A stretch of DNA of 40,654 bases from NCBI GenBank assembly GCA_023301745.1, contig JALZVW010000086.1:1-40654 (forward strand), read 5' to 3'. This DNA is from Arenicella sp. Lineage in GTDB: Bacteria; Pseudomonadota; Gammaproteobacteria; Arenicellales; Arenicellaceae. The notes beneath the pieces are model-generated. The model saw only the letters and a list, made by a program, of their open reading frames with translations, ran no database searches and was not told the origin of the DNA. The stretch's first letter is position 1. Each line of letters opens with the position of its first letter. This document shows positions 1 through 40,654 of this stretch, piece after piece. The position numbers were made by a program, and so were the translations under genes.

Positions 1-78
1 CAAATGGCGGCGTTTAATGCTCGCAAACAGTAGACAGTTTCACGGCCAAAACCAGACATTCAAGAATCCATAAAAAAA
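1..78. other. Window edge, no gene assigned
   Basis: This stretch could hold the end of a plus-strand gene: one frame stops at 31-33 and another at 71-73, just before the terminator hairpin. A minus-strand start at 57-59 would also open a frame running off the window. Too little sequence is present to choose between these readings. Confidence 0.3.
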
Positions 79-109
79 GCCGCTACCCAAAAATGGGTAG
101 CGGCCTTTT
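72..109. terminator. Rho-independent terminator after mdh
   Basis: A perfect 10-bp stem pairs 79-88 (gccgctaccc) with 95-104 (gggtagcggc) around a 6-nt loop. Read on the minus strand it comes 29 bases after the mdh stop codon and is followed by seven T (the complement of 72-78). On the plus strand it is followed by a shorter run, cTTTTg, so it may also stop a convergent gene entering from the left edge. Confidence 0.9.
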
Positions 110-132
110 GATACTCAGTTTTGACTTAAAAC

Positions 133-1113
133 CTAGCCTAGCAAATGCGCTATCGCGGCACGCTCTTCGCGCAACTCGTTTTCAGTCACGTTCATACGCG
201 AACGGCTGAACTCATTCACGTCTAAGCCTTGAACAATTTCATACTTACCATCTTTACAGGTAACTGGGTATGAGAACATGATGCCTGGCTCAATGTCGTA
301 GCTACCATCGCTTGGAATACCCATGCTAACCCAATCACCGTCGGCCGTTCCTAAGGCCCAAGTGCGCATATGATCGATTGCGGCGGCCGCTGCTGATGCC
401 GCGCTTGATGCGCCGCGGGCTTTAATAATAGCGGCACCACGTTCTTGAACCGTTGGAATAAAAGTTTCTTCTAACCAGGCTTGATCGACTAACTCTGATG
501 CGGCTTTGCCATTTACAGTCGCGTTAGTGATATCTGGGTATTGTGTATTTGAGTGATTACCCCATACCGTCATACGCTTAATTTCGGTAGTATGGGCACC
601 CGTTTTTTCGGCCAATTGGCTCAAAGAACGGTTGTGATCAAGACGCATCATCGCGGTAAACTGACCGGCATCAATATCTGGTGCGTTGGCCGAGGCGATT
701 AAGGCATTCGTATTCGCGGGGTTGCCAACCACAAGCACCTTGATATCGCGGTTAGCGACTTTGTTCATCGCTTTGCCTTGAACCGAGAAAATTGCCGCAT
801 TGGCTTCAAGTAAGTCTTTGCGTTCCATGCCTGGACCACGCGGGCGAGCACCGACCAACAAGGCATAATCAGTACCTTTAAACGCAACTTCAGGATCGTC
901 TGAAATTACCACGTCTTGCAGCAATGGGAATGCGCAATCGTTTAATTCCATCACCACGCCTTCTAAAGCGCCCATCGCAGGTGTGATTTCCAATAACTGT
1001 AATATTACAGGTTGGTCTTGGCCTAACATTGCACCTGATGCAATGCGAAAAAGTAATGCGTAGCTGATTTGACCGGCAGCACCAGTGACGGTAACGCGAA
1101 CTGGTTGTTTCAT
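133..1113 (-). CDS. mdh: Malate dehydrogenase (NAD-dependent)
   Basis: This enzyme interconverts malate and oxaloacetate in the TCA cycle, in the cytoplasm. The 326-residue length and the sequence fit the bacterial group of malate dehydrogenases that resembles cytosolic eukaryotic enzymes, rather than the shorter E. coli type. The N-terminal nucleotide-binding loop is GAAGQI at residues 11-16. Substrate arginines sit in [13 protein letters not shown] (R92 and R98), the cofactor motif NPANTN is at 131-136, and the catalytic Asp-His pair is D159 (RLDHNRS) and H187 (GNHSN). The ATG start is supported by an AGAGGA ribosome-binding site 7 bases upstream. The gene appears monocistronic, with a strong terminator just downstream. 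It is divergent from the LuxR-type regulator gene across a 311-bp region. Confidence 0.97.
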
Positions 1114-1424
1114 GGTAGATCCTCTTAAAGATGTATAAGAACAGTAAGTCGTGGGAATAATGTTTTTGCTTGATCTAAGTTTACTAAAAATGATGTGTGC
1201 TGGCTATGACTTGCCAATCACTAGAGTAAATAGTCTGCCTATATTAGGTCGAAAAAGCGAAAGGTGGAATTAAGACAAGTGACTATCATAATACAATCGT
1301 TATATGATGATAAAAAAATATACGAAACATTTCAACGAGATAGGCTTTAACCACCGGTATTTTCAAGTCGGTTGACTGCCCACATTATGCTAGCGTCTCA
1401 TGCATTTTGTTGACCTAGCTCACT
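1114..1424. promoter_or_regulatory. Divergent intergenic region, mdh / LuxR-type gene
   Basis: The region is A/T-rich, especially at 1250-1330, and must hold promoters for both flanking genes. I see no convincing paired -35/-10 for either. TATGCT at 1386-1391 is a possible -10 for the rightward gene. A short inverted repeat (ATCATA at 1285-1290, TATGAT at 1303-1308) could be a regulator site. No coding sequence was found here. Confidence 0.4.
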
Positions 1425-3125
1425 TTGAACTACAATGAAAAGGTATTTGATGTGGCATTAGATAACTCACGCTTTAGCAGCCTTGTTTATCGGATAATTG
1501 GCAAGCCTGATCGATGGCACGATGATTACATTGACATCATGCATCAAATTTTAGACGAAACCGACGATTTCAACGACCCAGACAATTTTTCTGAGCTTGA
1601 AATTGGCGACCAAATTCTAAGTCGAATAAGCCACACTAACGAAGCTCTCAAAGCATTTGGCACTCTGCTAGATAAGAGTCGCTTTAAGATGATTATCTTA
1701 GACCAAGAATTTAGCGTGATCTACCGAAATGAAAATGCCGAAGCATTATACAACTATGTTCGTAAACAACTGAATTCGAATAAGCTTAATTTAAGCGTAC
1801 TAGATAAAATCAAGCTTGCAGCGGCACAAAACCAAAAACTGTTTGATCAAGGCAATCATGGCGGACTCTGCTCGGTTGATTATCGAGATCAAAACAACGA
1901 GCAACTTTATCTGCGCACAATCCAAAACCACAGTAGCAGCGGCGGCACACTATCAACGTTTCACTTACTGCTGGTGGTCGACAAAAGCGGCGATAGCAAA
2001 CAACTGAACCCCGATTTAGTTGAGCGCTACGAGCTGACGGATAAAGAACAATCAGTGCTGGCCAATTTAGTTCATGGTGAAAACATTAAGCAAATAGCGC
2101 TCAGCTTATTTGTCTCTGAGAACACGGTCAAAACTCACCTGAAGGCGCTTTTTAGAAAAACCAACACTAAATCCCAATCCGACATAATCCGTTTGGTGCT
2201 GACTCATGAATCGCGAATACTTGATACTTATTTTGGCAGTAACAGTAACCCGCTCACCAGCCTCTGCGCTACGTCAGCGAGAGACAAATTTGTCACACTA
2301 AGCAACGGTTTAAAGGTCGCTTATCGTGAGTATGGCCCGCTTGGCGGCCACCCGATCGTGGTTTGTCATAATGGTTATGGCTGCCGTATCACAATTCCTC
2401 ATGGTTATGAAGATATCTGCGAACGGCAAAATAAGCGCATCATTATCCCTGACCGACCTGGTTTTGGATTAACCTCGCAGATTGATCTTAATTCAAGTAG
2501 TTGGAATACATTATTTTTCGAGTTCATTGATCAACTCGAACTCAAACGTTATGACCTCCTTGGCACCGTACTCGGTTCAGTCGTCGCATTAGAACTTGCT
2601 GTCAAAGCCGACTGTAGATTGCAACGAGTCAGGTTATCCTCACCCATTTTTGTTAATACACGAAAAGACAACCAATACTTAATTGGCATATTCGCACCTG
2701 TCACTCGATTGATTCGAGCATCAGAGCGATTCGCACGAGAGATATACGAATTGTGGCTCAAAAGCGTAACGATCAACTTATCACTGCACTATCGCAATAT
2801 GCTGACAAATGGTCTGGGCAGTGCTGAACGAAAGTCACTTCTTAGCAATAACACCATCGAGCTAATGATCGATGGCTTTCGCCAAGGCAGCCTTAAAGGG
2901 GTCGACGGAATCGCGCAGGAAATGGTCAGCTGTCTGTTACCTAAAAAGGTGGACCTTGGTGATATTACCGTGCCAGTAGATCTATGGTGGGGGACCGAAG
3001 ATAATCGAATCACTCTCGAAGGAGTAGAAAATTTAGCCTCTCAATTGAGCAAGCCAACGATTCATATTAAAGAAGGCTATAGCGAGTACATCTATTACGC
3101 TCTGTTTGAAGATATAATTTCTTAA
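1425..3125 (+). CDS. LuxR-type regulator with alpha/beta-hydrolase-like C-terminal domain
   Basis: Three parts are visible. Residues 1-190 include a PAS-like stretch (about 80-190). Residues 201-262 are a GerE/LuxR helix-turn-helix with LTDKEQSVLANLVHGENIKQ and the recognition helix VSENTVKTHLKALFRK. Residues 285-566 are an alpha/beta-hydrolase fold with DRPGFGLTS and a nucleophile elbow LLGTVLGS. The catalytic triad is broken: the elbow reads G380-T-V382-L-G384, so valine replaces serine, and the histidine position near the C-terminus is Y552 (EGYSEY), while the acid D526 remains. I therefore infer a ligand-binding receptor domain rather than an enzyme. The start is uncertain. The longest frame begins at TTG 1425 with no clear ribosome-binding site; GTG at 1452 has AAAAGG (1438-1443) 8 bases upstream and may be the true start. 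The 3' end faces the relA 3' end. Confidence 0.85.
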   Translation: MNYNEKVFDVALDNSRFSSLVYRIIGKPDRWHDDYIDIMHQILDETDDFNDPDNFSELEIGDQILSRISHTNEALKAFGTLLDKSRFKMIILDQEFSVIYRNENAEALYNYVRKQLNSNKLNLSVLDKIKLAAAQNQKLFDQGNHGGLCSVDYRDQNNEQLYLRTIQNHSSSGGTLSTFHLLLVVDKSGDSKQLNPDLVERYELTDKEQSVLANLVHGENIKQIALSLFVSENTVKTHLKALFRKTNTKSQSDIIRLVLTHESRILDTYFGSNSNPLTSLCATSARDKFVTLSNGLKVAYREYGPLGGHPIVVCHNGYGCRITIPHGYEDICERQNKRIIIPDRPGFGLTSQIDLNSSSWNTLFFEFIDQLELKRYDLLGTVLGSVVALELAVKADCRLQRVRLSSPIFVNTRKDNQYLIGIFAPVTRLIRASERFAREIYELWLKSVTINLSLHYRNMLTNGLGSAERKSLLSNNTIELMIDGFRQGSLKGVDGIAQEMVSCLLPKKVDLGDITVPVDLWWGTEDNRITLEGVENLASQLSKPTIHIKEGYSEYIYYALFEDIIS

Positions 3126-3164
3126 CCAGCCGCCAATAAGTTAAAGCAGGCTCTTATTAGCTGG
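3126..3164. terminator. Imperfect hairpin between convergent genes
   Basis: CCAGC (3126-3130) and AATAAG (3135-3140) pair with CTTATT (3153-3158) and GCTGG (3160-3164). It directly follows the stop of the LuxR-type gene, but no T-run follows, so termination is only possible. Confidence 0.3.
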
Positions 3165-3215
3165 CTAGACACCGCACGATGCCTACCAATACCCTAGCGG
3201 CGCTAGAAAAACCTT

Positions 3216-5450
3216 CTACACTTTACGCTTTACCGATAAGACGTTGGGTAAGTGATCTAACTTGGCCAGTAATCGACTCATCGCCTCAAAGCCAGTTACT
3301 TCAACCAACGACTGCATTTGTACTGATTGATCTGTTGCATCGGTTCGGGTACTCATCTCTAGTACATTAACCTTTTCATCAGCGAAGACCGTCGACACAT
3401 CACGCAGCAAACCTTTTCGGTCAAACGCGTTTATTAGTACGGTCATTGGGTACACTCGCACCTGGTCGTGTCCCCAGCTAACTTCGACCACTCGTTCGCC
3501 CGCTTCGTGTTTTTGATACAGAATATTGGGGCAAAGCTCTCGATGAATAGTAATGCCGGTTCCGCGGGTAACAAAGCCCAAGACTTTATCACCTGGAACG
3601 GGTTGGCAACACTTGGCCAAGCTTGTCATTAGATCACTAACGCCGTCTATCGTCATACCCGTTGGCCGAGCATCATCATTGGCTGCGCGACCACCTCGAA
3701 AGCTTATTTCTAGCTGCTCATCATCATCGAGGTTGCTTGGTTTAATCATGCGTTGCGCCATCGCCGCAGCGCGACCAGGCTTGATAGAACCGTCAACCAG
3801 TTTGAAGAACAGTTCTTCAGCATCTTCAACATTCAAACGTTTGGCGAGTTGCTCTAAACTCACATCGCTAACGTTCATTCGGTCAAGTTCGCGATCGAGA
3901 ATATTGCGACCATGAGCAATTGTCTCTTCTCGGTTTTCATGGCGAAACCAATGCTGAATTCCAGCGCGTGCACGGCGTGTTCGTACATAGCCTTTATGAG
4001 GATCAAGCCAATCTAAACTAGGGCCACCTGTTTTAGCAGTAACAACGCTCACTTGCTCGCCGGTTTTTAGCCGGTACGTTAACGGTACCATCTTACCGTT
4101 GACCTTTGCACCGCGGCAACAGTGCCCTACTTCAGTATGAATGGCGTAGGCGAAATCGATCGGCGTGCTGCCATAAGAGAGGTCAACGACTTTGCCCTTA
4201 GGGCTGAAAACATAAACACGATCTTCAAATACTTCATCCTTAACACGATCAACGAATTCACTCGCGTCGGCGACTTCGTCTTTCCATTCGAGTAATTGAC
4301 GCAACCAAAGAATCTTATTATTAACGGCTTGATCGTTGTCGGTTTTGCCTTCTTTGTAACGCCAGTGTGCAGCAATGCCCAGTTCGTTATATTCGTGCAT
4401 TTCGTGAGTGCGTATTTGCACTTCGACCACTTTACCAGTCGGCCCTATCACGGCCGTATGTATCGACCGATAGTTATTTTCTTTAGGCGTTGCGATGTAG
4501 TCGTCAAATTCACCGGGAATAAACGTCCAATTGGTGTGAATGGAACCCAATGCGGCATAACAATCTTTCACAGAATCGACCAATATTCTTACGGCACGCA
4601 CATCGAACAATTGTTCAAACTCCAAACCCTTTTTTTGCATCTTCATCCAGATGCTATAAATGTGCTTGGCTCGGCCACGTATCTGGGCATCAACACCTTC
4701 ATTGGCCAGCTGTATCGCGACGTCATCAATAAACTCATCGATAAATGATTGTCGATCAACGCGGCGCTCAGATAGTTTTTTAGCAATGGTTTTGTAAATT
4801 TCTGGCTCAATATAGCGAAAACTAAGGTCTTCGAGCTCCCACTTTACTTGCCAAACACCGAGACGATTAGCCAGCGGAGAAAATATCTCAATTGTTTCTG
4901 TGGCAACGCGCTTTTGTTTTTCCGGTTTAACCGCATCAAGCGTTCGCATATTATGCAAACGATCACACAGTTTAATAAGAACTACCCGCACGTCGTCGAC
5001 CATGGCCAACATCATTTTTCTCAAGCTTTCGGCTTTGGCGTTCTGCTTAGACTTTCCTAAGTCTGACTCGGTGTCGGTAAACTCTTGAATCACCTCCATT
5101 TTGGTGACGCCGTTAACCAAGTTTGCAACATCGAGGCCAAACTTTTTGCGTAACTGATCTAGAGTGACCGAGGTATCTTCAACCGTGTCATGCAATAAAG
5201 CGGCAATCACAACGTCAGAATCTAAACCCAATTCATGAACAATAGCCGCTACTGCAAAGGTATGATTAACATAGTCTTCACCTGACGCACGTTTTTGCCC
5301 ACTATGCGCTTCAATTGCATAATACGCAGCCTGCTCGATGCGTTGCAATTCTTTTTCTGGGCGACCAACCGCCACCCCGACAAGCCATTGGGGCACATCA
5401 TTGGCGGGTAACTCCATTTCGGAAAGTGATCGTATTGCTGCAACTACCAT
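3216..5450 (-). CDS. relA: RelA/SpoT-family (p)ppGpp synthetase, RelA type with intact HD domain
   Basis: This enzyme makes the stringent-response alarmone (p)ppGpp from ATP and GTP/GDP on ribosomes with uncharged tRNA. At 744 residues it matches E. coli RelA in length and in co-linear sequence. Domain order: HD hydrolase-like (about 35-190), synthetase (about 250-370, with GRAKHIYSIWMKM and the RelA-type E314-FDD acidic motif), TGS (about 410-470), a zinc-finger-like region with CCQP (614-617), and a C-terminal ACT/RRM (about 667-744). The HD domain keeps R54, H63, H87-D88, E91-D92, D163 and N167, which align in spacing with the hydrolase residues of bifunctional Rel enzymes and are missing in E. 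coli RelA. It may thus both make and degrade ppGpp. The ribosome-binding site is weak. The gene is convergent with the LuxR-type gene. Confidence 0.93.
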   Translation of the reverse strand: MVVAAIRSLSEMELPANDVPQWLVGVAVGRPEKELQRIEQAAYYAIEAHSGQKRASGEDYVNHTFAVAAIVHELGLDSDVVIAALLHDTVEDTSVTLDQLRKKFGLDVANLVNGVTKMEVIQEFTDTESDLGKSKQNAKAESLRKMMLAMVDDVRVVLIKLCDRLHNMRTLDAVKPEKQKRVATETIEIFSPLANRLGVWQVKWELEDLSFRYIEPEIYKTIAKKLSERRVDRQSFIDEFIDDVAIQLANEGVDAQIRGRAKHIYSIWMKMQKKGLEFEQLFDVRAVRILVDSVKDCYAALGSIHTNWTFIPGEFDDYIATPKENNYRSIHTAVIGPTGKVVEVQIRTHEMHEYNELGIAAHWRYKEGKTDNDQAVNNKILWLRQLLEWKDEVADASEFVDRVKDEVFEDRVYVFSPKGKVVDLSYGSTPIDFAYAIHTEVGHCCRGAKVNGKMVPLTYRLKTGEQVSVVTAKTGGPSLDWLDPHKGYVRTRRARAGIQHWFRHENREETIAHGRNILDRELDRMNVSDVSLEQLAKRLNVEDAEELFFKLVDGSIKPGRAAAMAQRMIKPSNLDDDEQLEISFRGGRAANDDARPTGMTIDGVSDLMTSLAKCCQPVPGDKVLGFVTRGTGITIHRELCPNILYQKHEAGERVVEVSWGHDQVRVYPMTVLINAFDRKGLLRDVSTVFADEKVNVLEMSTRTDATDQSVQMQSLVEVTGFEAMSRLLAKLDHLPNVLSVKRKV

Positions 5451-5599
5451 AAGCTAAAACATATTGTCGGTTTACAAATAAAACAAGTGGTGCTAATTAA
5501 AAATTACTGGACATATAACTACCTTTACACGGATACCTTTTGACTTTCAATAGGAGTTTGATTAAAAAATAAGCAATTAATAGGTTTTAACAATCAATA

Positions 5600-7057
5600 T
5601 TAATTATTCGCAGGCCGCTTATTTTTAAATAGAGCCTCAGTCATCATCCGTGATTTATCTAACAACTCTTGATATTCTGCTTCGACTTCAGAGTCAATAA
5701 CCAGACCACCACCAGCTGAGTAACGAGCCACACCATCCTTTATAACGATGGTTCGAATAGCGATACTCGTTTCTAAACTCCCATCAACACCAATGTAACC
5801 GATGCTGCCGCAATAGAGGCCCCGACGAGTCGGTTCGAGCTCTTCAATAATTTCCATCGCCCGAATCTTCGGTGCGCCGGTAATTGACCCACCCGGAAAA
5901 CATGCTCGAAACAAATCAATCGCATGCAATTCTCGCTTTAGTCGCCCAGTGACAGTGCTAATCAGATGATGAACATTGGCAAAGCTATGAATTTCAAAAA
6001 GCTTAGGTACCTCGACGCTACCCAACTCGCAACAGCGACTCAAATCATTGCGCATTAGGTCAACAATCATAAGATTTTCAGATCGGTCCTTGCGGCTATT
6101 TTTCAACGCTTGGGCTTCGGCTTTATCCACCGCTTTATTATGGTGAGCTCGTGGTCGAGTACCTTTAATTGGGCTAGTGGTAACCCGTCGGTCACGGCAT
6201 TGAATAAAACTCTCAGGTGAGTTCGACAATACACACGCAAACGGTAAATTAAAGTAGCACCCATACGGCGCTGGGCTTTGAGCTCTTAAATATCGATAGG
6301 TTAGCCAAGCGTCTCCGGTGACTTGCGCCGAAAACGTTTTGGTCAAATTAACTTGATAACAATCTCCGGCGACGGTGTAATCACGAACCGTTTGAAAGTT
6401 ATTTCGATAAACTTGTCGATCCATGTTTTCGCGCAACAAACCACTCAACAAACCGCCAGTTTGAAATGGCATTTTTAGCTTAGCATTCGCCTCGTCGTCA
6501 AAAAAATCGGCTAAGTCATCAGCAAACTCGGCACTGAGTTCCACAATATCTACCCATTCTTCGGCAATCGCCTGAACCTCACTAGAGTCTCCTAGTTGCA
6601 GTAAACGGCTTGTCTTTTTTCGATGATCAATAACCAAAACAACGTAATACACACCAATTGACATAGGTGGCAACTGTTCATCGTCCTCGGCTATAGACGG
6701 TATTGCTTCGTATTGGCGTGCTAAGTCGTAAGAGAAATAACCCAGCGCTCCGGGTAGATAAGGCTCTTTTAGAGTTTCACTTTGGTCCATGTCTGGTATG
6801 GCCGACTTCAATATCTCTAGCGGGTCGCCATACAACCGGTCCTTAAATGCGCCGTGACGAAAATGAGTGACTTCGCCATCAAACACCAATGTTGATTGAG
6901 GCTTCATGGCCATCACATCAAAATCAGTATCGCCACCTTGCTCTATCACTCCGTCGATATTGCCAGAATCCAAAAATATAGCCCAAGGTTGATCGGCGAT
7001 TTTATCAAACAAATCAGCACTGTTTACATACGGAAGCTCTGTAACAATAATCTTCAT
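5600..7057 (-). CDS. pabB: Aminodeoxychorismate synthase component I
   Basis: PabB converts chorismate and ammonia, supplied by the PabA glutaminase, to 4-amino-4-deoxychorismate for folate synthesis. The chorismate-binding domain fills the C-terminal half: NSPESFIQ (279-286), PIKGTRPR (296-303), SENLMIVDLMRND (326-338), GGSITGAPK (389-397) and the C-terminal EYQELLDKSRMM. Lysine K298 in PIKGT is the residue that marks PabB rather than anthranilate synthase TrpE (which has PIAGT), so I call PabB. I chose the ATG at 7057, giving 485 residues; the frame stays open further upstream, but that part lies inside truD. The gene starts 13 bases after the truD stop on the same strand, so the two are probably cotranscribed. 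No pabA or pabC is visible nearby. Confidence 0.92.
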   Translation of the reverse strand: MKIIVTELPYVNSADLFDKIADQPWAIFLDSGNIDGVIEQGGDTDFDVMAMKPQSTLVFDGEVTHFRHGAFKDRLYGDPLEILKSAIPDMDQSETLKEPYLPGALGYFSYDLARQYEAIPSIAEDDEQLPPMSIGVYYVVLVIDHRKKTSRLLQLGDSSEVQAIAEEWVDIVELSAEFADDLADFFDDEANAKLKMPFQTGGLLSGLLRENMDRQVYRNNFQTVRDYTVAGDCYQVNLTKTFSAQVTGDAWLTYRYLRAQSPAPYGCYFNLPFACVLSNSPESFIQCRDRRVTTSPIKGTRPRAHHNKAVDKAEAQALKNSRKDRSENLMIVDLMRNDLSRCCELGSVEVPKLFEIHSFANVHHLISTVTGRLKRELHAIDLFRACFPGGSITGAPKIRAMEIIEELEPTRRGLYCGSIGYIGVDGSLETSIAIRTIVIKDGVARYSAGGGLVIDSEVEAEYQELLDKSRMMTEALFKNKRPANN

Positions 7058-7070
7058 AGAAAAACGCCAG

Positions 7071-8171
7071 TTAGGCTTCGCTGACAAGCTCTCGCAGTAC
7101 CGAGGTGGCAAACTGCCCGCGCTGCAACTCAAACGAAAGACATAAGTCCCCGCCGTCATACTCCCACTGCAGCGCTCTAGGCACTAAACGCAATGCACGA
7201 CGTTGATATTCGACACGCGCACTTTCAAGACCCTGCTTGAGGTTTTGGTAAGCATCCATCGCCGTTGCTTCAAGTTCAGCCAATTCAGGGCTCATAAGCT
7301 TAGCCGAGTTATCTTGAGCGTTTAACTCACCCCATAGCGGTGCGGTTGGATGAATGTCTAAATTTTTTACTCGCTGGTTTTCGGCGGTCACGTCAACCAC
7401 GACAAATACGCTATTGCTACCATTCAAATTTGCCGGCTCGCCGACATAGAGAGATAGCCATGTTCCCGCCTTAATGCGGGCTGAGATCACGCTATTAAAT
7501 AGCCATGAGCGGGCTGACGATAATAATATGCCACGTAAGTTACGATCTTTAATACGCCTCTTGCCAGAAAACATGTCGAGTGCTTTAGGCAGGTTATTGG
7601 CGCCCCGACCAAACCTTTGGGCGCCAAAATAATTTGGCACTCCGCTGAGTTCAATGCGTTCTAGCTTCGAATTCAATTGATCCGAAATGTTCGCTTGCGC
7701 GGCTATATCGACAACACGAATTCGAAAGTGATTGGCTTTGTGAGTTCCTCGTTTAATTTTGCGACTATGCTTGACCACTTGATTTACCACAACACCATCA
7801 TTTGCATAGCTGGCCCAATCCAATTCGGCCCCCTTTGGCTTCCAAACGCTGAACCATTGACGCGTTACGGCATGAAAATCTTTCATACCTGAATAACCTA
7901 CGTCTCGATTGGCAACACCACTAAAACGAGCCAATGATTTAGCCACGGCATCGGTATTCAAACGTGTCTTAGTGATATCTAGCCAATAATGTTCGCCTTC
8001 ACCTGATGGTTCAACGTCCATCAGCTCAGTAACAATAAAATGCTCTGGCAACTGCTTCACTTTGCCACACACGTCAGGCTTTCCGTAAGCATAAGCCAAG
8101 CCATCCAACCTAGACAACCAGTCTATCTGTGATGCATCTTTACCTTGTGTAGGCACCGTAGCCTGTGTCAT
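7071..8171 (-). CDS. truD: tRNA pseudouridine(13) synthase TruD
   Basis: TruD isomerises uridine 13 of tRNA-Glu to pseudouridine. The 366-residue protein carries the family signature GYSGMKDFHAVTRQWFSV, with catalytic aspartate D98, the KRGTHKANHFRIRV segment and the conserved NYFGAQRFGR. The insertion (TRUD) domain lies between these motifs and the C-terminus. The ATG start has AAGG 6 bases upstream. The gene lies head-to-tail with pabB downstream and divergent from the copper-chaperone gene across 255 bases. Its usual partners in E. coli (ispF, surE) are absent here, so the gene context is rearranged. Confidence 0.95.
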   Translation of the reverse strand: MTQATVPTQGKDASQIDWLSRLDGLAYAYGKPDVCGKVKQLPEHFIVTELMDVEPSGEGEHYWLDITKTRLNTDAVAKSLARFSGVANRDVGYSGMKDFHAVTRQWFSVWKPKGAELDWASYANDGVVVNQVVKHSRKIKRGTHKANHFRIRVVDIAAQANISDQLNSKLERIELSGVPNYFGAQRFGRGANNLPKALDMFSGKRRIKDRNLRGILLSSARSWLFNSVISARIKAGTWLSLYVGEPANLNGSNSVFVVVDVTAENQRVKNLDIHPTAPLWGELNAQDNSAKLMSPELAELEATAMDAYQNLKQGLESARVEYQRRALRLVPRALQWEYDGGDLCLSFELQRGQFATSVLRELVSEA

Positions 8172-8383
8172 CTGAAACCTTTTACCTGATTAAAAATATT
8201 AGTAACCATCAAATTACGTATCGAATAGCCGCAACTCTTTCAAGCCTGAGTATAAAGCGTACAGCTATAACGGGTATATCAAAACTGCAATTGATTAGAG
8301 CGTTGATTGAAAAAATAGCGACAACCGTTGATTTCGCCAGCTAAAATCGGCCCAACGTCGCACCCAAAAGCCCTATCATCGGC

Positions 8384-8389
8384 TATAAT
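8384..8389 (+). promoter_or_regulatory. Candidate -10 box of the Sco-PCuAC gene
   Basis: A consensus TATAAT lies 37 bases before the start codon. No good -35 hexamer is found at 16-18 bases upstream, so an activator may be needed or the match may be accidental. Confidence 0.4.
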
Positions 8390-8426
8390 TAGGCTGTTTT
8401 AGTTTCCCACCCAACGCGACTCAATT

Positions 8427-9542
8427 ATGCTCCCACTTCAATCGGTACGAAAACCCACTCCCAGCGGAAAACCATATTTCCTTTTTATTTTAGTGGCCAT
8501 TGTGGCAATCGGTTCTGGTTTAATCGTTCAGAGTTCCAAGGCACCGCCTGCTGAGCGACCGGAGTTCAAAAAGCTAATCCTTCTGCCAAATACCAAACCT
8601 CTGGTCGACGTCGACTTCATTGATCATAACGGCCAAAAATTCGGCATGGCAGCGTTCAAAGGCAAATGGAGCATCCTATTTTTTGGCTTCACTAATTGCC
8701 CGGACATATGCCCAACCACCATGCAAACGCTAAAGCAGGTTAAGGCGAAAATAGAGCAACGTGGGCTATGGCATAACTACCAAACCATAATGGTCTCGGT
8801 TGACCCCGAGCGAGATACAACAGCGCGCCTGGCCAGCTATGTTCCCTACTTTGACCCCGAATTTATTGGTATTTCAGGGCCGCTAGAATCGACCACGTCG
8901 TTCGCTAAGAACCTTGGCATTCTGTTCTTCAAAGGCGACCAAGCGGCGAATGGTGGATACGATGTAGACCATGGTGCCGCGATCATTCTTGTTGACCCTC
9001 AAGGTCAGTATGCTGGTGTGATGACAGCGCCACACCTTGAAGAGTCGATCAGTGAAGATTTAATTGCCTTAGCCAATTATGCCGGCATTAAACCGTCGAG
9101 CACCGAAACAGCGTCGACATCTGTGAAACGAAATACAGCGCCGTTGACCCCAGACGTCAGCAGCGAAAATCAATCGCTAGTATTTGAGAACGCCTGGATT
9201 CGCCCTGCGCCTCCTGGAGTATCCGCAATGGCCGCTTATTTTGATTTGGTTAACACCAGCGATCATGACATCGTTATCAACCAAAGCGCTAGCCCATCGT
9301 TTGACATGACAATGATCCACTCAACCTTGATTGAAGATGGCATCGCGAGCATGGAACACATGGACAAACTCATAATACCCGCGCAAAGCACAGTTAGCCT
9401 CGCGCCACTCGGTGTGCATATGATGCTTATGAGGCCAACAGAGCCCTTAAACCTAGGCGACAGTGCCGAAATAACCTTAGTGACTCAAGATGGCACTGAG
9501 TACCAGCATTTAGTTACCGTTAAAGCGCAACCAAACAAATAA
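8427..9542 (+). CDS. Sco1/SenC and PCuAC fusion, copper chaperone for cytochrome oxidase
   Basis: This is a membrane-anchored periplasmic copper chaperone predicted to load the CuA centre of cytochrome c oxidase. A single hydrophobic segment (about 17-36) anchors the N-terminus. Residues 45-218 are a Sco/SenC thioredoxin-like domain with the copper ligands C91-PDI-C95-P and H182 (DVDHGA). After a Ser/Thr-rich linker (220-248), residues 250-368 form a PCuAC (DUF461) domain whose ligands H298, M309, H331 and M333 exactly fit HX10MX21HXM. These two proteins are usually separate genes that cooperate: PCuAC delivers Cu(I) and Sco acts as thiol reductase or copper carrier. Here they are one chain. 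The next gene is 73 bases downstream on the same strand; no oxidase genes are in the window. Confidence 0.93.
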   Translation: MLPLQSVRKPTPSGKPYFLFILVAIVAIGSGLIVQSSKAPPAERPEFKKLILLPNTKPLVDVDFIDHNGQKFGMAAFKGKWSILFFGFTNCPDICPTTMQTLKQVKAKIEQRGLWHNYQTIMVSVDPERDTTARLASYVPYFDPEFIGISGPLESTTSFAKNLGILFFKGDQAANGGYDVDHGAAIILVDPQGQYAGVMTAPHLEESISEDLIALANYAGIKPSSTETASTSVKRNTAPLTPDVSSENQSLVFENAWIRPAPPGVSAMAAYFDLVNTSDHDIVINQSASPSFDMTMIHSTLIEDGIASMEHMDKLIIPAQSTVSLAPLGVHMMLMRPTEPLNLGDSAEITLVTQDGTEYQHLVTVKAQPNK

Positions 9543-9615
9543 AAATGGGCTTTATTCTGTAAACCCCATCACTTAATCCCGATCAATATTGCACTATGAT
9601 AATGTATTAAAAATT

Positions 9616-10263
9616 ATGTCTCTCGAGTTCAAAATCATTCCTGTCACCCCATTTGCTCAAAACTGCAGTGTGCTTTGGTGCACGACAACAAAACTAGCCG
9701 CTGTCGTCGACCCTGGTGGCGATTTGGATAAGATAAAAGCGTTCATCGCTGAACAAGAACTCGAGCTCGAAAAAATACTTATCACCCACGCTCATCTCGA
9801 TCACGCGGGCGGCACTGCGGAACTCGCGCGCTCAACCGGTGTTCCGATTATAGGCCCCCAGAAAGCCGATCAATTCTGGATAGATTTATTGCCAGAACAA
9901 TGCCGGCAATTTGGTTTTGATGGTGATTCATTTACACCAGATCAATGGCTGGAACACGGTGATATTGTGCGCTTAGGCGAATTAAGCTTCGACGTTGTGC
10001 ATTGCCCTGGTCACACTCCTGGGCATGTCGTGTTTGTTGAACAAACAGAGCTTTTTGCGGTTGTCGGCGATGTAATTTTTCAAGGGTCGATTGGTCGCTC
10101 AGACTTTCCTAAGAGCAACCCTCAAGATTTGCTTAATTCAATTCGAAACCGCTTATTTACACTTGATGACAAAATTAGATTTATTCCTGGTCACGGTCAA
10201 ATGTCGACATTTGGCCACGAGCGCGAAACTAATCCATTCGTTGCGGATCACCGATTTGGATGA
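9616..10263 (+). CDS. ycbL: YcbL-like metallo-beta-lactamase-fold hydrolase (glyoxalase II family)
   Basis: This is a metal-dependent hydrolase of the glyoxalase II-like group; E. coli YcbL is a homologue of the same 215-residue length. The metal motif T-HAHLDH (H58, H60, D62, H63) is followed by the later ligands in HCPGHTPGH, GDVIFQGSIGRSDFP and FIPGHG. These features place it in the persulfide-dioxygenase/glyoxalase II-like branch, most like YcbL by the NCS opening and the RSDFP segment. The substrate is not certain; thioesters of glutathione are the usual suggestion. The ATG at 9616 is preferred; a TTG at 9589 would add nine residues not seen in YcbL. A bidirectional terminator follows. 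Confidence 0.88.
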   Translation: MSLEFKIIPVTPFAQNCSVLWCTTTKLAAVVDPGGDLDKIKAFIAEQELELEKILITHAHLDHAGGTAELARSTGVPIIGPQKADQFWIDLLPEQCRQFGFDGDSFTPDQWLEHGDIVRLGELSFDVVHCPGHTPGHVVFVEQTELFAVVGDVIFQGSIGRSDFPKSNPQDLLNSIRNRLFTLDDKIRFIPGHGQMSTFGHERETNPFVADHRFG

Positions 10264-10283
10264 ATACGTTTTAGCTTGATAAT

Positions 10284-10317
10284 AAAAAAGGCCCTCTTTA
10301 AAAAGAGGGCCTTTTTT
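10284..10317. terminator. Bidirectional rho-independent terminator
   Basis: A 10-bp stem (ggccctcttt at 10290-10299 with aaagagggcc at 10302-10311) is flanked by six A on the left and six T on the right, so it works for both strands. It sits between the converging YcbL-like gene and the anti-sigma candidate. Confidence 0.95.
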
Positions 10318-10348
10318 GATGCTTCTATGTCAGAGCAAAATGCCTACG

Positions 10349-11092
10349 TTAGATATCCCAATACATGGCTTTTTCTAACTGGCTATCAGCTTCTTCAAGT
10401 GACTTATTAGTGCGGCTCATAATAATTAGATTACCACCACGAACAGGCTTTACTCGGCTCACATAACCTTCGTAACCAGCGTCTAACAACTCACCAACAG
10501 ACTCACCTTTAATATAAGCGAATGTAACTTGGCCGTCGGCTGTTTCTAGGCTCGCGTGCAAACCTTTATATTGCCCCATTGGGCACACTCGACTGAACTG
10601 TAAGTTACTCAAGAACTTCAATTTCATATCAGGGTCATAGCTTGCCAATAGCGTATTCGCATTTGAATTGGCTTTTTGTGCACTCCAAACAGGTGTAATA
10701 GGTTGTTCGTTCATATGCTCAACCACCCCAGACAACAACGCCTCATAGTCTTCACCGATACTATTCGCAGCACCAAACTGATTGCTCGCCATAAAGCCAG
10801 CGACAAAAAGAGCTAAGGCAAGACTGGCCGCCATTGCATATCGTTTCATAGGGTTCGCGACAGTCATCGCCAACGTTTCAGCTTCTTCTGTTAGCTCCTG
10901 ATTAAGCTGCAAGCGAGCCATCAAATCAGAAGGCATTTCAACTTCTACACTGTTCGATAGGTCGGCATCCATTTGACGCACACCGCCAACGTACTTTAAG
11001 CAATCAGGGCAGCTTCCACTGTGTTCTACAAAACTATGCTCGCGCGAATTTGGGTCAGATAGCGCTAGCCTTTTAAAATCTAAACAATTCAT
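10349..11092 (-). CDS. DUF3379-type membrane protein, probable zinc anti-sigma factor
   Basis: This 247-residue protein has a short cytoplasmic N-terminal part with the zinc anti-sigma-like motif H24-SGS-C28-PD-C31. One membrane segment follows (about 85-105, KRYAMAASLALALFVAGFMA), then a periplasmic domain of about 140 residues. The layout and position directly downstream of an ECF sigma gene match the DUF3379 proteins of Shewanella- and Vibrio-like bacteria. I infer that it holds the sigma factor inactive at the membrane until a periplasmic signal arrives; the signal is unknown. It is separated from the sigma gene by 54 bases and is likely cotranscribed. Confidence 0.82.
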   Translation of the reverse strand: MNCLDFKRLALSDPNSREHSFVEHSGSCPDCLKYVGGVRQMDADLSNSVEVEMPSDLMARLQLNQELTEEAETLAMTVANPMKRYAMAASLALALFVAGFMASNQFGAANSIGEDYEALLSGVVEHMNEQPITPVWSAQKANSNANTLLASYDPDMKLKFLSNLQFSRVCPMGQYKGLHASLETADGQVTFAYIKGESVGELLDAGYEGYVSRVKPVRGGNLIIMSRTNKSLEEADSQLEKAMYWDI

Positions 11093-11146
11093 TTTTTAAT
11101 AAACTCTACTGTATTACTTCATTTAAATATTGGTGATCTAACCGGC

Positions 11147-11716
11147 CTATTCCCCGACCACACCGAGTTGAGGCGCAGATTCGTGCCCCAAAATTTGGCG
11201 CATTTTTTTACGCGCTCTAAATAATCTTGTCATTACGGCGCTCGAACTAATATCTAAAATATTAGCTATTTCGTCGCACGAAAACCCACCTAAGACCTGC
11301 ATTTCAAGTGGCTCTCGGTAATCTTGTGGCAATCGTTTTAGTGCGTTTCGCAATGCGAATGCCTCTGGGCGATCGTCGTACCCCATATGATGCGAGTCTT
11401 CAATGGTGTCCATTGATTCAACATCTTTATACTGAAACTGCTTACGCTCAAATTGACGCGCATGTTCACGGCGAAAAATAGTAAATAGCCAACCTTTTGC
11501 GGCTTTCGCTTCGCGCAGGCTATCTAACGATTTCCACGCCCGCAAAAATGCTTCTTGCATCACGTCTTCGGCCATATGCTTATCTTTACAAAGCCACAAA
11601 GCGTACTTATATAAATCTTTCGAGTGGGCTTCTATTAAAAGCGCATATTTTCGTTTTTTGTCCATCATGGTGTAGTTGACCTGTTCTTCATCAGGTTCAT
11701 TACTTAAATCGGTCAT
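11147..11716 (-). CDS. ECF sigma factor (RpoE-like sigma-70 family)
   Basis: The 189-residue protein has sigma region 2 at about 25-95 (DLYKYALWLCKDKHMAEDVMQ, continuing EAFLRAWKSL) and region 4 at about 125-180 (LPQDYREPLEMQVLGGFSCD with the helix-turn-helix EIANILDISSSAVMTRLFRA). It directs RNA polymerase to an alternative promoter set. The downstream gene is its likely anti-sigma. The start at 11716 overlaps the 3' end of the upstream esterase gene by 17 bases, which suggests translational coupling. An in-frame ATG at residue 17 or 18 is an alternative start closer to the conserved core. I see no ECF-type promoter clear enough to assign. Confidence 0.93.
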   Translation of the reverse strand: MTDLSNEPDEEQVNYTMMDKKRKYALLIEAHSKDLYKYALWLCKDKHMAEDVMQEAFLRAWKSLDSLREAKAAKGWLFTIFRREHARQFERKQFQYKDVESMDTIEDSHHMGYDDRPEAFALRNALKRLPQDYREPLEMQVLGGFSCDEIANILDISSSAVMTRLFRARKKMRQILGHESAPQLGVVGE

Positions 11717-12563
11717 TTTTTTTACCCAATTCTAAAAATTTTAACAATGCCGCCAATACTGCTTGGGGCTGTTCAGCATGCAACCAGTGCCCTGCTCTAG
11801 GAATCGACGAAAACTCAGCCGATGGGAAATAGTTCAATATTTGATGGTGATCACTCTCTTTAACGTAGTCAGACAGCGCACCAAAGATAAAGCAAGTTTC
11901 GCCTGTATTAGATAAACCATCAAGCTCTGACGAAGGAAAGCTAAGAATTTTCGGCATATCACGAAGCAATACCGACAAATTTAATCGCCAGTTGAACTTA
12001 CCACGATTGCCAACCAAGCTTTGCAATAGAAATAGGCGCGTTGATACCTCGGGTATTGCGTCACTCAAAAGCCGATCGGCCTCACTTCTAGACTCCAATG
12101 CATCCAGGTCTAAGGACATCATCTTCTCAAGAAAAGGGGCATGGGTATGGGTATACTCAATTGGAGCAATATCCAATATGGTAAGGCGATGAACTCTGTG
12201 AGGATAAAGTAGGCCGAACATCATAGCGACTTTACCCCCCATGCTATGGCCACATAGATTCACGCGTTCTAGCTTATGACAATCAAAAAACTCCAGTAAG
12301 TCAGCAACCATATCAGAATAGCTATGCGAATCAGCATGCGGCGAACGCCCATGATTACGCTGGTCGACGACAAAAACAGGACAATATTCACCGAGCTTCT
12401 TGGCAAAGCTGCGCCAATTTGCGGTCGACCCAAACAAACCCGGAATAATAACGACCGGCACCATAACGTCTAACTGTGTACCAGAGCCTTCTAGCGGTGG
12501 TTCAGAGCCTTCTAACGGTACATCAGAGTCCGGATATTTTTGAAAAAATAATTGCATGCGCAA
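11700..12563 (-). CDS. Alpha/beta-fold hydrolase, YbfF-like esterase
   Basis: This is a predicted cytoplasmic acyl-ester hydrolase. It shows the oxyanion region IIPGLFGSTANW (39-50), VDQRNHGRSP (66-75), the nucleophile elbow GHSMGG (S107) and the terminal histidine in RAGHWLHAEQP, all closely like E. coli YbfF. The N-terminus has an unusual insert, residues 16-29, made of two 7-residue units (PLEGSEP, PLEGSGT) encoded by a tandem DNA repeat. It is the first gene of a unit with the sigma factor, which it overlaps by 17 bases, and anti-sigma gene. It is divergent from the TauE/SafE gene. The substrate is unknown. Confidence 0.9.
   Translation of the reverse strand: MRMQLFFQKYPDSDVPLEGSEPPLEGSGTQLDVMVPVVIIPGLFGSTANWRSFAKKLGEYCPVFVVDQRNHGRSPHADSHSYSDMVADLLEFFDCHKLERVNLCGHSMGGKVAMMFGLLYPHRVHRLTILDIAPIEYTHTHAPFLEKMMSLDLDALESRSEADRLLSDAIPEVSTRLFLLQSLVGNRGKFNWRLNLSVLLRDMPKILSFPSSELDGLSNTGETCFIFGALSDYVKESDHHQILNYFPSAEFSSIPRAGHWLHAEQPQAVLAALLKFLELGKKNDRFK
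12482..12523. repeat. Two tandem 21-bp repeats inside the esterase gene
   Basis: Two adjacent 21-bp copies start at 12482 and 12503, both beginning cagagccttcta; a third partial copy begins at 12524. The period is a multiple of three, so the duplication stays in frame and adds seven residues near the N-terminus. Confidence 0.85.
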
Positions 12564-12627
12564 CAGTTTAACAAGTTATTTAGCGCTAAGCGCCCACTTA
12601 TGATTCGGCTTTGGTTACAATCATGTG

Positions 12628-13368
12628 ATGTTTGAAATAATCTTACTTATCATCACCGGTGTTGCTACTGGTTTTCTGAATGTCATGGCTGGTGGTGGCT
12701 CAATGCTGTCGGTACCAATCATGATATTCCTTGGCGTGCCTGGTACAGTCGCCAATGGCACAAACCGTATCGCGATCTTGCCGCAGAACATCTCGGCTGT
12801 TCTTGCGTTTTATCGAAAAGGCTTTTCAAACTTCAAACTGAGCTTAAGCTTAGGTGCCTGCACTATTCCAGGAACACTGATCGGCGCGAACCTGGCGTCG
12901 AGGGTGCCCAGTGATCAATTTAATGAATTGCTGGCGATCATCATGGTCATCGTCTTGATTGTGATGGCATTACCCCAACCCAAAACCATTGAGGTAAACC
13001 AAACACCGTCAAAAGGCCGCTTGATTGCAGGGCATGCCTTAATGGTAGTCATTGGTTTCTGGGGAGGATTCATTCACATTGGTGTTGGCTTTCTCCTGAT
13101 GCCGGTATTGAACCGGGTGATGCAACTCGACTTGATTACCACCAATGCCCATAAAGTCTTTATTGTGCTTTGCTACACCGTGGTCGCGTTGATGGTATTT
13201 TCTTCTCAACTAGAGTTGGTCTGGAAATATGGCATTGCACTGGGTATTGGCACCTGGATTGGCGCTTGGATCGCAGCCAATGTTCAAATAAAACAAGGTA
13301 TTGGAGCAATAAAAATGGTTCTAAATATCGTGATTGTCGCGTTTATCATAAAATTGATATTTTTCTAG
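12628..13368 (+). CDS. TSUP-family permease (TauE/SafE, sulfite exporter-like)
   Basis: This inner-membrane protein of about 246 residues has seven to eight hydrophobic segments. It carries the TSUP opening GVATGFLNVMAGGGSMLSVP and an internal repeat of the family near VIGFWGGFIHIGVGFLLMPV. Family members move sulfite, sulfoacetate or other organic sulfur anions; the substrate here cannot be read from sequence. Start: GTG 12625 and ATG 12628 are adjacent and I prefer the ATG; neither has a good ribosome-binding site. It is divergent from the esterase gene with only about 60 bases between them, so the two promoters must overlap or be very compact. Confidence 0.88.
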   Translation: MFEIILLIITGVATGFLNVMAGGGSMLSVPIMIFLGVPGTVANGTNRIAILPQNISAVLAFYRKGFSNFKLSLSLGACTIPGTLIGANLASRVPSDQFNELLAIIMVIVLIVMALPQPKTIEVNQTPSKGRLIAGHALMVVIGFWGGFIHIGVGFLLMPVLNRVMQLDLITTNAHKVFIVLCYTVVALMVFSSQLELVWKYGIALGIGTWIGAWIAANVQIKQGIGAIKMVLNIVIVAFIIKLIFF

Positions 13369-13411
13369 GCATGTCACATTGTTGGCGGGGTCTTGATTCA
13401 TCCCAAAAGCG

Positions 13412-13455
13412 CCAGAACATTGCCCGACACCTACCAGAACAGTGCCCGACACCTA
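13412..13455. repeat. Two tandem 22-bp REP-like units
   Basis: Two adjacent 22-bp copies (13412-13433 and 13434-13455) share ccagaaca, then t or g, then tgcccgacaccta, with one mismatch. They lie in the 175-bp gap between the TauE/SafE and YgjP-like genes. The GTGCCCGACAC core is a weak palindrome, as in some REP elements; no transposase lies near. Confidence 0.75.
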
Positions 13456-13543
13456 AGAGACGATCACGAAAAGCAAGCTCAAAGAACATTAGGCTGTTTT
13501 AATGAGTCGTTCCGCTAAATCCTCATCGAAACCTAATTAGGCC

Positions 13544-14071
13544 ATGAATACTGAATCAACGCTCACGCTAGTCCAAAAATACATCGGCCGCTATTCTCCG
13601 ACAATCATTCATCAAGTGCAGTCGCTGATTGATAACGACAAGTTGACCGATTTTTTACTGCAACGCCACCCGACAACGCACGCCATCTATAACGATAGTG
13701 ATTTACGCGAATTCGTGTTGAAGTTAAAGAGTCAGCATATGAAGAAGTCATCACCGCTGAGTAAGGTGATTTACGATAGTAAAATTCATGCAGTGCATAA
13801 CGCATTAGGCTTGCACACCTATGTATCGCGCCAGCAGGGCCATAAGTTAAAAGCTAAAAACGAGTTACGCGTCAGTGCGATGTTTAAGAAGTCATCGCAA
13901 GCACTGCTCACCATGATCGTGGTTCATGAGCTCGCTCATTTGAAGGAAAAAGAGCATAACAAAGCATTCTATAGACTGTGCTTGCACATGCTGCCTGACT
14001 ATCACCAGTTGGAACTCGAGATGAGATTAATGCTTATTCAAATAGATCTTAATGGCCCAATTTATAAGTAA
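13544..14071 (+). CDS. YgjP-like metallopeptidase domain protein (DUF45)
   Basis: The 175-residue protein has a zinc-peptidase motif VVHELAHLKEKEHNKAFY: H128-E129-L-A-H132 with H138, followed by DYHQLELEMRLMLIQIDL. This is the pattern of the YgjP/DUF45 family of small M48-like (gluzincin-type) proteins, and the length is close to E. coli YgjP. No signal peptide or membrane segment is visible, so it is probably cytoplasmic. The biological substrate is unknown for the family. It stands alone, 175 bases after the exporter gene, with a repeat pair in the gap. Confidence 0.85.
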   Translation: MNTESTLTLVQKYIGRYSPTIIHQVQSLIDNDKLTDFLLQRHPTTHAIYNDSDLREFVLKLKSQHMKKSSPLSKVIYDSKIHAVHNALGLHTYVSRQQGHKLKAKNELRVSAMFKKSSQALLTMIVVHELAHLKEKEHNKAFYRLCLHMLPDYHQLELEMRLMLIQIDLNGPIYK

Positions 14072-14199
14072 CAGCATCGAAAAACACTCATTTCAAAGCA
14101 TTTAATGTCGTTAAATTCTTAGAATTATTTAGTCCAAAACCACGCTAACCACCTAGATAAAAAAGCAATTTAGTTCAATAGACTAATTTATAACATAAA

Positions 14200-14219
14200 T
14201 CTACCTATCAGTAGGTAGA
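14200..14219. promoter_or_regulatory. TetR-style palindromic operator candidate
   Basis: The 20-bp sequence TCTACCTATCAGTAGGTAGA has 8-bp perfect arms around a 4-bp centre. It lies 65 bases before the CmcJ-like start codon, where a repressor would sit. This size and spacing is typical of TetR-family operators, but no such regulator is encoded in the window. Confidence 0.6.
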
Positions 14220-14284
14220 CAAATTAAAACGGATCGTTTACTCTAGGGTTCTTAGCATTAACCAACTCAATATTGAGGCCTATT

Positions 14285-15088
14285 ATGAAACATTCAGTAC
14301 AAACGCAACTTAATTTTGTCGGGCCTATTGATGGCATCAAACCTCAGGTCACTTACTCAGGAACAACTAAAGGCCAAGCTTATAACCGCCCTTACGCGAT
14401 GCGTGATGTTAATATTAATAATGCACGTGCACATACTGGCAACTTTAAGTTGCACGAACACGGTTTTGAACTGGCTAAGCATCAATTACAAAACCCAAAC
14501 TTTGATGACGACGCTTGGATTCAAGAGTCTCTTTACCCGAGCATTGAATCTGTCGTCAAAAAAACTAGTGGCGCATCACATGTTTTTATCTTCGATCACA
14601 CGATCCGTCGCGGTGTTGCTAATAGCTTGCGTAAACCCGCCCAGCATGTGCATGTAGACTACACGCATAATACCGGCCCCGAACGTGCCGCCCAAATGAT
14701 AGATGCCAGCAAGCTCGCACAATTAAAAGGCAAACGTTTTATTCAAGTTAACTTCTGGCGCTCTGTAGACGGCCCTGTCGAACAACTGCCTTTAGGCTTT
14801 CTGGACTCACAAAGTCTTGATGAAGATGATCTAATTCCAGCCGAAATTGCTTTTGTAGACACTGGCCACGTTGGCGAGATTTATGCCCTTAGGCATAACC
14901 CCAAACAGCGTTGGTATTACTATCCGGATATGCAAGAAACTGAAGCCCTACTAATCAAAGGCTACGACACAGACAATGATGCTATCTCTCGGTTTACGCC
15001 GCACTCTGCATTTACCGACCCAACGTCAAAGCCCGATGCCGCTCCGAGGCAAAGCATTGAAGTGAGAACCTTTGCTTTTTTTGATTAA
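14285..15088 (+). CDS. CmcJ/NvfI-family oxygenase-like protein
   Basis: The protein (267 residues) shows the run that defines the CmcJ/NvfI family: HVHVDYTHNTGPERAAQMID, FIQVNFWRSVDGPVEQLPLG, RWYYYPDMQETEALLIKGYD, SRFTPHSAFTDPT and PRQSIEVRTF. Family members are Fe(II)/2-oxoglutarate-type enzymes known from cephamycin and fungal secondary metabolism. A metal triad H123-x-D125 plus H240 and a 2-oxoglutarate arginine (R255 or R261) can be proposed. The substrate is unknown. I chose ATG 14285, which has GAGG (14275-14278) 6 bases before it, over the TTG at 14273. It is alone, with a palindromic operator candidate upstream. Confidence 0.85.
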   Translation: MKHSVQTQLNFVGPIDGIKPQVTYSGTTKGQAYNRPYAMRDVNINNARAHTGNFKLHEHGFELAKHQLQNPNFDDDAWIQESLYPSIESVVKKTSGASHVFIFDHTIRRGVANSLRKPAQHVHVDYTHNTGPERAAQMIDASKLAQLKGKRFIQVNFWRSVDGPVEQLPLGFLDSQSLDEDDLIPAEIAFVDTGHVGEIYALRHNPKQRWYYYPDMQETEALLIKGYDTDNDAISRFTPHSAFTDPTSKPDAAPRQSIEVRTFAFFD

Positions 15089-15159
15089 CAATTGATCAAC
15101 CAAAACATGCATTTTGCTATAGACGATAAGCAAAAATTTAGTGCAGGCACCTCAAACCA

Positions 15160-15201
15160 GCCGCGCTTTACGCTTTAATAGTTACATAGATAAAGCGCGG
15201 C
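15160..15201. terminator. Large hairpin downstream of the CmcJ-like gene
   Basis: An 11-bp stem, GCCGCGCTTTA (15160-15170) with TAAAGCGCGGC (15191-15201), encloses a 20-nt loop, 71 bases after the stop codon. No T-run follows directly, so it may be a terminator or an RNA-stabilising hairpin. Confidence 0.45.
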
Positions 15202-15282
15202 CCCTGCCTCTCCCGCCTGACCTCAGTCCTTTTTAAAAGAACGCTTTATGAGCTAAGTTGCCAGAACCAGCAACAAAAAAGA

Positions 15283-15298
15283 AGTTGTTTTAACAACT
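15283..15298. promoter_or_regulatory. 16-bp palindrome just upstream of a promoter
   Basis: AGTTGTTTTAACAACT is a perfect inverted repeat that ends 6 bases before the -35 candidate at 15305. The position suits an activator or repressor site. Confidence 0.45.
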
Positions 15299-15304
15299 AA
15301 TTGT

Positions 15305-15333
15305 TTTACAAATGTAAGACAAAGGTCTATTCT
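15305..15333 (+). promoter_or_regulatory. Promoter candidate for the S41 leader
   Basis: TTTACA (15305-15310) and TATTCT (15328-15333) are separated by 17 bases. Transcription would start near 15340, giving a leader of about 385 nt before the S41 start codon. Confidence 0.5.
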
Positions 15334-15375
15334 AATTGTAAGTGAAAATAAACTTCGAGAACCTTCGAAGGTCGT

Positions 15376-15528
15376 TCAGGTCAAACTTAATCGAGCCATC
15401 AGGCTCAAATAAATAAGTAAACCTGATTCAGTACATAGGGGTATACGCGTTAATTACATGTTCAATTATTGAGCATGTATTGGCAAAGTGATGCCCTGTG
15501 TGTCACCTCGCCAAAACCGGCATACCCT
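15376..15528 (+). ncRNA. Candidate structured RNA (riboswitch-like leader element)
   Basis: Hairpin A pairs TCAGGT (15376-15381) with ACCTGA (15421-15426), then ACTTA (15385-15389) with TAAGT (15414-15418), then GAGCC (15393-15397) with GGCTC (15402-15406) around a 4-nt loop. A three-way junction follows. P1 is 15438-15444 with 15522-15528. P2 is 15455-15465 with 15469-15479 (11 pairs, one G-U). P3 is 15480-15484 with 15510-15514, then 15488-15492 with 15502-15506. P2 and P3 touch with no intervening base, as in stacked helices. I do not match it to a known RNA family. It could instead be DNA operators. Confidence 0.4.
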
Positions 15529-15712
15529 CATTTTTAGCAGCTATCAACCTGCCTAACGGCTTGCTCGAGCGACTAAGCAAACTCAGTTGTTCTGCATAAG
15601 CAGCGTTATTCTCTTGAACAACGCACAGCAAGTTGTTGTTGCTGCAATTCACCTACCAAACCATGCAAGGCGTTAAGTCTTTCATAAGCCTACAGTTTTT
15701 TATTGGTCAAAT

Positions 15713-15718
15713 AAGGAG
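15713..15718 (+). promoter_or_regulatory. Ribosome-binding site that fixes the S41 start
   Basis: AAGGAG ends 7 bases before ATG 15726, which also opens a standard signal peptide. This rules out longer forms of the frame that begin further upstream. Confidence 0.9.
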
Positions 15719-15725
15719 TCCATTA

Positions 15726-18212
15726 ATGAAGCGTATCAAATTGTTATTTTTATTGTCGTTTTCGATGCTGGGTATCGTGTTCAGTTCTCACCTGCACGCT
15801 CAGCTAGTTTCCCAAAAGTTAAGTACGGTGCGAGACAACATTGTTTTTCCAGATCTGAGTGACGCTGAGAAACGTGTCGTTGCCGAACAAGCACAACTTC
15901 TTCTCAGAGGCGTTTACGTACACCGTTTTCAGAAACAAGAGTTTTACCCTGGTGTCACCGACCCGGTGCCAGCGGTTCAGGCGGTGGTAGATAATTTAGA
16001 AAATTTAACCGTAGCCGAGATGGAATCCGAACTTTATAGGATTTTTTCATCGCAACGAGATTTACACCTAAATTATATATTTCCACAGCCTTACGCCAAT
16101 TTTCAATCGTCTCTGCCGTTAACATTTAAGAGGGTTCAAGGGCGTAGAAATTTCTTTGACGTGCATGTCGACTCTGTCAATGCCGAAAATTTTGCGGCCT
16201 TTGCCCCTGACCAAAGAGTACCCGAGCTTGGCGACCAAGTAATCGCCTATAACGGAGTACCCGTTCGCAAAGCGATTGATAGCCTATTAGAGCTCGGGCA
16301 AGGTGCCAATGAGTTCGGTGGTTTTAGTCGAGCGCTTGCTCGCTTGACCTTTAGGCCTCACCTTTTAACGCTCGTTCCAGAAGAAGACCAAGTAAATATT
16401 ACGTTTCGAGCACAAAAGGGGGGTAGGTATGGGCGCCGGTACGAGCATTATACAATTACAATGCCTTGGATAACCGCCGGCCCGCCACCTGAAGTAACAG
16501 CCCTCTCCGAACAGCGTTCAGCTAGGGTGCAAGGTTCGAATGTTATACCGCGTAAGTTTAATCTCAAAGAAATGAACATCAAAGAAGACTTGTTCCAGAA
16601 ATTATTTAATGATTTCCGTGCAGAGAATGGCTTAGTTTCGCAAAGTATCTATCCGAGTAACCCGAGTAATGAACCTGAAATCACTTGGGGCGTTATTGAC
16701 AATCGCTTAGGTAAGTTTGGCTACATTCGCTTAGCTAGCTTTGTGCCGGCTAATGGTGTCGATTTCGCGATACAAGAAATACGCAGAATTGTTTACGATG
16801 AATTTGAAGGAACACGAGGTATGGTCTTTGATGTTCGTGATAACGGTGGTGGTTTCGGGCAATTTTCAGACGAATTGCCTCAATTATTTGGTCGAAACGA
16901 AGCCGTAACAAGTCAAGACCGATTAATTAATACGGAAGAGAACGTTCGAATATTTAATGAGTCGGTGTTTGGTTTAGCTTTTCCAGAAGGCCTTGAAGCC
17001 CTTAACGAAGTCGCTGGTACTGACGCAACTCATACGCAAGAATTCAGTCTATTTGGGTCGCCAGGCTTAAATACTTTTGGCCAAGTTTATAATGGCCCGG
17101 TTGCCGTGCTGGCAAACTCAAATAGCTATTCGGCATCTGACTTTTTCTCGTGCCAAATGCAAGATTCGGGAGCAGGCTTTTTATTTGGCGAGGAACCACG
17201 AACAGGTGCCGGTGGCGCAAATGTATTTGAGCACACGGTTTTTTCAGACAATGTGCCAACGGTTTTTACTCCTCTGCCAGGCACCCATCGATCAAGAGTT
17301 TCATTTGGTCAGGCTGTTCGCAGTGGTCTAAATGAGGGAGCGTTTATTGAAGACTTCGGCTGTGAAGCTGACCTATTAGTTAGCCCAAGCTTGTCAGATT
17401 TGTTAGATGGAGGTGAAGATCAAATCACTAAAATCACATCTGCGCTTACATACCTTTCATTCTTCCCGCGCTATCGGTCGTCTGTTCGCGCACCATCAAA
17501 TGATTTTTTACAATTGCGTACCAGGGGTGATTTAGGCTTCCCTTTAAAGGTGCGAAACACCCCAAAAGTAAGAATCACTATTAACGGTGAAGTGGTCGAT
17601 GAGATCTATAGCCGAAGGTTCTTTGGCAGTACTACCATTGACTACAGCTTTCCTGACTCACTGATCATTGGCAATACAAACGCAGTACTGATTGAAGGCC
17701 TTAGTTACTCTGGTACACGGCTTTGGAACTTGAAGCGTCAAGTGGTTGTACTTGAAGAACCAATCGCTATTGGTGCCGACGGTTTTGAAGTTGACTTTGC
17801 GACAGCGGCTGGCGTGGCACCTTTCTCCATAGTGAATTCAAACCCAGCAGAAAATGGTTGGAATCTTGTCAGCCCGGCACTCCAGATTGGCTACAACCCA
17901 ACGTATGCCGACAATGTGAATTCCGATGCCCTTCTGGCTGTTGATCTTACGGCTTTGCAAAGCGCGCAACTTAGCTTTGACCTTGAAGTCGATACCGAGC
18001 TTGGCTTTGATTTTGTTGACGTATTCGTAACGGATAGCGACGGCGGGAACACTCCTTTACTGATGGAAAGTGGAGCCCAGCCGTTACAAACCTATGATTT
18101 TGATATTTCTGAATTCGCGGGTAAAGCGGATGTTCAGATTCATTTTAGGTTTACCAGTGACGCCAGTGTTGTCGCGCCTGGAGTCCGCATACAACGGGTA
18201 TCAATCCAGTAA
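15726..18212 (+). CDS. Secreted S41-family peptidase with C-terminal beta-sandwich domains
   Basis: The 828-residue protein opens with a signal peptide (1-25, MKRIKLLFLLSFSMLGIVFS, ending HLHA). An N-terminal helical region and a PDZ-like part (about 160-230, VPELGDQVIAYNGVPV) lead into the S41 core (about 320-560): GKFGYIRLASF, VFDVRDNGGGFG (368-379) and the nucleophile segment ANSNSYSASDFF, with S469 the likely catalytic serine. The position of the Ctp lysine (GEK) reads GEEPRTGAGG (488-497), so the catalytic dyad of tail-specific proteases is not conserved and the enzyme may be tricorn-like. Residues 600-680 and 685-828 look like beta-sandwich domains. It is predicted to act in the periplasm or outside the cell. 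It has an unusually long leader. Confidence 0.85.
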   Translation: MKRIKLLFLLSFSMLGIVFSSHLHAQLVSQKLSTVRDNIVFPDLSDAEKRVVAEQAQLLLRGVYVHRFQKQEFYPGVTDPVPAVQAVVDNLENLTVAEMESELYRIFSSQRDLHLNYIFPQPYANFQSSLPLTFKRVQGRRNFFDVHVDSVNAENFAAFAPDQRVPELGDQVIAYNGVPVRKAIDSLLELGQGANEFGGFSRALARLTFRPHLLTLVPEEDQVNITFRAQKGGRYGRRYEHYTITMPWITAGPPPEVTALSEQRSARVQGSNVIPRKFNLKEMNIKEDLFQKLFNDFRAENGLVSQSIYPSNPSNEPEITWGVIDNRLGKFGYIRLASFVPANGVDFAIQEIRRIVYDEFEGTRGMVFDVRDNGGGFGQFSDELPQLFGRNEAVTSQDRLINTEENVRIFNESVFGLAFPEGLEALNEVAGTDATHTQEFSLFGSPGLNTFGQVYNGPVAVLANSNSYSASDFFSCQMQDSGAGFLFGEEPRTGAGGANVFEHTVFSDNVPTVFTPLPGTHRSRVSFGQAVRSGLNEGAFIEDFGCEADLLVSPSLSDLLDGGEDQITKITSALTYLSFFPRYRSSVRAPSNDFLQLRTRGDLGFPLKVRNTPKVRITINGEVVDEIYSRRFFGSTTIDYSFPDSLIIGNTNAVLIEGLSYSGTRLWNLKRQVVVLEEPIAIGADGFEVDFATAAGVAPFSIVNSNPAENGWNLVSPALQIGYNPTYADNVNSDALLAVDLTALQSAQLSFDLEVDTELGFDFVDVFVTDSDGGNTPLLMESGAQPLQTYDFDISEFAGKADVQIHFRFTSDASVVAPGVRIQRVSIQ

Positions 18213-18237
18213 GATCTAAACTCAGTGTTTTTAGCTG

Positions 18238-18275
18238 CTGATTGCGAGTGTCATAACTCAAAAATTCGCAATCAG
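18238..18275. terminator. Hairpin after the S41 gene
   Basis: A perfect 10-bp stem CTGATTGCGA (18238-18247) with TCGCAATCAG (18266-18275) has an 18-nt loop and lies 25 bases after the stop codon. It lacks a T-run. A second hairpin, AATCTGC (18360-18366) with GCAGATT (18372-18378), lies between the two convergent genes. Confidence 0.45.
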
Positions 18276-18385
18276 TAGCCACACTGACGAATAGTTTTCG
18301 GCTCTAGCTCGGAGGTCTATTTTAAAAACCAGAGAGTTTAAAACCTCGAACTAGTGAGTAATCTGCTGCTTGCAGATTTATTCAG

Positions 18386-18431
18386 CGCTTTTTCTTCAGT
18401 TCGCTATACGCTTTTTCTTCAGTTCGCTAAA
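18386..18431. repeat. 23-bp tandem duplication across the cinA stop codon
   Basis: Copies begin at 18386 and 18409 and share 21 identical bases (cgctttttcttcagttcgct plus a). On the minus strand the first copy encodes SELKKKR. The period is not a multiple of three, so the second copy is read in another frame and ends in a new stop. Confidence 0.9.
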
Positions 18432-19682
18432 GTAGTCGACGTTGGTCGGCAAGCCTAAGACTTCACGTCGTACCAAGTCCATTGCCAAGGCGGTTGCCGT
18501 TCGCTGAAAGCCTTGGCGACCCATTGGCAGAAAGAACTTACGCGCATGTATTTTCCCCGCTTGCCCCCACGCCAGCCAAACTAGGCCTACTGGCTTTTCA
18601 TCTGTGCCTCCGTCAGGCCCGGCGATGCCTGAAATAGAGATGGCAATATCAGCTCCAGATTTTTCTAGCGCCCCTTCGGCCATTGCGACCACCACAGCCT
18701 CACTTACCGCACCATGATCAATCAAGGTTTGCTCAAGCACCCCTAAAGATTGTTGCTTCATACGGTTTGAATAAACCACATAACCCGCTTCAAAAACCGA
18801 CGACGCCCCGGCTTCACTGGTAATAGCGGCGGCAATTTGACCACCGGTGCAAGACTCGGCGGAGGTTAACACTAAGCCTTTCTCACTCAATGCATTATTA
18901 AGCGCTTGGCTTAGGCGTGTACTATCGCGGCCTATTACATAATCGGAAAAATGCGTTTCAAATTTCTTAGCCCATTGTCTATTTAACTCAAGAAACTGGT
19001 CACCAACCGTCGCGAACTTGACTTCAATAACAGGTAACTGAACGCGAAAACCAAGCTCAACGTCAGCCGGCCAATTAGGGAAAACTTCGTTAACGGTATC
19101 TTGTAAACCCGATTCGGTAATGCCGAACAATCGAAGCCTCGTGATGTGACTCGTGGCTTCGATGCTTCCGTGCTCACGAATCAATGGTAACAAATGGTTT
19201 TCAACCATTGGCTTGAGCTCGCTTGGCACACCAGGAGTACACATAATCAAGCAGTCATTGAACACGCAGCGAAAGCCAACCGCCGAACCTACAGGGTTTT
19301 CGATGATGCGGCACGCCTCAGGTAAATTAGTTTGCTTGAGGTTTGATTCAGTCATGACAAAACCGCGTCGAGTTGCCCATTCGTTCAACTTCGCATAGGC
19401 GTCGGCATTACGAACCAATGGCGAGCCTATTGCCTGAGACAAGGCAAGCGCGGTCAGGTCATCGACCGTTGGGCCTAGGCCTCCATTGACAATAAGCACG
19501 TCTGACACAAGGCTCAGTTCTTTAATTGAGCTGACCAGTAATGGCGTATCATCGCCAACCACCTTCTTAATATAGGGCACTAAGCTTAGGTCTTTAAGCG
19601 ACTGCGCGATGTACGCCGAGTTCGAGTCGACGGTGTCGCCGCTCATTAATTCATTGCCAGTCAGGAGCAGTGAGATCTTCAT
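18396..19682 (-). CDS. cinA: CinA-family protein: nicotinamide-nucleotide amidohydrolase with MoCF domain
   Basis: The protein removes the amide of NMN formed by NAD breakdown; the N-terminal domain is an ADP-ribose pyrophosphatase-type (COG1058) module. Residues 1-170 form the MoCF-like domain with NGGLGPTVDD (66-75). Residues 260-415 are the PncC amidase domain with SAESCTGG (274-281) and SGIAGPDGG (351-359). Its 428 residues are usual for full-length CinA. The start at 19682 has GAGAA about 7 bases upstream. The last three residues (IAN) come from a 23-bp tandem duplication; the ancestral end was probably SELKKKR. It follows hflD by 57 bases on the same strand. Confidence 0.93.
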   Translation of the reverse strand: MKISLLLTGNELMSGDTVDSNSAYIAQSLKDLSLVPYIKKVVGDDTPLLVSSIKELSLVSDVLIVNGGLGPTVDDLTALALSQAIGSPLVRNADAYAKLNEWATRRGFVMTESNLKQTNLPEACRIIENPVGSAVGFRCVFNDCLIMCTPGVPSELKPMVENHLLPLIREHGSIEATSHITRLRLFGITESGLQDTVNEVFPNWPADVELGFRVQLPVIEVKFATVGDQFLELNRQWAKKFETHFSDYVIGRDSTRLSQALNNALSEKGLVLTSAESCTGGQIAAAITSEAGASSVFEAGYVVYSNRMKQQSLGVLEQTLIDHGAVSEAVVVAMAEGALEKSGADIAISISGIAGPDGGTDEKPVGLVWLAWGQAGKIHARKFFLPMGRQGFQRTATALAMDLVRREVLGLPTNVDYFSELKKKRIAN

Positions 19683-19739
19683 ATTTATTCTCGATTAAGT
19701 TGCTAGCCTAGCACCGCGGCCAGTCAGTAAATTGGTGCG

Positions 19740-20342
19740 TCAATGTTGTGCTCTTAGAGCCTTCGCGGCATTTTGCATTCGAGTTCTCTCCCACACTAAA
19801 CGAAACTTCCCTCCGCCCTTTTGTTGCCACAACACCGCCGACCTAACGGCCGCGAGCAACATTGCACGCACCTGTTCTGGCACGCCATCATTCTGCAAGT
19901 GCTCTTGTTCGCCCTGAACGATGACTTGGGGTTGTAGGACACTGACGTGAGCTTGATAAACGTCAGAGCAAGCAACCGCGAGTTCATCCTTAGAGAAACC
20001 GCTTAAACGTTCTATCGCTTGACCAAACGCATTAAACTTTTGTTGATCTTTATACAGTTGATTTTGTAGTTGTAGGGTTGCCATCATATAACGCAACACT
20101 TCCAAGTCATCGGCCGCTGGGGAGTTTAAAACGCCATTTTCTAGCAACTGCAAACCTGAACGAATGCCACCCAGGCCGCCAAACACGGCGGGCGTGCTCA
20201 GCGCATCAAGCACCAATACAGATTGGATGCTATTACTGTAGACTGATTCATCAGCCACACCGGTCCGTGCCAAAGCTTGTACTTGCTGACAAGCTTGTAG
20301 CACGCCAGCCAGCGCAATAGTTCGTTCTTCAATCATATTCAT
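19740..20342 (-). CDS. hflD: High-frequency lysogenisation protein HflD
   Basis: HflD is a peripheral inner-membrane protein; in E. coli it binds lambda CII and influences lysogeny, though its normal role is unclear. The 200-residue sequence aligns by eye with E. coli HflD (213 residues): IALAGVLQACQQVQALARTG (9-28), VFGGLGGIRSGL, LEVLRYMMATLQLQ and the terminal VRAMLLAAVRSAVLWQQKGG. It is mostly helical. In many gammaproteobacteria hflD lies between mnmA and purB; here it lies between an S9 peptidase gene and cinA, 58 and 57 bases away, which is unusual. Confidence 0.92.
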   Translation of the reverse strand: MNMIEERTIALAGVLQACQQVQALARTGVADESVYSNSIQSVLVLDALSTPAVFGGLGGIRSGLQLLENGVLNSPAADDLEVLRYMMATLQLQNQLYKDQQKFNAFGQAIERLSGFSKDELAVACSDVYQAHVSVLQPQVIVQGEQEHLQNDGVPEQVRAMLLAAVRSAVLWQQKGGGKFRLVWERTRMQNAAKALRAQH

Positions 20343-20400
20343 AAGGCGCTCATTCAGTCATAAACGACTGTGCAGTTCTCTAAGGTTATTCTCTAAGCGT

Positions 20401-22449
20401 TTACACTCTAACTGAGTGCCGCAGCACACGTTGATAAAATGCCAATTCTTTTTTCCATGCATCAATATTATTATCCGCTTGTTTAAAACCATGGGCTTCA
20501 TCTGAGTATTCTACATACTCATGATCAATATTTGCATCAACCAGTACTTGGATAATTTCTTGCGCTACTGATGGTGGCACGACTCGGTCAAGTGCCCCTT
20601 GGAAAACGATCATCGCACTATTAAGCTCAGTCATTTTATTAATTGGTGAACGTTGATGAAATTTACTTTCAAGCATTCTGGCGTGCTCGGCGTCAAACAC
20701 TTCGTCGATCAAGCGATCAGTATAATGTTTCTCGAATTTATGGGTAGCCTCAGCCAAGGTGATTAAGTTACCAATACCGTAGTAACAGGCGCCCACTCGA
20801 AAGAGTTCAGGATACTCTGTTAAGGCTCTTAGTACAGCGTAGCCTCCTGCGCTTTTTCCGCGAATACAAATTCGCTCAGGGTCTACCTTTGCTTGGTCGA
20901 TCAAATGACGAACACCGTCAACAATATCACTGGTATCTCGTTCGCCCCAGTACCCGTATAGAGAGTCTCGGAATGCTCGGCCATAACCTGTGCTGCCTCG
21001 ATGGTTAACATCTAAAATGGCAAAGCCTCTAGAGGTCCAAAATTGTTTTTGCAAGTCAAAATGCCCGTACGCGCGAGCGGTCGGGCCACCATGGACCATC
21101 ACAAGCAAAGGAGGTAGCGCACTCGCCGAGGTTAGCGCTTGTTGAGCCTGATTTGTTGGTGGGTAATAAAACCCATGAGCCTGTTCGCCATCGGCCGTGC
21201 TAAAGCTTATTGGCTGAGCACTACTGACATCGATGGCACAGCGAGTCGAGGCAATCACAGTGACACAATTAACCGTATCAACCGACTCTGGCAAGGTCAA
21301 TTTAATGACACTCGCGCCGGCGCCGAAGCCAAGCTCTTCTAATACACAAACGCCACTACCATCACTGTTTAAATGCTGCAAGGTACTGGGGGCCGCATCA
21401 GGTCGAAACCGCGTAGACTCTAGACTTACTTGGTCTATCAACACCAGTGCGTCGCCTTCTGGGGCGCTGGCAACAGTCAGTAGTTGGGTGTCTGTGAACT
21501 GAACAATTCGATGGTCACCGTATACCCAATGCGGATAGCCGTACTCAAACGCATCAGACGTGACTGGTTTAATTTCTTGGTTGGTGAAATCGTAAACGTG
21601 TACATTCCAATAATTATTCGCATCGACAGACTTACCACTCGCGGTATCTTTTTGACTGCCAGAACAGCGCTGATAATCGGCTGAAAAAAACAAACGATCA
21701 TTGTTGCTAAACAGCAGCTGGCAGATACTAGCACCACCGCCTCGACTGATCGAGACATTAAGCTGTTCGACATTTTGAAATGACGCTTCGCCATCTTGAA
21801 AAACCAGATCGGCGACCCAGAGTTCGGTGTCGTCCCACGGCATAGCGGGGTGATTCCACTGCACCCAAGCGACTTTATTCTTAGCCGGGTTTATCACCAA
21901 ATTACTATAAAAATCGGCGCCGTCGATCAATACAATAGGGGCCGCTTCAGCACGTCTACTAAATGTACCAATAAACATACGGTTATTGGCATGATCGGCC
22001 GCTGAACACTCTACTTCTACGATCGATACATACTCAAATTCGTTGAGCTCGTGTACATCGGTGTACATTAACCGTTTGTCAGCGCTTGGCTTCAGGCTAA
22101 TGCGCTCAGGCGCACTCAGGGTAGGCCCTAAAGGCTCTTTGTTACGCTGAAACTCTTGGCGGTAAAGGCATTGATCTGAGCGATTGGCAAAAACCACCGA
22201 TGACTCAAACACCCAAAACGGTTTGCCGCCGTATTCATTAACTCGGGTCTGTAAATTAAAGGGCGCTGGGGTGACAGACTGATTATCACGCTTGCTTTTT
22301 AGCTTTAAAATCGAGCGATTGTCGCCCCGACTCTTGGTCAAATACAGTGTGCCTAAGTTCGAGGCTATCGAGGGATACGAAAATTGTTCACCGTCAGCAA
22401 ACACCTGATCCAACGATACTTCAGATTGCCAGTCGAGATAATCCATCAT
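20401..22449 (-). CDS. S9-family peptidase (prolyl oligopeptidase type)
   Basis: The protein of 682 residues has an N-terminal beta-propeller-like region (about 1-420) and a C-terminal alpha/beta-hydrolase domain. This carries VMVHGGPTARAYGHFD, the nucleophile elbow RGKSAGG (S533), the acid D621 (GALDRVVP) and the histidine H653 (DEAHGF). It resembles dipeptidyl aminopeptidase/acylaminoacyl peptidases; the exact specificity cannot be read. No signal peptide, so cytoplasmic. Two ATGs (22449 and 22446) are possible; GGA lies three or six bases before them. It lies 25 bases downstream of the DUF192 gene and 58 bases upstream of hflD, in one run. Confidence 0.92.
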   Translation of the reverse strand: MMDYLDWQSEVSLDQVFADGEQFSYPSIASNLGTLYLTKSRGDNRSILKLKSKRDNQSVTPAPFNLQTRVNEYGGKPFWVFESSVVFANRSDQCLYRQEFQRNKEPLGPTLSAPERISLKPSADKRLMYTDVHELNEFEYVSIVEVECSAADHANNRMFIGTFSRRAEAAPIVLIDGADFYSNLVINPAKNKVAWVQWNHPAMPWDDTELWVADLVFQDGEASFQNVEQLNVSISRGGGASICQLLFSNNDRLFFSADYQRCSGSQKDTASGKSVDANNYWNVHVYDFTNQEIKPVTSDAFEYGYPHWVYGDHRIVQFTDTQLLTVASAPEGDALVLIDQVSLESTRFRPDAAPSTLQHLNSDGSGVCVLEELGFGAGASVIKLTLPESVDTVNCVTVIASTRCAIDVSSAQPISFSTADGEQAHGFYYPPTNQAQQALTSASALPPLLVMVHGGPTARAYGHFDLQKQFWTSRGFAILDVNHRGSTGYGRAFRDSLYGYWGERDTSDIVDGVRHLIDQAKVDPERICIRGKSAGGYAVLRALTEYPELFRVGACYYGIGNLITLAEATHKFEKHYTDRLIDEVFDAEHARMLESKFHQRSPINKMTELNSAMIVFQGALDRVVPPSVAQEIIQVLVDANIDHEYVEYSDEAHGFKQADNNIDAWKKELAFYQRVLRHSVRV

Positions 22450-22474
22450 GATTCCGAAAATCTATATAAGCGCC

Positions 22475-22981
22475 TTACTCAGTCAGCCCACGCGTCGCCC
22501 AGGTCATTTTACTTCCGAGAGATATGTCGTGCTGATCAAAAAAACCTTTGTGCACTTCTAAGGCATAGAGCACTGGGCGCTTAGGGCTATAAAGTTTCTT
22601 TTTTAGCTCTATTAGACTGTACGGTTTCATTGACTGAATGCTTTCTACATCACCGCTCTTGTCAATGAAGGCAATATCAATTGAAGCCACCACATTATTC
22701 ATATGAAAGTTTGGGAGTGCTTCACGCTCAAACACAAATAAAATTGGCATCGACTCAATCGTTGATTCACAAACACCTTGAAAGCCGGCCGCTCTATTCG
22801 GATTATTATCGGCTAATTTTGCAGGCATTGTATAACGACTGCCATCTTCACGAATCAGCGTTACATCGATCAAAGGCATCGATTGAAGGCGCACATTATC
22901 TGTTTCGCAATCAACTTGGGCATGCCCATAAGAAACCGTTAGTAATGCCAATAAAAAAAACAAAGAGCGAGTAAACGTCAT
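22475..22981 (-). CDS. DUF192-family exported protein
   Basis: The protein (168 residues) opens with a signal peptide (about 1-21, ending SYGHA) and holds a DUF192 domain with NRAAGFQGV, PILFVFERE, FHMNNVVASIDIAFIDKSGD and VLYALEVHKGFF. The usual RSxGLMxR motif is altered to RAAGFQGV. DUF192 proteins are small beta-fold proteins of the cell envelope with no proven function. It follows the Gfo/Idh/MocA gene by 14 bases, so the two are almost certainly cotranscribed. Confidence 0.88.
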   Translation of the reverse strand: MTFTRSLFFLLALLTVSYGHAQVDCETDNVRLQSMPLIDVTLIREDGSRYTMPAKLADNNPNRAAGFQGVCESTIESMPILFVFEREALPNFHMNNVVASIDIAFIDKSGDVESIQSMKPYSLIELKKKLYSPKRPVLYALEVHKGFFDQHDISLGSKMTWATRGLTE

Positions 22982-22995
22982 TTTATCTAACCTAT

Positions 22996-23943
22996 TTATG
23001 AAACTGAATCGCGCATGATTGCCTGAATTTGCTCAGCCAACTGCAACGCCCTTAAACCTTGAAGGCCGGTCACCATTGGCATCGATTGACCTTGGGCCAC
23101 TTCGATAAAATGAGCAAGTTCGACTTGCAACGGTTGCTCTGTATCAAACTTGATATGATCAACCTCCAGGCCAGGAAATTCGCTGCCTTCAGGCGCGTCA
23201 CCTTTAGTAACAATATCTAACTCTTGATCCATCAGGTTGATACCGTAGTAGCCTTCAGGGCCAAACACTCGAAAGCGACGAAAGCGTTTATTCGATACTC
23301 GGCTGGCGGTGATATTAGCCACCGCACCGCTTGGAAAAGACAAGCGCACATTGGCTAAATCAACATGATCAGTAATCACCGACGAGCCAATCGCTTGCAC
23401 GTCACTTGGCTCTTCATCAACAAGAGACAGCACTAAATCCAAATCATGAATCATTAGATCAGTGATAACATCAACGTCTGTAGCGCGCTCGACAAATGTT
23501 CCAAGGCGATGAACTTCAATGTACTTTGGTTCAGTAACTTTACTCGCCACAGCTCGTAAAGCCGGGTTATAGCGTTCTAAATGCCCAATGAGAAAGGGTG
23601 CTTCATTTTGAGCCGCCAAATCTACTAGCTTGCGTGCCTCGTTAACGGTCGCCGCAATCGGTTTTTCCATCAAGGTCGCGATGCCCGCTTCTAAAAACGG
23701 TTGAGCGACATCAAAATGCAATGAGGTAGGCACCACAACGCTAACGGCGTCAACCTTATCAATCATATCCAGGTAGTTAGTGGTGTACTCACAGTTGTAC
23801 TTCTGAGCCAACTCAGAAACAGTATCGGCATGAGTGTCGGCTAGCATCACTAGCTCAACATTCTCCATTTCATGATAAATCTTTGCATGAATTTGCCCGA
23901 GATACCCGACTCCGACCACGCCTACTTTGGTTTTTTTACTCAT
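22996..23943 (-). CDS. Gfo/Idh/MocA-family NAD(P)-dependent oxidoreductase
   Basis: The protein of 315 residues has an N-terminal Rossmann fold with GVVGVGYLGQIHA (8-20), the conserved EKP (93-95) and a catalytic-domain stretch ITDLMIHDLDL (160-170, with H166 and D169). Family members oxidise sugars or sugar nucleotides. The IHDLDL pattern is shared with UDP-GlcNAc 3-dehydrogenases (GnnA type), which would imply amide-linked lipid A, but the partner aminotransferase GnnB is not visible, so this is only a suggestion. It is the first gene of a minus-strand run of five and is divergent from serB. Confidence 0.85.
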   Translation of the reverse strand: MSKKTKVGVVGVGYLGQIHAKIYHEMENVELVMLADTHADTVSELAQKYNCEYTTNYLDMIDKVDAVSVVVPTSLHFDVAQPFLEAGIATLMEKPIAATVNEARKLVDLAAQNEAPFLIGHLERYNPALRAVASKVTEPKYIEVHRLGTFVERATDVDVITDLMIHDLDLVLSLVDEEPSDVQAIGSSVITDHVDLANVRLSFPSGAVANITASRVSNKRFRRFRVFGPEGYYGINLMDQELDIVTKGDAPEGSEFPGLEVDHIKFDTEQPLQVELAHFIEVAQGQSMPMVTGLQGLRALQLAEQIQAIMRDSVS

Positions 23944-24259
23944 AACCTAACTTAATGTCGTTAACGATCACGGCCGGTAAGCCAATGAAGGTCGTTGATT
24001 CTTATCTATTAACAGCAACTTTAAGACAGAGCGTTGTCATAGAAAAATAGTATTGTAACGATTATACGTCAATTTTGGGGTTAGTGAGGAGGTCGATCGT
24101 TCGATTTTGATGAGCAAAATGCAAGAAAACCTCAGCAGCCAATTAAACCAGACAAATCAAGTAAAGTAGTTAACTCGACTAAGGATAAGCCGCGTCTTTA
24201 GTGTAAACTTAAACTACTATTTACCTGACCCACCGCCTCGCAAAATACGGCTATTTAAC
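23944..24259. promoter_or_regulatory. Divergent intergenic region, oxidoreductase operon / serB
   Basis: Promoters for both directions are expected in these 316 bases. I see no convincing hexamer pair. The last 70 bases before serB are AT-rich (around 24205-24230). No gene, repeat or strong hairpin was found. Confidence 0.4.
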
Positions 24260-25477
24260 GTGTCAAACATCATATTACTCAATATTTCAGGTGAAGACCG
24301 CATTGGTTTGTCGGCTGATTTCTATTCGGTTATCGAAAAAATCGACGTTCGAATTCTAGACATCGGGCAATCGGTCATCCATAACCACGTGTCACAAGGC
24401 ATGTTGCTTGAATTGCCGGCAGACCAAAATTCGGGGCAATTAAAGTGGCAATTATTACAACAAGCCGAATCACTTGGCTTGAAAGTCAAAATTCGCGACA
24501 TCGCACCGAATGATTACCAGCATTGGGTATCACAACAAGGCGCTGACCGCTACATTCTTACCTTGTTAACGCGAGAAGTCACCGCAGAAGAAATTGCACG
24601 TGTGACCAAAGTGACATCTGAACAAGGCCTAAATATTCATGATATCGCCCGCCTGAGCGGCCGAACACCGCTAAACGAACCGGTAAGCAATGAAACAAAA
24701 TCTTGCATCGAATTCACCGTTCAAGGTAAACCCAAAGACCCTTCCGCAATGCGTGCTAGCTTTTTAAGTATTGCCAGTGAGCTCGATGTTGATATCGCGA
24801 TTCAACAAGATAACGCCTTTAGAAGAAACCGCCGTCTGGTTTGTTTTGATATGGACTCTACGTTAATTCAAGCCGAAGTGATCGACGAACTAGCAAAGCG
24901 CGCCGGCGTCGGCCAACAGGTTGCTAAAATTACCGAAAGCGCAATGCAAGGCGAGATTGACTTCAGTGAGAGCTTTACTCAACGCATGGCGCTATTAGAA
25001 GGCTTAAGCGAAGACGTGCTCGAAGAGATTGCACAGAATCTCCCAATGATGGAGGGTGCCGAAAAATTAATTCGTAACTTAAAGGCGTTTGGTTTTAAAA
25101 CGGCCATCTTATCCGGCGGTTTTAACTACTTTGGAAATTATTTAAAAGACAAGCTAGGCATTGATCATGTTTATGCTAACACCTTAGAAATTGAGAACGG
25201 CAAACTTACCGGTCGAGCGATCGAGCCAATCGTCAATGCTGAGAGAAAGGCCGTATTGCTTAGAAAAATAGCGAAAGACGAAGGTTTGGACCCACAACAA
25301 ACAATCGCGGTGGGTGATGGCGCCAACGATTTGTTAATGCTCAGTGCGGCCGGTCTTGGTATCGCCTTTAGAGCAAAGCCATTAGTTCGAGAATCGGCAA
25401 AACAGTCACTATCGACCCATGGGCTAGATAGCATCCTTTATTTACTTGGCTTTAAAGACCAAGACATTCAAGCCTAA
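24260..25477 (+). CDS. serB: Phosphoserine phosphatase SerB with N-terminal ACT-like domains
   Basis: SerB hydrolyses L-phosphoserine in the last step of serine synthesis. Residues 1-180 form two ACT-like regulatory domains (ISGEDRIGLSADF at 10-22 opens the first). The HAD phosphatase domain follows: the nucleophile motif CFDMDSTLI with D197 and D199, a LSGGF motif (284-288) and the GDGAND metal motif (352-357). The 405-residue length with tandem ACT domains is typical of this SerB class; E. coli SerB is shorter. The start is GTG 24260 with no good ribosome-binding site; no better alternative is seen. It is convergent with panC. Confidence 0.95.
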   Translation: MSNIILLNISGEDRIGLSADFYSVIEKIDVRILDIGQSVIHNHVSQGMLLELPADQNSGQLKWQLLQQAESLGLKVKIRDIAPNDYQHWVSQQGADRYILTLLTREVTAEEIARVTKVTSEQGLNIHDIARLSGRTPLNEPVSNETKSCIEFTVQGKPKDPSAMRASFLSIASELDVDIAIQQDNAFRRNRRLVCFDMDSTLIQAEVIDELAKRAGVGQQVAKITESAMQGEIDFSESFTQRMALLEGLSEDVLEEIAQNLPMMEGAEKLIRNLKAFGFKTAILSGGFNYFGNYLKDKLGIDHVYANTLEIENGKLTGRAIEPIVNAERKAVLLRKIAKDEGLDPQQTIAVGDGANDLLMLSAAGLGIAFRAKPLVRESAKQSLSTHGLDSILYLLGFKDQDIQA

Positions 25478-25555
25478 GATATAGGCTTGTTCGTTTGTCG
25501 CTTGTTCGGCTGAATAGACAACGCCTAGAATGAATATTGCCTAGCAAGCGAAAAG

Positions 25556-26431
25556 TTACTTAACCTCGCCTAAGGTGACTTCCAGGTTATCAATCAGGCG
25601 AGCCTTACCTAACTGTGCGGCCGCTAGGATGACCAGCTCTTGGTCACCTTTCTTAGCCGGCTTTAAATCGCTACGACGACAAACTGTAATGTATTGAGGC
25701 TTAAAGCCTTTTTTCTTTAAGCTCGTTTTAATGCTGTCTTCGAGGCTTTTTAGTGCGTTTTTAGAAACGACCGAGGCTTTTTCTCGTAAAACATCGGCCA
25801 TGTCTCGTAAGCTTTGCTGCAAACTAGGAGCAACAGCCATTTCTTTCATGCCTAGATAAGCATTGCGCGATGATAACGCTAAGCCGTCTTCAGATCGCAC
25901 CGTGTCAACACCGACAACCTGAATCGGGTAAGCTAAGTCTTCGACCATTCGACGAATGATGGCAATTTGCTGGTAATCTTTATTGCCGAAAATAGCAACA
26001 TCAGGTTGCACCATGTTGAACAAACGACTTACTACCGTGGTCACGCCATAGAAATGCTCTGGTCTGTCTGTGCCACAATACATATCTCCGATTTTTGGTA
26101 CGTAGACCACGGTCTGCTCATCTAAATCGCCTGGATACATGGTTTGCTGCTCAGGGAGAAACAGCAGGTCTGCACCCAGCTCAGCTAAATTACGCGCATC
26201 TTCTTCGTCGGTAGACGGATAATTATCTAAGTCTTCGTTTTTGCCAAATTGAGTCGGATTTAGATAAATACTCACAACCACAAAATCAGCGCGCCTTTTA
26301 GCGACACGCACCAATTCTAAATGGCCTTCATGCAAGCCGCCCATGGTCGGCACAAAACCGATTGTTTTCTTGTCTTTGCGTGCCGCTTGTACCGCGGCAC
26401 GCAGTGATGAAACTCGTTGTACTTTATTCAC
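25556..26431 (-). CDS. panC: Pantothenate synthetase
   Basis: PanC joins pantoate and beta-alanine with ATP to form pantothenate, on the way to coenzyme A. The signature PTMGGLHEGHLEL (28-40; H34 and H37 of the nucleotidyl-transferase HxGH motif) and GLALSSRN (183-190) are both clear. A small departure is GTDRPEHFYGVTTVV where many have GxxRPGHFxGVxTVV. The start codon is GTG (26429-26431). It lies 149 bases downstream of panB on the same strand; panD is not in the window. Confidence 0.96.
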   Translation of the reverse strand: MNKVQRVSSLRAAVQAARKDKKTIGFVPTMGGLHEGHLELVRVAKRRADFVVVSIYLNPTQFGKNEDLDNYPSTDEEDARNLAELGADLLFLPEQQTMYPGDLDEQTVVYVPKIGDMYCGTDRPEHFYGVTTVVSRLFNMVQPDVAIFGNKDYQQIAIIRRMVEDLAYPIQVVGVDTVRSEDGLALSSRNAYLGMKEMAVAPSLQQSLRDMADVLREKASVVSKNALKSLEDSIKTSLKKKGFKPQYITVCRRSDLKPAKKGDQELVILAAAQLGKARLIDNLEVTLGEVK

Positions 26432-26580
26432 TTCTTTAACCTAAAGGTATTATCCGTTAACCTAAATTTCAGTTATCTAACCCCGATATTCGTGAGTAAT
26501 GAAAACCAAAATTCTTCCCTAATTAGAGCTTTAGCAACACATTAAGGCTGCCTATTAAACCAGAATTGCAATGAAATTAG

Positions 26581-27372
26581 CTAGTTAAAACTGTGCTCCT
26601 GCGTTGGAAATTCTCCATTTTTAACTTCGCTCACATAGTTCTCAACCGCGGCGCTGATGGTTTCAGCGCCATTCATATAATTTTTACTGAATTTAGGGCT
26701 CTTCTTAGGGTAAATTCCTAACATGTCCTGAAGAACCAGCACTTGTCCATCACACTCAGGCCCAGCACCAATACCGATAGTCGGGATACTCAAACGTTGT
26801 GTGATTTCAGCCGCTAACGCCTGTGGAATCGCTTCTAATACAACCCCAAACGCTCCCGCTTGCTCTACACCAATGGCATCTTCTAGCAACTGCTTAGCCG
26901 CCGCGCCGCGGCCTTGAATCTTAAATCCACCGAGTTGATGAACTGACTGTGGTGTAAGACCAATGTGTGCACAAACCGCAATGCCACGTTCAACTAAAAA
27001 TTTAATCGTCTCAACCTGCAGTTCGCCGCCCTCGAGCTTTATCGTGTGGGCTCCTGCTTGCATTAATCGCACAGCATTTTCGTAGGCCTGCTCTTTACTA
27101 AGCTGATAACTACCAAACGGCAAGTCACCTACGATCATTGAATTTGGAGCGCCACGCGCAACGCATTTGGTGTGATAGATACTCTCATCCATTGTTACGG
27201 GTATGGGAGTGTCATGCCCCTGAATAACCATGCCCAGCGAGTCACCAACCAAAATTGCATCAACGCCGGCACTATCAACTAAGCTAGCAAAGCTATAATC
27301 ATAGGCCGTTAGCCAGGTAATTTTATCCCCAGCGTCTTTCATTTTTTTGAGTGTGGTAACGGTTACCGACAT
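26581..27372 (-). CDS. panB: 3-methyl-2-oxobutanoate hydroxymethyltransferase
   Basis: PanB adds a hydroxymethyl group from 5,10-methylenetetrahydrofolate to alpha-ketoisovalerate, the first step of pantothenate synthesis. The sequence has TAYDYSFA (22-29), GDSLGMVIQGHDTPIPVTMD (43-62), IKLEGGEL (111-118) and IGIGAGPECDGQVLVLQDMLG, all standard, over 263 residues. The ATG has a strong AGGAGA 7 bases upstream. It is followed by panC and preceded by a deoxynucleoside kinase on the same strand. Confidence 0.97.
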   Translation of the reverse strand: MSVTVTTLKKMKDAGDKITWLTAYDYSFASLVDSAGVDAILVGDSLGMVIQGHDTPIPVTMDESIYHTKCVARGAPNSMIVGDLPFGSYQLSKEQAYENAVRLMQAGAHTIKLEGGELQVETIKFLVERGIAVCAHIGLTPQSVHQLGGFKIQGRGAAAKQLLEDAIGVEQAGAFGVVLEAIPQALAAEITQRLSIPTIGIGAGPECDGQVLVLQDMLGIYPKKSPKFSKNYMNGAETISAAVENYVSEVKNGEFPTQEHSFN

Positions 27373-27507
27373 CAGTCTTCTCCTAAAAATTGCTCGTGAC
27401 AGAGTTTACCTTATACGAGTTGAAAAGCTCGACAAACTATAGTCAATTATCTTTGTAATTGGCAGCGCCGGTGCAACGCACGTTAACGACACTACCGTCA
27501 GCCTAAG

Positions 27508-28152
27508 TTACCCTAATGGGTTAAAAAAATGCTTGCCCGCGTCAACTCGCTTAATATGAGTTAACAAGGCCTGATAATGGTCGTCGTTATCGATTGGGTT
27601 TATATCCGCGGCATTGACTATCAATAATGGTGAATCACAATAATGGTGAAAGTAGACCGTGTAAGCATCGCTTAGGCTCTGCAGATAACTAGCCTTAATG
27701 CTCTGTTCGTATTTCACATTGCGCTTCTTGATACGCTGTTGCAACACTGGTACAGGCGCTTGAAGGTAAATCATTAGATCTGGTTTCGCGGTATCGACAC
27801 TGAGGCTGTCATAAACCTGTCGATAAATCTGGACCTCATCAGAATCTAAATTTAACTCGGCAAACAACGGGTCTTTCGCCAGCATGAAATCAGCAACTTG
27901 ACCGGCTCCAGCTAAGGCCTGTGATTTAGTTTGAGCTAATTGCTGGACCCTCTGAAACAAGAAAAAAAGTTGGGTTGGCAACGAATAACAATCTGGAGAC
28001 TTGTAAAATCGTTCCAAAAACGGGTTGTCAGACGGCCTTTCAAGCAATAAAGAAGCACCTAAGCTCGCGGCAAGCTTCTTGCTGAGGCTCGATTTACCGA
28101 CGCCAATAGGCCCTTCGATAATAATATTTTTGGGCGTAGTTTTTTGTTCCAT
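27508..28152 (-). CDS. Deoxynucleoside kinase family protein
   Basis: This kinase of 214 residues phosphorylates deoxynucleosides for nucleotide salvage. The P-loop is IIIEGPIGVGKSS (10-22), followed by the ER motif LLLERPSDNPFLERFY and the lid region around KKRNVKYEQ. The dGuo/dAdo kinase type is likely but not certain. It lies upstream of panB, 135 bases away, on the same strand; folK, often found in this cluster, is not here. The gene is divergent from the outer-membrane protein gene across 108 bases. Confidence 0.9.
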   Translation of the reverse strand: MEQKTTPKNIIIEGPIGVGKSSLSKKLAASLGASLLLERPSDNPFLERFYKSPDCYSLPTQLFFLFQRVQQLAQTKSQALAGAGQVADFMLAKDPLFAELNLDSDEVQIYRQVYDSLSVDTAKPDLMIYLQAPVPVLQQRIKKRNVKYEQSIKASYLQSLSDAYTVYFHHYCDSPLLIVNAADINPIDNDDHYQALLTHIKRVDAGKHFFNPLG

Positions 28153-28260
28153 TTGAGCGATACCAACATGAATGTGGGCTTAAGTATAAATAACTTTAAT
28201 TCCGCATAATTTGGTTTTTGTCGTATTATCGGGTTACCCAAGCAAAAATCTCACAATATT

Positions 28261-28893
28261 ATGAAAAAATCCCTAAAAGTCTTATTAGCGTCTTCGCTGA
28301 TGATCGTCAGCCTTCAAAGTTACGCAGAGGCACCTAGCTTCACGTATGTGGGCGCTGAATATGTGGCCTCAGGTGACATTAACCTATCTGACGGTTCGCT
28401 CTCTATTGACGTAGATACCGATGGTTTTGCGGTCAACGCAAGCGCAGAGCTAGGTATTTTTCTGATTCAATTAAGTCAGCTAGAACTCGAAAGCGATGAC
28501 ATTTTAGGCGGCGCGTCGATTGAAGACAGCATTACCACCTTAGGCTTAGGCCTCACGTTCGAATTACCGAACACACAGCTTTACGGTTTAGTTCGCGCAC
28601 GCTACGACGACATTCAGCTACGAGGCGGCACGTTTTTTGAAGACGACGAGGTAGATGGTGGCATTGTCGGTGCTGAAGTAGGCGCACGAATAAACCTAAC
28701 AGACCGATTTGAAATCAATGCAAACCTAGGCAAACCAAGCACAGATGAAGGCACTAGTTTCGGCGTTGGAGCTCAGTTTTTTGTGACCGAACACTTCGGC
28801 GTGACGTTTGACTACAGAACGATTGAAGCTGAACAAGACGATATTACGGTTGACTTCGACACCACATCGATCGGTGTGCGTTATACTTTCTAA
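28261..28893 (+). CDS. Small outer-membrane beta-barrel protein
   Basis: The protein has 210 residues. A signal peptide (1-22, cleaved after SYA) is followed by alternating hydrophobic/polar strands, with acidic loops (DDIQLRGGTFFEDDEVD), and ends in YTF, a C-terminal phenylalanine as used by the BAM machine. The size would give an eight-stranded barrel. I find no specific family beyond the OmpA/OprF-like barrel group, so transport or structural roles cannot be named. It stands alone upstream of the 19-bp repeats and the VC0807 gene. Confidence 0.8.
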   Translation: MKKSLKVLLASSLMIVSLQSYAEAPSFTYVGAEYVASGDINLSDGSLSIDVDTDGFAVNASAELGIFLIQLSQLELESDDILGGASIEDSITTLGLGLTFELPNTQLYGLVRARYDDIQLRGGTFFEDDEVDGGIVGAEVGARINLTDRFEINANLGKPSTDEGTSFGVGAQFFVTEHFGVTFDYRTIEAEQDDITVDFDTTSIGVRYTF

Positions 28894-28913
28894 TCGAAGT
28901 GTTGATTACCTTT

Positions 28914-28970
28914 AGGCTGAAGGCTCGATCCAAGGCTGAAGGCTCGATCCAAGGCTGAAGGCTCGATCCA
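28914..28970. repeat. Three perfect 19-bp tandem repeats
   Basis: The unit aggctgaaggctcgatcca is repeated exactly three times (28914-28932, 28933-28951, 28952-28970), 21 bases after the barrel-protein stop and 44 bases before the next start. The unit contains GATC. It is not a CRISPR array, because there are no spacers. Confidence 0.95.
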
Positions 28971-29014
28971 AGACAGTCGATGCAGTAAAATAAAGAAACG
29001 ACCTTAGTAAAATA

Positions 29015-29743
29015 ATGAATCAAAACCTTGAGGCGGCTGATATTAACGGTGATGCCAAGAAAAAGTCTAGCTCGAATCGTATTTTCGTCGACCTAGTCGT
29101 TTGCATGTTAATTCCGACACTGATACTCAAGAAGTTCAGCGGTGATGACATGCTTGGCCCAAACTACGCATTAATAGCCGCACTGGCCTTACCTTTGATT
29201 GTGGGTGTTTGGGGCTTTATATCAGACCGTAAAGTCGGTTTCGTACCAGCCTTAGGGTTTATCAGTATTTTACTTACTGGCAGTATCGGTATTCTTAAGC
29301 TACCTAAGGAATACATTGCGTACAAAGAGGCATTGATCCCAGGATTGATCGCCATTGCTACCGTGATATCAACGTATACAAAATACCCATTAATACGAAC
29401 CTTTCTCTACAACGACACCTTTATGGATACCGACAAAGTGTCGGCGAAGCTTGCCGAAAGCGGACAAACACAAGCATTTGACCATATGATGGTGAAAGCC
29501 ACCTGGATGCTAGCCAGCTCTTTTGTCTTATCATCAGCGCTTAATTTTTTCCTGGCGAAATGGATTGTTGTGAGTGAATCGGGCACCGACGCGTTTAACA
29601 GTGAGCTAGGCACGATGAATCTTTACAGCTATCCGGTCATTGTGGTTCCGTGCATGGTCATTACCATGTTCGCTATGTTTTATGTATTCAGTAATATAAA
29701 AAAACTGACCGGTCTGGGTATGGAAGATCTCGTGCAACAATAG
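29015..29743 (+). CDS. VC0807-family inner-membrane protein
   Basis: The protein of 242 residues has about six hydrophobic segments and the family sequence IFVDLVVCMLIPTLILKKFS (23-42), SGDDMLGPNYALIAALALPL, KYPLIRTFLYND and SYPVIVVPCMVITMFAMFYV. These match the VC0807/septation protein A-like group of uncharacterised membrane proteins in marine gammaproteobacteria. No function is established. The ATG at 29015 gives an N-terminal hydrophilic tail of about 22 residues. It lies alone, 121 bases after the barrel gene and 139 bases before metG. Confidence 0.8.
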   Translation: MNQNLEAADINGDAKKKSSSNRIFVDLVVCMLIPTLILKKFSGDDMLGPNYALIAALALPLIVGVWGFISDRKVGFVPALGFISILLTGSIGILKLPKEYIAYKEALIPGLIAIATVISTYTKYPLIRTFLYNDTFMDTDKVSAKLAESGQTQAFDHMMVKATWMLASSFVLSSALNFFLAKWIVVSESGTDAFNSELGTMNLYSYPVIVVPCMVITMFAMFYVFSNIKKLTGLGMEDLVQQ

Positions 29744-29810
29744 TTGTCGATCGGCTAGCTAGGCCAGAGTAGAAACGCGATATTTGCCGACCACACATCA
29801 CCCTCAGTCA

Positions 29811-29839
29811 TTGTTTAAAACACTCAAAACAGTTACATT
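29811..29839 (+). promoter_or_regulatory. Weak promoter candidate for metG
   Basis: TTGTTT (29811-29816) and TACATT (29834-29839) are 17 bases apart, 44 bases before the metG start. The match to consensus is partial. Confidence 0.3.
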
Positions 29840-29882
29840 ATCGGGCTAATTTGTTGTTCATGATCCTTAGTGATTTCGCCCA

Positions 29883-31919
29883 ATGTCTGCTGAAAAAAAT
29901 ACTCGTAAAATACTGATTACCAATGCCTTGCCCTACGCCAATGGTCCCCTACACCTAGGCCATATGGTTGGCTTTATGCAAGCTGACATATGGGCTCGAT
30001 TTCAAAAAATTCGCGGCCACCAGGTTACCTTCGTCGGTGGCGATGACCAGCATGGCACGCCCATCATGTTGGGCGCTGAGAAAAAAGGAATCACCCCTCA
30101 AGAATTAATTGATGACGTTGAAGCCAAGCACAAAGAGTCACTAGACGGCTTTAACATTGGCTTAGATAATTACACCGGCACCCATCACCCCGAAAATCGG
30201 CGTATCAGTGCTGAGATTTACACTAAACTCAAAGAACGCGGGCATATTGATGTGCGCGTTATCAAACAGGCCTTTGACGAAGAAAAAGGCATGTTCTTAC
30301 CTGACCGCTATGTCAAAGGCACCTGCCCTAAATGTAAAGCCGCCGATCAATACGGCGATAACTGCGAAGTTTGCGGCACGACTTACGACACCACCGATTT
30401 AATAGACGCCTATTCAGTGCTTTCAGGCAAACCGCCTATCGAAAAAGAAAGCGAGCATTACTTCTTTAAGGTGAGTGCCTTTGAAAGCATGCTCAGCGAA
30501 TGGAAAAACTCAGGCGCCCTGCAACCTGAAATAGCCAACAAGCTCGAAGAATGGTTTGAAAGCGGTTTAATCGATTGGGACATCAGCCGTGACAAGCCCT
30601 ATTGGGGATTTGAAATACCGAACGCACCAGGAAAGTATTTCTACGTTTGGCTAGATGCACCCATCGGCTATATGGCGAGTCATCAGGTTCATTGTGATAA
30701 AACAGGCGACGACTGGAATAGCTATTGGCAACAAGGTAACGACACTGAGCTTTACCACTTTATCGGCAAAGACATTGTTCGGTTTCACTCGCTGTTCTGG
30801 CCGGCGATGCTCGAGGCCGTCGATTACCGTAAACCGACAGCGGTTTTTGTTCATGGTTTTCTGCAGGTTGATGGCTCCAAGATGTCCAAATCACGTGGCA
30901 CCTTTATTATGGCCGAGACTTACTTAGAACACTTAAATCCTGAGTACCTGCGATATTACTTCGCCGCGAAGCTTGGTAACAATGTGGTCGACATGGATTT
31001 AAATCTCGAAGATTTTTCAGCCCGGGTTAATTCCGACCTTGTTGGTAAAGTGGTTAACATTGCCTCACGTTGTGCGGGCTTTATCGTCAAGCGTTTTGAT
31101 GGCATGCTCGCCACACAATCAGCCGCTCCAGAATTACACCTGGAGTTCGCAAATGCGGCCGATGCCATCGCCGAGCGTTACGAAAAGCGTGAATTCTCAC
31201 AAGCCATGCGCGACATCATGGCGCTAGCCGACAAAGCGAATCAATTCATTGACGAACATAAACCTTGGATTCTGATTAAAGACGAAACAAAGCTAGATGA
31301 GGTTCAGCAAGTTTGTACCGCAGGTTTAAACGCATTCAGATCGCTGTGTATCTATTTAAAACCAGTGCTGCCAAACCTAGTGAGCGAGGCCGAAGCTTTC
31401 TTAAACACTGATGAGCTGGTGTGGAATGATCTGCAAACGCCGCTACTTAATCACAAGATAAATAAATTCAAACCATTGATGACCCGCATCGAAAGCGATG
31501 CCGTTGAACGTATGATCGAACAAAGCAAAGAATCATTAGAAGAAGTCTCTAACATTGACCCAGCATCACCATTAGCTAAAGACCCAGTTTCTGATGAAAT
31601 CAGCTTCGATGAATTCGCTAAAATTGATCTTCGTATCGCCAAAATCGTCAAAGCCCAGCATGTCGACGGTGCCGACAAGCTACTTCAATTAACCTTGGAT
31701 ATTGGTGGTGAAACTCGCAACGTATTCGCTGGTATAAAATCAGCCTATGCGCCGCAAGATCTCGAAGGAAAGTTAACCGTAATGGTCGCTAACCTGGCCC
31801 CACGAAAGATGCGTTTTGGCATGTCAGAAGGCATGGTGTTGGCTGCCGGACCAGGCGGCTCTGACTTATTTGTCTTAAGCCCTGATGAAGGCGCCGAGCC
31901 CGGCATGCGTGTTAAATAG
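29883..31919 (+). CDS. metG: Methionyl-tRNA synthetase
   Basis: MetG charges initiator and elongator tRNA-Met. The 678-residue protein has the class I catalytic domain with H24-L-G-H27, the zinc-binding CPKC...CEVC (C148, C151, C161, C164), and KMSKS at 333-337. A C-terminal EMAP/CsaA-type tRNA-binding domain (about 575-678, [20 protein letters not shown]) supports the dimeric form. The length matches E. coli MetG closely. It leads a plus-strand run of five genes: the next start is 19 bases after its stop. Confidence 0.98.
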
Positions 31920-31938
31920 CAGACACCGATCTTAAATA

Positions 31939-32568
31939 ATGGAGCGCGACGCTAAAATAAAAGCCATCGATGAATGGCTACCGCAAACTCAGTGCACTCA
32001 GTGTACTTACCCTCGGTGTCACGATTATGCCGTGGCGATTGAGAGCGGTGAAGCCGACATCAATCAATGCCCTCCTGGCGGCGAGACCACAGTGCTTGGG
32101 CTCGCAAGCCTACTGGGTAAGCCTAGTAAAGCAGTCGACCCTAAATTCGGAACTCATAAGCCCAAACAAGTCGCGGTAATTGATGAAAGCATTTGTATCG
32201 GCTGCGTGATGTGCATTAAAGCCTGCCCCACCGATGCGATTATTGGGGCAGCCAAAGTCATGCACACGGTTATCGAGCGCGATTGCACCGGATGTGAGCT
32301 TTGCTTAGAACCGTGCCCAGTTGACTGCATTGACCTGGTTGATCAAATTCAAATGCCGGAGCCGCAGTGGCGCTGGCAAGACTATTCGCCTGAAACAACC
32401 GATCGGGCTCGCCAACAAACTAACGCCAAAATCGAGCGTGATGCCAAACGCAAAGAGGCGAAGAGTTCTATGAAAAAACTCAAAGAACTTAACAAAGAAG
32501 CTGGCAGCGAAAAAATTAAACTCGATATCGCCGCGTCCATTGCGCGTGTTAAAGCACGCAACACTTAG
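31939..32568 (+). CDS. RnfB/RsxB-like ferredoxin, soluble and without the rest of the Rnf complex
   Basis: The 209-residue protein has an N-terminal four-cysteine motif (C19, C22, C27, C44) and two classical 4Fe-4S motifs: C86, C89, C92, C96 and C116, C119, C122, C126. It thus matches the iron-sulfur part of RnfB/RsxB but lacks the N-terminal membrane helix and has a charged C-terminal tail (150-209, rich in Lys, Glu and Arg, likely helical). No rnfA, C, D, G or E genes follow, only nth, which in E. coli closes the rsx operon. The function is probably electron supply to an unknown partner. Start at 31939 leaves no N-terminal helix upstream. Confidence 0.87.
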   Translation: MERDAKIKAIDEWLPQTQCTQCTYPRCHDYAVAIESGEADINQCPPGGETTVLGLASLLGKPSKAVDPKFGTHKPKQVAVIDESICIGCVMCIKACPTDAIIGAAKVMHTVIERDCTGCELCLEPCPVDCIDLVDQIQMPEPQWRWQDYSPETTDRARQQTNAKIERDAKRKEAKSSMKKLKELNKEAGSEKIKLDIAASIARVKARNT

Positions 32569-32582
32569 ACTAGACCGCAAAA

Positions 32583-33221
32583 ATGAATAAAGATAAACGT
32601 CTAGAAATATTCACCCGTTTTCGAAACGAAAATCCTAAACCAGAGACAGAACTCAACTACAGTTCAAACTTTGAGTTATTGGTCGCCGTTACTTTATCCG
32701 CTCAATCAACCGATGTTGGCGTAAATAAGGCGACCGATAAACTGTTTCCAATGGCCAATACGCCTGAGACTATCCATGCCTTAGGGGTAGACGGCCTAAG
32801 CGATTACATCAAAACAATTGGCCTTTACAATAGCAAAGCAAAAAACGTAATCGCCGCCTGTAAAATGCTGATCGACCTTCACGACAGCGTTGTACCAGAA
32901 GACCGAGAAGCGCTTGAAGCGCTGCCAGGTGTTGGTCGAAAGACTGCGAATGTGGTTCTGAACACCGCGTTTGGTCACCCAGCAATGGCGGTCGATACGC
33001 ATATTTTTAGAGTCTCTAACCGCACTAAAATTGCGCCAGGAAAAAACGTCTTATTAGTCGAAAAAGGCTTAATGAAGTTTGTTCCAAAAGAATTTTTAGT
33101 CGATGCTCATCACTGGCTGATCCTACATGGACGTTATACCTGCATCGCTCGTAAACCACGCTGTGGCTCATGCATTATTAGTGACCTGTGCGAATACAAA
33201 GATAAAATTATTGATGATTAA
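32583..33221 (+). CDS. nth: Endonuclease III (DNA glycosylase/AP lyase)
   Basis: Nth removes oxidised pyrimidines in base-excision repair. The helix-hairpin-helix LPGVGRKTANVV (114-125) carries the catalytic lysine K120, D138 lies in AVDTHIFR, and the 4Fe-4S cluster is bound by C187, C194, C197 and C203 (CX6CX2CX5C). It has 212 residues, the usual length. It follows the RnfB-like gene by 14 bases and overlaps the next gene by 8 bases. Confidence 0.98.
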   Translation: MNKDKRLEIFTRFRNENPKPETELNYSSNFELLVAVTLSAQSTDVGVNKATDKLFPMANTPETIHALGVDGLSDYIKTIGLYNSKAKNVIAACKMLIDLHDSVVPEDREALEALPGVGRKTANVVLNTAFGHPAMAVDTHIFRVSNRTKIAPGKNVLLVEKGLMKFVPKEFLVDAHHWLILHGRYTCIARKPRCGSCIISDLCEYKDKIIDD

Positions 33222-34302
33222 ACGACGTGTCGCAACCGGCGCAAGCTATGGCGCTATGGCCCAAGATGAGTACGCTCGTGAAGCGGTAAGCAAGGCACTG
33301 GCGAAGATGAGGCCATGCACCGTTGGCAGCGTACTTTTGTTCTTGAGTAACGGGTACGCACACGCGCCCCAGAATGCGATTAAAGAGGCGGCAAAAGCCG
33401 CTGGCACACCCTTAGTCTTTGGCTGTTGCGCGGTGGGCCTTTTAACCGAAGAAGAGTGGCTGCTCGATGTAGAGGGCGCAGTAGCGATGGTCTTTCCACA
33501 GGAATTGAGTATGCAACCGCTGCGAGTTCTAATCCCTCAAGGAATTAAGCCTAAGTTAGTACTTACCTTGTCCAGCCCAAATGCCGCTGAAATGGCCATC
33601 AGCTCATGCGACTCGCCACAGTTTGGCTCGGTGACCAGCGATGAATATGGCCAAGGCCCCTATTCAGTGTGGCAAGGTGGCCGAATTGTCGAACAAGAAT
33701 TTTGTCAAACCGCATTTAACAACGAATTAGTACCTGAACTTATTTTAGCTGAAGGCGTGGAACGCTTGTCGCCAGTCATGCAGATTAACCGCTCCGAAGG
33801 TAACACCTTATTTGAGGTTAATTTACAAGGCGCGTGCGACAACATATCTAGTCACGTCAGCGTTGCATCACCATTCGACTTGTTTTGCGCCGTCTCAGAG
33901 ACCAACGACCCTGAATCGATTGAGCAGGGGCACTATCAGCTCATTCATGTGCTCGATATAAATAGCGTCGCGAATACCATAAAGCTCGCAGACGAAGTAA
34001 AAGCTGGGCGCCATGTATTTTGGGCCAGAAGAAATATCACATCGGCCAAAGCAAGCATTGAGAACGAGCTAGAAAATGCCAAACAGCGATTAAACAAGCA
34101 ACCGGAATTCGCGTTGATGTTTGCTAATGTTACTCGTGGCCCCGAGTTCTTTGGCGGCATAGACATGGACCTAGAAGCCTTTAAAACGGCTTTTCCAGGG
34201 ATACCTCTAATTGGCTTTTACGGTAACTCAGAGATTGCGCCAGGATTCAAAGCTCCGGCATTGCAACGCCATCATGCTACCGTATCAGTTTTATTTGCAT
34301 GA
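33214..34302 (+). CDS. FIST-domain protein
   Basis: The protein of 362 residues has a FIST_N region (about 20-190, with SVLLFLSNGYA, LVFGCCAVGLLTEEEWLL) and a FIST_C region (about 200-340, with LFANVTRGPEFFGGIDMDLE and FPGIPLIGFYGNSEIAPGF). FIST is a ligand-binding sensory domain that usually stands with signalling output modules; none is present here. I chose ATG 33214, which overlaps the nth stop (33219-33221), over the longer frame from 33127 that lies inside nth. No ribosome-binding site is seen, so translation is probably coupled to nth. Confidence 0.87.
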   Translation: MIKRRVATGASYGAMAQDEYAREAVSKALAKMRPCTVGSVLLFLSNGYAHAPQNAIKEAAKAAGTPLVFGCCAVGLLTEEEWLLDVEGAVAMVFPQELSMQPLRVLIPQGIKPKLVLTLSSPNAAEMAISSCDSPQFGSVTSDEYGQGPYSVWQGGRIVEQEFCQTAFNNELVPELILAEGVERLSPVMQINRSEGNTLFEVNLQGACDNISSHVSVASPFDLFCAVSETNDPESIEQGHYQLIHVLDINSVANTIKLADEVKAGRHVFWARRNITSAKASIENELENAKQRLNKQPEFALMFANVTRGPEFFGGIDMDLEAFKTAFPGIPLIGFYGNSEIAPGFKAPALQRHHATVSVLFA

Positions 34303-34353
34303 TATAGTAGCCCACTAAGGTCTTAATATCCGATCTACCAATATTGCAAAATT

Positions 34354-35412
34354 ATGAACGAAATTAGCATTCCACCAGCGCAAAGCATACGATTTGAAAA
34401 CGGCCAGTTTGTGCCTGAAGATGTGGAAATAGAGAACACCATCAATATTCCCACTACCGGCCCCCATTTTCATGAGGTTCTAAATAAGCATGAACTTAAT
34501 CTAGTTCATGAAAAGCCAAACGAATTGCAAATGAATCTCGGCAAGCTATGTAATCTAGCCTGCCACCATTGCCATGTAGATGCCGGCCCAAAACGTACCG
34601 AAATCATGACATGGGAGGTTATGGAAAAAATATTAGCGTGGGCTAAAACGGCGAAGATTGAACGCGCCGACCTTACCGGTGGTGCACCTGAGTTGAACCC
34701 ACATTTTCGCCAGTTTTGTGATGCACTGATAGAGATGGGCATTCAAATCACCTCGCGATGTAATATCACCGTACTATTTGAGCCCGGCCAAGAAGACCTC
34801 GCCCAGTGGTATAAAGACCGGGAAATTCGCCTAGTTTGCTCCCTGCCCTGCTACACCGAAGACAATGTCGATGCTCAACGCGGCAAAGGCGTATTTGATA
34901 AGAGTATTGCCGGCCTGCAACTACTCAATAAGCTTGGCTATGGGAAAAGCGAGAAGCTTAGTTTAGATCTTGTTTATAACCCGATTGGCGCACACTTACC
35001 GCCCGATCAAGCCGAACTTGAAGACGATTATCGAAACATGCTTGGCGAGAATTTTGATATCGTATTTTCCAGCCTGTTGGCTATTACTAACATCCCTATT
35101 AACCGTTTCGCACACGCACTCAGACGTGACGGCGAGTTAGACGACTACCAACACTTATTGGTAAGCAATTTCAATCCGATGACCGTCGATCAACTCATGT
35201 GCAAAAGCCTAATAAACCTAGACTGGGAAGGCCGAGTATTTGATTGTGACTTTAATCAAATGTTAGAGATACCAATGAGTGGTGGTGAAGAACGCCATTT
35301 ATGGGACATAAATATTGACGATATCGCCGGAGCCTCTATTGCAACCAATAGGCATTGTTTTGGCTGCACGGCGGGTGCTGGCAGTAGTTGTGGTGGTATT
35401 TTAGCTGACTAG
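34354..35412 (+). CDS. arsS: Radical SAM protein, ArsS-like (arsenosugar biosynthesis type)
   Basis: The protein of 352 residues has the radical SAM motif C66-NLA-C70-HH-C73 and LTGGAPELNP, then a C-terminal cysteine group CFGCTAGAGSSCGG (C335, C338, C346). This pattern is the arsenosugar-biosynthesis ArsS family, some members of which carry selenocysteine in the C-terminal group. Here the codons are plain cysteine and no UGA is involved. The ArsM methyltransferase partner usually found near it is missing. It is the last gene of the run, 51 bases after the FIST gene. Confidence 0.87.
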   Translation: MNEISIPPAQSIRFENGQFVPEDVEIENTINIPTTGPHFHEVLNKHELNLVHEKPNELQMNLGKLCNLACHHCHVDAGPKRTEIMTWEVMEKILAWAKTAKIERADLTGGAPELNPHFRQFCDALIEMGIQITSRCNITVLFEPGQEDLAQWYKDREIRLVCSLPCYTEDNVDAQRGKGVFDKSIAGLQLLNKLGYGKSEKLSLDLVYNPIGAHLPPDQAELEDDYRNMLGENFDIVFSSLLAITNIPINRFAHALRRDGELDDYQHLLVSNFNPMTVDQLMCKSLINLDWEGRVFDCDFNQMLEIPMSGGEERHLWDINIDDIAGASIATNRHCFGCTAGAGSSCGGILAD

Positions 35413-35561
35413 GCTCTTAAATTTTAATAGTCAACGCCGCTTAGTTTTCGGCTAACTGGAGCTAGAGATAATACTAGGCTAACATTTCATAGGCCCAAAT
35501 TTAGGGGCAAAATGCTAGGCTCGTTTTTTCTATCAAAGAAACTACTCAAAGTTTAAACACT

Positions 35562-35590
35562 CTCACAAAGGCAATTTACAAGTGTATAAT
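35562..35590 (+). promoter_or_regulatory. Promoter candidate for the MBOAT pair
   Basis: CTCACA (35562-35567) and a consensus TATAAT (35585-35590) are 17 bases apart, 34 bases before the MBOAT start codon. Confidence 0.6.
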
Positions 35591-35624
35591 TATGTTGATG
35601 TGTCACTCTAAATTTAGTTTGTGA

Positions 35625-37052
35625 ATGGTCTTTTCATCGCCCATATTTCTGTTTTTCTTCCTACCGACTTTACTAGTCTTCTATTATTGCTCACCTCAAC
35701 GGTTTAAAAATTCATTACTGCTGCTAGCAAGCTTGCTGTTTTATGCGTGGGGAGAGGGTTTTTACGTAATACTGATGCTAATGTCAATTGCGTTGAATTA
35801 CGCCTTTGGTAGATTAATAGAGTCCCAGCGAGACCAGTTAAGGTATCTCTTTGCCGGAGTATCACTCAACTTAGCCATTTTGGTGAGTTATAAATACTCA
35901 AACTTTATAGTTGATAACTTAAATATACTGCTGTCAGGCTTGGGCGTCAGCGAGTTAGATCTCGCGCCTGTTCACTTACCTCTTGGCATTTCATTCTTCA
36001 CTTTTCAAGCTATTTCATATTTGGTTGATGTTAAACGCGGTGAAATAGAAAGCCAAAAAAACATACTAAATCTTGGGCTATACATATCTCTATTCCCGCA
36101 ATTAATTGCGGGGCCGATTGTTCGCTATCAAACAATCAATAATCAAATCACCGAAAGAAAAGTCACTAGCCTAAACTTTTTAGAGGGTGCCGAACGTTTT
36201 ATTTTAGGCTTAGCTAAAAAAATGTTGATCGCTAACCCTCTTGGTTACGCGGTAGATTCGATTTTTGCCATGCCAATTGAAACACTGCCAACGCATGTTC
36301 TGTGGTTCGCAATTTTACTCTACGCATTGCAAATCTATTTTGATTTTTCGGGCTATTCAGATATGGCAATCGGTTTAGGAAAAATGCTTGGTTTCCGTTT
36401 TTTAGAAAATTTCAATTACCCATACATTTCTAAATCGCTTCAAGAATTTTGGCGCCGGTGGCACATATCCTTATCCACTTGGTTTCGTGATTACCTCTAC
36501 ATTCCCTTAGGCGGAAATCGGGGAAGCCCTCTACGCACTTATCTCAATTTATCGTGTGTATTCGTTTTATGTGGCTTATGGCATGGAGCGAGTTGGAACT
36601 TTTTGATATGGGGTTTGTTCCACGGAGGGGTTTTGTCGATTGAAAGAATGGGACTCGGGAGATTAATGAAACGTACCTGGACGCCTGTTCGACATGCATA
36701 CTTATTGATCGTCATTCTGACATCTTGGGTGTTTTTTAGGGCCGACACCTTGCAACAATCGGTAGAATATTTGACCATGATGTATCGTTTTGACTTCTTT
36801 AGTGTGCCGTTCGAAGTTTTAGATATACTAAATATTGAACTCTTTATCGCGTTAATCGCCGGCCTACTATTGAGCACGCCTGTGTATCGAGTTTTAAAAG
36901 AAAAAATGCCGGTATATGACGCAAGCTCTGTGTCCATCAGGGCATTAGTGAGTAGCACACTGCGGTGTTTAATTGCGGGCACACTTTTAACTCTAGTGAT
37001 GATGCAACTCGCAGCGTCGACTCACAACCCATTTATATATTTTCGGTTCTAG
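35625..37052 (+). CDS. MBOAT-family O-acyltransferase (AlgI-like)
   Basis: An integral inner-membrane enzyme of 475 residues that passes an acetyl group across the membrane for extracellular polymer O-acetylation. It has the MBOAT core with PLGISFFTFQAISYLVDVKRG (119-139), YFDFSGYSDMAIG (238-250) and WRRWHISLSTWFRDYLYIPLG (276-296). The putative catalytic histidine is H320 in LCGLWHGASWN (315-325). The polymer cannot be identified because no synthesis genes are adjacent. Its partner gene begins at the next base after the stop codon. A good promoter lies upstream. Confidence 0.92.
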   Translation: MVFSSPIFLFFFLPTLLVFYYCSPQRFKNSLLLLASLLFYAWGEGFYVILMLMSIALNYAFGRLIESQRDQLRYLFAGVSLNLAILVSYKYSNFIVDNLNILLSGLGVSELDLAPVHLPLGISFFTFQAISYLVDVKRGEIESQKNILNLGLYISLFPQLIAGPIVRYQTINNQITERKVTSLNFLEGAERFILGLAKKMLIANPLGYAVDSIFAMPIETLPTHVLWFAILLYALQIYFDFSGYSDMAIGLGKMLGFRFLENFNYPYISKSLQEFWRRWHISLSTWFRDYLYIPLGGNRGSPLRTYLNLSCVFVLCGLWHGASWNFLIWGLFHGGVLSIERMGLGRLMKRTWTPVRHAYLLIVILTSWVFFRADTLQQSVEYLTMMYRFDFFSVPFEVLDILNIELFIALIAGLLLSTPVYRVLKEKMPVYDASSVSIRALVSSTLRCLIAGTLLTLVMMQLAASTHNPFIYFRF

Positions 37053-38159
37053 ATGATTAATTCAATGATAGTTAAACAACTACCTCGAGTGGTCATATTA
37101 TTGTTTGTCGCGATGATCTCGGCGCCAATGGTCAAGAGTGTTATTGAGGTGGATCGAACAACATCGCTCGAAGAGAAAAGAAAATTAGCTCAATGGCCGA
37201 GCTTCGATGAGTCTAAATCATTAAAAGCGTACTTCTCGTCGTTGACTGAGTACACCAATGATCAGTTTGGCTATCGAGACAACTTGATTTCGTTGAATAA
37301 GTTTTTGAAATTTTGGATTGGTCAATCACCCTCCAAAAACGTCATTCGAGGGCAAGACGACTGGCTTTTTTTGAAGATCAATGACCCCCTCGCTAGTCAA
37401 GATTTGGAGGTGCGAAAGCAAGCTCGACATAATATTGAAGCCCGAGCGGCTTACATTAAGCAGATGCATACCCGGCTGAGTGCACAAGGCATCGGGTATC
37501 TATTTTTAGCTGTTCCAAACAAAGCGACCGTTTATTCTGAATATCTACCCAACATCTATAGCCTAGCGAAAGCCAGCGAGACTCTTGATTACTTTAAAGC
37601 CACTACATTAGACGCCTCGGACTATGTTATCCACAGTGACACTACACTCCTGAAAAAAAAGCATTCACACACAGAGACTGGCCTTTATTTCAAAAACGAC
37701 ACGCACTGGAATTTCTTAGGGTCCAGCTATGCATATATTGAACTTAATAATAGGGTAAAAAGATTATGGCCAAACATCCCGTTGGTTCAAAAACCACACG
37801 ATATTAGCCGTTACACACACGGGGGCGGCGATTTAGCTCAGTTCATCGGCTTAAATAATAAGCTTGGGTCTCTCGAACCGAGTGTCAGCTTTCCAAAGTG
37901 CACGGATCGTATCAACCATATTAAAGTCTACCCAGACACAAATTTGTTCAAATGTGATTCAAATCAAACCAAGGTATTGATCATTGGCGACTCATTTATG
38001 GGTTACCTCTATCAATATTTAAGCGAATCAGCGGGCTGGGTTTATACCGTAGACCAAAGTACGTCTCGCGCTCGCCTCAATACGATTATCGACGAATTAG
38101 AACCGCATTTGGTTATTGAACAATTAGTAGAACGTAGTTTGGCTAGAGGCTTGCCTTAA
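37053..38159 (+). CDS. AlgJ/AlgX-like SGNH acetyltransferase
   Basis: The protein of 368 residues has an N-terminal membrane helix (about 11-30) and a periplasmic SGNH/AlgX-like domain: GQDDWLFLK (100-108), D216-T-H218-W (FKNDTHWNFLG, 213-223) and the nucleophile G312-DS314-F (LIIGDSF). It is predicted to take acetyl groups from the MBOAT protein and place them on a sugar polymer. The ATG directly follows the MBOAT stop, so the pair is one transcriptional and functional unit. There is no TPR or carbohydrate-binding module of the AlgX kind. Confidence 0.9.
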   Translation: MINSMIVKQLPRVVILLFVAMISAPMVKSVIEVDRTTSLEEKRKLAQWPSFDESKSLKAYFSSLTEYTNDQFGYRDNLISLNKFLKFWIGQSPSKNVIRGQDDWLFLKINDPLASQDLEVRKQARHNIEARAAYIKQMHTRLSAQGIGYLFLAVPNKATVYSEYLPNIYSLAKASETLDYFKATTLDASDYVIHSDTTLLKKKHSHTETGLYFKNDTHWNFLGSSYAYIELNNRVKRLWPNIPLVQKPHDISRYTHGGGDLAQFIGLNNKLGSLEPSVSFPKCTDRINHIKVYPDTNLFKCDSNQTKVLIIGDSFMGYLYQYLSESAGWVYTVDQSTSRARLNTIIDELEPHLVIEQLVERSLARGLP

Positions 38160-38326
38160 AATAACTCGCCACCGAAACATCTATCAGGCAATCAGTCTTG
38201 CTTGTTGTTCTCGCCAGCCGCATACATTAAGTTACATCTAATTATTGAGTCGCTTTTTCTCTATTCATCAGTCAATGGCCTCGATGAGCGCAAATCACCT
38301 ATTTAATATTTATCACTGTATGACAA

Positions 38327-38354
38327 TTGAAAACCTGATTTACTTTTATACTCT
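38327..38354 (+). promoter_or_regulatory. Weak promoter candidate for the lysine-rich protein
   Basis: TTGAAA (38327-38332) and TACTCT (38349-38354) are 16 bases apart, 37 bases before the start codon. Confidence 0.35.
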
Positions 38355-38391
38355 AAACTAGAATTAACAATTTAGATGAAGGGTAAGGGCA

Positions 38392-38784
38392 ATGAAAAAG
38401 ATATTAATTAGACTGTGTGCGATATGCGTATTAAGCGTTGGTTACATTAGCACATCAACAGCACAAAGCGCCTGCGTTGGTTTAAGCAGCTCAGCATGTT
38501 CCTCGAAAAGCTCGACCTGCACCTGGCGTAAAGCGTCGGTGAACAAGAACGGCAACAAAACTAAAGCACATTGTCGGGCGCTACCAGGCAAAGCAAGCAA
38601 AACGAAAAGCTCGACTACAAAAAAAGCCGCGTCGTCTACCCCTAAAAAAACCACGACCACTAAAAAAGCCACTAGCACTAAGAAAGCCACTAGCACTAAG
38701 AAAAAAGTGACAACAACTAAGAAAAAGACTGCGCCAAAAAAATCTAAAACTACGAAAAAGAAAAAGACGAAATCAGACAGCTAG
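38392..38784 (+). CDS. Secreted cysteine- and lysine-rich small protein
   Basis: The protein has 130 residues and no known family that I can name. A signal peptide (about 1-24, ending TSTA) leads to a four-cysteine segment (C28, C36, C43, C61; ACVGLSSSACSSKSSTCTW) probably held by disulfides. After residue 65 the rest is a histone H1-like tail of Lys, Thr, Ser and Ala (KKATSTKKATSTKKK), very basic. It may bind nucleic acid, acidic polysaccharide or the envelope. The ribosome-binding site is AAGG about 5 bases upstream. A tandem 18-bp DNA repeat lies in the tail, and a terminator follows. Confidence 0.75.
   Translation: MKKILIRLCAICVLSVGYISTSTAQSACVGLSSSACSSKSSTCTWRKASVNKNGNKTKAHCRALPGKASKTKSSTTKKAASSTPKKTTTTKKATSTKKATSTKKKVTTTKKKTAPKKSKTTKKKKTKSDS
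38665..38700. repeat. Two tandem 18-bp repeats in the lysine-rich tail
   Basis: The unit aaagccactagcactaag occurs twice back to back (38665-38682, 38683-38700), encoding KATSTK twice. The repeat is in frame and may expand and contract by slippage. Confidence 0.9.
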
Positions 38785-38811
38785 TCGTTCTTAGATATTG
38801 TCGATATTTTT

Positions 38812-38836
38812 AAGGCCAATCACATGATTGGCCTTT
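38812..38836. terminator. Rho-independent-type terminator
   Basis: AAGGCCAATCA (38812-38822) pairs with TGATTGGCCTT (38825-38835), followed by a short T-run. It lies 27 bases after the stop of the lysine-rich gene. Confidence 0.75.
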
Positions 38837-38971
38837 ATCTCGTTAAGCACTAAATAAATACATGGCAAATAACGTTTGCCCCTATGAAGCATCTAATTTA
38901 GGCAGAGAATTCTAAGAAATAAACGTAGACTTAAACTCTAGTTCTCGAAAAATACTTTTAACTCCCAGCTC

Positions 38972-39832
38972 ATGACACTCGAATCATCTAAGGTTTCCGA
39001 TAAAACCGCCAGCCAATTAACATTACGCTCTGCAGACTTTAGGGCCGACATTAATGACGACATAACGTCGTTCACTACCCTTCAACGAGCATTGCTATTT
39101 GCAGAGCTATCAATGATAGCTTATTTAGTCCCCAGCGAAACCAAGGCGGCCGCGGCGCGACTAGGGTTTACCGATACCACCTATTACAATAATGATGGCT
39201 CACAAGCTTACTCATTCACCAATGATCACGATATCGTTATCGCATTTCGTGGCACTGAACCTAATGAGTGGAATGATATCAAAGCCGATATGGATGCAAA
39301 AAAAGCCCTTGCCGAGACGGTTGGGCACGTACACAGAGGCTTTAAAAAAGAGGTAGACGATCTATGGCCTCAACTAGAAGAAATGCTGGTATCAAACAAA
39401 CAAAACGTAACTAAAAAACTTTGGTTCACCGGCCACTCACTCGGTGGCGCTATGGCGTCTATCTGCGCGGGGCGTTGCCTGTTATCGCACATTGATACTC
39501 AACCCGAACAAGTGCATACCTTTGGCAGCCCAAGAGTTGGCACCAAACGTTATATTAATCACGCCAAGGTAGATTATTTTAGATGGGTAAATAATAACGA
39601 TATTGTGCCAAGAACACCGCCAGCATGGCTTGGCTATCGACACTCAGGCCAAGAGATGTATCTTGATGCCAGCGGCAAGTTAAAGCAATTCAACCGCATT
39701 GAACGGCGAGCCGATATGTGGAAAGGCTTGGTATTAGGGATTAAACGGCGCGAGATTGATTATTTTAGTGATCATTTGATTGATCGGTATGTTGAGCATA
39801 TTGCTGGGGAGCTGGCTTTAGCTAACGCTTAG
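38972..39832 (+). CDS. Class 3 lipase-family protein
   Basis: The 286-residue protein has the lipase class 3 signature: IVIAFRGTE (88-96), a nucleophile elbow FTGHSLGGAM (S156), FGSPRVG (184-190), an acid in NNNDIVPR (D210) and a candidate histidine H224 (GYRHSG). The substrate could be triglyceride or other acyl esters. No signal peptide is visible from the first ATG, so export is unproven. It stands alone and is convergent with ubiK. Confidence 0.87.
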   Translation: MTLESSKVSDKTASQLTLRSADFRADINDDITSFTTLQRALLFAELSMIAYLVPSETKAAAARLGFTDTTYYNNDGSQAYSFTNDHDIVIAFRGTEPNEWNDIKADMDAKKALAETVGHVHRGFKKEVDDLWPQLEEMLVSNKQNVTKKLWFTGHSLGGAMASICAGRCLLSHIDTQPEQVHTFGSPRVGTKRYINHAKVDYFRWVNNNDIVPRTPPAWLGYRHSGQEMYLDASGKLKQFNRIERRADMWKGLVLGIKRREIDYFSDHLIDRYVEHIAGELALANA

Positions 39833-39966
39833 TAAGCGTTGGCGTTTTGTTTTTAATTTAGCGTACCTCATTCTTTTCTTTATTGCCTCTCGGCAACTGC
39901 TCCTGCGTTACTCTAAATAAAAATTGTGTTCTAAGTAGTAGACGCTGATCTATACATCAAAAAAAA

Positions 39967-40221
39967 CTACAACTCCAACTTCCTCTCCAACTCAGCAATA
40001 ACCAACTCCATCTCATCAACCTTAGCACGAGTTTTGGCCAAAACAGCCTTCTGAATATCCAACTCTTCTCGAGTCACAACATCCAAATCACTAATCACAT
40101 CTTGAATAGCGGCTTTAACATTCTCACGAACGTCATTGCTCAACGACTCCGGCACAGCGGCTTTAGCGGTGAGCATGATGCGTTGAATGATGTCGGCGGC
40201 GGCGTTTGGTATGTCGTTCAT
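39967..40221 (-). CDS. ubiK: UbiK-family accessory factor (YqiC-like)
   Basis: UbiK assists ubiquinone-8 synthesis by binding UbiJ and other Ubi proteins. The 84-residue form has LDVVTREELDIQKAVLAKTR (46-65) followed by a leucine-rich coiled coil to the C-terminus, as in E. coli YqiC. The ATG at 40221 gives 45 residues before this motif, which fits E. coli YqiC and similar proteins better than the TTG at 40260 that adds 13 residues. Neither start has a clear ribosome-binding site. Confidence 0.85.
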   Translation of the reverse strand: MNDIPNAAADIIQRIMLTAKAAVPESLSNDVRENVKAAIQDVISDLDVVTREELDIQKAVLAKTRAKVDEMELVIAELERKLEL

Positions 40222-40372
40222 GATGTTATTTAGCTCGGCCTTTCGAAAAGGCGTGTTCAAATTTTCAACTGATGCGACATTGTCCCTGCGAGTACCAGTT
40301 TAGTCTAGTGCAATTCATTCAATGGTTGCTTAGTTTTTCATGCCCAGTCGATAATGATCACGGTCACTTAAG

Positions 40373-40654
40373 CTAAATTTGGGCTAATAAGGCTTCAATA
40401 TCAGCCTTCAATTTTTTCGGCTTTGTGGCCGGCGCATATCGTCGTATGACTTTGCCTTCATGGTCGACCAAAAACTTAGTGAAATTCCATTTAATACGTT
40501 TGCTCCAGAAAAGGCCCCGGGCCGACTCCTTTAAATGGGTGAACAAAGTATGTGGTTTTGCCCCGTTGACGGTTACTCGAGCAAATACCGGGAACGTGAC
40601 TCCATAGTTGGTTTGACAGAAGTTTTTAATCGCTTCGTCATCGGCGGGGTCTTG
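40373..40654 (-). CDS. Glutathione peroxidase, C-terminal part (truncated by window edge)
   Basis: The last 93 residues of a gene whose start lies beyond position 40654. The frame reads ANVTVNGAKPHTLF-type loop sequence (PVFARVTVNGAKPHTLFTHL) and then WSKRIKWNFTKFLVDHEGKV, the WNFxKFLV motif of glutathione peroxidases such as E. coli BtuE. The Cys/Sec active-site part is missing from the window. The TAG stop is at 40373-40375. Gene order beyond the edge is unknown. Confidence 0.9.
   Translation of the reverse strand, partial: QDPADDEAIKNFCQTNYGVTFPVFARVTVNGAKPHTLFTHLKESARGLFWSKRIKWNFTKFLVDHEGKVIRRYAPATKPKKLKADIEALLAQI

Follow-up and report, generated by a model that had tools for sequence, protein, structure and literature searches.

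The 5′ stem-loop leaders of ompA and papA of E. coli and of aprE of B. subtilis belong to the mRNA stability literature cited in PMC3997798. The leader that we describe here, which precedes an S41 peptidase gene in the genus Arenicella, resembles them in carrying predicted hairpins near the 5′ end of the mRNA leader of a protein that is probably exported. The product of B. subtilis aprE is a secreted protease. However, ompA-type leaders are, to our knowledge, shorter, and neither a three-way junction nor an invariant switching strand has been described for them.

Riboswitches and the other cis-regulatory leaders in Rfam are likewise structured regions before one gene, with competing pairings. 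The peptidase leader differs from them in that it matches no model, its sequence is barely conserved outside short motifs, and it is seen with one gene family in one genus. A Shine-Dalgarno (SD) sequence in or beside a hairpin is typical of CsrA/RsmA-controlled leaders and of RNA thermometers. The peptidase leader shares this arrangement too, although its SD hairpin is weak in the window.

The window, that is, the whole stretch of DNA analysed, comprises 40,654 nt of a contig (JALZVW010000086.1) from Arenicella, a gammaproteobacterium. We favour, as the likely reading, a 5′ leader of about 386 nt that serves one peptidase gene, acts in cis on translation or mRNA lifetime, and may use the hexamer UAGGGG as a switching strand. 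Comparison with orthologous leaders shows a conserved unit made up of a promoter-like site, the predicted hairpins P1 and P2, a predicted junction opened by UAGGGG, and a 3′ module at the ribosome-binding site (RBS). Its parts, and the gene that follows, are listed here.

15305–15333, + strand: sigma-70-like promoter (TTTACA, 17 nt, TATTCT; 9/12 matches)
15340–15351, + strand: conserved 5′ end block AAGTGAARATAA, the predicted first transcribed bases, supported by its position in orthologs
15353–15370, + strand: P1 hairpin, at the same place with different sequence in 4/4 leaders
15376–15426, + strand: P2, a three-part long hairpin; a long hairpin of different sequence in 4/4 leaders
15436–15441, + strand: UAGGGG, a hub with competing partners, invariant in four leaders
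15438–15528, + strand: three-way junction closed by P3 (15438–15451 with 15515–15528), from the MFE fold and homologs
15455–15479, + strand: junction hairpin A, from the MFE fold and homologs
15480–15514, + strand: junction hairpin B, in which 15492–15502 offers UAGGGG its alternative, inner pairing
15643–15725, + strand: conserved 3′ module, with TGCAATTCACC, a hairpin at 15667–15681, CCTAC at 15689–15693 and the SD AAGGAG at 15713–15718
15704–15722, + strand: small hairpin with the SD in its loop (−1.4 kcal/mol in the window, weak)
15726–18212, + strand: S41 peptidase, CPAF-like, probably secreted, 828 aa (PF03572, 7.5e-18)

The best NCBIfam match of the peptidase is the CPAF model NF033424 (4.6e-22), but the score is 78 bits where the cut-off is 250, so that ‘CPAF-like’ denotes resemblance only. 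Judged by eye its N-terminus looks like a signal peptide, and the enzyme is probably exported from the cell. A search of PDB sequences with the peptidase and a tblastn search with it against plasmids both found nothing. Upstream, on the same strand, lies a gene for a CmcJ/NvfI-family oxidoreductase (14273–15088).

A sequence-only reading of this gap had proposed a leader of about 385 nt from 15340, with a three-part hairpin at 15376–15426, a three-way junction at 15438–15528 in which two helices abut, and more inverted repeats to 15644. With its start at 15340 and the ATG at 15726, the leader would be 386 nt long. The single-sequence MFE fold returns the hairpin and the junction at identical coordinates, places the inner hairpins 15455–15479 and 15480–15514 side by side with no spacer, and has helices up to 15645; the part past the junction folds more weakly (z −2.14). 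The proposal that such order is unlikely by chance also stands up: region 15350–15540 has a z of −5.77, with none of 200 dinucleotide shuffles equally stable, and 15340–15725 has a z of −4.85, with 0 of 100 shuffles as stable. The folding control, 108 tiles of 190 nt from both strands of the window, gave a mean z of −0.66 (sd 1.10, lowest −4.23). Folding strength alone is nevertheless a lead and not proof, because four of the 14 other gaps in the window (130–600 nt) also fold strongly, with z < −2.9 on at least one strand; the strongest is 18213–18395, at −5.28. The further strongly folding gaps, with z on the + and − strands, are 1–132 (−3.19 and −4.04), 14072–14272 (−2.92 and −1.18) and 38785–38971 (−3.27 and −2.06).

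The suggestion that this is a candidate new element agrees with the Rfam search, which gave no match in the window at the gathering threshold. When 15089–15740 was searched against Rfam 15 with E up to 10, seven matches were returned, none credible: the highest score was 20 bits against 134 and the lowest E was 0.27, with 17.5 bits against 94. A tRNA and tmRNA search found none, and in the literature we found no paper on this element and no report of a riboswitch in Arenicella or of a riboswitch in the untranslated region of a peptidase S41 gene.

By protein search the peptidase gene occurs in six of 18 genomes of the genus, the window's own included. Its distribution is patchy; none of the three other genomes of the family has it. 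Protein identities to the orthologs are 80% (G017), 76% (G002), 75% (G006), 70% (G010) and 60–63% (G011, in two pieces). The G017 leader is missing because the contig edge falls inside the gene. The upstream region of G011 (L026, G011:C215) is shorter because a divergent gene starts roughly 290 nt from the ATG, and this ortholog (fold z −2.28) was kept out of the topology tests. Its upstream region is different as well as shorter, yet the start context GGTC..AAGGAGGCC is kept. Four leaders could thus be compared: those of the window, G002, G006 and G010. The upstream neighbour genes are different in each of these four species, which argues that the leader travels with the gene.

We also looked further afield. 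Searching 61 genomes (the window's own and 60 relatives) with blastn gave no leader homology and no second copy; two further matches, of 28 and 49 bases, had E values of 0.004 and 0.009, and the match in G010 is on a different contig from the G010 peptidase. Blastn of the leader against plasmids found no second copy. Order-wide, an ortholog search of 109 genomes at E 1e-40 gained only relatives of 30% identity, in G032 and G044 (G039 has a match at 1.5e-31), and a class-wide search of 369 genomes at E 1e-60 gained none.

What has been conserved at the sequence level lies mainly at the two ends. In the window, G002 and G006 the promoter reads TTTACA, 17 nt, then TATTCT or TATGCT, and by eye AAGTGAARATAA begins exactly 29 nt past TTTACA in all three; in G010 the promoter spacer is 18 nt and the block has diverged. 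Thus the earlier prediction of a 5′ end near 15340 gains from the orthologs, in which both the promoter-like site and the predicted 5′ end keep their position. In the window scan itself, sigma-70-like sites are no more numerous than expected from shuffles. In the 480 nt that precede each of the four genes, common words cluster at the promoter and ahead of the start codon. For words of 8 letters with one mismatch there are five shared windows (mean 0.2 and highest 2 over 30 shuffles); for 10 letters with two mismatches, seven (mean 0.2, highest 2); for 12 letters with three mismatches, again seven (mean 0.4, highest 2). At 9 letters with one mismatch there are none (shuffle mean 0.07).

Profiles built with one sequence left out were tested 16 times (four modules in four sequences), and each module was missed once. 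The 5′ module was refound in three of four (E 7.5e-6, 1.3e-4 and 1.7e-7; G010 missed), as was the 3′ module (E 7.3e-7, 2.1e-6 and 2.2e-4; window missed). The 3′ module stripped of its SD was refound weakly in three of four (E 0.003 to 0.23). For the junction core, the top match fell at the right place in three of four, also weakly (E 0.02 to 0.35; G002 missed). Run over the 18 genus genomes, the 5′ and 3′ module models recover the four training sites at E 3e-12 or better, by construction, and nothing else below E 0.02 (among the best 150 first-look candidates in most genomes); models R1 and R2 gave further weak matches at E 0.02 to 1. With no other convincing site in these 18 genomes, the element appears tied to one gene. 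Of the four known leaders, two match the pattern GTGARRATAA..TAGGGG, which has one match besides, in G015. We take the G015 site to be chance, and its TAGGGG end lies inside a frame on the opposite strand. We also rejected the idea that the peptidase coding region extends upstream in its own frame: G006 has an in-frame stop, and by eye the CCCTAC frames differ.

To compare structure, we folded the four leaders one by one and unaligned. In the stretch from the 5′ block to UAGGGG, each yields a pair of simple hairpins side by side, P1 and P2, and nothing else. With the first 8 bases excluded from the fold and the 5′ block retained in the shuffles, this topology appeared in 118, 139, 257 and 137 of 2000 shuffles (6–13% per sequence). 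The junction, a GGGG-opened helix enclosing two hairpins, also forms in all four leaders, in a fragment that starts 12 nt upstream of UAGGGG and ends 110 nt downstream of its first base; shuffles that keep UAGGGG produced it in 78, 90, 44 and 67 of 1000 cases (4–9% per sequence). For the three homologs without the window, the products are ∼6e-4 for P1–P2 and ∼3e-4 for the junction, values that serve as a guide only because the criteria were fixed after the folds were seen. When the fragment length was varied, the junction was the MFE structure at 16, 13, 14 and 7 of 18 lengths (window, G002, G006 and G010).

The compensating changes that the sequence-only reading had proposed to look for in homologous leaders were found in part. 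Helices are kept despite sequence change, and in P3 both partners have changed at two positions (U-A to C-G and A-U to U-A), with several G-C/G-U swaps. On the other hand, alignment-based consensus folding of the four leaders is weak: the consensus is worth −6.6 to −6.8 kcal/mol and gives the inner pairing described below, not the junction, with a small extra hairpin in one of three alignments. Structure-aware alignment of the four divergent leaders yielded no consensus structure.

In the three homologs, strong folding of the full leader is found mostly on the sense strand. For the full leaders, sense z values are −5.40, −2.43, −4.76 and −2.46 (window, G002, G006 and G010), against antisense values of −4.93, −0.28, −1.59 and −1.06. 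Slightly different cuts gave sense z values of −1.76 (G002; 2 of 100 shuffles as stable), −4.78 and −2.66. Some parts lean towards antisense (G006 P1–P2 stretch, −0.07 versus −1.91; G010 3′ part, −0.67 versus −1.04), and the G010 core is equal on the two strands (−2.13 and −2.04). The window leader itself does not discriminate RNA from DNA, because both of its strands fold equally strongly. Judged from the homologs, the leader is probably a sense-strand structure. Its fold is kept in relatives though most letters have changed, and it is therefore probably a control element of one gene. Judging from these comparisons, a conserved cis-acting RNA leader of the peptidase gene is what we have probably found.

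The hexamer UAGGGG has more than one possible partner. With the 3′ arm of P3 omitted, as would be the case during synthesis of the RNA, UAGGGG and the bases around it find an inner partner strand, by at least five pairs, in all four leaders; the same pairing arises in 75, 108, 91 and 96 of 1000 shuffles. Because this inner pairing is possible in 4/4, UAGGGG may be a switching strand. In G002, adding four bases shifts it to another partner. The full-length ensembles differ between species: in the window the inner partner has a probability of ∼0.6 and the junction partner ∼0.2; in G002 the inner partner has ∼0.9 and the junction partner under 0.1; in G006 the outer (junction) partner has 0.97; and in G010 a further inner strand has 0.42, the outer partner 0.34 and the inner partner 0.19. 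UAGGGG can also pair with CCUAC before the RBS, by 4, 6, 7 and 6 Watson–Crick pairs, a pairing that is not clearly above chance since shuffled tails often reach it (173, 275, 23 and 190 of 1000).

We can sketch how such a leader might work. P1, which begins 13 nt after the predicted transcript start, and P2 would together shield the transcript from decay near its 5′ end. As the RNA emerges, the first partner of UAGGGG would be the inner GCCCU-like strand, to be replaced later by the junction's 3′ arm. Whichever of the two folds is adopted would alter how accessible the RBS module is, and within that module the SD would sit in or beside a small hairpin. In the window a rival helix (15696–15704 with 15710–15718) covers the SD, the SD hairpin energy is −3.4 to −6.6 kcal/mol in four orthologs, and SD accessibility differs between species. 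We infer that the leader works in cis as RNA and affects how well the peptidase is translated or how long its mRNA lasts. A switching step by UAGGGG we put forward tentatively. Bolder, and rather improbable, is the idea of a bistable leader class in which UAGGGG picks the inner partner or the junction (perhaps also the CCUAC beside the RBS), switching a CPAF-like secreted protease on or off in response to some signal.

Other explanations have to be weighed. Selection may have acted on the promoter and the RBS only, the folding in between being chance; the clustering of shared words at just those two places fits this, as do the four other strongly folding gaps and the weak or absent alignment consensus. 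We consider it unlikely, given that none of 200 shuffles is as stable, that three homologs of different sequence share the topology, and that the full homologous leaders are biased to the sense strand. About equally doubtful is a protein or thermal switch (CsrA/RsmA-type or RNA thermometer) at the SD hairpin alone, with the rest a stability leader. A GGUC/GGCC-type hairpin does surround the SD in four orthologs, with G-C changed to A-U at the foot of the hairpin in G010. The strict form of this pattern has four matches across 18 genomes, two of them in the peptidase leaders of G002 and G011 and the other two inside other genes. AAGGAG is needed as an SD anyway, though, the −1.4 kcal/mol of the window hairpin is slight, and the shared 5′ architecture would be left unexplained.

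The layout of a junction with competing partners for one invariant strand is also that of a metabolite riboswitch, in which the UAGGGG junction would serve as aptamer, with the 3′ module as expression platform. Here the possibility raised by the sequence-only reading loses ground, and we judge it improbable: Rfam offers no match, the junction loops and hairpins are not conserved in sequence (in four sequences the core invariants are only UAGGGG and scattered columns), and the leader is seen with one gene in one genus only. Attenuation by a leader peptide is less probable again. A GTG frame of 19–27 codons opens at transcript base 3 (base 9 in G010) in all four leaders, beginning VKI in three, and its translation would open P1 and P2 because the frame runs through P1 into P2; in the window it spans 15342–15416. 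Yet the peptides differ after VKI, no SD is seen upstream of the frame, frames of such a kind are by estimate not rare by chance, and within 14800–16200 of the window the three terminator-like sites are all on the − strand. The lack of a + strand site in that interval also counts against a separate small RNA that would start at 15340 and end before the gene, another possibility raised earlier. It would have its own promoter-like site, strong folding and AUUUUU after P3 in the window, but G006 and G010 lack an equivalent of this U run downstream of the junction, and the conserved module continues through the SD to the ATG. We regard this as the least likely of the readings considered here.

The probable cis-acting leader of the peptidase gene adds a structured 5′ leader to those that Rfam does not cover. 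It stays with a single peptidase in a marine genus that has been little studied, and its common fold and motif order identify it where blastn detects no similarity. Should the switch be real, this would be a class of regulatory RNA that escapes sequence-based discovery, conservation being limited to a hub of six bases, the two ends and the folds.

Strong predicted folding also occurs beyond the other end of the peptidase gene. In the gap at 18213–18395, downstream of the peptidase and convergent with the cinA gene, it matches that of the leader (z of −5.28 on the sense and −3.58 on the antisense strand) and includes a 16-pair hairpin at 18234–18279. This fold is probably a 3′ end structure of the peptidase mRNA.
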